The notes beneath the pieces are model-generated. The model searched no databases and was not told the DNA's origin. It saw only the letters and a list, made by a program, of their open reading frames with translations. Made by a program: the position numbers and the translations under genes. From Opitutaceae bacterium (GTDB lineage: Bacteria > Verrucomicrobiota > Verrucomicrobiia > Opitutales > Opitutaceae), in the NCBI GenBank assembly GCA_003164715.1, contig PLTZ01000019.1, forward strand, positions 84,419 through 148,418: a DNA stretch of 64,000 nt, read 5' to 3'. Numbering within the stretch: position 1 is the first letter of the stretch; each line of letters starts with the position of its first letter. Positions 1 through 64,000 of this stretch are shown in pieces.

Positions 1-2
1 TG

Positions 3-308
3 GCGCGCATCACGCAGGACATCCCCCCCTTCGTGATGGCGGCGGAGCGCGACGAGGTCGCGGGCCTGAACCTCGTCGGCCTGCGGCGCCGGGGTGTTGC
101 GCGCGAGGCGATCAAGGAGATCAAGGAGGCCTTCCGCCTCGTGTATTTCAGCAAGGGGAACATCCGGGACGTCGCGAGGCAGGCGGTCGCGTCCGGGCGC
201 TTCAGGTCCGCCGAGGCGACCCGCTTCCTCGAGTTCATCACGAAGGGCACCCGCGGTATCGCGCGCGCCAGGATCGCCGAGACCGCCGCCGAAGGGGGCG
301 GGGAGTGA
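3..308 (+). CDS. lpxA: UDP-N-acetylglucosamine acyltransferase LpxA, C-terminal part (truncated by window edge)
   Basis: Frame is open to the window start (ARITQDIPPFVMAAERDEVAGLNLVGLRRRGVAREAIKEIKEAFRLVYFS), typical of the LpxA C-terminal helical domain. Confidence 0.8.
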   Translation, partial: ARITQDIPPFVMAAERDEVAGLNLVGLRRRGVAREAIKEIKEAFRLVYFSKGNIRDVARQAVASGRFRSAEATRFLEFITKGTRGIARARIAETAAEGGGE

Positions 309-1246
309 GCCGGCGAGAGCCCTTGAAGGAAGGGATCGTCATCACCTGCGGGGACCCGTCCGGGATAGGCCCCGAGATCGTCTCGGCATGGCTTGCGGCG
401 AATCCCGCCGAGGCGAAGGCGGTCGCGGTCGTCGGGCCGGCCCGCTGGCTTGCGACGCTCCCTAAAGGGCCGCAGACGATCGCCGTCGGGATGGAGGACT
501 ACGCGGCCGAACTGGGAAGGCCGACCGGCGAGGGGTCGCTGGTGGCCTGGGCGGCGCTCGAGCGCGCCGCCGCGCTCTGCCGGTCCGGGGAGTTTGCCGG
601 GGTCGTGACGGCGCCCGTCAGCAAGGAGCGGATGGCCGCGATCGGCTGGGGGTTCCCCGGGCACACCGAGTTCTTCGCCGCCCGATGGGGCGGGGAGCCG
701 ACGATGGCGTTCTGCGGCGGAAGGCTCCGGGTAGCGCTCGTGACGTGGCACATCCCGCTTCGCGAGGTGCCGGCGGCGCTCACGGCCGCGAGCCTCGGGC
801 GGGCAGTCGCCGCCGCCGACGAGCTCGCCCGCGCGGAGGGCGTGGCGGCGCCGCGGATCGGGGTCTGCGGGCTCAACCCCCACGCGGGCGAGGGCGGCCT
901 CATCGGCACCGAGGAGCGCGACACGATCGATCCGATCCTGGACGCGCTGCGCCCCGCGCACCCCGGCCTCTCACGCTGCCAGCCTGCGGACACCCTCTTC
1001 GGCCGGCAGCTGCGGGGCGAGTTCGACGTGTGCGTCGCCCTCTACCACGACCAGGGCCTGGCGCCGCTCAAGGCCGTCGACTTCGAGGAAGCGGTGAACG
1101 TGACCCTCGGCCTGGGGCACGTGCGGACGAGCCCCGACCACGGCACGGCGTTCGGGATCGCGGGCCGGGGCGTCGCCAGTCCCCGCAGCTTCTCGAACGC
1201 CGTCGCGGTCGCCCGGCGCTTGATTCGGGCCCGGGTTGGGCGATAG
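305..1246 (+). CDS. pdxA: 4-hydroxythreonine-4-phosphate dehydrogenase
   Basis: GTG start overlapping the lpxA stop (GTGA); ITCGDPSGIGPEI, PGHTEFFA, CGLNPHAGEGG, ALYHDQGLAPLK motifs. Confidence 0.95.
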   Translation: MSRREPLKEGIVITCGDPSGIGPEIVSAWLAANPAEAKAVAVVGPARWLATLPKGPQTIAVGMEDYAAELGRPTGEGSLVAWAALERAAALCRSGEFAGVVTAPVSKERMAAIGWGFPGHTEFFAARWGGEPTMAFCGGRLRVALVTWHIPLREVPAALTAASLGRAVAAADELARAEGVAAPRIGVCGLNPHAGEGGLIGTEERDTIDPILDALRPAHPGLSRCQPADTLFGRQLRGEFDVCVALYHDQGLAPLKAVDFEEAVNVTLGLGHVRTSPDHGTAFGIAGRGVASPRSFSNAVAVARRLIRARVGR

Positions 1247-1256
1247 TGCCGCACCG

Positions 1257-1643
1257 ATGCCCGAAACAACCGCCCTGACGCCTCCCCCAAGCCCGCCCGC
1301 GCCCCGTGAGGGTGGGGAGGGCCTGGTGCGCCTCACGCAGGCCGCGGGCAACAAGGTGCGCGCGCTGATCGCGCGCGATAACCAGGGCGAATTTCTGAGG
1401 GTCGCCATCACCGGGGGCGGGTGCAACGGCTTGAGCTACAAGCTGAAGTTCGCCTCGGAGCCCAAACGGGGCGACATCCTGGTCAGGTCGGCCGGGGTCC
1501 CGGTGATCGTTGACCCGAGGACCGCCCTCTACCTGAAGGGCACGGTGCTCGATTACTCCACCCAGCTGATCGCGGGCGGATTCAAGTTCAGCAACCCGAA
1601 CGCGAAGGCGAGCTGCTCCTGCGGCGAAAGCTTCAGCGTTTAG
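1257..1643 (+). CDS. HesB/IscA-family iron-sulfur cluster assembly/insertion protein
   Basis: LTQAAGNKVRALI...GGGCNGLSYKL...CSCGESF with the conserved three Cys; ATG at 1257 preferred over TTG at 1236. Confidence 0.9.
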   Translation: MPETTALTPPPSPPAPREGGEGLVRLTQAAGNKVRALIARDNQGEFLRVAITGGGCNGLSYKLKFASEPKRGDILVRSAGVPVIVDPRTALYLKGTVLDYSTQLIAGGFKFSNPNAKASCSCGESFSV

Positions 1644-1710
1644 GTGTTGTGTTCGAGTCGGTTTCAGACGAGCGTCCCCGGACTCTACACACCCAGCAGC
1701 GTAATCATTG

Positions 1711-2376
1711 ATGGCCATACCGACTCCCTCGGCCGCCCCAGGCGGCAATCGTCCGAACGGACAATATCAGCGCCGCAACAACGATCCGTTCGCGAGCATA
1801 CGCCGCAACCACCGTATAAAGGTCCCGCAGGTGCGGGTGATTTCGCCGGAGGGCAAGCAGCTCGGCATCCTCGACACGCCGAAGGCCGTCAACCTCGCGC
1901 TCGAGGTGGGGCTCGACCTGGTCGAGGTGGCGCCGAACGCGACGCCCGTCCCCGTCTGCCGGATCATGGACTTTGGCAAGTACGTCTACGAGGAGTCGAA
2001 GAAGCACTCCCATGCGAAGTCGACCGCGAGCAAGATCAAGGAGATCGAGTTCACGGCGCGCATCGCGCCGAATGACTTCAACACGAAGCTGCGCCACGCC
2101 GAGGAGTTTCTCGACCACGGCAACAAGGTGAAGCTGCGGCTCAAGTTCCGCGGCCGCGAGATGGCCCACACGGAGCTCGGCTTCGAGGTGATGAAGAGGG
2201 CGGTCGCCGAGCTCGCGGGCATGGGCCATCCGGACGCCGACCCGAAGCTGATCGGGCGCAACATCCACGTCATGCTCACGCCCCTGCCGGCGAACAAGCG
2301 CAAGGCGCGGTTCCACGTCAAGGGCGCCGAGGGCGAGGACGAGACGCCGCCTTCGGCCTCGCGGGCGGAGGCCTGA
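1711..2376 (+). CDS. infC: translation initiation factor IF-3
   Basis: NHRIKVPQVRVISPEGKQLGILDTPKAVNLALEVGLDLVEVAPNA...PVCRIMDFGKY. Confidence 0.95.
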   Translation: MAIPTPSAAPGGNRPNGQYQRRNNDPFASIRRNHRIKVPQVRVISPEGKQLGILDTPKAVNLALEVGLDLVEVAPNATPVPVCRIMDFGKYVYEESKKHSHAKSTASKIKEIEFTARIAPNDFNTKLRHAEEFLDHGNKVKLRLKFRGREMAHTELGFEVMKRAVAELAGMGHPDADPKLIGRNIHVMLTPLPANKRKARFHVKGAEGEDETPPSASRAEA

Positions 2377-2389
2377 GCCCGGCGCGGCC

Positions 2390-3493
2390 ATGCGCCCGGC
2401 GGCACTCATCCTTCTCCTCCTTCCGGCGATCCTCTCGGCCTCCGAGGCTGCGGAGCTCACGTCGGTCCGCAACAAGGGGATCGACTACGTGGCCCTCGAC
2501 GAAGGCGCGGCCCGCCTCGGGCTCCGGCTCGAGCGCTCGATCCCGCCCTCGACCGTCATGCTCAAGAACGGCGCGCAGCCGGTGGCCCGCCTGGCCGACC
2601 GCAGCCGCGAGACCGACATCCTGGGCCTGCGGGTCTTCTTCGGAGACCCCGTGATCGAGCGCGGCGGCCGGTTCTACGTGAGCCGCACCGACTTCACCCT
2701 GCGCCTGGTCCCGCGCCTTCGGCCCGAGCGCTGCGGGACGCCGCCGCGGCCGCCGCGGGTGATCGCGATAGACCCCGGTCACGGCGGCCTCGACAACGGG
2801 ACCGAGAACCCGAAGCTCGGCACGGTCGAGAAGACGTACACACTCGACGTGTCGCTGCGGCTCAAGCAGCTCCTGGAGCAGGCCGGCTACACGGTCGTCA
2901 TGACCCGCCAGTCGGATGCCACGGTCGAGAAGCAGTTCCGCTCCGAGATCGCGAACCAGGCGGGCGCCGACCTCATGGTGAGCGTTCACTTCAACTCGCT
3001 GTACCCGAATACCAGGACCACCGGGGTGGAGCTCATGCTCTTCCCCCCTAAGTCGCAGCGCTCCGCGGACTCGTGGAGCCCCGGGAAGAAGGACGACCAC
3101 CAGGACACCGGCGAGCCGATCAACGCGTTTGACGCCTGGAACACGGTCCTCGCGGGGTCGCTGCACCGCCGGCTCCTCGACGCGATGCGCGACGGCGACC
3201 GGGGCGAGAAGTTCGAGCACCTCGGGGCGCTGCGGGGCCTCAGGTGCCCGGGCGTGCTCGTGGAGCCCGCCTTCCTCTCGAGCGACGCCGAGGGCGCGCG
3301 CCTCGCGACCCCCGCCTATCGCGACCAGATAGCGGCGGCCATTCTCGCGGGGATCCAGGACTACGCCGGGATCCTGCGGCGCTTAAGTCCCGCGCAGGTG
3401 CAGCCCGCGCCCTCGGGGCCGCCTGCGCAGGCGTCCGCCCCGGCGCCAGTCCCGGCCGCGAGGTCCCAGCCGACGCGGCCCGCCGGCCCGTGA
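2390..3493 (+). CDS. N-acetylmuramoyl-L-alanine amidase (Amidase_3 family), secreted
   Basis: Signal peptide; IAIDPGHGGLDNGTENPKLGTVEKTYTLDVSLRLK, SVHFNSL, VEPAFLSS motifs. Confidence 0.9.
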   Translation: MRPAALILLLLPAILSASEAAELTSVRNKGIDYVALDEGAARLGLRLERSIPPSTVMLKNGAQPVARLADRSRETDILGLRVFFGDPVIERGGRFYVSRTDFTLRLVPRLRPERCGTPPRPPRVIAIDPGHGGLDNGTENPKLGTVEKTYTLDVSLRLKQLLEQAGYTVVMTRQSDATVEKQFRSEIANQAGADLMVSVHFNSLYPNTRTTGVELMLFPPKSQRSADSWSPGKKDDHQDTGEPINAFDAWNTVLAGSLHRRLLDAMRDGDRGEKFEHLGALRGLRCPGVLVEPAFLSSDAEGARLATPAYRDQIAAAILAGIQDYAGILRRLSPAQVQPAPSGPPAQASAPAPVPAARSQPTRPAGP

Positions 3494-4608
3494 CGGGGGC
3501 GAGGAAGGTCTCCCCCGAGGACGCCCGCCGTTTCCTGAGGCGGGTGCACCACTTCGACGCCAGGCTGCCCGACGTCGCGGCCGCGCTGGCCTACCACGGC
3601 TACATCCAGATCGACCCCATCAACGTGTGCGGGCGGATGCACGACCACATCCTTCGCAACCGGGTCGAGGGCTACGCGGAGGGGGGGCTCATGCGCCACC
3701 TCCACGGCCCGGGTCCGGCCCGATGGCTGGAGCCGGGGCAGCGCTCCGCGTTCGAGCACCATCTTCCCTCGACCCGCATCCTCGCCGCGTTCCCCCTGGA
3801 CGCCTGGCCCCACCTGCAGTCCGCCATGCGCGCCCGAGCGAGACTGCCGGGGGCGTGGTCGGGCCAGCTGACGCCGCGCGAAAGGGAGCTTGCGGCGCGC
3901 ATGATGGAGCGGTTCGCCGCGAGCGGCGCGCTGGGGTCGGAGTCCTTTGAGGACGACCGCAGGGGCACGAGGGTCTGGGGCGCCGCAACGCTCGCCAAGG
4001 CGACGCTGCAGAAGCTCTTCTTCCACGGGCGCCTGCTGATCGTCGGCCGGCAGAACAACCGAAGGCTCTACGACCTTCCCGAGCGGGTGCTTCCCGGCAG
4101 CGTGCTGGCGGCGCCCGAGCCCGGAGCCAGGGAGACGCAGCGGTGGCTCGCGGTGACGCGCCTTCGCCAGCACCGCCTGGTGGCGCTCAGGCGGGGCGAG
4201 GCCGCGCTCGTGGGGGACCTGGCCCAGCCGATCGAAGTGGAGGGATGCCCGGCGCTCTTCTGCCTTAAGTCAGACCTCCATTGGCTCGACGAGCCGCAGG
4301 GCGACGGCGCGGCGGCGGCCCCGCTGCTGCTGGCCCCGCTTGATCCGGTCATCTACGACCGGCGGGTGGTTCGCCACTTATGGAAGTTCAACTACACGTG
4401 GGAGGCCTATGTGCCGCCGGCCAAGCGGAAGCGGGGCCACTACGCGCTCCCCGTGCTCTCTGGCACGGAGCTCGTGGGCCACGTCGACCTGAAGGCGGAC
4501 CGGGAGCGCCGCCGGCTCGCCGTGGTCTCGCGCGGCGTTCGGCGCGGGCACGCCGCCGCGCCCGCGGTCAGGGAGCTGGCCCGGTTTCTGGGCCTTGGGC
4601 CGGCGTAG
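3490..4608 (+). CDS. winged-helix HTH_42 (AlkZ/YcaQ-like) DNA glycosylase family protein
   Basis: HHFDARLPDVAAALAYHGYIQIDPINVCGRMHDHILRNRV...LDPVIYDRRVVRHLWKFNYTWEAYVPPAKRKRGHYALPVL; GTG start overlapping the amidase stop (GTGA). Confidence 0.8.
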   Translation: MTGARKVSPEDARRFLRRVHHFDARLPDVAAALAYHGYIQIDPINVCGRMHDHILRNRVEGYAEGGLMRHLHGPGPARWLEPGQRSAFEHHLPSTRILAAFPLDAWPHLQSAMRARARLPGAWSGQLTPRERELAARMMERFAASGALGSESFEDDRRGTRVWGAATLAKATLQKLFFHGRLLIVGRQNNRRLYDLPERVLPGSVLAAPEPGARETQRWLAVTRLRQHRLVALRRGEAALVGDLAQPIEVEGCPALFCLKSDLHWLDEPQGDGAAAAPLLLAPLDPVIYDRRVVRHLWKFNYTWEAYVPPAKRKRGHYALPVLSGTELVGHVDLKADRERRRLAVVSRGVRRGHAAAPAVRELARFLGLGPA

Positions 4609-4609
4609 C

Positions 4610-5281
4610 CTACGACGCCGCGGCCGCGACCTGGCCCGCGGCCCGGGCCGGCTCGAACCACTGGGAGGGTTCGCTGCCGCGGGCGAACTCCGGGCACTCC
4701 TCCTCCAGCAGCATGCGCAGGCGCTCGCGGGCCCTGGCGATGCGGCTCTTCACGGTGCCTACGTTGATGCCGAGCTCCCCGGCGATCTCCTCGTAGGACT
4801 GGTCGAGGACGCTGCGCATGGTCAGGATCCGCCGGTACGACGACTCGAGCCTCTCCATGCACGTCTCGACCGCGTCCGCGAATTCGCCGCGGGAGGCCTC
4901 CTGCGAGGGGTCGGGATCCGCCGCGGACAGCAGTTCGGAGAAGGTCGAGTCGCCGGACTCGCCGATCTTCGCGTCAAGCGACAGGGTCGAGTGCCGGCGG
5001 CGCCTGAAGAAGTACCAGTAGCGGTTCCTCGCCAGGTTGACCGCGATCCGGTGCAGCCAGGTCGCGACGGACGCGTCCCCGCGAAACGCCGAAAGGCCCC
5101 GATGGGCCCGGATGAACGTGTCCTGGGTGATCTCCTCGGCGTCGGCGCGGTTCCTCAGGAGGGCCATCGCGGCCGCGAAGATCCGGGCCTTGTGGCGGCA
5201 CATGATTTCGACGAACGCGGACTCATCCCCGCCGTTGAACCGCTGAACGAGACTGGCATCCTCGAGTGCTTCGGCATTCAT
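4610..5281 (-). CDS. ECF-type RNA polymerase sigma factor
   Basis: Region 2 (DAEEITQDTFIRAHRGLSAFRGDASVATWLHRIAVNLARNRYWYF) and region 4 (SYEEIAGELGINVGTVKSRIARARERLR). Confidence 0.93.
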   Translation of the reverse strand: MNAEALEDASLVQRFNGGDESAFVEIMCRHKARIFAAAMALLRNRADAEEITQDTFIRAHRGLSAFRGDASVATWLHRIAVNLARNRYWYFFRRRRHSTLSLDAKIGESGDSTFSELLSAADPDPSQEASRGEFADAVETCMERLESSYRRILTMRSVLDQSYEEIAGELGINVGTVKSRIARARERLRMLLEEECPEFARGSEPSQWFEPARAAGQVAAAAS

Positions 5282-5619
5282 GCTTGCCCAATCCTGTACC
5301 TATCCCCGTGCCAGAAGCTCGAAGGGAGCCGTAAGCGATTTCTCGGCTGCGTCTTATGCTTCTAATGCCAGAAAACCTCCGCATGACGGCCGCAAATGTC
5401 GTGCGTAATGCATCTGCATCATGCCGCCGGGCCCGCAAATGGCACGAAGTAGGCTTGGGAACGGCGGCCATCGGTTACAAGATTGCGTCTTTCAAAATCA
5501 TTCGGCTTCGATGCTTGACTGACGCCCCAAACGCAGTTGTGCCTATGGGCAAGTGTAAGCAACTACAGCCTCCTCACCTGGGGGGCTTTAATTCGGAAGA
5601 GTTAATCCAAGTAACACCT

Positions 5620-8600
5620 ATGAAATCGACGTTCCCATCTCTGAGATGGACCTTTGCCGGGGCCGTGGCCTTGGCCTTCGCAGCAACAACGAGCATGTTC
5701 GCCCAGGGCGTGACGACCTCCGGGATCTCCGGCTTCGTGACGAACAAGACCGGCCAGCCCGTCACCGGGGCGACCGTGACGGCCGTCCTCGACGCGACCG
5801 GCGCCCGCTATACGGCGACCGTCCGCCCGACCGGCCAGTACTCGCTCTCCGGCCTTACGAGCGGAGGCCCGTACACGGTCACCGCGACGGCCACGGGACT
5901 GCCCGCTGCCGAGAAGAAGGACGTCTATCTGAACCTTGGCGAAACGGCCGCGATTGATCTTGAGGTATCGACGGAGATCGTCCGCCTGGAGGCCGTCAAC
6001 GTGAGCGAGAGCGCCGCCAACACGACGTTTGACATGGGCTCGATGGGCACGGGCTCGAGCTTCAACACCAAGCAGATCCTCGAGGTCAGCTCGATCCGCC
6101 GCGACCTCCAGGACTTCGAGAGCCTGGATCCGCGCGCCGTCGCGCAGCAGGTCTCGCCCTCGGACCCCGCCTACACCTTCAGCGTCGCGGGCCAGAATCC
6201 CCGCGAGAACGCGATCCTGGTGGACGGCGTCTCGGCCGCCGACAACTTCGGCCTCAACTCGAACGGCTATGCCGGCCTGCGCAACCCGGTCCCGCTCGAG
6301 TGGATCGCGTCCGCGACGCTTGCCATCAACCCGTTTGACGTGGTCTACAGCGGGTTCCTGGGCGCGCTGACCGACGTCTCGCTCAAGTCCGGCACGAACG
6401 AGTTCCACGGGAGCTATTACTCGATCTACACGGGCACAAGGATGCGGGGCCCGGACCCGGTGGTGGGCGTGCTGGGTGCCCACGAGTCGACGCAGCAGCA
6501 CACGAACGGCGCCACGCTCGGCGGCCCCCTGTGGAAGGACAAGGTCTTCTTCTTCCTTGGCTATGACGCGTTCCGCCAGATTGCGGCGGCCCCGGCCCAG
6601 ATCTTCAATCCCCTCGGGTCCGCGCAGGGGCAGACCGACGTCAACGAGGTCGTTGCGGCCCTCAAGGGCGGCTACACGATCGGCGGCAAGACCTACACGT
6701 ACGACCCGGGCGCGCTAAACGCGATCAGCCACACTTGGGAGCAGAACTTCGTGGGCAAGATCGACTGGAACATCTCCGACTACCAGAAGTTCACGTTCAC
6801 CTTCCGGCACACGATCGGCGACGCGCCCGTGTTCTACAACTACACGGCGAACACCGAGACCTCGTTCGAGACGTCCTGGTACAACTCGAACCGCAGCGAC
6901 CAGTCGTACACGGCCCAGCTGAACAGCGACTGGAGCCAGATCCTACCGAACTTCCACACGGAGATCGAGGGGACCTACAAGCGCTACAACGGCACGGCGA
7001 GCCTGAACGGCCCGAAGCTTCCGGCGCTCACGATCCTGAACTTCCCGGGCTACCAGCAGAACATCAATTCGCTCGTGACGAACGGTGTATTGTTCACCGG
7101 CACCTACTGGGCCTACCAGGACAACAACATCTACACCTGGGAGCAGGAAGAGCACGCGTACGCCGACTACTCGATCGGAAACCACACGTTCAAGTTCGGC
7201 GCGCAGTTCGACCGCACGGGCTACACGGACACCTTCATCCCGAACGCGATCGGCAGCTACACGTTCTCGGACGTGACGAACTTCCTCGCGGGCAAGGCGT
7301 ACGCGTCAACGGTTGAGGTCCCTGCGACCGGCTTCACGCTGGCCTCCGACGTCTCGCACTACTACCTGCTCAACATCTCGCCCCTCATCCAGGACACCTG
7401 GAAGCCGAATTCGCACCTGACCGTGGTCGGCGGACTGCGCATGGACTACCCCTACGAGCCGCAGGATCCGGTCTTCAGCCCGGTCTTCTACAAGGCCTAC
7501 GGGTTCTCGAACTCGACGACGATGAACGGCAACTACACGATCTCGCCGCGCGTCGGGTTCAATTACACCTTCGAGACGAAGCTCCCGACGCAGGTGCGCG
7601 GCGGCGCAGGCCTGTTCCTGGGCCAGAACCCCGTGGTCTGGGTTGAGAACTCGTTTAACAACGCCGGCCAGCTGAACTCGGTCACCAACGGCGTGGCCTC
7701 CACCGCGGCGCCCTCGATCGACTACACCGACCCGAAATTCCACTGGCCCTCCTCGTGGAAGGAGAACATCGCGGTCGACAAGACGCTTCCCTGGTTTGGT
7801 CTCATCGCGACCGCGGAGATCGATCTCACGCAGGTGAACAAGGACGTCTTCTACCAGGAGACCGACCCCTACGCTCTGCCGACCTCGGGCCCGCTCACGA
7901 TGCCCGACGGGCGCCTGCGCTTCGCGGGCAACATCACGCCATCCGGCATCGGCGCGGCCTACTACCTGCCGGGCTACACGACGACCAACTTCTACAAGAG
8001 CGTCACGAGCTCGCCGACAACGCTCTACCAGAACCACGGCACGTCGGCCGCGTACGACCTGACCAACACGAGCAAGGGCGGAAGCCAGGAGTACACGGTC
8101 GAGCTCACGCGCCCGCTGCTCGACAACTGGACGGCCAGCATCGCTTACACCTACACGCACGCGACACAGGTCGATCCGTTCACGTCCTCGGTCGCCGCCT
8201 CGGGCTTCGGCGCCCAGCCGATCATCAACCCGAACGACAACATCGCGTACAAGTCGAACTACGCCGTCCCGAACAAGTTCGTGGCGACGTTCACCCGCCA
8301 GTTCAACTTCTTCAAGCAGAAGAACTCGACGACCTCCTTCTCCGCGCAGTTCCTCACGGAGACCGGCCAGGCCTACAGCTTCGTGTTCAAGGGCAACGCG
8401 GACGGCTCGGGAATCACGGGTGAGGACCTGTTCTACGTCCCCACGGGCCCGAACGACCCGAAGGTCGAGTGGCTGAGCGCGACCGAGGAGGCGAACTTCT
8501 TCAACTACCTCGCTTCGAACCCGCAGCTCAGCAAGTGGGCGGGCAAGATCGCGCCGCGCAACAGCGCGACCGCGGGCGAGCAGGCGACGCTGAACCTCCA

Positions 8601-8871
8601 CGTCGAGCAGCAGGTCCCGCTGTACTACAGGAACACGCGGGTCGTCCTCTACGCCGACTGCTTCAACTTCGCGAACCTGCTGAGCAAGAAGTGGGGCGTC
8701 GTGGACAACTTCAACAACTCGTTCGTCACCCAGACGATCGCCGGCACCAGCTACGACACGGTCACGAACAAGTACATCTACGTGTTCAACAACGGCACCC
8801 TCGGGACGCCGACGATCTACTCGGACGAGTCGCGCTGGCAGCTGCAGGTCGGCGCGAGGCTTGAGTTCTAA
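5620..8871 (+). CDS. TonB-dependent receptor, Oar-like, with N-terminal carboxypeptidase-regulatory domain
   Basis: Signal peptide, GISGFVTNKTGQPVTGATVTA regulatory-like domain, plug region (FSVAGQNPRENAILVDGVSA), long beta-rich region, C-terminal ...VGARLEF. ATG 5620 chosen as start because it begins a signal peptide. Confidence 0.88.
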   Translation: MKSTFPSLRWTFAGAVALAFAATTSMFAQGVTTSGISGFVTNKTGQPVTGATVTAVLDATGARYTATVRPTGQYSLSGLTSGGPYTVTATATGLPAAEKKDVYLNLGETAAIDLEVSTEIVRLEAVNVSESAANTTFDMGSMGTGSSFNTKQILEVSSIRRDLQDFESLDPRAVAQQVSPSDPAYTFSVAGQNPRENAILVDGVSAADNFGLNSNGYAGLRNPVPLEWIASATLAINPFDVVYSGFLGALTDVSLKSGTNEFHGSYYSIYTGTRMRGPDPVVGVLGAHESTQQHTNGATLGGPLWKDKVFFFLGYDAFRQIAAAPAQIFNPLGSAQGQTDVNEVVAALKGGYTIGGKTYTYDPGALNAISHTWEQNFVGKIDWNISDYQKFTFTFRHTIGDAPVFYNYTANTETSFETSWYNSNRSDQSYTAQLNSDWSQILPNFHTEIEGTYKRYNGTASLNGPKLPALTILNFPGYQQNINSLVTNGVLFTGTYWAYQDNNIYTWEQEEHAYADYSIGNHTFKFGAQFDRTGYTDTFIPNAIGSYTFSDVTNFLAGKAYASTVEVPATGFTLASDVSHYYLLNISPLIQDTWKPNSHLTVVGGLRMDYPYEPQDPVFSPVFYKAYGFSNSTTMNGNYTISPRVGFNYTFETKLPTQVRGGAGLFLGQNPVVWVENSFNNAGQLNSVTNGVASTAAPSIDYTDPKFHWPSSWKENIAVDKTLPWFGLIATAEIDLTQVNKDVFYQETDPYALPTSGPLTMPDGRLRFAGNITPSGIGAAYYLPGYTTTNFYKSVTSSPTTLYQNHGTSAAYDLTNTSKGGSQEYTVELTRPLLDNWTASIAYTYTHATQVDPFTSSVAASGFGAQPIINPNDNIAYKSNYAVPNKFVATFTRQFNFFKQKNSTTSFSAQFLTETGQAYSFVFKGNADGSGITGEDLFYVPTGPNDPKVEWLSATEEANFFNYLASNPQLSKWAGKIAPRNSATAGEQATLNLHVEQQVPLYYRNTRVVLYADCFNFANLLSKKWGVVDNFNNSFVTQTIAGTSYDTVTNKYIYVFNNGTLGTPTIYSDESRWQLQVGARLEF

Positions 8872-8903
8872 GCGCCTGGGTCAATCGAACCCTCGCAATT
8901 GCG

Positions 8904-8930
8904 ACGGCCGCCCCCAAAAGGGGCGGCCGT
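8904..8930 (+). terminator. perfect 11-bp stem-loop (ACGGCCGCCCC-CAAAA-GGGGCGGCCGT), putative terminator of the receptor gene
   Basis: Exact inverted repeat read directly just after the stop codon; only a weak T-run follows. Confidence 0.65.
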
Positions 8931-9002
8931 CCTGCTTTCAAGGGGCGAGCGGCGCGGCTTGTAGAAGACCCCGGGAAGCCGATAGGCTCGTGCGCTCAAA
9001 CC

Positions 9003-10952
9003 ATGACCGCCCCATCGCTGCCCTCCTCGGAGCCGGCGCGCGAACAACGATCGGCCATCCTGTTCTGCTGCGCCTGCCTGGTCGCCGCCGTGGCGGCCGC
9101 CTATGGCCAGAGCCTCGGCGGCCGGTTCCTCTACGACGACATCGAGTCCATTGCCGAGAACACGACCATCCGGCAGTTCTCGACCGCGCTCAGGCCCCCG
9201 GACGGCGCGACCGTGAGCGGCAGGCCCTTCCTCAACCTCACGTTCGCCGTCAACTACGCCGTGTCGGGCCCGCGGGAGTGGAGCTATCACGCGGCGAACG
9301 TGGCGATCCACGCCGCCTCGGCGCTTCTGCTCCTGGGGATCGTGCGCCGGACCCTGCGGACGCCGGCCGCCGGCCCGCGCAGCGGCCCCGAAGCCCTGGC
9401 CATTGCGTTCGCGGCGGCGCTCCTCTGGGCGCTCCACCCCCTGCAGACGGAGTCGGTCGCCTATGTCGTGCAGCGGGCGGAGTCGCTCATGGGGTTATTC
9501 TATCTCCTGACCCTGTACGCCTTCATCCGCTTTGCGGGCGGCGGAGCGCGGGCGCGCCTCTGGGGGATCGCGGCGTTCGCGGCGTGCCTCTTCGGCATGG
9601 CCACGAAGGAGGTCATGTCGACCGCGCCGCTTGTCGTGTTCCTCTACGACCGGACGTTTGTCTGCGGATCCTTCGCCGGGGCGTGGAGGAGGCACCGGGT
9701 CCTCCTCCTCGCGCTGGCCTCGTGCTGGCTGCCGATGGCGGGGTTTGCGTGGCTCGGGGGCGGGCGCAGCGGGACCGCCGGTTTCGGTTCGGGCGTCGCC
9801 TGGTGGGCCTACGCGCTCTCGCAGCTGCGGGCGGTGGTGCTCTACCTGCGGCTCTGCGTCTGGCCCCATCCGCTGATCGGGGATTACGGCCGCTTTCTCG
9901 GAGGCGGACGCCTTGAGGTCGCGCTCGGCGCGGTCCTTATCGCAGGCCTTGCCGTTGGCACCGTGGCGCTCCTCAGGAGGAACCGCCCGGCGGGATTCGT
10001 CGGGGCGTGGTTCCTGCTCATCCTGGCCCCCACAACGAGCGTGATCCCTGTCTCAACCGAGATCATTGCCGAGCACCGGATGTACCTGCCCTTGGCCTCC
10101 GTCGCGACCGTCTTCGCAGCCGCGCTCTATGCGGTGATCGGCCGGCCGAGACCCTTCCTTGTGCTTGTGGGGGCCCTGGCGCTCGTTCTCGGCGCGGCGA
10201 CGGCATCAAGGACGCGGGTCTACCGGGACGCCGAGGCGTTCTGGACGGACGACGCCCTGAAGGTCCCCGGCAACGCGGGAGCGTGGAACAACCTGGGGGC
10301 GATCCTGGCGGGCAAGGGCGACCACGCCGCGGCCATCGAGCACTACCGCCGGGCGCTGGCGCTCGTGCCCACGTTCGCGTTCGCGCATTTTAATCTCGGC
10401 AACTCGCTCGCCGCGACGGGCCGCGTGGCCGAGGCGGCCTCGGAGTACGAGGAGGCCCTGAAGTTCCGGCCGAAGGACCCGGTCATCCACAGGCGCCTCG
10501 CCTACGCCTTGGCGGCAGGGAAGCGGGGCTACGCCGCCGCCGCCGAGTACCGCGAGGCGCTGCGCCTAGAGCCGGGGAGCGCGGAGGCGTGGGCCGGGCT
10601 CGGAGCCGCGATGGTGCAGGTCGGCAACCTGCAGGAGGCGGCGGAAGCGGACGCGCAGGCCGTCCGGCTGCGACCGGACCACGCGGCAACGAGGGTCGAC
10701 TACGGGGATGTCCTCGTGCAGCTGGGGCGCAACGCCGAGGGGATCCGGCAGTACCGGGAGGCGCTGCGCCTCGAGCCGGGCGCCGCGGACGTCCACAACA
10801 ACCTGGGGGGCCTGCTCGCCGAGGGCGGGGACTTGGCGGGGGCGAGGGCCGAGTTCGAGGAGGCCCTGCGGCTCAGGCCCGACTACGCCGACGCGCGCGG
10901 CAACCTTGAGCGCGTGCGGGCGCTGGAGGGCCAGGCGGGGAGCCGGCGATGA
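9003..10952 (+). CDS. TMTC-like multi-spanning membrane protein with C-terminal TPRs (copy 1)
   Basis: N-terminal loop FLYDDIES, HPLQTESVAYVVQRAESLMGLFYLL, many hydrophobic helices, then repeated TPRs (AIEHYRRALALVPTFAFAHFNLGNSLA...). Confidence 0.8.
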   Translation: MTAPSLPSSEPAREQRSAILFCCACLVAAVAAAYGQSLGGRFLYDDIESIAENTTIRQFSTALRPPDGATVSGRPFLNLTFAVNYAVSGPREWSYHAANVAIHAASALLLLGIVRRTLRTPAAGPRSGPEALAIAFAAALLWALHPLQTESVAYVVQRAESLMGLFYLLTLYAFIRFAGGGARARLWGIAAFAACLFGMATKEVMSTAPLVVFLYDRTFVCGSFAGAWRRHRVLLLALASCWLPMAGFAWLGGGRSGTAGFGSGVAWWAYALSQLRAVVLYLRLCVWPHPLIGDYGRFLGGGRLEVALGAVLIAGLAVGTVALLRRNRPAGFVGAWFLLILAPTTSVIPVSTEIIAEHRMYLPLASVATVFAAALYAVIGRPRPFLVLVGALALVLGAATASRTRVYRDAEAFWTDDALKVPGNAGAWNNLGAILAGKGDHAAAIEHYRRALALVPTFAFAHFNLGNSLAATGRVAEAASEYEEALKFRPKDPVIHRRLAYALAAGKRGYAAAAEYREALRLEPGSAEAWAGLGAAMVQVGNLQEAAEADAQAVRLRPDHAATRVDYGDVLVQLGRNAEGIRQYREALRLEPGAADVHNNLGGLLAEGGDLAGARAEFEEALRLRPDYADARGNLERVRALEGQAGSRR

Positions 10953-12769
10953 GAACGCTCGTGCGAGTCCTCGTGATCGTGGGCCTCTCCGCGTGGATCT
11001 ATTCGCCGTGCATCCGGGGCGCGTGGCTCTGGGACGACGGCCTGGAGGTCGCCCAGAACCTGGCCCTGAGGGAGCCGGGCGGCTGGTGGCGCCCCTTCGT
11101 TCACCCCCAGGGCATGGACTATTTCCCGCTGAAGAGCAGCCTCCAGTGGGTTGAATGGCGCCTCTGGGGCGCCAGTCCCGTGGGCTACCACCTGGTCAGC
11201 CTCGGCCTCCACATGGCGAGCGCGCTCCTCATCTGGCGGCTGCTGCGGCTGCTGGGAGTGCGCTTCGCGTACCTTGGCGGGCTCCTCTTCGCCGTGCACC
11301 CGCTGGCGGTGGAATCGGTCGCATGGATCTCGGAGTTCAAGAACACCGTGTCCCTTCCGCCGCTGCTTCTAGCCGCGGCGGCATTTGTCCGCTTCGACCT
11401 CGAGCGGCGGCCACGGCAGCGGATGGCCGCCCTCCTCTGGTTCGCCGCGGCGCTCGCGTGCAAGACCTCGGTTGTCATGTTCCCGGCGGTCCTCCTCGTC
11501 TTCGCCTGGTGGAGGCGGGGGCGGATCGGGTTCGGCGACCTGCGGGACGCGGCGCCGTTTTTCGGGGCCTCGGCGGCGATGGGCGCGGCGACCGTGTGGT
11601 TCCAGTGGTCGCGTGCGATCGGGATCGCCGGGACCCACGGGGGACTTGCCGAAAGAATCGGCCAGGCGGGATGGAGCGTCCTTGCGTACGCGCGCCAGTC
11701 CGTTTGGCCGGCGGCCCTCGCGCCGATCTATCCCCCGGCAGGGGGATCCCTTCCCGGGATCGTGGCATGGCTAGGGGTCGCGGCCGTCCTCGCGCTCCTC
11801 TGGGCCTACCGAAGGGGCTGGGGAAGGCACGCCCTCCTCGGATCGGGCTGGTTCCTCCTGAACCTCGCGCCCGTCCTCGGGATCATCCCGATGGCCTACC
11901 TGAGGATCTCGCCGAGAGCGGACCATTTTGCGTATGTGCCGCTCGTCGGATGGGTGGGCCTCGCCGCGGCGGCCTACGGCGCCGCCGTGGACGCTTGGCA
12001 TAGAAAGGTCGGCCCCAGGGCTGTCCTGCGGCTTTCGCTTGCCGTGGGGGTCGCCGCGGTAGCCTGCGCGATGGTCCTTCTTGCGCGCGCCCATGCGGCC
12101 GCGTTCAGGGACGAGAAGGCGCTCTGGTCGTTCGCCGTCGAGCGCAACCCCGGGGCCTGGCTCGCCCGCAATAACCTGGGCAGGGTGCTGCTACAGGAGC
12201 GCCGCCCGGCCGAGGCCGAGGAGCAGCTGCGCGCGGCGATCGCCCTCGAGCCCGACTCGGCCGAGGCGCACGCGAACCTCGGGAACTGCCTTGCCGATGA
12301 GGGCCGCGCCCTGGACGCCCGTCGGGAATATGCCGAGGCCCTGCGGATCGACCCCGGATTCGCCGGCGGCCATTACGACCTCGGGCTGTCCCTCTTGAGT
12401 TCGGGCCTCCCGGGCCCGGCGTCCGACGAGTTCCGGGCCGCGCTTAGGCTCGATCCGGGGCACACCCAGGCCCACAACAGCCTCGGCCTCGCGCTCGCCG
12501 GATTGGGGAGGCCCTCGGAGGCGATGGAGGAGTATCGGCGGGCCCTCGGGCTCGACCCCGGGCTTGCCGAGGCCCGCCTGAACCTCGGGAACCTGCTCTT
12601 CAGGCAGGGGAGGCTGGAGGACGCGGTACGGGAGTACCGCGAGGCCCTAAAAAGCGCGCCGGATTACGCGGGGGCCCACTACAACCTCGGCCAGGCCCTG
12701 GACGCGCTTGGCCGCCGGGACGAGGCCCGGGCCGAGTTCGAGAAGGCCCGGGGCGCGGCAAATCATTGA
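10949..12769 (+). CDS. TMTC-like multi-spanning membrane protein with C-terminal TPRs (copy 2)
   Basis: WLWDDGLEVAQN, HPLAVESVAWISEFKNTVSL, TPR tail; overlaps previous stop (ATGA). Confidence 0.8.
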   Translation: MRTLVRVLVIVGLSAWIYSPCIRGAWLWDDGLEVAQNLALREPGGWWRPFVHPQGMDYFPLKSSLQWVEWRLWGASPVGYHLVSLGLHMASALLIWRLLRLLGVRFAYLGGLLFAVHPLAVESVAWISEFKNTVSLPPLLLAAAAFVRFDLERRPRQRMAALLWFAAALACKTSVVMFPAVLLVFAWWRRGRIGFGDLRDAAPFFGASAAMGAATVWFQWSRAIGIAGTHGGLAERIGQAGWSVLAYARQSVWPAALAPIYPPAGGSLPGIVAWLGVAAVLALLWAYRRGWGRHALLGSGWFLLNLAPVLGIIPMAYLRISPRADHFAYVPLVGWVGLAAAAYGAAVDAWHRKVGPRAVLRLSLAVGVAAVACAMVLLARAHAAAFRDEKALWSFAVERNPGAWLARNNLGRVLLQERRPAEAEEQLRAAIALEPDSAEAHANLGNCLADEGRALDARREYAEALRIDPGFAGGHYDLGLSLLSSGLPGPASDEFRAALRLDPGHTQAHNSLGLALAGLGRPSEAMEEYRRALGLDPGLAEARLNLGNLLFRQGRLEDAVREYREALKSAPDYAGAHYNLGQALDALGRRDEARAEFEKARGAANH

Positions 12770-12801
12770 CTCCGAAGGGGAAGGTCGGACGGTTATCCCT
12801 C

Positions 12802-14733
12802 ATGCGGCGACCCGGATTATCAGGCGCGGTTGCACTCGCGCTTCCCATTGCGGTGGTTGCGGCCTACTGGCCCGCGCTGCGCGGCGGGTTTATCTGGGAC
12901 GACGATGCGCACGTGACGCGCGTGGACCTGCGCCCGCTCCACGGCCTCTGGAGGATCTGGTCGGAGCCCGGCGCGACCCAGCAGTACTACCCGGTCCTGC
13001 ACAGCGCTTTCTGGATCGAGCACCGCCTCTGGGGCGACTCGGCCCTCGGCTACCACCTGCTCAACGTGGCGCTGCACCTCCTGGCGACGCTCCTCTTGTA
13101 CCGGGTGCTCCGGCGCCTGGCGGTGCCTGGGGCGCTCCTGGCGGCCTCGGTCTTCGCGCTTCATCCGGTGTGCGTCGAGACGGTGGCCTGGGTCTCGGAG
13201 CAGAAGAACACGCTGTCCGCCGTGTTCTACATGGCGGCGGCGCTGGCCTACCTCCGCTTTGACGAGAAGCGGCGGTGGGGCGCCTACGCGCTCGGAACGG
13301 CCCTCTTCGCCCTCGCGCTCCTCAGCAAGAGCGTCACGGCGACGCTTCCCGCGGCGCTCCTTGTCGTGCTCTGGTGGAGGCGGGGCCGCCTTTCCCCCAA
13401 GGGCGACGTTCTCCCCCTGGCGCCGTGGTTGGGCATGAGCGCCGCCGCGGGGCTCATGACCTCGTGGATGGAGCGCACCTTCATCGGCGCCTACGGCGCG
13501 CCGTTCCAGCTCGGTCTCGCCGATCGGTTCCTCGTCGCGGGCCGGGTCGCCTGGTTCTACCTGGGGAAGCTGCTCTGGCCGGCGGGCCTGAACTTCATGT
13601 ACCCGCGCTGGAGCGTGGACGCCCATGCGGCGTGGCAGTACGCGTTCCCCGCCGCCGCCGTCGCGGTCCTGGCGGCCCTCGTTGCGCTCAGGCGCCGCTC
13701 CCGCGGCCCGCTGGCGGCGGCGCTCCTTTTCTTGGGGACGCTGTTTCCCGCCCTCGGGTTCATCAACGTGTACCCCTTTGTCTTCTCCTTCGTCGCCGAC
13801 CACTTCCAGTACCTGGCTGCCGCGGGCCTCGTCTCGTCCTTGTCCGCGGCCGCGGTGATCGGCCGGGATCGTCTGGCGCCGGCCGGCCGGTCCGCCGCGC
13901 AGGCCGCGGCCGCCTGCCTGGTCGTGGTCCTCGCCGCGCTCACCTGGATGCAGTGCAGCCGGTACGGCGACATCCAGACCTTCTACGAGTCGATTCTCGA
14001 GCGGAACCCGGCCAGCTGGCTGGCGCACGACAACCTGGGTGTCGTCCTCGTCGCCCGGGGAAGGGCGGGTGAGGCCGCCGGGCACTACCGGGAGGCCATG
14101 CGGCTCAATCCCTCCTATCCGGAGGCCTTCAACAACTACGGAAACGTGATGGCGAAGGAGCGGCGCTGGAGCGAGGCCGAGGAGGCGTACGCGGGGGCGC
14201 TTCGGGCGAGGCCGTCGTTCTTCGCGGCGCAGTTCAACTGGGGAACTGCCATGAACGACGCCGGGCGCTACGCCCAGGCCGAGCGGCATTTCAGGAGCGC
14301 GCTCGCGCTCAAGCCCGACTATGCGCAGGCCCATTACGGGCTGGCCAACGCCCTGGCCAACATGGGCCGCCTCCCGGACGCGGTCGCAGAGTACGGGGAG
14401 GCCCTGAGCCTTTTGCCCGCTTTTCCGGAAGCCCGTGCCAACCTGGGGCTCGCACTGGCCGAGCAGGGCCATTGGGCGCAGGCCCTTCCGCAGGTCGAGG
14501 AGGCCATCCGGCTGCGTCCGGGCTACGCGGAGGCCCATGCCTACCGCGGGTTTTCGCTGGCGGGATCGGGCCGGTTCTTGGAGGCGATCTCGGAGTACCG
14601 CGAGGCGATCCGCCTCGGGGCGAACAGCGCGGACCTCCACTATCAAACCGCGGTGGCACTCGGCAAATTGGGCCGCACCGACGAGGCGAATGCCGAGTTT
14701 GCCGCAGCCAGGCGTCTTGAGGGGAGCCGTTAG
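12802..14733 (+). CDS. TMTC-like multi-spanning membrane protein with C-terminal TPRs (copy 3)
   Basis: FIWDDDAHVTRVDLRPL, HPVCVETVAWVSEQKNTLSAVFYM, TPR tail; start could be TTG 12766 overlapping the previous stop. Confidence 0.8.
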   Translation: MRRPGLSGAVALALPIAVVAAYWPALRGGFIWDDDAHVTRVDLRPLHGLWRIWSEPGATQQYYPVLHSAFWIEHRLWGDSALGYHLLNVALHLLATLLLYRVLRRLAVPGALLAASVFALHPVCVETVAWVSEQKNTLSAVFYMAAALAYLRFDEKRRWGAYALGTALFALALLSKSVTATLPAALLVVLWWRRGRLSPKGDVLPLAPWLGMSAAAGLMTSWMERTFIGAYGAPFQLGLADRFLVAGRVAWFYLGKLLWPAGLNFMYPRWSVDAHAAWQYAFPAAAVAVLAALVALRRRSRGPLAAALLFLGTLFPALGFINVYPFVFSFVADHFQYLAAAGLVSSLSAAAVIGRDRLAPAGRSAAQAAAACLVVVLAALTWMQCSRYGDIQTFYESILERNPASWLAHDNLGVVLVARGRAGEAAGHYREAMRLNPSYPEAFNNYGNVMAKERRWSEAEEAYAGALRARPSFFAAQFNWGTAMNDAGRYAQAERHFRSALALKPDYAQAHYGLANALANMGRLPDAVAEYGEALSLLPAFPEARANLGLALAEQGHWAQALPQVEEAIRLRPGYAEAHAYRGFSLAGSGRFLEAISEYREAIRLGANSADLHYQTAVALGKLGRTDEANAEFAAARRLEGSR

Positions 14734-14746
14734 GGGCGCTGCGCAC

Positions 14747-16729
14747 ATGGCAACCGAGCCGCAATTCCGCCCCATGGGTTCAAGAGGAACCCGGGCTCTG
14801 CTGGCGGCGCGAATCTCGGCGATCGCGCTTGCGTGCGCGTGGGTCTACTCCCCGGCGGCCTCTGGCGGATGGATCTGGGACGACTTCCAGGAGGTCGCGG
14901 CGAACCCGGCACTGAAGGGTGCGGGCGGCCTCGCGGACGCCTGGCTCGGCCGGGCGGGCCCCGACTATTTCCCGCTGAAGACCACGTTCCAATGGGTCGA
15001 GTGGCACCTTTGGGGCGACGCGACCCTTGGCTACCATCTGGCGAGCGTCGCGCTGCACCTCGTGAGCGCGTTTCTCCTCTGGAGGGTCTTGGCCAAGCTC
15101 GGCCTCCGGACCGCCTGGCTCGGCGGCCTTGTGTTCGCGGTCCATCCGCTCGCGGTCGAGTCCGTCGCCTGGGTCGCCGAGCTCAAGAACACGCTGTCGC
15201 TCCCGCTGCTTCTGCTCGCGATCGGCGCATACCTCGATTTCGACCGGGACCGGAGGGCCCGGGAGCTCCTCGCCGCGTCCGCATGGTTCGCGGCCGCGAT
15301 GCTGTGCAAGAGCTCGGTGGTCATGCTGCCTCTCGTGATCCTTCTCCTCGCCTGGTGGCGGAGGGGCCGGGTGGGGTGGTCCGACCTCAAGGCTGCCTCG
15401 CCCTTCCTAGGCATCGCGCTCGTCCTTGGCCTCGTCACGGTGTGGTTCCAGGAGCACCGGGCGGTGGTGGACCAGGACCTCGGGTTGGGCGGGATCTGGG
15501 CCCGGTGCGCCCTGGCGGCCCGCGCGCTCCTGTTCTACGCCGGGAAATGCGCCCTGCCCGTGGGCCTCATGCCCGCGTACCCGCGCTGGGATGCGGCGGC
15601 CCCCGGCGCGTGGTTCTGGCTCACGTGGCTAGCCGTCGCGATCCTGGCCGCATGGGCCTGGCGCAGCCGCGGGGGCTGGGGCCGGCACGCCCTCCTTGGG
15701 GCCGGTTTCTTCGCGCTGAACCTTGTTCCGGTCCTCGGGCTCGTGCCGATGGCCTACCTGAGAATTTCGTGGGTCGCAGACCATTTTGCCTACATCTCTC
15801 TCGCGGCCGCGGCCGGGCTCGCCGCCGCCGGGATGGACCTGCTCCTGGTTTGGGTGAAGTGGCCCGCCACGGCGTGGTGCGCCGCGGCCGCGGTCCTCGC
15901 CGCGTTGGCCCTTGAGAGCCGCGGCCTCGCCGCGGTCTACACCGGGGACGAGTCCTTCTGGGCTTTCGCCGCAGCGAGGAATCCCGGGGCGTGGATCGCC
16001 CACGACAACCTCGGGCTGGCCCTCTACGGCCGCGGAGACGATGGCGGGGCCATCGCGCAGTACCGGGAGGCCCTGCAGATCAACCCGGGCGACGATGCGG
16101 TCCACGTGAACCTGGGCAACGCCCTCGCGCGCACCGGCCGGCCCCTCGAGGCGCAGGCCGAGTTCCGCGAGGCGATCCGCATCCGGCCCGACGACACGGA
16201 TGCGCGCACGGACCTCGGCAACCTTGCGTTCTCCGCGGGACGGTTTGCCGACGCCGTCAGGGAGTACGAGGGGGTCCTGCGGCTCCGGCCCGCGGACCGG
16301 GAGGTCCGGCGCGCCTGCGCGGAGGCCCACTACCGCAGCGGCAACGAGCTCGGCAACGCCGGGCGCCTCGCCGAGGCCGTGGCCGAGTATTCGCAGGCGC
16401 TTCGCCTCTGGCCGGACTTCGTCCAGGCCCGCGCGAACCTGGGCCTGGCGTTTTCGGAAGAGGGCAGGACGGCCGAGGCCGTGGCGGAGCTTGAGGAGGC
16501 GGTCCGCGCGAAGCCCGACTACCCTGAGGCGCAGGCCTACCTCGGCCTCGCGCTCTTCCGGGCGGGCCGCCCCGCCGAGGCCGCGGCCCACTACGAGGAG
16601 GCGCTCAAGCGGGATCCCGACTCCGCCGACCTTCATTACAATCTGGCCGTGGCCCTCCGTGCCGCCGGCCGGCCCGAGGAGGCCCGGGCGCATTTCGAGG
16701 CTGCCGCGCGGATTGGCGCCCGGCATTAG
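14747..16729 (+). CDS. TMTC-like multi-spanning membrane protein with C-terminal TPRs (copy 4)
   Basis: WIWDDFQEVAANPALKG, HPLAVESVAWVAELKNTLSLPLLLL, TPR tail; the ORF-track start at 14435 overlaps copy 3 and is not used. Confidence 0.8.
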   Translation: MATEPQFRPMGSRGTRALLAARISAIALACAWVYSPAASGGWIWDDFQEVAANPALKGAGGLADAWLGRAGPDYFPLKTTFQWVEWHLWGDATLGYHLASVALHLVSAFLLWRVLAKLGLRTAWLGGLVFAVHPLAVESVAWVAELKNTLSLPLLLLAIGAYLDFDRDRRARELLAASAWFAAAMLCKSSVVMLPLVILLLAWWRRGRVGWSDLKAASPFLGIALVLGLVTVWFQEHRAVVDQDLGLGGIWARCALAARALLFYAGKCALPVGLMPAYPRWDAAAPGAWFWLTWLAVAILAAWAWRSRGGWGRHALLGAGFFALNLVPVLGLVPMAYLRISWVADHFAYISLAAAAGLAAAGMDLLLVWVKWPATAWCAAAAVLAALALESRGLAAVYTGDESFWAFAAARNPGAWIAHDNLGLALYGRGDDGGAIAQYREALQINPGDDAVHVNLGNALARTGRPLEAQAEFREAIRIRPDDTDARTDLGNLAFSAGRFADAVREYEGVLRLRPADREVRRACAEAHYRSGNELGNAGRLAEAVAEYSQALRLWPDFVQARANLGLAFSEEGRTAEAVAELEEAVRAKPDYPEAQAYLGLALFRAGRPAEAAAHYEEALKRDPDSADLHYNLAVALRAAGRPEEARAHFEAAARIGARH

Positions 16730-16739
16730 GAGGACGCGC

Positions 16740-17924
16740 GTGCCGGGGCCGCCCACCATCGTCCACCTGGACGCCGACGCGTTCTTCGTGTCGTGCGAGC
16801 AGGCGCGCGACCCGACGCTCGTCGGCAAGAAGTGCGCCGTGGGCGGCCGCGAGCGCGGGATCATCTCTTCGGCGAGCTACGAGGCGCGGGCGTGCGGCGT
16901 GTACACGCCCATGCCGACCGCCCGCGCGCTGCGCGTCTGCCCGGACCTCATCATGATCCGCCACACCTTTGGCCTCTACAGCGAGGTTTCGAGGAAGATG
17001 TTCGACCTGTGCGAGGCCCTGACGCCCGCCGTCCAGCGCAACTCGATCGACGAGGGCTACCTCGACCTCGGTCCCTGCCGCCTGGGCACGGTCGAGGCCG
17101 TCGAGGCCGCGGTCCGCGGCCTGCAGCGGCGGATCTGGGACGAGCTCAGGATCCCGGTCTCTATGGGCATCGCGTCGAACAAGCTGGTCGCCCAGATCGC
17201 CTCGAAGCACAGGAAGCCGCACGGCTTCGTGGTCGTGCGGCCCGGGGAAGAGGCGGCCTTCCTCGAGCCCCTCCCGCTCGGGCGGCTGCCGGGCGTTGGC
17301 GTGAAGACCGAGGCGGCGCTCGCCCGCCTCGGCCTGCGGCTCGTGCGCGACCTCTTCGGGCGCGGCGAGGCCGAGCTCGCCGCGGCGCTCGGCCGCGACT
17401 GGCGCAGGATGCTGGCGCAGGCGAGGGGCGAGGACGACAGTCCGGTCGAGACCGGAAGCGAGGACGCCAAGAGCTACTCGAAGCAGGAAACCTTTCCGGC
17501 CGACGTGGGCGACTTCGCGCAGGTCGAGCGCGTGGCGAAGGGCATGGTCGACGAGCTCATGGCCAAGGTGCGCTCCGACGCAGCGAAGGTGAGGACCCTG
17601 ACGATCAAGGTGCGCTACGCCGACTTCACCCAGGAGTCGAGCGGGCGGAGCCTGGAGGCGGCGGCCGACATCGAGGCGCCCTTTTATCCGCTTGTCTCCC
17701 CGCTCTTGCGCGCGGCATGGGGCAGGAAGAGGCCGCTGCGGCTCGTGAGCGTCAAGCTCTCGGGAGTCGACGCGGGCCCCTCCCAGCTGGAGATGTTCGC
17801 GCAGGCCGACGACAAGCGCCGGAAGCTCGCGGGCGTCCTCGACCGGCTCAACAAGGGCGGCCGCGACGCGGTCGTGATCCACGGGCACCAGCTCCCCCAG
17901 GGGCCCGTGCGTAACAAGAAATAG
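16740..17924 (+). CDS. dinB: DNA polymerase IV (Y-family)
   Basis: IVHLDADAFFVSCEQARDPTLVGKKCAVGG...SSASYEARACGVYTPMP...NSIDEGYLDL...SMGIASNKLVAQIASKHRKPHG; GTG start at 16740. Confidence 0.93.
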   Translation: MPGPPTIVHLDADAFFVSCEQARDPTLVGKKCAVGGRERGIISSASYEARACGVYTPMPTARALRVCPDLIMIRHTFGLYSEVSRKMFDLCEALTPAVQRNSIDEGYLDLGPCRLGTVEAVEAAVRGLQRRIWDELRIPVSMGIASNKLVAQIASKHRKPHGFVVVRPGEEAAFLEPLPLGRLPGVGVKTEAALARLGLRLVRDLFGRGEAELAAALGRDWRRMLAQARGEDDSPVETGSEDAKSYSKQETFPADVGDFAQVERVAKGMVDELMAKVRSDAAKVRTLTIKVRYADFTQESSGRSLEAAADIEAPFYPLVSPLLRAAWGRKRPLRLVSVKLSGVDAGPSQLEMFAQADDKRRKLAGVLDRLNKGGRDAVVIHGHQLPQGPVRNKK

Positions 17925-17944
17925 GATACTTTTCGCGGGCCGGC

Positions 17945-17977
17945 GGGCCCCGGGGTGGGGTCCATAGCCCGGGGCCC
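17945..17977 (+). terminator. perfect 10-bp GC inverted repeat (GGGCCCCGGG...CCCGGGGCCC) after dinB, terminator-like
   Basis: Arms 17945-17954 / 17968-17977 read directly; no clear U-tract. Confidence 0.45.
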
Positions 17978-18107
17978 CGAGGCGGCTCCCAAGACCCTCT
18001 GCGGGAGCGCCGGAGGGCGCTGCGCATCCCTTGTCCTCGGAAGGCTGCCAAAAATCAAAAAATTTAACAAATGATGCGCATAAACCTGTTGACGGCGGAA
18101 AATCAAA

Positions 18108-18155
18108 GCGCAATAGGTTGTGGCCGATCGGGGAGGTTACCACATCCTGTTGTGG
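18108..18155 (+). promoter_or_regulatory. two putative NrdR-box-like sites (GCGCAATAGGTTGTGG and CCACATCCTGTTGTGG), 32 bp start to start, upstream of nrdB
   Basis: Visual comparison with the NrdR consensus acaCwAtATaTwGtgt; the second lies in the perfect inverted repeat ACCACA-N6-TGTGGT; TTGACG at 18089 could be a -35. Confidence 0.5.
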
Positions 18156-18263
18156 TCAACAACGCGTAAATAAGTTCCAGCAACTTTTGGTCGCCTAGGC
18201 TTGTTGCGCGTCGGAAAACACCCCGGTTTACCCCCCCATTCCATCCTTTTTGAGCCCGTCGCC

Positions 18264-19349
18264 ATGCAAAAGATCTTCCAGGTAGGTTCCAAGACATTCG
18301 TCCTCGATCAGGCGAAGGCGGAAGCCGCGTTCGCGGGAAAGCGCGTGATCAACGGACGCGAGACGATGACCTTCAATCTGCTGCCGCTGAAGTACCAGTG
18401 GGCCTACGACCTTTACCGCAAGATGAAGGCCAACCACTGGGAGCCCGAGGACATCCCGATGGGCAAGGACATCGAGCAGTGGCGCGACGCCAAGGCCGTT
18501 TCGGATGTCGAGCGCTGGATCATCCGGATGGGCATCGGCTACTTCTCGGCCGCCGAGGGGATCGTGGGCGACAACATCCAGCACGTGGTGCGGGAGCTGG
18601 TCACGGCCCCGGAGTTGAAGCTCGTCCTCGGGCGGCACGCCCACGAGGAGAATATCCACGCGGATTCCCTCCTCTACATGATCGCTTCGCTCGGGATCAA
18701 TCCCCACGAGTGCGAGGCGATGTTCGAGGACGTGCCCACCATCGTGCGCAAGAACGAATTTGTAACGCGGATTTCACGCGAGCTGCGCCGGGACCTCGAC
18801 CTCACCAAGGCGGAGAACAAGAAGCTCCTGGCCTCGAACATCTTCGTGTTCGGCCAGTGCATGGAGGGGACGCAGTTCTACGGCCTCTTCGGGATGATCC
18901 TTTCGCTCTACCGGCAGAACAAGTTCCCGGGCATAGGCCAGATGTTCAGGTACACCCTCAGGGACGAGTCGAACCACATCGAGGTGTTCCGCAACCTGTT
19001 CATGGACTTGGTCGAGGAGAACCGCGAGATCTGGTCGCCCGAGTACAAGGAGGAGCTCCGCGGCCTCATGCGCGAGGCGGTCTCCCTGGAAAAGGACTTC
19101 ATCCGCGACTGCCTGCCCGTCAACGCGGTGGGGCTGCGGCTCGAGGATTTCCAAACCTATATCGACTACATCGCCGATCGCCGCCTCGAGGGCTGCGGTC
19201 TGGCGCCGCTGTCCGGCGGCATCAAAAATCCCCTGCCGTGGCTGGCCGAGATGATGGACATCGCGAAGGAGCAGAACTTCTTCGAGGGCAGGGTCACCGA
19301 GTACCAGAAGGCTTCCTCATTGACGGTCGCATCGGACGACGAGCTCTGA
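18264..19349 (+). CDS. nrdB: ribonucleoside-diphosphate reductase small subunit R2, class Ic-like
   Basis: Diiron-carboxylate fold motifs YFSAAEGIVGDNI, HEENIHADSLLY, GQCMEGTQFYG, RDESNHIEVFRNLF; adjacent to R1. Confidence 0.92.
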   Translation: MQKIFQVGSKTFVLDQAKAEAAFAGKRVINGRETMTFNLLPLKYQWAYDLYRKMKANHWEPEDIPMGKDIEQWRDAKAVSDVERWIIRMGIGYFSAAEGIVGDNIQHVVRELVTAPELKLVLGRHAHEENIHADSLLYMIASLGINPHECEAMFEDVPTIVRKNEFVTRISRELRRDLDLTKAENKKLLASNIFVFGQCMEGTQFYGLFGMILSLYRQNKFPGIGQMFRYTLRDESNHIEVFRNLFMDLVEENREIWSPEYKEELRGLMREAVSLEKDFIRDCLPVNAVGLRLEDFQTYIDYIADRRLEGCGLAPLSGGIKNPLPWLAEMMDIAKEQNFFEGRVTEYQKASSLTVASDDEL

Positions 19350-19502
19350 CCAAGAGCCGTACGAATCGAAACTCTCAGTAGCGCCGACCGTCCCCTCATC
19401 GCTCTAGAGGACCTCTGTCTGCCGCAGCCGGCAAAGGGGTCCCTCATCGCTCCTCCCCGATCTCCGCCTGTTGCAACTCTTTTCTAAACCGGATCTTATC
19501 TA

Positions 19503-22500
19503 ATGAACAATATTCCGCTGGCTCATGACCTCGCCCTCAAGCGCACGGTCCACGCCCCCGTTGATCAGAAGCATTTGTACGCCTGGCGCGACGTGATTGC
19601 TCCGTCGGACATCGCGCTGCCATCGATCGTCCTATTGTGCCCGCATGGCGAGGAGCGATTCGACATGACCGAGGTCGCCGACACGCTGGGAAAGGCGCTC
19701 ACGAATGTCTACATCTCCCAGGGGGAGAAGGAGATCTTCACGGAGAAGAACCGGAACTGGGTCGCCCAGATCTGCCGGGAGCTTGCGGGGAACCTGACCG
19801 AGATGGCCCGCAAGCAGAACCCCCTGCGCCTCACGCTGAACGGCCTCTACGAGCTGATCGAGAAGACCTTGGTCGACAACAACGCCTACATGGTGGCGAA
19901 GAGCGTTCTGCTCAACCGCTCGCGCAAGATCTCGGTGAGCCGCGAATCGGCCGCCCAGAGCACGGTCCGCGTCATTCGCCGCAACAGCCAGATCGTGCCG
20001 TGGAACGACAGCAAGGTGGAGATCGCGGTGCGGAAGACCTTCCTGTCGCAGGCACGCGACTCCGCCCCGGCGGTCGCGATCGCTAAGGCGGTTTCGGAGA
20101 GGGTCCATGCGTCGAACCAGGCCTTTGTAAGGATCGAGGAGGTCCAGGACATCGTCCAGGAGGAGCTCATGAAGGCGGGCCACTTCAAGGTGGCCGAGGC
20201 CTACATCCTCTTCCGGGCGGAGCGGGCGGCGGCCCGCCAGAACGGGGAGTCGGAGACGTTTGAGGTGACGCTTGAGAAGGCGATCGGGACCCAGGGAGTC
20301 CTGGTCGTGGTCAAGAAGCCGAGCGGGGAGACGATTCTCTGGGACGGCGCCGACCTGCGCAAGAGGATCGAGTTCGCGATGACGGGCCTTGAGCTCTGCC
20401 TGACACCCGAGGAGATCGAGTTTGAGCTCAGGAGGGCCATCTACGACCAGATTTCCCAGAAGGACCTGGATGCGACCATCATCCTCAACTCCAAGACCCT
20501 CATCGAGAGGGACGCGGACTTTGCGAAATTCGCCGGGCGGATCCAGCTGACCTACATCTACGAGGAAGTGCTCGGCTGGGACATCCTGCGCGACGGCATC
20601 AGCAAGCTAAAGGAATGCCACCGCAAGGCGTTCAAGAAGTACATCGAGCACGGGATCGCCATCAAGCGCCTCAATCCCCGCCTTCTGGACTACGATTTGC
20701 AGAGGCTCGGAAGCGCTCTCGACCCGTCGTCGGACCTGGAATTCGACTTCCTCGGTGTGCAGACGCTCTACGACCGTTATCTGATCGTGGACAAAGTCTC
20801 GAAATCGACGCGGCGGATCGAGACACCGCAGTTCTTCTGGATGCGCGTGGCTATGGGGCTCTTCCTTGATGAGAAAGGGGACCGTGAGTCCAAGGCCAGC
20901 GCGCTCTACGATCTCTACAAGACCCGTCGATTCTGCTCGTCGACGCCCACGCTGTTCAACAGCGGGACTCTGCACAGTCAGCTGAGCTCATGTTATTTGT
21001 ATCATATTGACGACTCGATAGAAGGGATATTTCAAAGAGGCATTGCCGAGAATGCCTACCTCTCGAAATGGGCGGGCGGCTTAGGCGGGTCATGGACCTC
21101 CGTGCGCGGCACAGGTGCCTATATCGGAGGCACGAACGGCGAGTCTCAGGGCGTCATCCCGTTCCTTAAGCTCCACAACGACCAGCTTGTCGCCGTGAAC
21201 CAGTGCTTTGGACCGGACACGGTCGTCTACACGGCGGACGGGCCCAAAGCGATCCGCGACGTGAAGCAGGGCGACCTGGTGCTTGGGGATAGCGGCACCT
21301 ATCGCGAGGTGACCGAGAAGTTCGCTTACGACCAGCATGGCCCGATGGTGGCGGTGAAGATCAAGCACTCGGTTGCTCCGATCCGGGTGACGACCGGGCA
21401 TCCATTCTATGCCATTCGCGGCGTGCCAATGGAGCAGGCCTGCGCCCGCACCATGCAGTGGCTGGCCAAGGGCAAGGTGCGCACCCAGTGGATCGACGCG
21501 GGCGAACTCCGGCCGGGCGACTATGTCGCGCAGACGATTCCCACTCAGGTCATCCCGGCCGAGGGCTTCTCAGAGGAAGACGCGCGCATGTATGGAATCC
21601 TTCTCGGGGACGGGCACCTTTCAAAGAACGGCCATCAATGGGGCGTTTCCGGCCACCCACAGCGCGACGAGCACATTGAGTTCGTCCGGCAGTACCTCGC
21701 CGACCGCGGAATTCACTCTTGGGAGACGGGACGCGGGGAGACCTACCTGCAGGTAAACTGGGCCAGTGGGCGAGGGGTGGTGCGCGACGGGACCACTGGG
21801 CGCATCGCTGGGGCAGGGGAAGCGACGATGCCCTTTGGTCACGAGGATCTCTACGACGACAAGGGCAGAAAACGCATTTCGCGCCGTTTCTCGCACCTTC
21901 AGCATGGGCACACTCGCGCTTTGGTGCAGGGCCTATTGGAAACAGACGGCGGGGTTTCCCGCGGCAAGGAGATCTACTTCACCAACACGTCGCAGCCGCT
22001 TGTCGAGGGACTCCGCTACCAGCTCCTGCGCCTTGGAATTCCAACAGCCGGCCAGTTCCGCAGGAGGGACATCTCTCACGAGGGCCGGCGTTCCGACGGT
22101 TCCACCGTCAGCTTCACGGGGTTTAGCGACTGCTATGATGTCCGGATTCCCGCGGTAATGGAGATTGCCACCCTCGTCGACTGCAAGCCGCTCACGAAGA
22201 GGAACTGGATCACCCACGATGGATGCGTCTATTCGCGGGTGAGGGATGTATCCGGCGTCGAGCCCGATCCGTTCGTCTTCGATCTCAAGGTCGAGGGCGA
22301 CGAGACCTACATGACCAACGCGGCCTTGGTCCACAACGGCGGCAAGCGCAAGGGTTCCGGGTGCGCCTACCTGGAGAGCTGGCACAACGACATCTTTGAG
22401 TTCCTCGAGCTGAGGAAGAACACGGGCGACGACCGCCGCCGGACCCATGACATGAACACGGCGAACTGGATTCCTGACCTGTTCATGAAGCGAATGGAGG

Positions 22501-23963
22501 TCCGGGGCTCGTGGACGCTATTCCGCAGCAACGAGGTGCCCGATCTCCACGAGACTTTTGGCAAGAAGTTCGAGGACCTCTACCTCAACTACGAGAGGCT
22601 GGCCGAGGAGGGGAAGATCTACGGGCATAAGATCGAAGCCCTGGATCTCTGGAAGAAGATGCTCTCGATGATCTTCGAGACCGGGCACCCATGGATAACG
22701 TTCAAGGATCCGTGCAACGTGCGTTCGCCACAGGACCACGTTGGGGTGGTTCACTCATCAAATTTGTGTTCGGAGATCACCCTGAACACGTCCAAGGAAG
22801 AGACCGCGGTCTGCAACCTCGGATCGGTGATCCTTGAGACACATCTTCTTCCTGACGGATCGATCGACCACCGAAAGCTTCGCGAGACGATCCGGATGGC
22901 GGTGCGGGCATTGGACAATGTGATCGACATCAATTACTACCCGACCGAGGCCGCCAAGTGCTCGAACATGCGCCACCGGCCAATCGGCATGGGCGTGATG
23001 GGGCTTGCGAACACGCTCTACATGAAGGGCATTGCCTTCGCTTCGCCGGAGGCTGTGGAGTTCAACGATGAGGCGATGGAGGCGATCGCCTTCTACGCCT
23101 ACGAGGCGAGTTCCGACCTTGCGGCCGAGCGCGGGACCTACTCGTCGTACCGCGGATCCAAGTGGGACCGCGGCCTGCTTCCTCCCGACACGGTGGATCT
23201 CCTCGAGAAGGAGCGCGGGCTCCCGATCCAGGTGCCGCGCACCTCGCGGATGGACTGGACCCCGCTGCGGGCGAAGATCGCCGCGCAGGGCATGCGCAAC
23301 AGCAACGTCCTTGCCATCGCGCCCACGGCGACGATCTCCAACATCACGAACACCTCGCCCTGCATCGAGCCGACCTACAAGAACCTGTTCGTCAAATCGA
23401 ACCTCTCCGGCGAATTCATCGTGCTGAACCCCTTCCTCGTGAAGGACCTGAAGGCCCGCGGCCTGTGGGACCGGGACATGATGGACAGCCTCAAGTACTT
23501 CGACGGCGAGCTTAGGGATATCGAGAGGATCCCGGCAGACCTGAAGCAGAAATACCTCACGGCGTTCGACATCGACCACAAGTGGGTGATCGACGCCGCC
23601 GCCCGGCGCCAGAAGTGGATCGACCAGTCCCAATCCGTGAATCTCTGGATCAAGACGCCGGACCTGAAGACGCTCTCTCACATGTACCGCCATGCGTGGC
23701 ACGCCGGGCTCAAGACCACCTACTACCTGCGCGGCCTCGGGGCCTCCAACATCGAGAAGGCGACGGTCCAGGTGAAGAAGGAGATGCGCGGGGCAGCGGG
23801 GGAGACCAAGGCCGAGACGGCAACACGCGATGCGGCTAACCTCCTATCGACGCCGCCGTTTCCGACGGCAGAAGCGGCTCCGAAGCAGTACACCGCCGAG
23901 GAAAAGGTTGCGTGCTCGATTGAGGCGATGCGCAACGGCGGTACGTGCGAGGCCTGCCAGTAG
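19503..23963 (+). CDS. nrdA: ribonucleoside-diphosphate reductase large subunit R1 (NrdAz-like, several N-terminal ATP-cones), interrupted by an intein
   Basis: LSSCYLYHIDD, SSNLCSEITLNTSKEETAVCNLGS, RHRPIGMGVMGLANTLY, C-terminal GGTCEACQ; intein inserted at VAVNQ^GGKRKGSG. Confidence 0.93.
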   Translation: MNNIPLAHDLALKRTVHAPVDQKHLYAWRDVIAPSDIALPSIVLLCPHGEERFDMTEVADTLGKALTNVYISQGEKEIFTEKNRNWVAQICRELAGNLTEMARKQNPLRLTLNGLYELIEKTLVDNNAYMVAKSVLLNRSRKISVSRESAAQSTVRVIRRNSQIVPWNDSKVEIAVRKTFLSQARDSAPAVAIAKAVSERVHASNQAFVRIEEVQDIVQEELMKAGHFKVAEAYILFRAERAAARQNGESETFEVTLEKAIGTQGVLVVVKKPSGETILWDGADLRKRIEFAMTGLELCLTPEEIEFELRRAIYDQISQKDLDATIILNSKTLIERDADFAKFAGRIQLTYIYEEVLGWDILRDGISKLKECHRKAFKKYIEHGIAIKRLNPRLLDYDLQRLGSALDPSSDLEFDFLGVQTLYDRYLIVDKVSKSTRRIETPQFFWMRVAMGLFLDEKGDRESKASALYDLYKTRRFCSSTPTLFNSGTLHSQLSSCYLYHIDDSIEGIFQRGIAENAYLSKWAGGLGGSWTSVRGTGAYIGGTNGESQGVIPFLKLHNDQLVAVNQCFGPDTVVYTADGPKAIRDVKQGDLVLGDSGTYREVTEKFAYDQHGPMVAVKIKHSVAPIRVTTGHPFYAIRGVPMEQACARTMQWLAKGKVRTQWIDAGELRPGDYVAQTIPTQVIPAEGFSEEDARMYGILLGDGHLSKNGHQWGVSGHPQRDEHIEFVRQYLADRGIHSWETGRGETYLQVNWASGRGVVRDGTTGRIAGAGEATMPFGHEDLYDDKGRKRISRRFSHLQHGHTRALVQGLLETDGGVSRGKEIYFTNTSQPLVEGLRYQLLRLGIPTAGQFRRRDISHEGRRSDGSTVSFTGFSDCYDVRIPAVMEIATLVDCKPLTKRNWITHDGCVYSRVRDVSGVEPDPFVFDLKVEGDETYMTNAALVHNGGKRKGSGCAYLESWHNDIFEFLELRKNTGDDRRRTHDMNTANWIPDLFMKRMEVRGSWTLFRSNEVPDLHETFGKKFEDLYLNYERLAEEGKIYGHKIEALDLWKKMLSMIFETGHPWITFKDPCNVRSPQDHVGVVHSSNLCSEITLNTSKEETAVCNLGSVILETHLLPDGSIDHRKLRETIRMAVRALDNVIDINYYPTEAAKCSNMRHRPIGMGVMGLANTLYMKGIAFASPEAVEFNDEAMEAIAFYAYEASSDLAAERGTYSSYRGSKWDRGLLPPDTVDLLEKERGLPIQVPRTSRMDWTPLRAKIAAQGMRNSNVLAIAPTATISNITNTSPCIEPTYKNLFVKSNLSGEFIVLNPFLVKDLKARGLWDRDMMDSLKYFDGELRDIERIPADLKQKYLTAFDIDHKWVIDAAARRQKWIDQSQSVNLWIKTPDLKTLSHMYRHAWHAGLKTTYYLRGLGASNIEKATVQVKKEMRGAAGETKAETATRDAANLLSTPPFPTAEAAPKQYTAEEKVACSIEAMRNGGTCEACQ
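21204..22337 (+). mobile_element. In-frame intein (378 aa) with LAGLIDADG homing-endonuclease motifs, inserted in nrdA
   Basis: N-terminal CFGPDTVVYTADGPKAIRDVKQGDLVLG (block A), VTTGHPFYAI (block B, TxxH), MYGILLGDGHLS and LVQGLLETDGGVS (dodecapeptides), VFDLKVEGDETYMTNAALVHN (blocks F/G). Confidence 0.93.
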
Positions 23964-23979
23964 GGCGCCCCATCTTGAC

Positions 23980-23993
23980 AAACAGGCCTGTTT
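23980..23993. promoter_or_regulatory. 14-bp perfect palindrome AAACAGGCCTGTTT, putative operator of the first TA module
   Basis: Palindrome abuts TTGACA (23975-23980), just upstream of the antitoxin ATG; half-site GCCTGTTT repeated downstream. Confidence 0.55.
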
Positions 23994-24009
23994 ATCTAGC
24001 CTGTTTGGC

Positions 24010-24261
24010 ATGAAGACCGTTGATGCCTCTATGGGCGCCTTTGAGGCCAAAAACAGGTTTTCCGAACTCCTCGAACGTGTGGGCCGAGGGGCCGAGATAA
24101 CCATTACAAAACACGACCGTGCGGTTGCCCGGCTGGTTCCGGCCGTCTCGCAGACCAGCGATAGACGCAAGCGAGCCACTGCGGAACTTCGGGCGCTGCG
24201 TGCGCGTTACAGTCTGAAGGGACTTTCGGTGCGAGGCCTGATCGAGCAGGGTCGGAGATGA
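24010..24261 (+). CDS. Phd/YefM-family antitoxin (TA module 1)
   Basis: MKTVDASMGAFEAKNRFSELLERVGRGAEITITKHDRAVARLVPA. Confidence 0.85.
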   Translation: MKTVDASMGAFEAKNRFSELLERVGRGAEITITKHDRAVARLVPAVSQTSDRRKRATAELRALRARYSLKGLSVRGLIEQGRR

Positions 24262-24674
24262 GTGAATTTGTCCTAGACTGCTCCGCTACCGTTCCCTGGG
24301 TATTTGAGTCCGAGACAACCCCGGAGACCGATGCATTGCTCGATAGACTTGCCGCGGGCGATAAGGCATGGGTGCCTGCACTATGGCATCTGGAGTTGGC
24401 CAATGTGCTGCTGGGGGCTCAACGCAAGGGGCGAATTGATAAGGCGGGCATTGAAAAATTCCTATCCGCATTGAACGTCTATGACATTGAGGTGGATTCT
24501 GAGACAATGGCCTTGGCTTGGTCGAAGACGCTGGCCCTCGCGGAAAGCTTCGGTCTCTCGCTGCACGACGCCGCATACCTGGAACTGGCACTGCGTCGCG
24601 GATTGCCGGTTGCGACTCTGGATAGGCCCCTGCGGGCGGCCGTTCAAGAGGCAGGCGGCAGTCTGGTGCTCTGA
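24258..24674 (+). CDS. PIN-domain VapC-like toxin (TA module 1)
   Basis: FVLDCSATVPWVF...HLELANVL...LSLHDAAYLELAL...ATLD acidic PIN motifs; overlaps antitoxin stop (ATGA). Confidence 0.87.
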   Translation: MSEFVLDCSATVPWVFESETTPETDALLDRLAAGDKAWVPALWHLELANVLLGAQRKGRIDKAGIEKFLSALNVYDIEVDSETMALAWSKTLALAESFGLSLHDAAYLELALRRGLPVATLDRPLRAAVQEAGGSLVL

Positions 24675-24737
24675 GAGTTCTTGCAGGCGGGTGCCTCGGA
24701 CGCCTTGAGAACGAGCGTAGAACGTTCAGCCAAAGGC

Positions 24738-25157
24738 CTATCCCGCCAGGGGCAGGCCCAGTTGCTCTGCCGCCCGCAGCATCCGGACATCCTTGGTGAA
24801 CAGGGGGCCCACCTCGGCACTCAAATATGTTGCCAGGTGAAGCGCATCAAGCGCGCGCAGTGAAACCTTGGGATGCAGCTCATTCAACAGTTCGGTGGCG
24901 TCCTGAACGATCATGCCATCCAAGGCAAGGAATCGGATCTTTTGGGCCACGATGCGTCTTTCAAACTCCTGCCACACCTCAGTCCCCAACCCGGCAGGGA
25001 TAACTCCCCGTGACACTTTGCCAAGGATGGCAGAACGAAGCTCGCAGTAGAGCAGCCGAGACGAAACCAGCGTGGTTCCGGAGACAATTGCCTCGCAAAG
25101 CTCCGAATCAGGCTCCGCCACAAAAAGCTTCACCATCACCGAGGTGTCGACGTACAT
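24738..25157 (-). CDS. PIN-domain VapC-like toxin (TA module 2)
   Basis: MYVDTSVMVKLFVAEPDSE...CELRSAI...SLRALDALHLATY. Confidence 0.87.
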   Translation of the reverse strand: MYVDTSVMVKLFVAEPDSELCEAIVSGTTLVSSRLLYCELRSAILGKVSRGVIPAGLGTEVWQEFERRIVAQKIRFLALDGMIVQDATELLNELHPKVSLRALDALHLATYLSAEVGPLFTKDVRMLRAAEQLGLPLAG

Positions 25158-25161
25158 GGCG

Positions 25162-25491
25162 TCAATAGCCGCTGTCCCGTTCCGCCCGGAGGATTGGGGC
25201 CGAGTCTTCGACTATGGTTGTCTTCTCGCGAAGAGCCCGCAGCGACGTCCATTTGGCCCCTTGGATCATCGGCCGATAGCGCACGATCATTGCCTTAGGA
25301 CGGCCGTCACTTGTGACCACGATTCGTTCCCCTCGCTCGGCGCGGTCGAGGAGGCTCGACAACCGATCCTTTGCCTCGCGCACATTGACAACGTCGCACA
25401 CTATTCCATAGACGGCCGCGGCCTCCTTTATTGAGAGCTCCTGCGCTTGCGCCTCCGGGTAGGTCGAGCGGATTCTTCGGTTTCTCTTCAT
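25162..25491 (-). CDS. Phd/YefM-family antitoxin (TA module 2)
   Basis: VVNVREAKDRLSSLLDRAERGERIVVTSDGRPKAMIVRYRP; ATG at 25491 preferred over the 25509 start. Confidence 0.8.
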   Translation of the reverse strand: MKRNRRIRSTYPEAQAQELSIKEAAAVYGIVCDVVNVREAKDRLSSLLDRAERGERIVVTSDGRPKAMIVRYRPMIQGAKWTSLRALREKTTIVEDSAPILRAERDSGY

Positions 25492-25510
25492 GTGGCCATA
25501 TGTGGCCACA
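25491..25510. promoter_or_regulatory. tandem 10-bp repeat TGTGGCCATA/TGTGGCCACA at the start of TA module 2
   Basis: Two TGTGGCCA copies exactly 10 bp apart overlapping the antitoxin start; candidate autoregulatory operator. Confidence 0.4.
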
Positions 25511-25583
25511 CCAACGGTGAAGTCAAGATCATTCGGGATTTCGACTTAAAAGGCTGATCATCCAATTTTCTGTATTCGCTGAT

Positions 25584-25837
25584 ATGGCGCTGAGGCAGCT
25601 CGGAATTTCTCCGAGTTGGTCAATCGAGTCCACTACCTACGGGGGACAACAATCCTTGTCAAAAGAGACAAGCCGATGGTCAAACTCAGCCCTGTCAGTC
25701 GCCCCAAGACCGGACGGGAGTTGGCCGCGCTCTGGCCGAAGTGCCCGATACTGAGCCCCGATGAGGTCGCGAGCTTCAAGCGCGACATGGCCGATTCCCG
25801 CAGCCGTCTCGGCCCCTTGGTTTCAAAATGGGAGTAA
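25584..25837 (+). pseudogene. Phd/YefM-family antitoxin with disrupted 5' end
   Basis: Frame encodes (stop)-YGAEAARNFSELVNRVHYLRGTTILVKRDKPMVKLSPV...LVSKWE, a Phd core; the nearby ATG (25584) is in a different frame. Confidence 0.6.
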
Positions 25838-25936
25838 TTGGCGTCGTCTCCGATTGACGGGACGGATCTCTAGTTGATCGCGACCCAGCCGAGAATCTGC
25901 CCGCCCTGCTCGTGCGTTTCAATGTGAGGTTTGCGG

Positions 25937-27907
25937 TTACTGCGGAGTCGCCCGGAGGCGGGAAATCATCTCGCGGGCCCGCTCCAGGTCCGGCTTGGCC
26001 CGAAGCGCTGCCTCAAACTGCCCGATTGCCTCCGCCGTCCGCCCCGGGATTCCCGACAGGACCATCCCCAGATTGAAGTGGGCCTGGTAGAATTCGGGTC
26101 TAAGCCGTATCGCAGCCTGGTACTCGGCGATGGACTCGCTTGTCCGGCCGGGGATTCCCGAAAGCAGGTAGGCGAGGCCCAAGTGCGCGGGGTAGTTGTC
26201 GGGCCTAAGCCTCACAGCGGTCTCGTACTCCGTGACCGCCTCGTCCCGCCCGTTGGGCATTGAGGCGAGCGCGGTGCCCAGATTGAAGTGTGCGTCGGCG
26301 AAATCCGGCCGAAGGCGGACAGCCGCCCGGAATTCGTCGACCGCCTCGGGCATATGGCCGGGCATCTTCGCCAGCGCGGTGCCTAGGTTGTAGTGAGGTT
26401 CCGCTATGTCCGGCATGATACGCACGGCGGCCCGGAACTCCTTGATCGCCTCCTGCGTGTGGCCGGGGGTCCGCTCAAGCTCGACGCCCTTCCGGTCGTG
26501 GGTCTCGGCGACGGTTGCCAGGATGCGCACGGTCTCACGGAGTTCGGCGGTCGCTTCGGGCGCCGACGACCTGGAAAGGGTCGCGTAAAGGTTGGCGTGT
26601 GCGACCCAGTTGTTGGGCGTCACAGCCAGGGCGTGCCGGAAGAGGCGGGTGCCGTCCCTCCAATAGCTGAGCTGGAGCGAGGTCAGCGCCGCCAGGCTCG
26701 CCAGGACGGCGCCGGCTGCGAGGCCCAGCACACCGCGCTGGTGCGCCCACGTTGAGGTCAGGTCTTCCGCGGCCCATGCCGCCATGACAAAGACGCCCAC
26801 CAGCGGAATGTAGCTGTAGCGATCGGCCATGGACTGGCCGCCCACCTGGACAAGGCCGATCACGGGTACGAGCGTGCCGAGGAACCACAGCCAGCCAATG
26901 AGCAGGTAAGGCCGCCGCCGGACAAACGCGGCTGCCACGACCGTGATCGCAGCCAATAGGAGGACCGCCAGCAAGGTGTCCGAAAACGGCGGCTGGTCGC
27001 CGAGATCGGGATAGAACACGGAGAGCCTGGCGGGGACGAAGCACTTGCCCAGGTACCGGCAATAGGCGACCAGCGCGTTCGCGGTCCGCACGCCCAAGGG
27101 GAAGTCCTCGGTGGAGGCCACCGCCTCTCCCCGGCCCTGGGCATACAGGGTCACGGCGCATGCTGCGGCGGAAAGCGCAAAGAAGGGGATCTTCTCGACC
27201 AGGAGGCGGCGGGCCCCTCCCAGGGAGCCGTCCCAGCGTTTCAATGGCCAGCAGTCGAGGAGCAGCAGCACGCACGGGAGCGTGACGAGCATGGGTTTGC
27301 ACATGAGGCCTAGGGTGAAGAAGAGCAGGGCCAGTCCGTAGAAGGCGGGTCCGCCGGGACCCCGGGAGCGCGCGGCGTCCGCCCTGAGCGCGTAGGCCCA
27401 GAGGACCAGCATCCAGAAGGTGGTGCTCAGCACGTCCTTGCGCTCCGAGACCCAGGCCACCGACTCGACGTGGAGGGGATGAAGGCCGAAAAGGGCGGCC
27501 ACGAAGAGGCTGCGCCAGAGAGCCCCGGTCATCCGCCGAAGGGCGGCAAAAAGAAGCACCGCGTTGAGGGCGTGCATCAGCAGGCTCGTCAGGTGGTGGC
27601 CCCAGGGCTGAAGGCCAAACAGCTCGACGTCCGTCATGTGGGACAGCCACGTCAGCGGATGCCAGTTGGAGGCCTCGGTGCTCTGGAACGCCCACCTGGC
27701 GCTTGCCCAGGTAAGGCCCGCCTTCACATGGGCGTTGTCGGTCACGTAGACAGGGTCGTCGTACGAGATGAAGGCATCCGTGACCGCAGGCAGGAAGATC
27801 CCTGCCACAAGGAGGAAAAGAAGGACGCCGAGGACGATTGGGCCGCGGCTGCGCGGCGCCGCATCCGCGGCTGGGCTTGCACCCTTCCTGGAGCGCGGCG
27901 TGTTCAT
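25937..27907 (-). CDS. TMTC-like multi-spanning membrane protein with C-terminal TPRs (copy 5)
   Basis: FISYDDPVYVTDNAHVKAG, HPLHVESVAWVSERKDVLSTTFWML, C-terminal 35-residue TPR-like repeats. Confidence 0.82.
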   Translation of the reverse strand: MNTPRSRKGASPAADAAPRSRGPIVLGVLLFLLVAGIFLPAVTDAFISYDDPVYVTDNAHVKAGLTWASARWAFQSTEASNWHPLTWLSHMTDVELFGLQPWGHHLTSLLMHALNAVLLFAALRRMTGALWRSLFVAALFGLHPLHVESVAWVSERKDVLSTTFWMLVLWAYALRADAARSRGPGGPAFYGLALLFFTLGLMCKPMLVTLPCVLLLLDCWPLKRWDGSLGGARRLLVEKIPFFALSAAACAVTLYAQGRGEAVASTEDFPLGVRTANALVAYCRYLGKCFVPARLSVFYPDLGDQPPFSDTLLAVLLLAAITVVAAAFVRRRPYLLIGWLWFLGTLVPVIGLVQVGGQSMADRYSYIPLVGVFVMAAWAAEDLTSTWAHQRGVLGLAAGAVLASLAALTSLQLSYWRDGTRLFRHALAVTPNNWVAHANLYATLSRSSAPEATAELRETVRILATVAETHDRKGVELERTPGHTQEAIKEFRAAVRIMPDIAEPHYNLGTALAKMPGHMPEAVDEFRAAVRLRPDFADAHFNLGTALASMPNGRDEAVTEYETAVRLRPDNYPAHLGLAYLLSGIPGRTSESIAEYQAAIRLRPEFYQAHFNLGMVLSGIPGRTAEAIGQFEAALRAKPDLERAREMISRLRATPQ

Positions 27908-28151
27908 TCCTGCTGGGTGTCCGACATCAAATGGAGTGGGTCCGTGGGGCTGGCGACAGGCCGTGTCCCGAGACTGCGTTCGGGAAGCAGCCTTGCCGCG
28001 CAGGTCACTTCATGCGGAAGTGGGAAGGGTTTGACAAGAATCCCGATTCCCGAGACGACGTGCCCCGATCGGCCCTCCAGAGCAGCGGCGTCCGCGTCGG
28101 GGTTCTCCTTCGGCCTTGGAACGTAATCCGCCCCCAACCGTCCTGTAATCT

Positions 28152-28964
28152 GTGATCAACGGCAAGAAAGTGTGCGTGGTCCTTCCCGCCTTCAACGCCG
28201 CGAGGACGCTCGCCCGGACTCTTGAGGGGCTCGACAGGGCCCTCGTCGACGAGATCATCGTCGTGGACGACGCAAGCTCCGATACGACGCGCGACATCAC
28301 GCGCAGGCTCGGGGTCCGTTACGCGTTTCATCGCCGCAACCACGGCTACGGGGGCAACCAGAAGACGTGCTACGCCCTAGCCCTCGAGACGGGCTCGGAC
28401 GTGATCATCATGCTGCACCCCGACTACCAGTACGAGCCGCGCCTGGTTCCGGCGATGGCCTACATGGTGGCCTCCGGCGTCTATGACGTGGCGTTGGCCT
28501 CGAGGATACTGGGCCTGGGCGCGGTCGCGGGCGGCATGCCCCGCTACAAGTATGTCGCGAACCGGTTTCTGACCCTCGCTCAGAATCTGATGATCGGCCA
28601 GAAGCTTTCCGAGTACCATTCGGGATACCGGGCCTTTTCGCGCCGAGTCCTCGAAACGCTGCCGCTCCTCGCCAACTCCGACGATTTCCTGTTCGACAAC
28701 CAGATGCTCGTCCAATGCCACTGGTGGGGATTTCGGATCGCCGAGATCTCCTGTCCGACAAAGTACTTCCCCGAGGCCTCCTCCATAAATTTCTCGAGGA
28801 GCCTGAAGTACGGCATTGGGACCCTTGGCGTGAGTCTGGATTGTCTCCTGAGCCGGGTGGGACTGCGCCCGCCGGCCTACCTAGATCGAGAGTCATGCGC
28901 AGCCTCCACGCTTTCGGTCGCCTCCATCCGGGAGCGGATCGCCGAGACCAACATCGATGTCTGA
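28152..28964 (+). CDS. Glycosyltransferase family 2 (DPM1/polyprenyl-phosphate-hexose synthase-like)
   Basis: VCVVLPAFNAARTLARTLEGL...IIVVDDASSDTTRDI...GYGGNQKTCYALALETGSDVIIMLHPDYQYEP. Confidence 0.88.
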   Translation: MINGKKVCVVLPAFNAARTLARTLEGLDRALVDEIIVVDDASSDTTRDITRRLGVRYAFHRRNHGYGGNQKTCYALALETGSDVIIMLHPDYQYEPRLVPAMAYMVASGVYDVALASRILGLGAVAGGMPRYKYVANRFLTLAQNLMIGQKLSEYHSGYRAFSRRVLETLPLLANSDDFLFDNQMLVQCHWWGFRIAEISCPTKYFPEASSINFSRSLKYGIGTLGVSLDCLLSRVGLRPPAYLDRESCAASTLSVASIRERIAETNIDV

Positions 28965-29007
28965 CGCGTATTGCACCACGACAGAGTTGCGCTTGAACTC
29001 CCCGCGC

Positions 29008-29745
29008 ATGAAGTCCCTACGCTTTGCATCAATGGTTGCCGTGCTGGGAGCCGCCGGCGCCTTCGCGCAAACGCCGGAGCCGGCCAAAGCCCCTGAGGCG
29101 CCCAAGGTGCTCCCGCCGTGGGAGCTGGAATGGGCCTACCTGTCCAAGTACCACGACGCTAACAATCAGCTCGGCCTCCCCGCGCGCGGCGAGAAACGAA
29201 TCGTGTTTCTCGGCGACTCGATAACGGAGGGGTGGGGCGCGTCCGACGCTAAGTTCTTCGCAGGGAGGCCGTACGTCAACCGCGGCATCGGCGGACAGAC
29301 CACGTCCCAGATGCTGGTTCGCTTCAGGCAGGACGTTGTCAACCTGAGGCCGTCGGTGGTCGTGATCCTGGGCGGGACGAACGACATCGCCCAAAATGGG
29401 GGCATCACGACGCTCGAGGCGATCGAGCAGAACCTGCAGTCGATGGCGGAACTGGCCCGGGTTAACAAGATCCGCGTCGTGCTGTCGTCCGTGTTGCCCG
29501 CGTTCGACTATCCCTGGCGCCCAGGCCTCCAGCCCGCGGTCAAGATCTTCGAGCTCAACCGATGGATCGCTGCATACTGCGCGAAGAACGACCTCGTGTA
29601 CCTCGACTATTATGCGGCTGTGGTGGATGGGAGGCGCGGGATGCGGGCGGAATACTCATTCGACGGCGTCCATCCTAACAGCGCGGGATACGCGGTGATG
29701 GAGCCCTTGGCCGAGAAGGCCATCCGAAGGGCGCTGCGATGGTGA
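29008..29745 (+). CDS. SGNH/GDSL-family hydrolase, secreted
   Basis: Signal peptide; FLGDSITEGWG, GIGGQTTSQML, GGTNDIA, DGVHPNSAGY; start could be 28957. Confidence 0.87.
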   Translation: MKSLRFASMVAVLGAAGAFAQTPEPAKAPEAPKVLPPWELEWAYLSKYHDANNQLGLPARGEKRIVFLGDSITEGWGASDAKFFAGRPYVNRGIGGQTTSQMLVRFRQDVVNLRPSVVVILGGTNDIAQNGGITTLEAIEQNLQSMAELARVNKIRVVLSSVLPAFDYPWRPGLQPAVKIFELNRWIAAYCAKNDLVYLDYYAAVVDGRRGMRAEYSFDGVHPNSAGYAVMEPLAEKAIRRALRW

Positions 29746-29875
29746 CGGTCTCCCGCCGGGGCGGCCTTCTGGCGTGGCCAATACAGATCGCGCTGTGCCC
29801 CGGGGCCCGGAAGGTGTAGACTGATTGGACGGCGGTCCGGCCGTCTGCCGGATTGGTCCGGAATCGATGTTGCCC

Positions 29876-30979
29876 ATGAAAACACTGATCGTTACCTGCT
29901 TTGTGGCGACGTGCGGAGTCGCCGCGATGGCCCAGACAAATCAAAGCGATGCGGAGCGCTGGCTCGCCAAGGCCGAGCTGGCCCCGGCGTTTGCGGCGCC
30001 CGCCTCCCGCGAGGCATGGGAGGCCAAGCGGCAGGACGTCCGGGCCGAGCTTTGGAGGCTTCTAGGTCGGCTGCCGCCGCGGCCGAAGCTGCCGAACGTC
30101 CAGACGCTTTCACGCGAGGACCGCGGCGACTACATTCTGGAGAAGTTCCAGTTCGACAACGAGGCGGGCTCGACTGTGCCGGGCTATTTGTTCCTGCCGA
30201 AGAATGCGCCCGGAAAGCTGCCGGCGATCCTGTACTGCCACTGGCACGGCGGAGAATACAACATCGGCAAGGAGGAGCTTTTCCAGGCAAAGCACACTCC
30301 GGAGGCGCCCGGGCCGGCCTTCGCAAGGCGCGGCTATGTCGTCCTCGGCATTGATGCGAGCGGCTTCGGGGAGCGCAACGGCCACGGGCCGGACGGCCCG
30401 TCAGAGAGAAGCGGCGCCGCCGAGGAGACGGCCGCAAAGTTCAACCTCTGGGTCGGCCGCACATTCTGGGGCATGCTTATCCGCGACGACCTGATGGGGC
30501 TCGACTACCTGGCTTCACGACCCGAGGTGGACCCGGACCGGATCGGGGTCACGGGAATGAGCATGGGAGCGACCCGCACTTGGTGGCTCATGGCGCTCGA
30601 CGAGCGGCTGAAGACCGGCGTGGCGATCGCCTGCATGACGCGCTACCAGAACATGATACGGCACGGCGCCATCCACGAGCACGACATCGGATATTTTGTG
30701 CCGGGCATGCTCAAGCACTTTGACTCCGAGGCCGTGATCGCCCTCATCGCGCCGAGGCCGGTGCTGTTTCAGACCGGCGACAGGGACGGCGGCTCGCCCG
30801 TCGACGGCGTTCACGACATCGAGGCAGCCGTGCGACCCGTCTACCGGCTTTACGGGAGGGAGGGCGCGTTCCAGAGCCTCGTCTACCCGGGTCTCGCGCA
30901 CGTCTACACGCCAGAGATGTGGGCGAAGACGCTGGCGTGGATGGACGAGCACCTGGGCGCGCCAGCCGGCAGGCGCTGA
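29876..30979 (+). CDS. alpha/beta hydrolase (acetyl-xylan-esterase/dienelactone-hydrolase-like), secreted
   Basis: Signal peptide; YCHWHGGEYNIGKEE, GIDASGFGERNG, VTGMSMGATRTWWLMAL nucleophile elbow. Confidence 0.82.
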   Translation: MKTLIVTCFVATCGVAAMAQTNQSDAERWLAKAELAPAFAAPASREAWEAKRQDVRAELWRLLGRLPPRPKLPNVQTLSREDRGDYILEKFQFDNEAGSTVPGYLFLPKNAPGKLPAILYCHWHGGEYNIGKEELFQAKHTPEAPGPAFARRGYVVLGIDASGFGERNGHGPDGPSERSGAAEETAAKFNLWVGRTFWGMLIRDDLMGLDYLASRPEVDPDRIGVTGMSMGATRTWWLMALDERLKTGVAIACMTRYQNMIRHGAIHEHDIGYFVPGMLKHFDSEAVIALIAPRPVLFQTGDRDGGSPVDGVHDIEAAVRPVYRLYGREGAFQSLVYPGLAHVYTPEMWAKTLAWMDEHLGAPAGRR

Positions 30980-31007
30980 CGCCTCCGGGATCCCGGCATC
31001 ATCCCTC

Positions 31008-32039
31008 ATGAGCACCAAGGACCGCCCCGTCATCCTCCTCGACCCGTATCCAAGGCCCGTGGACGTGATCTTTGATCCCGCGACCAAGGCCAGGCTTGGC
31101 GCCCTTGGAGAGGTGATCTGGCACGACGGCCCCCCGGCCCCGGCCGAGCACATCGACCTGCACCTGCCGCGGACAACGATCCTGATCGGCCAGAGCGCGC
31201 TTCCGCGCGAACGGCTCGACCGGGCCCCGCATCTGAAGGCCGTGTTCAACGTGGAGAGCAACTTCCTGCCGAACATCGACTACGCCGAATGCAACCGCCG
31301 GGGGATCCCCGTGCTGTCCACGGCCCCCGTCTTCGCGAAGCCCGTCGCCGAGATGGCGCTCGGACTCGCGCTTTCGTGCGCGCGCCGGATCCACGAGGCC
31401 GATGCGCTGATTCGGTCTGGCAAGGAATCCCTCTACGGCGAACGCGACAACTACGACTCCATCCTCCTCCATGGGCGCCCGGTCGCGCTTGTCGGCTGCG
31501 GGAACGTCGGGCGGGCGCTGCTGCCGCTGCTGCGGCCGTTCGGGGGCGAGCTCCTTGTCCATGACCCCTGGATCCACCCCGCGGTGCTCAGGGAGATGGG
31601 TGTGACCCCGGTATCGCTCGACCAGTGCTTTTCTAGGGGCGCGGTTGTGTTCCTGCTCGCGGCGACGACCACAGAGAACGCCGGGGGGATTGGGCGCGAG
31701 CAGTTCGCGAGGATGGCCCGCGGGGGGATCGTCGTCCTCGTCAGCCGCGCGGGGGTGGTCAACTTCAACGATCTCCTCGACGCCGCGGCAAGCGGCCACA
31801 TCAGGGCCGCGGTGGATGTCTGGCCCGACGAGCCGATACCGCCCGAACACCGGGCGAGGCGCACGCCCAACACGATCCTTCAGGCCCACCGGGCGGGCAA
31901 CATCCCGGAGATCTGGCCCTGGATGGGCCAGATGGTCGTGGACGACATCGAGCAGATTCTCAAGGGCCTGCCGCCGATGCGCTGCCAGCGCGCGCAGCTG
32001 GAAACCGTGACCCGGATCCGCAGCAAGCCGGTGGGCTGA
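31008..32039 (+). CDS. D-isomer-specific 2-hydroxyacid dehydrogenase family protein
   Basis: VALVGCGNVGRALLPLLRPFG, FLLAATTTENAGGIGREQFARMARGGIVVLVSRAGVVNFNDLLDAA. Confidence 0.85.
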   Translation: MSTKDRPVILLDPYPRPVDVIFDPATKARLGALGEVIWHDGPPAPAEHIDLHLPRTTILIGQSALPRERLDRAPHLKAVFNVESNFLPNIDYAECNRRGIPVLSTAPVFAKPVAEMALGLALSCARRIHEADALIRSGKESLYGERDNYDSILLHGRPVALVGCGNVGRALLPLLRPFGGELLVHDPWIHPAVLREMGVTPVSLDQCFSRGAVVFLLAATTTENAGGIGREQFARMARGGIVVLVSRAGVVNFNDLLDAAASGHIRAAVDVWPDEPIPPEHRARRTPNTILQAHRAGNIPEIWPWMGQMVVDDIEQILKGLPPMRCQRAQLETVTRIRSKPVG

Positions 32040-32091
32040 CCACGGCGACGGGTGCCCTTGACGGTGCCGTCCGGGGCGGATTGGCTGAGAT

Positions 32092-33426
32092 ATGAACTCG
32101 AGCTGGAAGTTTGGAGCAAGAGGCCTGGGAACCTGGTGCTGTTGCGCCGTTTTTCTCCTGTCGCTTGCCTTCTGCCCGGCCGGCCGGGCGGGCCCGGAGG
32201 CCTCCGGCGACCAGCTGCGCCTGGTGATCATTCTCAGCCGCCACGGTGTGCGCTCCCCCTTGGCGACCAACGAGGCGATGGCTCGGTACGCGCCCCAGCC
32301 CTGGCCCAAATGGGACGTGGCGCCGGGGATCCAGACTGCGCACGGCAACAAGCTGATCGCGCTCATGGGCGACTATTACCGGGCGCGCTTCGCCAAGGAC
32401 CGCCTTCTCTCGGGCGACGCGGCTGCCGACGGCCCGCTCGTATTCGTCAGGACGGACAACGACCAGCGTACGATCGAGACCGGCCGGATCCTCTGGAAGG
32501 CGTTCGTGCCCGTTGGGGAGCCCGACGTGCACGCGGTGCCGGAGGGCACCGTCGACCCGCTGTTCAGGCCGCTCGATGCGCAGGTGGGCCATCCGGACCC
32601 CGCTCTGGCGATGGCCGCCGTCCTTGGCCGGATGGGCGCAGATCCCCGGAGTGTGGAGCGCGCGTATGCGGCGCAGCTTGACGAATTGAGGGGCGTGCTG
32701 AGGGGAACCGGGGCGGGCCCCTCGGCGCCCAGCGAGCTCGATGCGCCCACGACGGTGACGTCCGGCAAGAACTACTTCCCGGTCTCGCTCAACGGGCCGC
32801 TTACCGCGGCGCTCACGTGCACGGACTATTTTCTCCTCGAATACACCGAGGGGATGCCCTCGTCCGACGTCGGCTGGGGAAGGGTGGACGGGAAGGTCAT
32901 GACCGAGATGCTCAAGCTGCACGAACTCTACTTCGACCTGACCCAGAGAACGTTCTATCTGGCGCAGATCGGCGCCTCCAACTTGGCGAGCCACATCGTC
33001 GACACGATGGAGCAGTGCGCCCTTGGCCAGTCGATTCCGGGCGCCCTGGGCCCCTCCGGGGAGCGCATCGTGGTGCTCGTCGGCCACGACACGAACATCG
33101 CCAGCATGGGGGGGCTCCTTGGGATGAACTGGTGCGTTCCGGGCACGCAGCTCAATCCGACCCTGCCCGGCGGTGCGTTGGTGTTTGAGCTTTGGAGCCG
33201 CGGAGGCCAGGGGAGCGCCTTCTTCGTGAGGACGAGCTACGTGGCGCAGACCCTTGAGCAGATGAGGGAGGCGACGCCGCTGTCCCTGGAGACACCTCCG
33301 GCACGGGCGCCCATCTTCATCCCGGGATGCGGCGGATCCGAACACGACTTTGACGCCCCCCTGGACTCCTTCGTGCGCCAGGCCCGGCGCGTGATCGACC
33401 CCGCCTTCATTGCTCCCGAGCCATGA
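32092..33426 (+). CDS. histidine acid phosphatase (phytase-like), secreted
   Basis: VIILSRHGVRSPL (RHGxRxP) and VVLVGHDTNIASM (HD) motifs; signal peptide. Confidence 0.88.
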   Translation: MNSSWKFGARGLGTWCCCAVFLLSLAFCPAGRAGPEASGDQLRLVIILSRHGVRSPLATNEAMARYAPQPWPKWDVAPGIQTAHGNKLIALMGDYYRARFAKDRLLSGDAAADGPLVFVRTDNDQRTIETGRILWKAFVPVGEPDVHAVPEGTVDPLFRPLDAQVGHPDPALAMAAVLGRMGADPRSVERAYAAQLDELRGVLRGTGAGPSAPSELDAPTTVTSGKNYFPVSLNGPLTAALTCTDYFLLEYTEGMPSSDVGWGRVDGKVMTEMLKLHELYFDLTQRTFYLAQIGASNLASHIVDTMEQCALGQSIPGALGPSGERIVVLVGHDTNIASMGGLLGMNWCVPGTQLNPTLPGGALVFELWSRGGQGSAFFVRTSYVAQTLEQMREATPLSLETPPARAPIFIPGCGGSEHDFDAPLDSFVRQARRVIDPAFIAPEP

Positions 33427-33465
33427 GGCGGTTGCAATGCCGCCCCCTCCGCCAATGATGGGCCC

Positions 33466-33873
33466 ATGGTAACGATCACCGGCGAATACCAAGGGGACCT
33501 CCACTGCTCGGCCGTGCACGGACCCTCCGGCCGGGCGTTGGAGACCGACGCCCCGAAGGACAATCAGGGGCGGGGAGAGGCCTTCTCGCCCACGGACCTG
33601 GTGGCCACGGGTTATGCGACCTGCATCGCGACCACCATGGCCATCGTGGCCCGGAGGCACGGGGTCGAGATTGGGGGAATTCGCTACGAGGTGACGAAGG
33701 AGATGTCCTCCGATGCACCGCGGAGGATCTCCCGGCTATCCGCCCGCCTGTGGATGCCGCCCGCGGCGCGTGCCGTCCCTCAGGGCGTCCTCGAGAAGGC
33801 GGCCAACGCCTGTCCCGTCCACCAGAGTCTGTCGCCGACCGTGGAGAAGGTGATCGAGCTCATCTGGCCTTAG
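33466..33873 (+). CDS. OsmC family protein
   Basis: SPTDLVATGYATCIATTMAIVARRHG...NACPVHQSLSPTVE with two conserved Cys. Confidence 0.88.
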   Translation: MVTITGEYQGDLHCSAVHGPSGRALETDAPKDNQGRGEAFSPTDLVATGYATCIATTMAIVARRHGVEIGGIRYEVTKEMSSDAPRRISRLSARLWMPPAARAVPQGVLEKAANACPVHQSLSPTVEKVIELIWP

Positions 33874-34339
33874 CGACGGCCTGGGGCGTCTCGGCCCCCT
33901 GGAGCTCGTAGGTGGTGATGTACGTGAGCGCGATTCGCCTCGTGATGAAGACCTTGACCCTCAGCCTTCCGGTCGTGGGCCCGGTCGGAATGGCGCTGCC
34001 CTCGATCCGCCTCACGTCGCCTGAATCGTTGATGGCGCGGCCGTTGAAGTCGGCGGGCTCGCCGCGGGACACGCGGCGCAGGTTGTCGTCCGGGATCACG
34101 ATGGAAATCCGCCCCTTCTCGCTGTAGAAGAAGGGGAAGACCCTGGCCACGTAGGTCGATGAGTAGACGTTTTCCCTCCGGATGAAGGGCGAGATCGTCA
34201 TCGTGACGGTGCCGATGATGATGGACGCCGAGGCCGGCTTTGTTGCGACCACGTTGAATCGCGCGGGGACGGCATCGGCGCCCAAGACCGCCGGAAGGGC
34301 GGCGAAGGCGACAACGATGAGGGCCAAAAATCTGCGCAC
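33860..34339 (-). CDS. hypothetical secreted protein
   Basis: VRRFLALIVVAFAALPAVLGADAVPARFNV signal peptide from GTG 34339; no family recognised. Confidence 0.6.
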   Translation of the reverse strand: MRRFLALIVVAFAALPAVLGADAVPARFNVVATKPASASIIIGTVTMTISPFIRRENVYSSTYVARVFPFFYSEKGRISIVIPDDNLRRVSRGEPADFNGRAINDSGDVRRIEGSAIPTGPTTGRLRVKVFITRRIALTYITTYELQGAETPQAVAKAR

Positions 34340-34445
34340 TCCACGAATCTGGCCGGCGCGCCGTTGTGGGCAAACCGGAAAGCGCGGGACAATCTTTCGC
34401 GTTGCGCCTGCGCGCGGGCGCGGGTGATGTCGTCTTCTGACATTC

Positions 34446-35846
34446 ATGGCCAAGAAAACCCAAGCCACCTGGGGCGGGCGCTTTGCGGAGGGTCCCGCCG
34501 CCCTCATGCTGAAGTTCAGCGAATCGGCCTCGTTTGACCGCCGGCTGGCGCCGTTCGACGTCGCGGGCAGCAAGGCGCATTCCTCGATGCTGGCCCACGT
34601 CGGTCTGATCACGGCCGGGGAGTGCAGGGCCATCCATGCGGGGCTGGATGCGATCCTGAGGGACATCGAGGCTGGGCGCTTTGTCTGGGACGACCGGCTT
34701 GAGGACGTCCACATGAACATCGAGCACGCGCTCACCCGGCGGGTGCCCGCGGCCTCCAAGCTCCACACGGCGCGCAGCCGCAACGACCAGGTGGCCACCG
34801 ACATGCGGCTCTTCATCAAGCACGCGTGCGCCGTGCTCGGGGCGAAGGTGCAGTCGGTCCAGAAGGCGCTCCTCGGCGCCGCGAGGAGGAACCGGGACGT
34901 GCTCATCCCGGGCTACACCCATCTCCAGCGGGCGCAGCCCGTCTCTGCGGCCCACCACCTCTTCGCGTGGCTCGAGATGCTTGAGCGCGACCGTGCCCGG
35001 CTGGCCGAGGTTTCCCAGAAGGCGAACGAATGCCCGCTCGGATCCGGGGCGATCGCGGGCACGACGCTGCGCATCGACAGGGAGTACGTGGCGAAGGCTC
35101 TCGGATTCGTCGACTCCAGGGGCCGGCCGCGGGTGACCCAGAACTCGATGGACGCCGTGGCGGACCGGGACGTCTTCATCGAATTCGCCGCGGCGTGCGC
35201 CCTTCTCGGCGTGCATTTCTCTAGGATCGCGGAGGACCTGATCCTCTGGAGCAGCGCGGAGTTCAAGTTCGTGGCCCTTCCCGACGCGTTCTGCACGGGC
35301 AGCTCCCTCATGCCGCAGAAGCGCAACCCCGACTCCTGCGAGCTCCTGAGGGGCAAGTCCGCCCGGCTACAGGGTAATCTCCACACGCTCCTCGCCCTCG
35401 TTAAGGGACTCCCGATGACGTACAACCGCGACCTCCAGGAGGACAAGCCGCCGGTGTTCGACAGCTTCGACCAGTCGGCGATCTGCGCGGAGGTCCTCGA
35501 GGCCACCGTGAAGGGGATGTCGTTCAACCGTGACCGCTGCGCAATCGCGGTCGCCGACCCCGCGCTCCTGGCGACCGACCTTGCCGACTACCTCGTCGCC
35601 CGCGGGGTGCCTTTCCGGATGGCCCATTACGCGGTCGGCGCCGTCGTCGCGCTCGCCGAGAGGAAGGGCTGCTCCATCCCCGCGCTGAAGACCGAGGAGG
35701 TGAGGCGGCTTCACGCCGGGTTCGGCCCCGACTGGGCGAAGGTGTTCGACCTGAAGCGCGCCCTCGCGATGAGGCGGGGGACGGGCATGCCCGGTCCCGC
35801 CCAGGTTGCCCGCCAGTTCGCCCGCTGGAAGAAGCTCCTGGGTTAG
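34446..35846 (+). CDS. argH: argininosuccinate lyase
   Basis: [57 protein letters not shown]. Confidence 0.97.
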
Positions 35847-35877
35847 CCCGAACCCCGGGGCAGATTCTCGATCAGGA

Positions 35878-37608
35878 ATGGCCACCGTCCGCATCCTGCC
35901 CGAGCGCGTCGCCAACCAGATTGCGGCGGGCGAGGTGATCGAGCGGCCAGCGGCGGCCGTGAAGGAGCTTGTCGAGAACGCGCTGGACGCGGGCGCGACA
36001 CGGATAACCGTGGAGTTCGCGCACGCCGGCCGCTCCCTCATCCGGGTCGACGACAACGGGAGCGGAATGGCGCCGGAGGACGCCCGGTTGGCCCTCGAGC
36101 GCCATGCGACCAGCAAGATTTCCGACACGGCCGACCTCGACCGCCTCTCCAGCTTCGGCTTCCGCGGCGAGGCGCTTCCCTCGATCGCGAGCGTGTCGCG
36201 CTTCACGCTCCAGACCCGCGAGGCCGGCCGCGATTCCGGAACCGAGATCGTGGTGAATGCGGGCCGCGTGATCCATGAGAAGGCGTGCGGCCGGCCAGTG
36301 GGCACGCGCATCGAGGTCGAGCGCCTCTTCGAGCCCGTGCCGGCGCGGCGCAAGTTCCTGAAGTCCGACCGGACCGAGGCCGGCCACATCGTGAACTGCG
36401 TCCGCCTGTATGCGCTCGCCTGCCCCCGGACGGCGTTCGCTCTGTACGAGGACGGCCGGGAGATCTTCAGGTCGCCCGAATGCCCGGGCCTCGCCGACCG
36501 CGTGGCCGAGATCTTCGGCGGGCAGGCGGCCGAGGGCCTGCTTGCGCTCGACTACGCGGAGTCCGGACTGAGGCTGACGGGCCTGATCGGGCGCCCGGGC
36601 ACCGGGCGCCCGACCCGCCATGACATGGTCGTGTTCGTCAACTCGCGCCCGGTCGACAGCAGGACGCTGAACGGGGCCCTGATGGAGAGCTACCGGGAGT
36701 CGCTGCCCCAGGGCCGCTTCCCGGTCGCGTTCGCGTTCCTCGAATGCAGCCCTGCGGAAGTCGACGTGAACGTCCATCCGGCCAAGCGCGAGGTGCGGTT
36801 TCGCAGCGAGGCCATCGTCCGCGGGTTCGTGATCCGCGCGGTTCTTTCGCGGCTGAGGGAATGGGCCGCGCAGGCGGCCCCGGCCGGAGTGGCGTCTGCG
36901 CCTATCGGCCTTGCGGCCCCGCTGCCCGCCCCGTTCCAGGGGTGGGTGGGCGAGCCGGCTCCGCGGGCGCCTTGGGATCCGGCCGCCTCCGCCACGAGCG
37001 CGCCGGCGGCCGCCGAGGTTCCGAGGCAGATCGCTCACGACTGGCGGTTCGTGGGGACGGCGCTGGGAGGCTACGCGGTCTTCGAGAGCGCCCAGGGCCT
37101 TGTCCTTCTCGACCGCCGCGCGGCGCACGAGCGGGTCTGGTACGAGCGCCTGAGGAGCCAGTTCAGGGCGGGAGAGGTGCCCGTCCAGCGCCTGCTCCTG
37201 CCCGTCTCCGTAGAGCTTAACCCGGTGGCGTCGGCGGTCCTGACGGACCACCTGGCGTTCGTCCGCGGCCACGGCATGGAAATAGCCGAGTTCGGGAGGA
37301 ACTTCTTCCGCATCGAGGCCCTCCCGGCCTGGATGGAGCCCGGCGACGCCGAGGCGTTCATTCGCGACCTTGTCGGGGCCCTGCGCGAGGGGCGGATGCC
37401 GGCGGCCGACACCGACCTCGCCCGCGACGAGTTTGCACGGCTTGCGGCGGCGAAGGCCGTGCGCCTGCCCCCGGCGGCGGGGGAGGCGGAGTCGTTTGCG
37501 CTTCTGCGGGAGCTCTTCGCCACCTCGTCGCCCATCGCGAGCCCCTCGGGGCGCCCGACGTACGTCGAAATCGGCCATGGCGAGCTCGCCAGGCGGTTCC
37601 AAATATAG
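35878..37608 (+). CDS. mutL: DNA mismatch repair protein MutL
   Basis: IRILPERVANQIAAGEVIERPAAAVKELVENALDAGAT, GFRGEALPSIASVSRF, NVHPAKREVRF. Confidence 0.97.
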   Translation: MATVRILPERVANQIAAGEVIERPAAAVKELVENALDAGATRITVEFAHAGRSLIRVDDNGSGMAPEDARLALERHATSKISDTADLDRLSSFGFRGEALPSIASVSRFTLQTREAGRDSGTEIVVNAGRVIHEKACGRPVGTRIEVERLFEPVPARRKFLKSDRTEAGHIVNCVRLYALACPRTAFALYEDGREIFRSPECPGLADRVAEIFGGQAAEGLLALDYAESGLRLTGLIGRPGTGRPTRHDMVVFVNSRPVDSRTLNGALMESYRESLPQGRFPVAFAFLECSPAEVDVNVHPAKREVRFRSEAIVRGFVIRAVLSRLREWAAQAAPAGVASAPIGLAAPLPAPFQGWVGEPAPRAPWDPAASATSAPAAAEVPRQIAHDWRFVGTALGGYAVFESAQGLVLLDRRAAHERVWYERLRSQFRAGEVPVQRLLLPVSVELNPVASAVLTDHLAFVRGHGMEIAEFGRNFFRIEALPAWMEPGDAEAFIRDLVGALREGRMPAADTDLARDEFARLAAAKAVRLPPAAGEAESFALLRELFATSSPIASPSGRPTYVEIGHGELARRFQI

Positions 37609-37682
37609 GGCGGCGGCCATCGTTTTAGCGTGACCGCCGCAACCTGCGGGATGAGGCTGGGACTGGTCGGGTCGACTCTTTC

Positions 37683-40157
37683 ATGGCCACCTTACACAAG
37701 GATATTCACCCACACGATGCTCCGGCGGAGATCATGCGATCTCTCATTCTGCGCCACCTGACCTCGACGCTCGCGCGTTACGCCCCGACCGCGACCCAGA
37801 GGGACTGGTGGGTCGCCGCCTCCCTCGCCGTGCGGGACACGATCCACGAGCGCATGATCGCGACCCAGGGCGTGCACAACTCGAATAACTCGAGGAGGCT
37901 GTACTACTTCTCGATGGAATACCTGATCGGCCGCCTCTTTGAGAGCAACCTGCTGGCGACGGGGCTCACCGAGGCGGTGAGGGCGGCGTTAGCCTCCCTC
38001 GGCGTGGACTTCAACGAGGTGCGCGAGGCGGAGGTCGACATGGGCCTCGGCAACGGGGGCCTGGGACGGCTCGCGGCCTGCTTCCTTGATTCCCTTGCTA
38101 CGCTCGACTACCCGGCCCTCGGGTACGGCATCCACTACGAGTTCGGCCTTTTCCGGCAGGAGATCGTGAACGGCAGCCAGGTGGAGCATCCCGACCGGTG
38201 GATGCTCTTCGGGAGCCCCTGGGAGATCATCCGGGCCGACTTCACGCAGGAGGTTAAGCTCTACGGGCGCGTGGTCAACGCCTTCGACGAGCACGGCGAC
38301 TCGAGGCCCAAATGGGTAGACACGCGGACGATCCTCGGCGTGCCGTGCGACATCTCGGTGGCGGGGTTCGGCACGAAGACGGTCAACCTCCTGCGCCTCT
38401 GGTCGTCGCGGTCGTCCCACGACTTCGACCTGGAGGCGTTCAACTCGGGGGGCTACGTCGATGCCGTCCGCGAGAAGGCGGTCGGCGAGACGGTCTCAAA
38501 GGTCCTCTACCCGAACGACAAGACCGAGAACGGAAAGGAGCTGCGGCTTGTGCAGCAGTACTTCTTCGTCGCCTGCTCGATCCGCGACATCATCCGGCGC
38601 CACTTCCGGACTCCGGGAAACTCTTGGACCAATTTCCCCGACATAGTCGCGATCCAGCTCAACGACACCCACCCGGCGATCGCGGTCGCCGAGCTCATGC
38701 GCATCCTGATCGACGAGGAGGCCATGGAGCTCGAGGCCGCGTGGGACATCACGACGCGGACGCTCGCGTACACGAACCACACGCTCCTGCCCGAGGCGCT
38801 GGAGAAGTGGGGGGTGCCGCTCTTCGAACGGGTGCTGCCGCGTCACCTGCAGATCATCTTTGACATCAATGTCCGCATCATGGCCCTCTGCGAGGCGAAG
38901 TGGCCGGGCGACGACGGCAAGAAGCGGGCCTGCTCGCTCATCGAGGAGAACGGCCAGAAGATGGTGAGGATGGCGCACCTTGCCGTCGTCGGCACTCACG
39001 CCGTGAACGGAGTGGCGGCGCTCCACACCGAACTCCTTCGCAAGAACCTCTTCCCGGAGTTCGACGCCCTCTACCCGGGCAAGTTCCAGAACAAGACGAA
39101 TGGCATCACCCCGAGGCGGTGGCTCCTCCAATGCAACGAGCGCCTCGCGTCCCTCATCACCCGGACCCTCGGCGGCGAAGCCTGGGTGCGCGACCTCGAC
39201 CTGCTCCGCGGCCTTGAGAAGTTCGCCGACGACGCCGGGTTCCGCCGCGAGTTCATTGAGGTGAAGCGCGCGAACAAGGCGGACCTCGCGCAGGTGATCC
39301 TGTCCGAGTGCGGGATCACCGTCTCGCCGGACGCGATCTTCGACGTGCAGATCAAGCGGCTGCACGAGTACAAGCGCCAGCACCTCAACCTGCTCCACAT
39401 CCTCGCCCTCTACCGGCGCCTCCTGCACAACCCCGCGCTCGATATCACGCCGCGGGTGTTCATCTTCGGCGCAAAGGCCGCCCCGGGTTACGACGTGGCG
39501 AAGAACCTCATCCGTGCGATCAACGTCATCGGCGCCCGGATAAACTCCGACGGCAGGATCAAGGGCAAGATCAAGGTGGCGTTCCTCCCGAACTACCGAG
39601 TTTCTCTTGCCGAGAAGATCGTGCCCGCGGCGGATGTGTCGGAGCAAATCTCGACGGCCGGCAAGGAGGCGTCGGGAACGGGGAACATGAAGCTGGCGCT
39701 CAACGGGGCGCTCACCATCGGCACCCTCGACGGCGCGAACATCGAGATCCGCGAAGAAGTTGGCGACGAGAACATCTTCATCTTCGGGATGACTGTGGAG
39801 GAGGTCGAGGCGCTGCGGGCCAAGGGTTACAATCCCTGGGAGTTTTACCGTAACGACGAGGAGCTTCGCGCGATCGTCGACTGGCTGGGCAGCGACTACT
39901 GGACGCCGGGCGAGCAGGGCGCGTTCGCCGCGGTCCACGGAACCCTCCTTTCCGGGGGCGATCCGTTCATGGTCCTTGCGGACTTCAGGGCGTACAGCGA
40001 CTGCCAGATTCGGGTGGACGCGGCGTTCCGCGACCGCGAAGGGTGGGCGCGCATGGCGATCCTCAACACGGCCCGCGTCGGAAAGTTCTCGAGCGACCGC
40101 ACCATCCGCGAGTACGCGAAGGACATCTGGAGCCTGACGCCCGAGCGCATCCCGTGA
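37683..40157 (+). CDS. glgP: glycogen/starch/alpha-glucan phosphorylase
   Basis: [78 protein letters not shown]. Confidence 0.97.
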
Positions 40158-40273
40158 CGTTTCCTGGGGCGCCGGCGGCCCGTCGGCATCCGGCGCATTG
40201 CATGTTGCCATTCCGCCCCCAAGAGGAAAACTCCCGAGACCTTCGGACAGCCGTTCAAACCGAACCCCTATAA

Positions 40274-41524
40274 ATGAGCGTCAAGAGCCGCCTGATCATC
40301 CTGAATTTTCTGCAGTTCTTCGTCTGGGGCACCTGGCTCATCTCGTTCGGAGGCTACCTCATCTCGGTGCTGAAATTTACCGGGGGCCAGGTCGGAAGCA
40401 TCTACTCGACGATGGGCCTGGCGTCGCTGTTCATGCCGGGCCTGCTCGGGATCGTCGCCGACCGGTGGGTCAACGCGGAGCGGGTGCATGGACTCTGCCA
40501 CATCGCCGGTGCGGCCATGCTCTTGCTGGCCTCCACGATAAAGGACCCGGCCGCGATGTATTGGGTGATGCTCCTGAATTCCATGGTCTACATGCCGACC
40601 ATCGCGCTCAACAACACGGTCTCATACGGCGTTCTCGCCTCCGCGGGTTTCGACGTCGTGAAGCACTTCCCGCCGATCCGCGTGTGGGGCACGGTGGGCT
40701 TCGTCGCGGCGATGTGGGTTGTGGACCTGCTGGGATGGTCGGTGAGCCCGCTGCAGCTCTACATGGCCGCCGCCTCCGCGCTGGCGCTCGGGATCTACGC
40801 GTTCACGCTTCCCGCCTGCCCCCGGAGCACCGCCGGGAGGTCGGCCTCGCTCGCCTCGGCGCTCGGACTCGACGCGTTCGTCCTTTTCAAGAAGGGTCAG
40901 ATGGCGGTCTTCCTGGTCTTCGCCCTGCTCATCGGGGCGGCGCTGCAGATCACGAACACGTTCGGGGAGCCGTTCCTTCACGACTTCAAGGGCGCCTACG
41001 CGAACTCGTTCGCGGTGGCCCATCCGGGGCTCCTGATGTCGGTCTCCCAGATCTCGGAGACGCTCTTCATCCTGACGATCCCTTTCTTCCTCGGGAAGCT
41101 GGGCATCAAGAGGATCATGATGATCAGCATCTGCGCCTGGGTGCTGCGGTTCGGCCTTTTCGGCATCGGCAACCCGGGCAGCGGCCTGGTCCTCTTGGTG
41201 CTCTCGATGATCATCTACGGGATGGCCTTCGACTTCTTTAACATCTCGGGCTCGCTGTTCGTCGAGCTAGAGGCCGAGCCGCGCATCCGGGCGAGCGCGC
41301 AGGGCCTCTTCATGATCATGACCAACGGATTCGGGGCGCTCATCGGCGGGCTCATCAGCGGCCGGGTCGTCGACCATTTCACCGTGGACGGGGTCAGGAA
41401 TTGGCAGAGCATCTGGTTCGTGTTCTCCGGCTACGCGCTACTGCTGGCCCTGGTCTTCCCGTTTGCCTTCAGATACAAGCACAAGGCCGTGAAGGCGCCG
41501 GAAACCATGCTGGAACCCATCTGA
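40274..41524 (+). CDS. MFS transporter, nucleoside:H+ symporter (NupG-like) family
   Basis: LNFLQFFVWGTWLISFGGYL...IYSTMGLASLFMPGLLGIVADRW; 12-TM profile. Confidence 0.85.
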   Translation: MSVKSRLIILNFLQFFVWGTWLISFGGYLISVLKFTGGQVGSIYSTMGLASLFMPGLLGIVADRWVNAERVHGLCHIAGAAMLLLASTIKDPAAMYWVMLLNSMVYMPTIALNNTVSYGVLASAGFDVVKHFPPIRVWGTVGFVAAMWVVDLLGWSVSPLQLYMAAASALALGIYAFTLPACPRSTAGRSASLASALGLDAFVLFKKGQMAVFLVFALLIGAALQITNTFGEPFLHDFKGAYANSFAVAHPGLLMSVSQISETLFILTIPFFLGKLGIKRIMMISICAWVLRFGLFGIGNPGSGLVLLVLSMIIYGMAFDFFNISGSLFVELEAEPRIRASAQGLFMIMTNGFGALIGGLISGRVVDHFTVDGVRNWQSIWFVFSGYALLLALVFPFAFRYKHKAVKAPETMLEPI

Positions 41525-41604
41525 GCACGGCGGGCGCAGGTGGCGGCGAGGCCCCCTTGCCGCGATCCCTCCGCGCCCCGCATCCGGAAGGATATCGCGC
41601 AAAC

Positions 41605-42138
41605 ATGACCCTCGAGGAACGACTGCAACGCCACCTGGGCCGCACGCCCGACACCGCGGGGGCCGCCTTCATCGCCGACAGCGCCACCGTGGTGGGCGAC
41701 GTCGTCCTCGGGGCGAAGGCGAGCGTGTTCTACGGCGCCGTGCTGCGCGGGGACATCAACGTCATCCGGGTCGGCGAGGGCACCAACATCCAGGACAACG
41801 CGATCGTCCACCTCGCCGATGACTACGGCGCCCACATCGGCGCGTGGTGCACGATCGGGCACGCGGCGATTGTCCACGCCTGCACCGTGGGCGACGAGTG
41901 CCTGATCGGCATGGGCGCCATCCTTCTCGACGGGGCGGTCATCGGGGAGCGCTCGATCGTCGGGGCGCATGCGCTGGTCCCGCAGCGGTTTGAATGCCCC
42001 CCCGGCTCGCTCGTGTACGGTTCGCCCGCGCGCGTGGTCCGGCCGCTCACGCAGGAGGCGAGGGACGGGCTCCGCAAGTGGGCCGAAAAGTACGTCGGGG
42101 TGGCGACGGCCCACGCTGCGCGCGCCAGGAGGCGCTAG
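41605..42138 (+). CDS. gamma carbonic anhydrase-like hexapeptide-repeat protein
   Basis: SVFYGAVLRGDINVIRVGEGTNIQDNAIVH...CTIGHAAIVHACTVGDECLIGMGAILLDGAVIG. Confidence 0.9.
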   Translation: MTLEERLQRHLGRTPDTAGAAFIADSATVVGDVVLGAKASVFYGAVLRGDINVIRVGEGTNIQDNAIVHLADDYGAHIGAWCTIGHAAIVHACTVGDECLIGMGAILLDGAVIGERSIVGAHALVPQRFECPPGSLVYGSPARVVRPLTQEARDGLRKWAEKYVGVATAHAARARRR

Positions 42139-42630
42139 CTAGCGCTCAAGAGTGAGGAACGTGTAGCGGAAGTTCTCGTCCGAGCTGTCGCGCCGCGACA
42201 CCTCGCGCCACGCCAGGTGCCTCCATTCGGGAAAATACCGGTCGCCCAGCACCTCAGCGTGGACCAGCGTGAGGTGGAGCCGCATCGGCCGGTCGAGCGC
42301 TAGGACCTCCTCGAAGATCCGCTCGCCCCCGTTTACATAGATCTCCCCGGGCATCGTCTCGGCGATTGCGAGCGCCGCCGGCACGGAACGGGCGACCCGC
42401 ACGCCCCCCGCCTCGAGCGAGGGGTCGCTCGTGACCACGATCAGGCGCCGGCCGTCCTCACGGGCCCGCGGCCACGTCTGGTAGCAGATCCGCCCCAGGA
42501 CGATGGTCTTCCCGGCGGTCTGCTCGTGGAAGAACGTGAGATCCTCGGGGATCCTCCAGGGCAGGCGGTTGGCGCGCCCCATGACGCGGTTCTCGGCGCA
42601 GGCCACCATCAGGTTGATCATCTTCGGCAT
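42139..42630 (-). CDS. folA: dihydrofolate reductase
   Basis: NLMVACAENRVMGRANRLPWRIPEDLTFFHEQTAGKTIVLGR...IYVNGGERIFEEVL. Confidence 0.93.
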   Translation of the reverse strand: MPKMINLMVACAENRVMGRANRLPWRIPEDLTFFHEQTAGKTIVLGRICYQTWPRAREDGRRLIVVTSDPSLEAGGVRVARSVPAALAIAETMPGEIYVNGGERIFEEVLALDRPMRLHLTLVHAEVLGDRYFPEWRHLAWREVSRRDSSDENFRYTFLTLER

Positions 42631-42737
42631 CGGGCCCGTGCATGGCGCAAACCGGGGCCTTTTCCAAGCCCCCTTGCACGACCACCGCGCGATTCGTTGC
42701 CACTTGTCACGCGGATCGGCCGCCGCATGATCGGGCC

Positions 42738-43826
42738 ATGAAAATTGGAGTCCCCAAAGAGATCAAGATAGGCGAAACGCGCGTGTCGATGACCCCCAGC
42801 CTTTGTCGCCGGTGCGTGTCGCTCGGCGCAAAGGTGCTGATCCAGAAGTCGGCGGGCCTGAGCGCCGGATTCACGGACGCGGAGTACCGCGCCGCCGGGG
42901 CGGCCCTCGTGGCCGATGCCGCCATCGTCTGGAAGTCGGCCGACCTGATCCTCAAGGTGAAGGAGCCCCTAAAGTCGGAGTACGGCCTCCTCCAGGACGG
43001 CCAGGCGCTGTTCACCTACCTGCACCTCGCGGCCGGCCCGGACCTTGCTAAGCTCCTGCTAAAGAAGAGGATCCTTGGGATCGCATACGAGACCGTGGAG
43101 GGATCGGACGGGGCGTTCCCCCTGCTCAAGCCCATGTCCCAGATCGCCGGCCGGCTGGCGATCCAGGTCGGGGCCTATTTCCTCCAGTCCCAGCACGGGG
43201 GCTCGGGCGTCCTCCTTGGCGGCATCCCCGGGACCCTCCCCGGGCATGTCGTCGTGGTCGGCGCGGGCAACTCCGGCGCGCACGCGGTCCAGATGGCCGC
43301 GGGCATGGGCGCCCGCGTCACCGTCCTCGACCTGGACACCCGCAAGCTCGAGGGGCTCGACTCGGAATACCGGGGTCGGGTGGTGACCCTGATGTCGAAC
43401 CTCGCCAACCTGGAAAGCTGCGTGGCCGACGCCGACCTGCTTGTCGGGGCGGTCCTGATCCCTGCGGCTAAGGCCCCCACCGTGGTCACCAGGGCGATGG
43501 TGGCCAAGATGCGGCCGGGAGGCGTCATTGTGGACATCGCCATCGACCAGGGCGGATGCATCGAGAGCATCCGGCCGACGTCGCACAAGGAGCCGGTGTA
43601 CCGGGAGCATGGAATCAACCACTACGCCGTGCCCAACATGCCGGCGCTCGTGGGCCGGACCTCGACCCAGGGCCTCACCCAGGCGACCGAGCCGTACGTG
43701 GCGCTGCTCGTGCAGAAGGGGATCGAGACGGCCCTTGCCGATCACCCGGGGCTAGCCCGGGGCGTCAACACCCGCGACGGGCGGATCACCAATGACGCGG
43801 TCGCCCGTGCCCTCGGCTTCGCCTAG
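42738..43826 (+). CDS. ald: alanine dehydrogenase
   Basis: MKIGVPKEIKIGETRVSMTP...HVVVVGAGNSGAHAVQMAAGMGARVTVLD...VIVDIAIDQGGCIESIRPT. Confidence 0.95.
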   Translation: MKIGVPKEIKIGETRVSMTPSLCRRCVSLGAKVLIQKSAGLSAGFTDAEYRAAGAALVADAAIVWKSADLILKVKEPLKSEYGLLQDGQALFTYLHLAAGPDLAKLLLKKRILGIAYETVEGSDGAFPLLKPMSQIAGRLAIQVGAYFLQSQHGGSGVLLGGIPGTLPGHVVVVGAGNSGAHAVQMAAGMGARVTVLDLDTRKLEGLDSEYRGRVVTLMSNLANLESCVADADLLVGAVLIPAAKAPTVVTRAMVAKMRPGGVIVDIAIDQGGCIESIRPTSHKEPVYREHGINHYAVPNMPALVGRTSTQGLTQATEPYVALLVQKGIETALADHPGLARGVNTRDGRITNDAVARALGFA

Positions 43827-44335
43827 GCGGGGGCGACGATGGAGACCTTCTCCAGCGCGACGCGCTCGATAGGCGTGCTCCTCTCGGAGCCCGCCGTCGG
43901 GACGTTGGCGATCTGCTCGAGGACGTCCACGCCGGACACCAGGTGGCCGAATGCCGTGTACTGGCGGTCGAGGAAGCGGGCGTCGCCGTGACAGATGAAG
44001 AATTGGCTGCCCGCGGAGTCCGGGCTGGAGGAGCGCGCCATCGAGAGCACTCCCCGGACGTGGGGCTTCTCGTTGAATTCGGCCTTGATCGAGTAGCCGG
44101 GCCCGCCCGTGCCCGGGATCCCCTTCTGGCCCTCGCGCGTGTTGGGGCAGCCGCCCTGGATCATGAATCCCTTGATGATCCGGTGGAACGCCGTCCCATC
44201 GTAGAACCCCGCCCGGGCGAGCTTCTTGAAGTTCTCGACCGTCTTGGGGGCGACGTCCGGCCAGAAGGCCACCGTCATTTCACCGTAGGACGTCTTGATG
44301 ACGGCCTGTTCGCCTGGAGTTTGGGTTTCGCTCAT
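43823..44335 (-). CDS. cyclophilin-type peptidyl-prolyl cis-trans isomerase
   Basis: FYDGTAFHRIIKGFMIQGGCPNTREGQKGIPGTGGPGYSIKAEF...SQFFICHGDARFLDRQYTAFGHL. Confidence 0.93.
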   Translation of the reverse strand: MSETQTPGEQAVIKTSYGEMTVAFWPDVAPKTVENFKKLARAGFYDGTAFHRIIKGFMIQGGCPNTREGQKGIPGTGGPGYSIKAEFNEKPHVRGVLSMARSSSPDSAGSQFFICHGDARFLDRQYTAFGHLVSGVDVLEQIANVPTAGSERSTPIERVALEKVSIVAPA

Positions 44336-44889
44336 GTGAAGGTCTCGTCGATCAGCTCGCAAAAATAATGGATGAGAAACAGATGGGCCTCCTGTGCGGA
44401 GGCGCTCCGGGCCCCGGCCGGCACGAGCTCGCAGGTGGCGAGGCCCTTCGCCTTGCCGCCCCCCCGGCCGAGGAGGGCGACCGACTGGATCCCGAGGCGC
44501 TTCGCCTCATGGAGGGCCGCGACGATGTTGGCCGAGTTCCCGCTCGAGGTGATCGCGACGACGAGGTCCCCGGGCTTAGCGAGGCCCGCGACCTGGCGGG
44601 CGAAGACGTGCTCGAAGCCGTAGTCGTTGCCGATGCAGGAGAGGAGCGAGCCGTCCGAGGACAGGGCCACGGCCGGCAGGGGGCGCCTCTTGCCGTCGTA
44701 GCGGCCCAGCAGCTCGGTCGCGAAATGGGCCGCCTCGGCGGCGCTGCCGCCGTTGCCGCAGATCAGGAGCTTCCCGCCGCCCCGGAGCGTCCCGAGGATC
44801 AGCTGCGCCGCGGCGTCGATCGCCGGCCGGATGCCGGCGAGGGACTCGAGCGCGCGGAGGGTGTCGGAGAGCGACTTCTCAAACGTCAT
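44332..44889 (-). CDS. gmhA: SIS-domain phosphoheptose isomerase (GmhA-like)
   Basis: [24 protein letters not shown]...[21 protein letters not shown]...[18 protein letters not shown]. Confidence 0.85.
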
Positions 44890-44984
44890 GGCGCCATCAA
44901 AGGGGCCTGCGGACTTGCCCGCGACAGAAATTTTCGCCGTTTTGGTCCGATTCCCGCGCCCGCCCACCAGGCCCCCCTCCGCCC

Positions 44985-46082
44985 ATGCTCCTGCGCAAGC
45001 TCACACTGAGGCACTTCCGCAACGTGCCCCACGCGGCACTGCGCTTCGAGGGAAGGCGCCAGTTCTTCGCCGGGCCCAACGGGCAGGGCAAGTCGAACCT
45101 GCTCGAGGCCGCCGGGTTCCTCACGGCGCTGCGCTCGTTCAGGGCTCCCGACGGCCGGCACCTGATCATGCACGACCATCCCGAGGCCGGGATCGCGTGC
45201 GAGGTGGAGCGCGGCGGCTCCGGGCCCGAGCAGGTGACCATCAGGATCCGGCGCGACGGCAAGGAGCTGTGGTACGGCAGTAACCGGGTGACGCGGCTCG
45301 CCGACCACGTCGGGCGCTACCCCACGGTCGTCTTTTCCTCGCACGACCTGCAGCTGATTCGGGGCGCGCCCGCGCTCAGACGCCGGTGGCTCGACCTGAC
45401 GCTTGCGGCCATGGACGCCGACTACCTCATGGCCCTTCAGAGCTACAGCCGGGCCCTGGCCGGCAGGAACAGCCTGCTTAAGAAGGCCGGCGGCGAGCGG
45501 GAGCTGACGGCGTTCGACCGCGCGCTCGCCCCCTCGGGCGCCCGGATCGTGGCGATTCGGGCCGAGCGGGTCGCGGAGCTCGCCTCGGAGACCGCCGCCT
45601 TCTACGGCCGCCTCTGCGGCGGCTCGGAGGACGCTGCGCTGCACTACGACTCCTCCCTCAAGGGGGCCTCGAGCGAGGACCTCCTCAGGCTCCTCGAGTC
45701 GGGAAGGGCGAGGGACCTGCAGATGGGGACGACGCTGGTCGGCCCCCACCGCGACGACCTGCGCTTCGACGTGCGCGGCTGCGACGCCAGGGACTTCGCG
45801 TCGGAGGGGCAGCAGCGCAGCGTCACGCTCGCGCTGCGCCTGGGCCAGGCCTCGTGGTTCCGCAGGCGCTGCGGGGTGCGGCCCGTGTTGCTTGCGGACG
45901 ACGTCCTCGGCGAGCTCGATCCGGCGAGGCGCGAGCGGTTCTGGGCCGCCCTCGACCGCGAGTCGCAGGTGATCGCGACGGGGACGCGCCTGCCCGATGC
46001 CTGCCTCGGCGAGTGGCAGGTGTTCACGGTTGCCGAGGGAGTGTTCGCGCCCGACAGTGGCGGCATGGGGGGCGCCGTTTGA
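44985..46082 (+). CDS. recF: DNA replication/repair protein RecF
   Basis: [80 protein letters not shown]. Confidence 0.95.
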
Positions 46083-46813
46083 ATTTCAATGCCTGGGAAT
46101 GGGTCCTCGCGGCGCTTGGCGCCCTGCTGGTCGGGGTGGCGAAGACGGGCATCACCGGGCTGAGCCTCCTCTTTGTCGCCGTCTTCGCGGCGATCATGCC
46201 CGCGAGGCGCTCGACCGGCGTCGTCCTGCCGCTCCTGATCCTCGGCGACGTGGTCGCGGTCCTTTTGTACCGGCGGCACGCGCACTGGGGCCATGTGTGG
46301 CGCCTGCTCCCCTGGGCGGCGGCGGGGGTCGTCGCGGGGTACCTGGCCATGGGTCGGATGAACGACCGGCAGACGGGCTTCGCGATCGGGGCGATCGTGG
46401 TCGCGCTCACGTTCCTGCACCTGGCGCGGCGGGCCCGCCCGGGGCTCCCGCAGGAGGAGCGCGCCCGGTGGTTTGCCCCGCTCATCGGCATCCTGGCGGG
46501 CTTCACGACCATCGTCTCCAACGCCGCCGGCCCCCTCATGGTCATTTATCTGCTCGCGATGCGCCTTCCCAAGATGGAATACATGGGCACCGGAGCCGTG
46601 TTCTTCCTGCTATTAAACCTCTTCAAGATCCCCTTCATGGTCGCGCTCGGGCTGATCACGCACGGCAGCCTGGCGCTCAATCTCGCGCTCGCCCCGGCGG
46701 TGATCGCCGGGACGGTGGCCGGGCGGTGGCTCCTGGGACGGATCAACCAGCGCATGTTCGAGAACATCGCGCTCACCCTCACCCTCGTCGCGGCGGCGAG
46801 GATGTTCCTTTGA
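46079..46813 (+). CDS. sulfite exporter TauE/SafE family membrane protein
   Basis: Repeated TM segments; [51 protein letters not shown] start overlapping recF stop (TTGA). Confidence 0.85.
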
Positions 46814-46832
46814 CCGCGGCAAGTCCGAGGAG

Positions 46833-47444
46833 ATGGCCATGGCGAGAATGACCTCACGGCAGATGTGGACGGCCAAGCTGCGGGGCGAGCCGGTCCCGGC
46901 GCGCACCGGCGCGCAGGGGCGCGGGCGGCCCGGGGCGGGCGGACCCGCGCCGAAGGCGCCCTTTTGCGGCCTCGTCCTCGGCATCGACCCCTCGCTCCGG
47001 GGCACGGGGCTTGCCCTCGTCGACTTTGAGCGGGGCCGGGCCCCGGTCCTCCTTCGCTGCAGGACCGTGCGCGTCCCCTCCAAAAGGAGCATGGCGGCCG
47101 CGCTTGCCGAGATCCACCGGGCTGTCGAGGAGTTCATCAGGGACGCGTCCGGGATCCGCCATGTCGCGCTTGAGCAGACGATCTATGTCCAGAACTTCCA
47201 GACGGCGCAGATCCTGGGCGCCGCGCGCGGCGCCGCGATCGCGGCGGCGGCCCTGCGGGGGCTGCCCGTGTTCGAGTACCCCCCGCTCCGGGTGAAGCAG
47301 GCCGTCGCCGGCACGGGACGGGCCAGCAAGGAGCAGCTCGCGCGCACCGTCAGGGCGCTTCTCGGTCACGCCCGGATGCTCGCCCCCGACGAGGCGGACG
47401 CGGCGGGCGTGGCGCTCTGCCACGCGTTCTCCTGGCAGCCCTGA
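46833..47444 (+). CDS. ruvC: crossover junction endodeoxyribonuclease RuvC
   Basis: [82 protein letters not shown]. Confidence 0.9.
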
Positions 47445-47460
47445 ACCGCGGCGTCGGGGG

Positions 47461-50169
47461 TCAGCCGAGAACCGCCTTCAGGACCTTGCCCAGGTCGGTC
47501 ACGCGGTAGGGCTTCGTCAGGTAGCCGCAGAAGCCCATGTCGAGGTACTGCTTTGCCATCTCCTCGTTGTCATAGCCGCTTGAGACGATGGCGCGGACGT
47601 CGGGATCTAGGTCGCGCAGGACGGCGAAGGTCCCTTCGCCGCCGAGGCCGCCGATTACCGTGAGGTCCATGATCACCGCGTCGTACGGCCGGCCGATGTT
47701 CAGGTAGCGCTTGTAGAGCGTGATTGCGTCCTCGCCCCGCTTCGCGATGTCGAACTTATAGTCGAGGCTCTCCAGCATCGAGGCCGTCAGGCTGCAGATG
47801 TGCTCGTCGTCGTCCATGAAAAGGACGCGCCCGGTCCCGAAACGCAGCGACGGAGCGGGGCGCGCCTGAACGTCCACCGGCTGGTCGGCGAGGGGCAGGA
47901 ACACGCTGAAGACCGTGCCCTCCCCGACGGTCGACTGCAGTCCGATCTCGCCCCCGGACTTGCGCACGATCGAGAGCACCGTTGCCAGGCCAATGCCCGT
48001 CCCGTGCTTCTTCGTGGTGAAGAACGGGTCCCATATCCTCTCGACGTGCTCGGGCTTGATGCCGCTGCCGTTGTCACGCACCTCAAACTCGACGTAGTCG
48101 CCCTCGGGGAGAATCGCGATCTGGCCGGCGGCAAGATGGGCGTCCGCGGCCCTGAGCTGGATCCTCGCGTGGTGCGGGGCGGGCGGCATCGCCTGGAGCG
48201 CGTTGACGATGAGGTTCTGGAAGACCTGCAGGATCTGCGGGCGGTCCACCTTGACCGGCCCGGTGCCCGCCGGCGCCTGCACGGTGATCTCCGCCGTGGA
48301 TCCCGCGGAGGCGATCTTCACGGCGTCCTCGAGAATCTCCTTCGAGTCGCACACCGACACGACGCTGGAGCCGCCCTTGGCGGCCGTGAGCAGCTGCTTG
48401 GTGAGTCCCTTCGCGGCAAGGCACGCCTTCTCGGCGTCGGCCAGCTTGGAGATGTCGCGGTTGTCCTTCGCCAGCGACAGGCCGCCGAGAATCGTCGTCA
48501 GGAGGTTGTTGAAGTCGTGCGCGATCCCCCCGGCCAGGAGGCCAAGCGCCTCGAACCGGTTCGCCTTGATGAGCTCCTCCGGCGTAAGCCCCATCTCATC
48601 GGGGTTGCGGAAGACGATCACGACCCCTTGCGGCTTGGAGTCCGGGCCGTACGACGCCCGGGCGGTCCAGACGATGGGCAGCGGCTCCGAGCCGGCCACC
48701 ACCACGGACTGGTCGCTGATGAGGGGGAGGGGACCGTTCGCCGAGAGCGCCCGTTCCGCGGGGTTGTCGCTCGCCTTGCCGGTCTGGCGGCTCACGAGCG
48801 AGAAGACCTGGCTTAAGGGGCGACCGACGGCGCCGTCGACGGGAAGGCGCAGGAGCCGGGCGGCGGTCGGGTTGGCCAGGAGCACATTGCCGCCGGCGTC
48901 GGTCGCGATAACGCCCTCGGCCAGGGCGGCAAGCACCTCGTCATGGATGGCCTTTGTCACGGGGTCCGACGGCGCGGCGGGCTCCTTGCGGGTGCTGGGC
49001 GCGGCGTCGGCCGCGGCGTCCTCGGGCAGCGGGCAGGCGAATCCGACCACGCGCGAGAGGGTGCGCTTCCTCGTGAGGGTGCGGTGGATCCCGAGGATGG
49101 CGGGCAGGGATTTGCCGTCGCTCCTGCGCAGCTGCACGATCCTGGAGAAGGAAGACTGGCCGGGCGCCTGCGCCAGAAGCCACGCCTCGACGCCCCCGAG
49201 GCATTCGTCGGGCGGAAGCGCGTCGGAGAGCGCGGCGAGCCCGTTGGCCGGCGACCCCAGCCCGCCCACGAGCCGCAGCCACGCCTCGGAGAACCAGGGC
49301 TCGCCGCCTTTGAAATCGAGGTCGAACGCCGCCAGAGACCCCTCGTCGGCAAGCGCGCGGAGCCGCGCGTCGCTGGCCACACCCACCTCCTCCAGCTCCT
49401 TGCGCTCCGTCGCGTCCAGGTGGATCCCGATCACGCGCTCAAGCTCGCCCGATGTGCTCACCAGCTGGAGGCCGACGCACTGGATCCAGGCCCAGTGCCC
49501 GAGCTTGTGCCTCATCCGGAAGTCCACGGCGAAGGGGCGCGCCCCCACCTTGAACTTGCGCCCCGCCTTGTCGGGCGCGGCGGCCGAGTCCTCGGGGTGG
49601 AGCAGGCCGAGCCACGCCTCGTACGTGTTCGGAAGCTCCGTATCCGCGTAGCCGAGCATCCGCTTCCACGCGGGCGAGTAGACGATGCTGCGCGCACGCA
49701 GGTTCAGGTCAAAGAAGCCGACGGGCCCCTTCTCGGCGAAGAGCCGCAGCGTGGCCGACTGGTCGTCCGCGTTGGCGGGCGGCGGCGGCCCCGACTCGAG
49801 CGGCGTTTCGATGACGACGATGTAGCCTCCGGCGGCGCCGATCGCCTTCTCCGCGCGCACGGCCATCGGGCGCGGCCCGCCCTCCCTCGGCTGAACGGAG
49901 AGGATCGCGCGCTTGTCGAGCATCGCGGCAAGCAGGATGTCCCACTGGGCCTCGAGCATCTCCGGCTCGTCGCTCACGATGTCGAGGGCGAAGAGCCCCG
50001 GGAAGAAGTCGCCGACGAGCTCGCCGGCGCCCGTCTGCCAGAGCTGCTTTGCCTCCTGGTTCGCCGAGACGACCTTGCCGGAGCTATCCAACATCAAGAC
50101 CGCGACGCGGGCCGTCTTCAGCCCTGCATTGGGTATCGTCAGTGGGGGTGGGTTGGAAGGGTCGCTCAC
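47461..50169 (-). CDS. PAS-domain hybrid sensor histidine kinase with C-terminal receiver domain
   Basis: PAS-like segments, GLLAGGIAHDFNNLLTTILGGLSLAK (HisKA), DNGSGIKPEHVERIWDPFFTTKKHGTGIGLATVLSIV (HATPase), RVLFMDDDEHICSLTASML...VIMDLT (REC). Confidence 0.93.
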   Translation of the reverse strand: MSDPSNPPPLTIPNAGLKTARVAVLMLDSSGKVVSANQEAKQLWQTGAGELVGDFFPGLFALDIVSDEPEMLEAQWDILLAAMLDKRAILSVQPREGGPRPMAVRAEKAIGAAGGYIVVIETPLESGPPPPANADDQSATLRLFAEKGPVGFFDLNLRARSIVYSPAWKRMLGYADTELPNTYEAWLGLLHPEDSAAAPDKAGRKFKVGARPFAVDFRMRHKLGHWAWIQCVGLQLVSTSGELERVIGIHLDATERKELEEVGVASDARLRALADEGSLAAFDLDFKGGEPWFSEAWLRLVGGLGSPANGLAALSDALPPDECLGGVEAWLLAQAPGQSSFSRIVQLRRSDGKSLPAILGIHRTLTRKRTLSRVVGFACPLPEDAAADAAPSTRKEPAAPSDPVTKAIHDEVLAALAEGVIATDAGGNVLLANPTAARLLRLPVDGAVGRPLSQVFSLVSRQTGKASDNPAERALSANGPLPLISDQSVVVAGSEPLPIVWTARASYGPDSKPQGVVIVFRNPDEMGLTPEELIKANRFEALGLLAGGIAHDFNNLLTTILGGLSLAKDNRDISKLADAEKACLAAKGLTKQLLTAAKGGSSVVSVCDSKEILEDAVKIASAGSTAEITVQAPAGTGPVKVDRPQILQVFQNLIVNALQAMPPAPHHARIQLRAADAHLAAGQIAILPEGDYVEFEVRDNGSGIKPEHVERIWDPFFTTKKHGTGIGLATVLSIVRKSGGEIGLQSTVGEGTVFSVFLPLADQPVDVQARPAPSLRFGTGRVLFMDDDEHICSLTASMLESLDYKFDIAKRGEDAITLYKRYLNIGRPYDAVIMDLTVIGGLGGEGTFAVLRDLDPDVRAIVSSGYDNEEMAKQYLDMGFCGYLTKPYRVTDLGKVLKAVLG

Positions 50170-51200
50170 AATGCGGCGCTATTCAGCCACTTTTGCACAC
50201 GATTTGCGAGAAAATCGATGAATGCAGGATGATCGTTCGGGCACATGATCTTTTCAAAATATTCTCCTCCAGCGGTTAAGAAAGTATCTCGTCCGGCCAT
50301 TGAAATCTCTTCTAGCGTCTCCAAACAGTCGGCTAGAAAGCTTGGGCAGACCACCAAGAGGCGCCTCACCCCTGCCTTCGGCAGGCGTGCAAGTTCGAAG
50401 TCGGTGAAGGGCTGCAGCCACGGCTCGCCGGCGAGGCGCGACTGGTAGGACATCGAGTACTTCGCGGGGTCGAGGCCGGCCCGGCGTGCGAACTCGGAGG
50501 TCGTGCGCACGCACTGGGCCCGGTAGCACGTCGCGTGGGCGGGCGAGCAGGTCGTGCAGCAGTCGGCTACCACCGTGCAGTGGGCGTGGGACGAGTCCGC
50601 CTTGCGCAGGTGCCTCTCCGGAATCCCATGGTAGCTGAACAGCAGGTGGTCGTAGGGTTTTGCGAGGAAGGGGGCGGCGACCGTGTGCAGCATCTCGATG
50701 TAGTCGGCATCCCCGAAGAACGGCTGGACGCAGCGGATCCGCAGGGCCGGGGCCTGCGAGGCCGCCTCCTCGTAGACGCGCGCGACGACGGTCTCCCACG
50801 AGGCCATCGCGTAGTGGGGGTATTGGGGAAAGAGGAGCACCTCGGTGCACCCGTCGGCGATGAGGGCCGCCAGCGCAGAGGCGATGGAGGGGTTTCCGTA
50901 CCTCATGGCGATGTGGACCTGCACGCCGGGCCCGAGGGCCTCGGCGAGCTTTCGCCTCACGCTTACCGAGGTCGCGACGAGCGGCGATCCCTCGCGGGTC
51001 CAGATCTTCGAATAGGCGTGGGCGGTGCGCTTGGGCCGCGTCGGCAGGATGATTCCCTCGAGCAGCAGGAAACGCAGGGGGGCCGGAAGATCGAGGACGC
51101 GCTCGTCGCCAAGGAACTCCCGCAGGTAGCGCCGGACGTCCGGCACGGACGTGGAGTCCGGCGACCCCAGGTTGACGACGAGAACGGCGCGCTTGTGCAT
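50166..51200 (-). CDS. hemH: ferrochelatase
   Basis: VLVVNLGSPDSTSVPDVRRYLREFLGDERVLD, LLFSYHGIPERH, YSMSYQSRLAGEPWLQPFT, CPSFLADCLETLEEI. Confidence 0.95.
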   Translation of the reverse strand: MHKRAVLVVNLGSPDSTSVPDVRRYLREFLGDERVLDLPAPLRFLLLEGIILPTRPKRTAHAYSKIWTREGSPLVATSVSVRRKLAEALGPGVQVHIAMRYGNPSIASALAALIADGCTEVLLFPQYPHYAMASWETVVARVYEEAASQAPALRIRCVQPFFGDADYIEMLHTVAAPFLAKPYDHLLFSYHGIPERHLRKADSSHAHCTVVADCCTTCSPAHATCYRAQCVRTTSEFARRAGLDPAKYSMSYQSRLAGEPWLQPFTDFELARLPKAGVRRLLVVCPSFLADCLETLEEISMAGRDTFLTAGGEYFEKIMCPNDHPAFIDFLANRVQKWLNSAAL

Positions 51201-51232
51201 GGGCCGATTTGACCCGCCTTGCGGCGCCCTCG

Positions 51233-51550
51233 TCAAGCCGCGCCTCGGCAGAATCGGATCAGGTGGATCAGGCTGTGCACGTTCTCAGGGGCGATCCGGT
51301 CGGTCACTACGGTCCGCGGATAGTTGCGCCCGACGTCGAGGCGGACCCCGTCCTCGGCGCCGGGCCGGACAAAATCCTCGACGAAATCCATGCCGCCGCG
51401 CGGCCGCATCCACCGGTAGTAGGGGTCCGGGTCGTCGGTCTCGATCAGGACGTCGTCCTTCAGGAAGACGCTGCAGTACAGGGTGAGGTCACGAAAGGAT
51501 GAGAACCACGTGGGCGGGTTCACCAGCTGGTCTCGGATTATGAGAGTCAA
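51233..51550 (-). CDS. hypothetical protein (105 aa)
   Basis: ORF between hemH and gpmI; MTLIIRDQLVNPPTWFSSFRDLTLYCSVFLKDDVLIETDDPDPYYRWMRPRGG...; no family recognised. Confidence 0.55.
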   Translation of the reverse strand: MTLIIRDQLVNPPTWFSSFRDLTLYCSVFLKDDVLIETDDPDPYYRWMRPRGGMDFVEDFVRPGAEDGVRLDVGRNYPRTVVTDRIAPENVHSLIHLIRFCRGAA

Positions 51551-51661
51551 TTTGCGGTCTCCTTGAATTCTTACTATCGTCGCGTTCTAGCAATAATCGG
51601 GCCGTTTTCGCGCCGCTGCGGTCGACACGCGCCCCCCGCTCGGTATTGTGAAGGCACCCAC

Positions 51662-53251
51662 ATGAGTTCACCGCGCAAGCCCGTACTTCTCGTGATCCGC
51701 GACGGATGGGGAAAGAACCCCCATCCCGAGCAGGACGCCTTCAACGCCACGGTTCTGGCCAAGAAGCCGTGCGACGACATGCTGCACGCCCGCTGTCCCG
51801 TCGCGCTCGTCAGGGCGAGCGGCCTCGACGTGGGCCTTCCGGACGGCGTCATGGGCAACAGCGAGGTCGGCCACGAGAACATCGGCGCGGGCCGGGTCGT
51901 CTACCAGGAGCTGGTCCGCATCAACAAGCTCTTCTCGGACGGCCTGCTCGCCTCGAACGGCGTCTGGCGCGGCGCGGTGGAGCGCCTCAAGGCGCGGGGC
52001 TCGAGGCTCCACCTGATGGGCATCGTCTCCGACGCCGGCGTCCACGGGATGCTGGAGCACCTCTACGGCATCCTGGCGCAGGCCAAGGCCGACGGGGTCG
52101 CCCCCGATCGCGTCTTCATCCACGCCTTCACGGACGGCCGCGACACGCCCCCCACGAGCGGGATCGGGTACGTGCGCCAGGTCGACGCGAAGTGCCGCGA
52201 GCTGGGGATCGGGACGATCGCCTCCGTGTGCGGCCGGTTCTGGGCGATGGACCGCGACAACCGCTGGGACCGGGTCGAAAAGGCCTATTCGCTGCTCACG
52301 GGCAGGAAGGTGGGGGCGACGGCGGCGAGCGCCGAGGCGGCGGTGCAGGCCTACTATGACAAGCCGCTCACGGCGACGCAGACCGGGGACGAGTTCGTGA
52401 CCCCGACCGCGATCGTCGGCAAGGACGGCAAGCCCCTGGGGTTCGTGACCGACGGCGATGTCGTCGTCTTCTACAACTACCGCGGCGACCGCCCGCGGGA
52501 GCTCACCAAGGCCTTCGTGATCGACGGGTTCAAGGACTTTGACCGCGGCCCGAAGCTCGACCTTTACTACGCCACGATGACCGAGTACGAGAGCGGGCTG
52601 CCGGTCCGGGTCATCCTCCCGAAGCTCGAGAAGCTCAAGAACATCCTGGGCGAGGTCGTCTCGAAGGAGGGCCTCTGCCAGTTCCGCTGCGCGGAAACCG
52701 AGAAGAACCCCCACGTGACCTTCTTCTTCAACAACTACAGGAAGGACCCGTTCCCGGGCGAGGACCGCGCCTGCCCGCCGAGTCCGAAGGTCGCAACGTA
52801 TGACCTGAAGCCCGAGATGTCGGCGGCCGACGTGACCCGGGTCGCGAAGGAGGCGATCCTCTCCGGCAAGTACGCCCTGATCGTCGTCAACTTTGCCAAC
52901 CCCGACATGGTCGGGCACACCGGCTCGCTCCCGGCGGCCGTGAAGGCGGTCGAGACGACGGACGCGTCGGTCGGGGAGCTCCTAAAAGCCCTCTCGCAGG
53001 TGGGGGGAAGCGCCGTCATCGGCGCCGACCACGGCAACTGCGAGCAGATGTGGGACCCGGTCAACAACGCCCCGCACACCTCCCACACGCTTAACCTCGT
53101 GGAGTTCTTCGTCGTCGGGGACGGCCTCGTGGCGGGCAGGACGCGCATGCGTGAGGGCGGGCGGCTTGCGGACATTGCGCCGACGGTCCTGCAGCTGATG
53201 GGGATCCCCAAGCCCGCCGAGATGACGGGCCAGTCGCTCATCCTGCCCTGA
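51662..53251 (+). CDS. gpmI: 2,3-bisphosphoglycerate-independent phosphoglycerate mutase
   Basis: VLLVIRDGWGKNPHPEQDAFN, GVMGNSEVGHENIGAGRVVYQELVRIN, HAFTDGRDTPPTSG, IGADHGNCEQMWD. Confidence 0.96.
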   Translation: MSSPRKPVLLVIRDGWGKNPHPEQDAFNATVLAKKPCDDMLHARCPVALVRASGLDVGLPDGVMGNSEVGHENIGAGRVVYQELVRINKLFSDGLLASNGVWRGAVERLKARGSRLHLMGIVSDAGVHGMLEHLYGILAQAKADGVAPDRVFIHAFTDGRDTPPTSGIGYVRQVDAKCRELGIGTIASVCGRFWAMDRDNRWDRVEKAYSLLTGRKVGATAASAEAAVQAYYDKPLTATQTGDEFVTPTAIVGKDGKPLGFVTDGDVVVFYNYRGDRPRELTKAFVIDGFKDFDRGPKLDLYYATMTEYESGLPVRVILPKLEKLKNILGEVVSKEGLCQFRCAETEKNPHVTFFFNNYRKDPFPGEDRACPPSPKVATYDLKPEMSAADVTRVAKEAILSGKYALIVVNFANPDMVGHTGSLPAAVKAVETTDASVGELLKALSQVGGSAVIGADHGNCEQMWDPVNNAPHTSHTLNLVEFFVVGDGLVAGRTRMREGGRLADIAPTVLQLMGIPKPAEMTGQSLILP

Positions 53252-53330
53252 CGGGCGGCGACCCCAAGAATCGGGTTGCCCCCGCCCCCTCCGGGCGGCT
53301 TCATCTCACGTTTACGTGACGACGGGACCC

Positions 53331-55130
53331 ATGAAACGCACCCACCATTGCGCGCAGCTCACGAAGGGCGACCTCGGGAGGACGGTCTCGCTATCCGGAT
53401 GGGTCGACTCGATCCGCGACCACGGCGGGATCATCTTCATCGACCTGCGCGACCGCAAGGGCTTGACCCAGGTCATGTTCGACCCGAAGGACAGCCCCGA
53501 GGTGAGCGAGCGGGCCGCCCGGCTCAAGCCCGAGTCGGTCGTGAGCGTCGCCGGCAAGGTCGTTCCCCGGCCGGAGGGCACCGTCAACGCCTCCCTGCCC
53601 ACGGGGGAGGTGGAGGTCGAGGCGACGGTGCTCGAGGTGCTCAATGTCGCGGAAACGCCTCCCTTCCCCCTGGATGACGCCGGGGGCGACAAGGTGAACG
53701 AGGACCTGAGGCTCACCTACCGGTACCTCGACCTGCGCCGCCCGAGGATGCGGCGCAACCTGGAGGTCCGGCACCGCGCGACCAAGTCGATCCGCGACTA
53801 CTTCGACTCGCAGGACTTCATCGAGGTGGAGACGCCCGCGCTCTTCAAGAGCACGCCCGAGGGCGCGCGCGAATACCTGGTCCCCTCCCGGATGCACCCG
53901 GGCCAGTTTTACGCTCTCTCCCAGTCCCCGCAGCAGTTCAAGCAGATCCTTATGGTCGCCGGGGTGGAGCGGTACTTCCAGATCGCCCGCTGCTTCAGGG
54001 ACGAGGACCTGCGCGCGGACCGCCAGATGGAGTTCACGCAGGTGGACGTCGAGGCCTCGTTCGTGGACCGCGAGGACATCTACGCGCTCTTCGAGGGGAT
54101 GCTCAAGAAGGTCTGGAAGGACGTCCTCGGCACCGACATCTCGACGCCGTTTCCGCGGATGCAGTTCACGGACGCGATGAACCGCTACGGCGTGGACAAG
54201 CCCGACCTGCGGTTCGCTCTGGAGATCCGGGATTTCTCGGAGACCTTCAAGGCGTCCGCCTTCAAGGTTTTCCAGGGGACGGTCGCCTCCGGCGGGGTCG
54301 TCAAGGCGCTCAACGCGAAGGGTCTCGCGGACCTCACCCAGGGCGAGCTGAAGAGCCTGGAGGAGATTGCGAAGAGCCTCGGCGCGAAGGGGCTCGCCTT
54401 CATCAAGGTCGAGGGGGGCGAATGGAAGGCGCCCATCGTGAAGTTCTTCTCGCAGGCCGAGAAGGAGGCGCTCACGCGCTCGCTCGAGATCGCCGACGGC
54501 GACATGGTTTTCTTCGCCGCCGCCCCCTGGGAGAAGGCCTGCGCGATCCTGGGGAGGATCCGGCTCGAGGCCGCGGCCCTCCTTCAGAAGCGGGGCAAGC
54601 TGGAGCTGCGGCCCGACGACTGGAAGTTCCTCTGGGTGGTCGAGTTCCCGCTGATGACCTACAACGAGGAGGAAAAGAGCTACGTCGCGACGCACCATCC
54701 GTTCACCGCGCCGGTTCCCGAGGACATCGGACTCATTGACTCAAATCCGAAGGCCGTCCGGGGGCAGCACTATGACGTCGTCCTGAACGGGATGGAGCTA
54801 GGCGGCGGTTCGATCCGCATCCACCAGCCCACGCTCCAGAAGAAGATCTTCGAGGAGGTCCTCAAGATTCCCGCGGACGTGGTGGAGAGCCGGTTCGGCT
54901 ACATGCTGCGGGCGTTCACCTACGGGGCCCCCCCGCACGGCGGCATCGCCTTCGGCCTGGACCGGATCGCGGCGCTGCTCTGCGGGACGACCAGCATCCG
55001 GGACGTGATCGCGTTTCCCAAGACGCAGAAGGGCCAGGACCTCATGGCGGCGAGCCCGACGCCGGTCACCGCGAGGCAGCTCAGGGAGCTGCATATCGCC
55101 GTCGTTGCGCCCGAGGCGCCCTTGGCATAG
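53331..55130 (+). CDS. aspS: aspartyl-tRNA synthetase
   Basis: MKRTHHCAQLTKGDLGRTVSLSGWVDSIRDHGGIIFIDLRDRKGLTQ, ARCFRDEDLRADRQMEFTQVDVE, GIAFGLDRIAALLCG. Confidence 0.97.
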   Translation: MKRTHHCAQLTKGDLGRTVSLSGWVDSIRDHGGIIFIDLRDRKGLTQVMFDPKDSPEVSERAARLKPESVVSVAGKVVPRPEGTVNASLPTGEVEVEATVLEVLNVAETPPFPLDDAGGDKVNEDLRLTYRYLDLRRPRMRRNLEVRHRATKSIRDYFDSQDFIEVETPALFKSTPEGAREYLVPSRMHPGQFYALSQSPQQFKQILMVAGVERYFQIARCFRDEDLRADRQMEFTQVDVEASFVDREDIYALFEGMLKKVWKDVLGTDISTPFPRMQFTDAMNRYGVDKPDLRFALEIRDFSETFKASAFKVFQGTVASGGVVKALNAKGLADLTQGELKSLEEIAKSLGAKGLAFIKVEGGEWKAPIVKFFSQAEKEALTRSLEIADGDMVFFAAAPWEKACAILGRIRLEAAALLQKRGKLELRPDDWKFLWVVEFPLMTYNEEEKSYVATHHPFTAPVPEDIGLIDSNPKAVRGQHYDVVLNGMELGGGSIRIHQPTLQKKIFEEVLKIPADVVESRFGYMLRAFTYGAPPHGGIAFGLDRIAALLCGTTSIRDVIAFPKTQKGQDLMAASPTPVTARQLRELHIAVVAPEAPLA

Positions 55131-55269
55131 CGTCTGCTAGCCGTCTATGTGCGTCCCTAGAGACCCTCGCCGCGCCCAACATGCCCTCCGTTCGGAACCC
55201 GTGCTTGCGCGAGCCCCCGCTGGACCCTAAGCTCCGTTTTCCGATTTGGTATCCAGAATCCCCAATTGA

Positions 55270-55608
<339 letters not shown>

Positions 55609-55610
55609 AG

Positions 55611-55642
55611 CGTCCGGCCGGCGGTCAGGCCGGCGTTTTTTT
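55611..55642 (+). terminator. intrinsic terminator of glnB (GC stem followed by T7)
   Basis: CCGGCC (55614-55619) pairs GGCCGG (55628-55633), then TTTTTTT; overlaps the 3' end of convergent thrS. Confidence 0.7.
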
Positions 55643-57538
55643 CCCTGAGAGCGAGCGCAGGCGGATCTCCTCCTGGATCCTCGGGAGGAACTGGTCGAAC
55701 GGCATGACGCCCTCGTCGCCCTTCGCGCGGCTGCGTATGCTCACGGACTTGGCCTCCGCCTCCTTGCCGCCGAGGACCAGCGTGTAGGGAACCTTCTCGA
55801 TCTCGGCCCGGCGGATCTTGGCCCCGAGCTTGTCGTTGTGCTCGTCGACCGAGGCCCGCACGCCGGCCTCCCTTAGCCGCGCCAGGAGCTCGCGGCTGTA
55901 GTCCAGCGTCTTCTCGCTCACGGGCACGAGGCGCACCTGCTCCGGTGAGAGCCAGACCGGGAAGTCGCCCGCGAAGTGCTCGATCAGCACCCCGCAGAAG
56001 CGCTCCATCGAGCCGAACGGCGCCCGGTGGATCATCACCGGCCGGTGCGGCTGGTTGTCGGCCCCGCTGTAAGTCAGGTCGAAGCGGATCGGCAGGTTGT
56101 AGTCCACCTGGACCGTGCCGAGCTGCCATTCGCGGCCGATCACGTCCTTGATGACAAAGTCGATCTTCGGTCCGTAGAACGCAGCCTCGCCCGGCTCCTC
56201 GGCGAACGGGACGCCGAGCGTCCTGGCCGCCTGGCGGCAGGCCTCCTCCGCCTTGTCCCAGTTCTCCTTCTGGCCCGTGTATTTCTTCGAGTCGGGGTCG
56301 CGCAGCCCGACCCGCACGCGGTAGTCGCTCATCCCGAGGGTCGTCAGGATGATCTTCACGAGCGAGAGGCACCCGAGGAGCTCCTGCGCGACCTGGTCCT
56401 CCGTGCAAAAGAGGTGGGCGTCGTCCTGGGTGAACCCGCGCACGCGCGTCATCCCGTTCAACTCCCCGGACTGCTCCCAGCGGTAGACCGTCCCGAACTC
56501 CGCCAGGCGCACCGGCAGGTCGCGGTAGGAGCGGGGCTGGGACGCGTAGATCTTGATGTGGTGCGGGCAGTTCATGGGCTTCAGCATGAAGCCCTCGATC
56601 AGCTGGTCGTCCGGCCTCACCCGGTCCGGGGTGATGGTCTCCCTGCCGGTGCGCTCGTTGATCTGCGCCGCGAGGCGCGACGAGACCGCGTCCAGCCTCA
56701 CCACCATCTCGGCGCACGAGCACCCTTCGCCGAGGATCCTGGCGAGCGACTCGTTCTCCACCACGGGCGTGAACTGCGACTCCTTGTAATAGGGGAAGTG
56801 GCCGGAGATCTTGTAGAGCTCAAGCTTGCCGATGTGGGGGGTGAACACCTGCGAGTAGCCCTGCTTGCGGAGCTCCTCGCTGATGAAGTTCTGCAGCTCC
56901 TGGCGGATGATGGAGCCGTTGGGCGTCCAGAGGATGAGGCCCTGGCCCACGTCCTCGTCGATGACGAAGAGCTTGAGGTCCCTGCCGAGCTTGCGGTGGT
57001 CGCGCTGCTTCGCCTGCTCCATCTGCTCGAGATACTTCGCGAGCTCGTCCCTGGACGGGAAGGCCGTGCCGTAGATGCGTTGGAGCTGCTTGTTCTTCTC
57101 GTCGCCCCGGTGGTAGGCCCCCGCGATCGAGAGCAGCTTGAACGCCTTCACCTTGGAGGTATAGCGCACGTGGGTCCCCGCGCACAGGTCCATGAACTCG
57201 CCGTTCTTGTAGAACGAGATCTTCTCGCCCTCGGGGATGTCGGCCAGCCGGCCGAGCTTGTAGCGCTCCTGGCCCCTGGACTTGACGATCTCCGCGGCCT
57301 CGTCGCGGGAGACCTCGCTGCGCAGAAACGGCTGGTTCTCGTCCACGACCTTCTTCATCTCGGCCTCGATCCTCGCGAGGTCCTCGGCCGTCAGCTTGTG
57401 GTCCAGGTCGATGTCGTAGTAGAAACCCGTGTCGGTCGGCGGCCCGATGTCGAGCTTCGCGTCCGGGAAGATGCGCAGGACCGCGGTCGCGAGGATGTGT
57501 GACGCCGAGTGGCGGAGTTCTTCGAGGGGAGTCATCAC
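55625..57538 (-). CDS. thrS: threonyl-tRNA synthetase (lacking N-terminal TGS domain)
   Basis: SASHILATAVLRIFPDAKLDIGPPTDTGFYYDIDL, LKPMNCPHHIKIYASQPRSYRDLPVRLAEFGTVYRWEQSGELNGMTRVRGFTQDDAHLFC, HRAPFGSMERFCGVLIEHFAG. Confidence 0.96.
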   Translation of the reverse strand: MMTPLEELRHSASHILATAVLRIFPDAKLDIGPPTDTGFYYDIDLDHKLTAEDLARIEAEMKKVVDENQPFLRSEVSRDEAAEIVKSRGQERYKLGRLADIPEGEKISFYKNGEFMDLCAGTHVRYTSKVKAFKLLSIAGAYHRGDEKNKQLQRIYGTAFPSRDELAKYLEQMEQAKQRDHRKLGRDLKLFVIDEDVGQGLILWTPNGSIIRQELQNFISEELRKQGYSQVFTPHIGKLELYKISGHFPYYKESQFTPVVENESLARILGEGCSCAEMVVRLDAVSSRLAAQINERTGRETITPDRVRPDDQLIEGFMLKPMNCPHHIKIYASQPRSYRDLPVRLAEFGTVYRWEQSGELNGMTRVRGFTQDDAHLFCTEDQVAQELLGCLSLVKIILTTLGMSDYRVRVGLRDPDSKKYTGQKENWDKAEEACRQAARTLGVPFAEEPGEAAFYGPKIDFVIKDVIGREWQLGTVQVDYNLPIRFDLTYSGADNQPHRPVMIHRAPFGSMERFCGVLIEHFAGDFPVWLSPEQVRLVPVSEKTLDYSRELLARLREAGVRASVDEHNDKLGAKIRRAEIEKVPYTLVLGGKEAEAKSVSIRSRAKGDEGVMPFDQFLPRIQEEIRLRSLSGKKTPA

Positions 57539-57577
57539 GGGAGAGAGGACGATGGACGTTGGGCCCAGAAAGCCAAG

Positions 57578-58975
57578 TCAGGCTTTCTTGAGCGGCTCCA
57601 GCCGGTAGCCCTCCTTGCCGTCGAGCATGGACCAGCCGGCGGCGGCGAGTTCCGCGCGGAGCCGGTCGGCGGTGGCGAAGTCCTTCGCCCTCTTGGACTC
57701 CCAGCGCCGCGCCGCGAGCGACTCCACCGCGGCCGGCGGCCCCGCGGAGGCACCGGGGGACCCCAGGGCTCCCAGGTCAAGGCCGAGCGCGTAAAGGACC
57801 CGCTCAAACGCCGCGCGGTCGCCCGGCTGGGCTTTCGCGGGATCGGTCGCGTTGACAAGCGTGAACAGGGCGCCCAGGGCGCCGGGCGTGTTGAGGTCGT
57901 CTGTGAGCGCCCTGAACACGGGCTCGAAGAGCGTCGAAGGAGGCTCGCCCTGGCCCTTTGGCGGGACTCCGAGGCCGTCCGAGAAGCGCTTGAGGGCCTT
58001 CAGCGCGCTGTCCGCGGCGTGGAGCGAATCAAGCGTGAAGTTAAGCTGCTTGCGGGGATGGCCCGAGAGGAGCGCGTAGCGCAGGGCCATCGGCGAATAT
58101 CCCTTCTCCACCAACTCCCCTAGGGTGAAGTAGTTGCCCTTGCTCTTGCTCATCTTCGTGCTCTCCACGAGTAGGTGCTCGCTGTGGTACCAGTGGCGGG
58201 CGAAGGTGGTTCCATTGCAGCACTGGCTCTGGGCGATCTCGTTCTCGTGGTGCGGAAACAGGAGGTCGACGCCGCCCGTGTGCAGGTCGATCGTCTCCCC
58301 GAGGTGTTTCTTGACCATGGCGCTGCATTCGATGTGCCATCCGGGCCTGCCTTCGGCCGCGCTGGGGGGCCCCGGCCACCTGACGTCGCCGTCCTCCTCG
58401 GGCTTGTAGGCCTTCCAGAGAGCGAAGTCGCCTAGGTCGTCCTTGTGGTCGGCGTCGAAGACGCTGTTCGTGACCTTAAGCTCGCGCTCCTTGATCCGCG
58501 AGAGCGCGCCGTAGTCCGGGAACGAGCTGATCTTGAAGTAGACGGAGCCGTCGGCGGTCCTGTAGGCGTTGCCCTTGCGCATGAGGACGTCGATCATGTC
58601 GACTTGCTCGCGGATGTGGCCCGTGGCCGTCGGCTCGACGTGGGGCGGCAGGCAGTTGAGCGCCACGCAGTCGGCGTGGAAGAGCTCGGTCCATTTGCGG
58701 GTGATCTCCGCCAGGGGCCGCTTTTCCGCCCGCGCCTGCGCAATGGTCCTGTCGTCGACATCCGTGATGTTGCGCACGTGTTTCACCTTGCCGGGGAACT
58801 CGAGTTCGAAGAGCCGGCGCAGGACGTCGTTCACAACGAACGTGCGGAAGTTGCCGATGTGGCCCGCCGCATACACGGTCAGTCCGCAGTTGTAGAAGCG
58901 GAAAACGCCGTCCGGGTTTTCCGGTCGGAGCTCGCGCGTCTCCCGCGACATCGAGTCGAAAAGCTTGATGGCCAT
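57578..58975 (-). CDS. cysS: cysteinyl-tRNA synthetase
   Basis: FYNCGLTVYAAGHIGNFRTFVVNDVLRR, WHIECSAMVKKHLGETIDLHTGGVDLLFPHHENEIAQSQ, STKMSKSKGNYFTL. Confidence 0.96.
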   Translation of the reverse strand: MAIKLFDSMSRETRELRPENPDGVFRFYNCGLTVYAAGHIGNFRTFVVNDVLRRLFELEFPGKVKHVRNITDVDDRTIAQARAEKRPLAEITRKWTELFHADCVALNCLPPHVEPTATGHIREQVDMIDVLMRKGNAYRTADGSVYFKISSFPDYGALSRIKERELKVTNSVFDADHKDDLGDFALWKAYKPEEDGDVRWPGPPSAAEGRPGWHIECSAMVKKHLGETIDLHTGGVDLLFPHHENEIAQSQCCNGTTFARHWYHSEHLLVESTKMSKSKGNYFTLGELVEKGYSPMALRYALLSGHPRKQLNFTLDSLHAADSALKALKRFSDGLGVPPKGQGEPPSTLFEPVFRALTDDLNTPGALGALFTLVNATDPAKAQPGDRAAFERVLYALGLDLGALGSPGASAGPPAAVESLAARRWESKRAKDFATADRLRAELAAAGWSMLDGKEGYRLEPLKKA

Positions 58976-59130
58976 GAAGGTGTGAGAAGGGGATGGGTAT
59001 GCTACCTGAAAACTCGCCGCGGCGGAACGCTGATCTAGCCCGACAGCCTGGGACCGGGGTGCGGTGGCGCAAATTCTTGTGGCGACCCGGCGGCAGCCGT
59101 GCTCAAATCAGCCAACGAGCCAACGAAAAC

Positions 59131-60144
59131 ATGTCCAACTCATTCAAGCTCAATCTCGTTCAACGTCCCAGAAGGCTTCGCAGGACTGCGGAGCTGCGCG
59201 CACTCGTTGAGGAGACCGCGCTGCGCCCGGCGGACTTGATCGCCCCGGTCTTTGTCATTGATGGGAAGGGACGTCCGGAGCCGATCGAGTCCATGCCCGG
59301 TGTCTTCCGCTACACCATCCCGGACCTGGTGAAGGAGTGCGGGTCGCTCCGGAAGCTGGGAATCCTGGCCGTGGCGCTCTTCCCAAAGCTCGACCCCCGG
59401 CTCAAGGACGAGGACGGGACCGCGGCGCTGCGCGAGGACGCGCTCATCCTTCGCGCGGTCCGGGCGGTCAAGAAGGCCGTCCCGAACATGATCGTCATGA
59501 CCGACATCGCGCTCGACCCCTACACGACGCACGGGCACGACGGCGTCCTCCTTTCCGACCGCAGCGACGTGGACAACGACCGCACGGTCGCGATCCTGGC
59601 GAAGATGGCCGTCCTGCACGCCTCTGCCGGCGTCGACCTCGTCGCGCCGAGCGACATGATGGACGGGAGGGTGGGGGCGATCCGCAGGGCGCTGGATGCC
59701 GCAGACCGCGAGGGAACGGCGATCATGGCCTACACGGCCAAGTACGCCTCGGCCTACTACGGGCCGTTCCGCGACGCGGTGGGAAGCGCAAAGGCCTCGG
59801 GCACCCGCAGCCTCGACAAGCGGGGCTACCAGCTGAACCCAGCGAACCGCCGCGAGGCCGTGACCGAGCTCAGGCTCGACGAGGCCGAGGGTGCGGACAT
59901 CGTCATGGTGAAGCCCGCTGGCCTCTATTTGGACATCATCCGGGAGTTGCGCTTCGCGACCCGCAAGCCGATCGCGGCCTATCAGGTGTCGGGTGAGTAT
60001 TCCCAGATCCAGGCCGCCGCCCGGCTTGGCTGGCTCGACCTCGCCCAGTGCCGCAGGGAGTCGCTTGTTTCAATCAAGAGGGCCGGCGCCAACATGATCC
60101 TGACATACTTCGCCAAGGACGTGGCCGCCGAACTGAACGGCTAG
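59131..60144 (+). CDS. hemB: delta-aminolevulinic acid dehydratase (porphobilinogen synthase)
   Basis: RPRRLRRTAELRALVEET, LALDPYTTHGHDGVL, VAPSDMMDGRVGAIRRALD, MVKPAGLYLDIIRELR. Confidence 0.96.
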   Translation: MSNSFKLNLVQRPRRLRRTAELRALVEETALRPADLIAPVFVIDGKGRPEPIESMPGVFRYTIPDLVKECGSLRKLGILAVALFPKLDPRLKDEDGTAALREDALILRAVRAVKKAVPNMIVMTDIALDPYTTHGHDGVLLSDRSDVDNDRTVAILAKMAVLHASAGVDLVAPSDMMDGRVGAIRRALDAADREGTAIMAYTAKYASAYYGPFRDAVGSAKASGTRSLDKRGYQLNPANRREAVTELRLDEAEGADIVMVKPAGLYLDIIRELRFATRKPIAAYQVSGEYSQIQAAARLGWLDLAQCRRESLVSIKRAGANMILTYFAKDVAAELNG

Positions 60145-60152
60145 GGCCCCCT

Positions 60153-60731
60153 TCAGAACGCCGAGCGGGAGATCTGGATTGAGTCGCCCGGCTCGAGCTT
60201 CGGGTCCTGGGACGGGCTCTTCTGCGCAAGCTTGATGTCCACGTAGTAAAGGACCTGGTTGCGGACGACGCTCACTTTGTCCTCCTTGGCATACAGCGTG
60301 AACCCCCCGGCGGCCTGCACGGCCTTGGCCGCCGTGAGGTCGGGCGTCCAGATGATCCTGCCCGGCTTCTCCACCTCGCCGCCGACGTAGACGTAGCGCT
60401 CCGTCACGCTCACCGAGATGTCGACCGACGTGTAGATCTTCTTAGTGACGTAGGCCTCGCGGATCAGGTGCGTGAGGCCGCCGGCCGTCTGGCCCGACGC
60501 CTTGATGGTCCCGATGTACGGCAGGCTGATGATCCCCTGGTCGTCGATCTGGACGCTGTTCGTCGACGGGTCCGGAACCCCGATGATGGCGACCGTCAGG
60601 CTATCGCCCGGGCGCAGCTGGGAGGCCGTCGCCGCGGACGGGATGACCGGGTTCTTGCCGGTGGGCTCGGTGGTCGCGCAGCCCGCGAGGACTCCAATGA
60701 GGGCGATCGACGCGGCGCGGAAAAGATGCAT
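60153..60731 (-). CDS. polysaccharide export (Wza-like, SLBB) outer-membrane lipoprotein
   Basis: LIGVLAGCATT lipobox, LRPGDSLTVAIIGVPD, VDISVSVTERYVYVGGEVEKPGRIIW. Confidence 0.87.
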   Translation of the reverse strand: MHLFRAASIALIGVLAGCATTEPTGKNPVIPSAATASQLRPGDSLTVAIIGVPDPSTNSVQIDDQGIISLPYIGTIKASGQTAGGLTHLIREAYVTKKIYTSVDISVSVTERYVYVGGEVEKPGRIIWTPDLTAAKAVQAAGGFTLYAKEDKVSVVRNQVLYYVDIKLAQKSPSQDPKLEPGDSIQISRSAF

Positions 60732-60750
60732 GGCGCGGGTGGGAGGGGGG

Positions 60751-61527
60751 TCAGCGCTTGCCGCGCGACTTGCGCCGCGGCTTTTCCGCTTCCTCCTCGT
60801 CCGTCGCCTCCTCGCCGTCGCCTTCCTTCTTCTCGCCGTCCTCCTTGTCGTCATCCTTCTCCTCGTCATCGCCGTCCTCGTCCCACTTGAGCGACTCGTC
60901 GTTCTTTAGCTTCTCCTCCTCCTCGGCGTCCAAGGTGGGCAGGTCGTCCTCCTCCTCCTCGGCGGCCTTCGTGGGATGCTCCTCGTCCCCGTCGATACCG
61001 TCGGGCATGAAGTCGAGGATGGCGCAGAGCTCCGTGAAGGTGTGCACGGCCTTGCCCTCGATGAAGTGGGTGTTCTGCTCCTCGCGGATCTCGTCCTCGA
61101 CCTCGTCGACGGTGAGCTTGCTCTCGAAGGCGAACAGGTCGTTGAGCATCTTTACGCGGCACCTCGTGAGGTGGTCGAGCAGGTCGGCATACGGGCCGTT
61201 CTCCTCGTCGAGGATGTCCGGCAGGACGAAGAGCTTCTCGTCCGACTCGAAGATGGACTCCTTCACGCGTTTCAGGCGCACCTTTCCCGAGCCCAGGTCC
61301 TTCTCGATCCTGAAGGGGATGAACGCCGCCTCAAACAGGTCCTGCTGGAAGCCATAGTCCCGGAGCGCGTCGACGAGCTCGATCAGGTGGGCGACCTGCC
61401 TCGGGTCAACGATGCTCAGCCCGTCCACATCCCAGCGCACCGGATCGCTCGTCTCGCAGACCCACCAGTTGTGGTCTTCGCCCAGCCGAACGATGCACCA
61501 GTCGAGTGTGGAAGTGGGTTTAGCCAT
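60751..61527 (-). CDS. hypothetical protein with long acidic low-complexity C-terminus
   Basis: Ordered N-terminus MAKPTSTLDWCIVRLGEDHNWWVCETSDPVRWDVDGLSIV...; tail of Glu/Asp/Lys runs ending PRRKSRGKR. Confidence 0.75.
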   Translation of the reverse strand: MAKPTSTLDWCIVRLGEDHNWWVCETSDPVRWDVDGLSIVDPRQVAHLIELVDALRDYGFQQDLFEAAFIPFRIEKDLGSGKVRLKRVKESIFESDEKLFVLPDILDEENGPYADLLDHLTRCRVKMLNDLFAFESKLTVDEVEDEIREEQNTHFIEGKAVHTFTELCAILDFMPDGIDGDEEHPTKAAEEEEDDLPTLDAEEEEKLKNDESLKWDEDGDDEEKDDDKEDGEKKEGDGEEATDEEEAEKPRRKSRGKR

Positions 61528-61699
61528 GGATTCGGGAATAGCAGGAAATTTTAGCCGCAGCGTGCGAGCGCGGGGCTTAATAACAAGCACAAAAACGCAG
61601 TGCCTTTGTCCGGAATCGGCGCGTGCGGAACGCATTGATAGGGCGGGGCTTCAGCTGCAGCACTTGCGTTTTGGCGGCCGGATTTCAGGCTGGCGACGC

Positions 61700-62764
61700 A
61701 TGGGTGCGATCTATGAAAAAGTAATAAGGCCCGTTTTGTTTCGCCTCGACCCCGAGCGCGCCCACGAATTGGCCGTCGAATCGATGGCGCTTCTGGGGAG
61801 GTTTGCGCCCTTGTGCCGAATGCTCGAGTCGCTCGTGCGCCTGGCGCCGGAAAGCTTCCGTCCGATCGACGCCCTCGGGCTCAGGTTCCCGAACGCCGTC
61901 GGCCTGGCCGCCGGCTTCGACAAGAACGCCCGCGCGTGGCCCGCCGCGGCGGCGCTCGGGTTCGGGCACGTGGAGGTCGGGACCGTGACCGCGCTCGCCC
62001 AGCCGGGCAACCTGAAGCCGCGGGTGTTCCGCTACCCGAGGCAGGAGGCGGTCATCAACCGCATGGGCTTCAACAATGAGGGCTCGGAGGCCGTCGCCGC
62101 CAGGCTCTCGCGCCTGCCGCCCCCCGGCAAGAGGCGGGTGCCGGTCGGCATCAACCTTGGAAAATCCAAGGTGACCGAGCTCGACCGGGCGCCCGAGGAC
62201 TACCTGGCGAGCTTCTCGAGGCTCGCCGGCTACGCGGACTTTGTCGTGCTCAACGTCTCGAGCCCGAACACCCCGGGCCTGCGGCAGCTCCAGGACGAGT
62301 CCCGGCTGCGGGAGCTGCTCTCGGCTGTGACGCGGGCGAACGCGGAGCGGACCGCGGCGCGGGGGGTGCCGCGCGTGCCGATCCTCCTAAAGATAGCGCC
62401 GGACCTCAGCTTCCCCCAGATTGACGCCGTGCTCGGCGTCGTCTCCGACTTTGGGCTCGACGGGATGGTCGCCACCAACACCACGCTGGCGAGGCCGGGA
62501 GTGTTCTCGGGCGTCGGGGAGGCGGGCGGCCTAAGCGGCGCGCCGCTCAGGCGCCGCTCCACGGAGGTGATCAGGTATATCTCTCGCGCGACCGCCGGGC
62601 GCCTCCCGATCATTGGCGCGGGCGGCGTCACGGACGCCGTGAGCGCCGCGGAGAAACTGGACGCGGGCGCCTCGCTCGTGCAGCTCTACACAGGGATGAT
62701 CTACCGCGGACCGTTCTTCGCGGCGGAGCTCGCCCGGGGGCTTTCCGACGGCCAGCGCCGGTGA
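61700..62764 (+). CDS. pyrD: quinone-dependent dihydroorotate dehydrogenase
   Basis: GLRFPNAVGLAAGFDKNARAW, EVGTVTALAQPGNLKPRVFR, NRMGFNNEGSEAVA, LNVSSPNTPGLRQLQ, SLVQLYTGMIYRGP. Confidence 0.96.
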   Translation: MGAIYEKVIRPVLFRLDPERAHELAVESMALLGRFAPLCRMLESLVRLAPESFRPIDALGLRFPNAVGLAAGFDKNARAWPAAAALGFGHVEVGTVTALAQPGNLKPRVFRYPRQEAVINRMGFNNEGSEAVAARLSRLPPPGKRRVPVGINLGKSKVTELDRAPEDYLASFSRLAGYADFVVLNVSSPNTPGLRQLQDESRLRELLSAVTRANAERTAARGVPRVPILLKIAPDLSFPQIDAVLGVVSDFGLDGMVATNTTLARPGVFSGVGEAGGLSGAPLRRRSTEVIRYISRATAGRLPIIGAGGVTDAVSAAEKLDAGASLVQLYTGMIYRGPFFAAELARGLSDGQRR

Positions 62765-62789
62765 GCCCGCACCCCGGGGAAGCTCCGGT

Positions 62790-63707
62790 TCAAATCACCC
62801 AGTCCTCGACGTAGCCGACCAGCGCCTCCTTCTTCTGGCGCGGCCTAATCACGAGGTCGTCCGCCTTGAAGTAGGCGATGCTGTTCGCCGGCACGGATTC
62901 CAGGAGCCAGACGTTTCCGCCGACGACCGAGTTCGCGCCTATCCGGGTGTCGCCGCCGAGGATCGTCGCATGGGCGTAGATTGTGACGTTGTCGGCGATG
63001 TCCGGGTGGCGCTTGACGCCCTTGACCGGGTTGCCCTGATTGTCGGTCTCGAAGGACTTGGCGCCCAGGGTCACGCCCTGGTAGAGCTTCACGTGTGAGC
63101 CGATCGTCGCGGTCTCCCCGATCACCACCCCCGTGCCGTGGTCGATGAAGAAGTGGGTTCCGATCTGCGCGCCGGGGTGGATGTCGATGCCCGTCCGCTC
63201 GTGGGCGAACTCGGTGATCATCCGGGGCAGGAGCGGGATCCTCATGCTGTAGAGGACGTGCGCAAAGCGCTGGAGCGAGATCGCGAGCACGCACGGATAG
63301 GCGACGATGATCTCCTCGTAGCTGAGCGCGGCTGGGTCGCCCTGATAGGCCGCCTCGACGTCGGTCCGGATCGCCTTCCGGAGGTCGGCCAACTTGCCGA
63401 GCGTTTCCGCCGCCAGGAGGCGGGCGCGCTTCTTGGGCTCGGGGTCGCGCGCAAAGCGGAGGCTTTTCTCGATCTCGACCTCGAGCCTGTTCCCGATCCT
63501 GGCGAGCACCGTGTCGACGAGCTTAGGCACGTCCTTCTTCTCGAGCTTGGTCTCCTCAAAGTAGCCCGGGAAGAGGAGATGCATGCAGTCCCTGGAAATC
63601 TCGTTCACCGACTCCTGCGACGGCAGGTTGATGCCGTCCAGGTGGTTGATCCCGCCGTCCGTCTCATACGAGGCGAGCAGGGCCGCTTTGATGTCGTCGA
63701 GTTTCAT
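62790..63707 (-). CDS. cysE: serine O-acetyltransferase (EpsC/SrpH-type)
   Basis: IDIHPGAQIGTHFFIDHGTGVVIGETATIGSHVKLYQGVTLGAKSF; hexapeptide repeats. Confidence 0.92.
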   Translation of the reverse strand: MKLDDIKAALLASYETDGGINHLDGINLPSQESVNEISRDCMHLLFPGYFEETKLEKKDVPKLVDTVLARIGNRLEVEIEKSLRFARDPEPKKRARLLAAETLGKLADLRKAIRTDVEAAYQGDPAALSYEEIIVAYPCVLAISLQRFAHVLYSMRIPLLPRMITEFAHERTGIDIHPGAQIGTHFFIDHGTGVVIGETATIGSHVKLYQGVTLGAKSFETDNQGNPVKGVKRHPDIADNVTIYAHATILGGDTRIGANSVVGGNVWLLESVPANSIAYFKADDLVIRPRQKKEALVGYVEDWVI

Positions 63708-63765
63708 GAGGAATGACCGCCCGGAAGGTCCCCCAGGCAGGCGGGTGCGTCAAAACCCAATTTCA

Positions 63766-63803
63766 GGGCTGGACAACCTCGGGCGGTTGTCCCTGATTAG
63801 CCC
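63766..63803. other. two-tier stem-loop between cysE and tRNA-Leu
   Basis: GGACAACC (63771-63778) pairs GGTTGTCC (63785-63792), loop TCGGGC; flanked by GGGCT / AGCCC. Confidence 0.5.
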
Positions 63804-63820
63804 TTCTCCCTGATACATGT

Positions 63821-63905
63821 GCTCAGGTGGTGGAATTGGTAGACACACACGTTTGAGGGGCGTGTGCCGTAAGGCGTAAGGGTTCGAGTCCCTTCCTGAG
63901 CACCA
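63821..63905 (+). tRNA. tRNA-Leu (anticodon GAG), CCA encoded
   Basis: Acceptor GCTCAGG/CCTGAGC, anticodon stem CACGT/GCGTG with loop TTGAGGG, long variable arm, GGTTCGAGTCC T-arm, ACCA end. Confidence 0.95.
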
Positions 63906-64000
63906 TATTAACCAACTCCCCTAGAGGGAATTGCGGATCTCTCTATCTCGAGCTGCCGACCCTCGCAGACAACCGGGATCTCCACCACGGTTTGGGGACC

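Follow-up and report, generated by a model that had tools for sequence, protein, structure and literature searches.

The window analysed here is the whole 64,000-nucleotide stretch of contig PLTZ01000019.1 from an Opitutaceae bacterium, and it contains an nrdA gene, encoding the large subunit of ribonucleotide reductase, that lies directly downstream of nrdB and is interrupted in frame by a LAGLIDADG-type intein (Table 1). Pfam and NCBIfam models match the reductase large subunit on either side of the insert and LAGLIDADG_3 within it; the Hint/Intein_splicing Pfam matches to the intein lie under the curated cut-off. At the N-terminal junction ...LVAVNQ runs into CFGPDTVVYT, and at the C-terminal junction AALVHN is followed by GGKRKGSGCAYLE. 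A preliminary description of the locus had placed a 378-residue intein here with blocks A and B, the aspartates of both LAGLIDADG motifs and a terminal His-Asn, and all of its coordinates and motifs were verified. Immediately 3' of nrdA are two pairs of a Phd/YefM antitoxin and a PIN-domain toxin arranged back to back, at 23890-24671 (+) and 24741-25509 (-).

Table 1. Coordinates in the window of nrdA, the parts of its intein and the adjacent nrdB
Feature	Position	Strand	Description	Evidence
nrdA ORF	19503-23963	+	1486 aa	
nrdA N-extein	19503..21203	+	567 aa, end ...LVAVNQ	
LAGLIDADG-type intein	21204..22337	+	378 aa, Cys1 to Asn378	
Block A	21204..21233	+	CFGPDTVVYT	intein alignment
Block B	21390..21401	+	TTGH, Thr63 and His66	intein alignment
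LAGLIDADG motif 1	21588..21623	+	MYGILLGDGHLS, Asp136 retained	
LAGLIDADG motif 2	21921..21959	+	LVQGLLETDGGVS, Asp248 retained	
Block F	22275..22310	+	VFDLKVEGDETY, Asp360 at F:4; Glu replaces the usual block F His	
Block G	22326..22337	+	LVHN; penultimate His377, terminal Asn378	
+1 codon	22338..22340	+	GGC (Gly), where Cys, Ser or Thr is usual	
nrdA C-extein	22338..23963	+	GGKRKGSGCAYLE...CEACQ	
nrdB	18264..19349	+	small subunit (Ribonuc_red_sm), immediately 5' of nrdA	

A deep AlphaFold2 model of the intein (pLDDT 91.7) predicts a standard intein with an endonuclease, combining the Hint fold and LAGLIDADG endonuclease expected of a class 1 intein, and the structures nearest to the model are PI-SceI and TliVMA. 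The Cys at position 1 (Cys or Ser in class 1), the block B TxxH and the C-terminal Asn are those of the same class, and the insert lies in frame in a conserved host protein, is absent from close relatives and leaves the host motif restored upon excision. The departure from class 1 is at the +1 position, where Cys, Ser or Thr is expected and Gly is present in the window intein and in every member found at this site. Assignment to class 2 (Ala1 with Cys+1) is ruled out by the presence of Cys1 and Gly+1, and assignment to class 3 (no Cys1, a WCT motif and Cys at F:4) by the presence of Cys1 in 100% and of Asp at F:4 in 99% of the site members.

The position of the C-terminal junction is defined by relatives with an empty site. 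The intein is present in 4 of 13 genomes of the genus, that of the window and three others whose copies have 79-84% protein identity to the window intein. At every empty site read in the same genus and family, LVAVNQ or LVAINQ is followed directly by GGKRKG or GGKRRG, and the sequence of the solved P. aeruginosa-type NrdA (PDB code 5im3) is VNQGGKRKG in the same place. With VNQ or INQ running straight into GGKR in the intein-free relatives, there is no Cys, Ser or Thr onto which the junction could be moved. Alignment with intein-free NrdA homologues, named in the preliminary description as one way to refute its reading, does not move the junction and bears out its statements that excision restores VNQGGKRKG with well constrained boundaries and that the residue after the terminal Asn is Gly.

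The same copies bear on the reading of the insert as a dead intein or a sequencing or assembly artefact, with nrdA a pseudogene. The source is a draft assembly, which would allow for such an error, but the frame has no stops, the three further genus copies are independent, purifying selection is evident and an identical arrangement occurs in the complete Azotobacter vinelandii genome (L140), whose copy has been described in print as an intein (PMC4465626). The intein dN/dS within the genus is 0.05-0.11, similar to the host gene, with dS near saturation; for the exteins the values are 0.05-0.07, again with dS near saturation, in pairs without L004, which were left out as an indel inflates their values. 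The artefact reading is already contradicted by the independent copies and has a negligible probability.

Large scans with a degenerate DNA pattern for HN^GGKR(K/R)G(A/S) (^ marks the junction), in which HN and the +1 Gly are preset, illustrate the extent of the family. The pattern matches 24 viral stretches, 23 of which show an intein-like end and then reductase, and at least 108 genome stretches, almost all with the same arrangement. Once the window and the other carriers of its genus are added, the scans give at least 108 complete inteins at the site, 104 of them distinct, and among those listed 60 are exactly 378 residues long. The carriers listed comprise viral contigs and at least six bacterial phyla (Pseudomonadota, Actinomycetota, Chlamydiota, Verrucomicrobiota, Acidobacteriota and Omnitrophota); many of the host genomes are metagenome assemblies, and cultured strains are included, for example the complete A. 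vinelandii CA genome. No isolate phage among those searched carries the intein, and no useful relative came to light when the intein sequence by itself was compared with viral contigs, phages, plasmids and the PDB. As a check that is independent of the junction, 274 Azotobacter-class genomes and viral contigs were compared with a profile built from intein sequence only. Full-length site members, each counted once, number 24 and come from 7 of the 274 genomes (the seed being among the 7) and from viral contigs, most of which are those of the pattern scan; one member, L223, reads GGGKRKG and is new. All 24 have Gly at +1, and homologous inteins elsewhere than this site have Cys, Ser or Thr. The details given in the preliminary description for the Gly+1 intein are correct; what it could not show is the scale, as the intein belongs to a widespread family in which more than 100 other genes share the site and the Gly. 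The Gly+1 inteins may have arisen once, a reading with which the tree is compatible.

The last Gln of the N-extein aligns to Gln288 of yeast and human R1 (in the human R1 alignment Gln288 is the chain numbering plus 73). Gln288 and Arg293 form part of loop 2, the link between the specificity site and the active site, in which the Gln points at the substrate (PMC3267527; PMC3483043). By this alignment the intein sits within loop 2, the specificity loop, straight after the Gln288 equivalent. The two Gly residues after the insertion point are imposed by the host as part of an invariant Q-G-G, and Gly+1 is forced because the insertion point falls inside this motif. A Cys, Ser or Thr left over in loop 2 would probably harm the enzyme. 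Since some of the same NrdA chains hold a second intein with a canonical Thr+1 (SNLC^ site) or Cys+1, the Gly reflects the site and not the organism; two-intein or same-host examples are L105, L071, L114, L134, L148 and L050. Within the genus, relative L004/L105 has the additional canonical Thr+1 intein at SNLC^ in the same nrdA, and in relative L005 (minus strand) it is a third position in nrdA that holds an intein, with Cys+1 (SSC^F...AHN^C), the loop 2 site being empty.

Residue conservation was compared across the 104 distinct members at positions that do not depend on the search pattern. Cys1 is present in 104/104, Thr63 in 98% with Ser in its place in 2%, His66 in 100% and Asp360 (F:4) in 99%. 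The homing endonuclease Asp136 or Asp248 is lost in 16 distinct members, and all 16 retain every splicing residue. A reduced or decayed endonuclease is seen in the site members L116 (288 aa), L114 (309 aa), L038 and L039, which would lend themselves to compact constructs for splicing work. The block F His, thought to assist Asn cyclization, is present in 3/104 members and missing in 101/104, where the residue is mostly Glu, and this is evidence against a ligation route. Its loss was considered as a signature of Gly+1 inteins and rejected, as some canonical inteins are also without it (13 of 19 controls keep the His, these rows being non-independent and Fisher values for them therefore set aside).

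The sequence evidence taken together makes it probable that the insert is a true homing intein, able to excise itself and reunite the two parts of NrdA although +1 offers no side-chain nucleophile; both the ligation and the following order of steps are what we infer. Cys1, aided by Thr63, His66 and Asp360, would form the N-terminal thioester, cyclization of Asn378, aided by His377, would release the C-extein, and the freed α-amine of Gly+1, kept in the Hint active site, would then attack the thioester. The Gln-Gly joining would restore loop 2 (VNQGGKRKG), with the small Gly as a presumably favourable acceptor. Thioester formation, Asn cyclization and amine attack in the absence of a +1 nucleophile make up the proposed route of type A BIL domains (PMC4031507), and by its sequence the nrdA intein has every residue that this route needs. 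A branched intermediate formed by way of a hidden side-chain nucleophile, in the intein or deeper in the C-extein, is very unlikely. Thr6, Thr10, Ser344 and Ser/Thr368 are well conserved and would be candidates for it, but the alignment rules out a hidden Cys, with none conserved other than Cys1 (Cys327 is at 67%), F:4 is Asp instead of the Cys of class 3, and the C-extein Cys at +9 is replaced by Ala in phage members.

In the window genome, which is 98.8% complete, the intein-bearing nrdA is the only class I/II ribonucleotide reductase gene detected, and no class III gene was found. No further class I/II gene is present in 10 of 24 other carriers tested, 7 of those 10 also being without class III, and the enzyme is the sole detectable reductase in the isolates Thiothrix lacustris, T. 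eikelboomii, Thiolinea disciformis, Macromonas bipunctata and Thiofilum flexile (genome completeness unreported). With no second ribonucleotide reductase detectable in the window genome or in at least five cultured isolates, processing must yield an active enzyme. One way for this to occur would be cleavage only, at both ends of the intein, with the two NrdA fragments reassembling noncovalently. The product of the type A BILs studied is mostly cleaved (PMC4031507), and one BIL needed a change of its +1 residue to Cys before it would splice, both of which speak against ligation. The split NrdA of phage Aeh1 functions as two chains (PMC3653736; PMC3267527). However, the active enzyme would then have to be one broken inside loop 2, right behind the substrate-facing Gln288 equivalent, in several lineages that depend on the intein-bearing NrdA as their only reductase, and essentially all members, including those with a dead endonuclease, retain the catalytic residues that each half of the reaction calls for; this reading is considered quite unlikely. 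Also unlikely is a mixed outcome of poor splicing and heavy cleavage in which the ligated enzyme is enough for life, perhaps gating the enzyme supply. This is a weaker version of the ligation reading with identical chemistry and fits the measured behaviour of type A BILs (PMC4031507), whereas the long retention of the intein in essential sole-copy genes suggests a bearable yield. Between the alternative splicing route and cleavage, the pair put forward in the preliminary description, the former is favoured by the sole-copy nrdA and by the splicing residues remaining intact despite endonuclease decay.

In standard accounts an intein cannot do without a Cys, Ser or Thr in the +1 position. Here a whole mobile family appears to dispense with the +1 nucleophile in a gene that cells cannot lose. 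If ligation is efficient, splicing can be efficient in the absence of a +1 nucleophile, and these inteins would offer a means of linking proteins at a Gly with no residual Cys, Ser or Thr. Several cultured isolates depend on the enzyme, so the question is directly testable in living cells. More tentatively, the loop 2 Gly+1 inteins could represent a distinct and stable lineage with efficient nucleophile-free joining by the Gly amine, spread by homing across phyla and phages and serving the sole reductases of free-living bacteria.

The Azotobacter nrdA intein (Avin_33290/Achr_15980; PMC4465626) occupies the identical gene and site (VNQ^C...HN^GGKRKG), has 378 residues and is 67% identical to the window intein (L140). 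It was published as an ordinary LAGLIDADG intein, apparently with no remark on the +1 Gly. No paper discussing Gly+1 at the nrdA loop 2 site was found in the open-access literature, nor any earlier characterization of such inteins of the kind that the preliminary description had allowed for. InBase may have listed the Azotobacter member as 'Avin RIR1 BIL'. Type A BIL domains have Cys1 and a C-terminal His-Asn with no +1 nucleophile (Amitai 2003, Dassa 2004 and Aranko 2013, cited in PMC4031507), a combination also present in the nrdA intein. BILs occupy variable regions of non-conserved proteins (PMC7765530). The nrdA intein, in contrast, is mobile and of LAGLIDADG type, and its fixed insertion point lies in the invariant loop 2 of NrdA, an essential protein. 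In the tree, which is short and weakly resolved, the three BIL-like rows included form a starred branch separate from the nrdA inteins. The Verrucomicrobiota proteins L179, L180 and L181 have a signal-like start, RGGGGC...VHN^KG and up to three tandem Hint domains, and are type A BIL-like with Lys at +1. Other reductase inteins (Thr+1 at SNLC^ and those at Cys+1 sites) share the host protein and differ in having a canonical +1 residue and a separate lineage in the tree. The class 1 LAGLIDADG inteins PI-SceI and TliVMA are alike in fold, domain layout and blocks A, B, F and G, and differ in that their transesterification relies on a +1 Cys, Ser or Thr. Its +1 residue keeps the nrdA insert out of the canonical class 1 inteins, and it is set apart from the BILs by its different context and by falling outside the BIL-like branch of that short, weakly resolved tree; to judge by its sequence, it is an intein in structure, mobility and site that, with Gly at +1, would work like a type A BIL.
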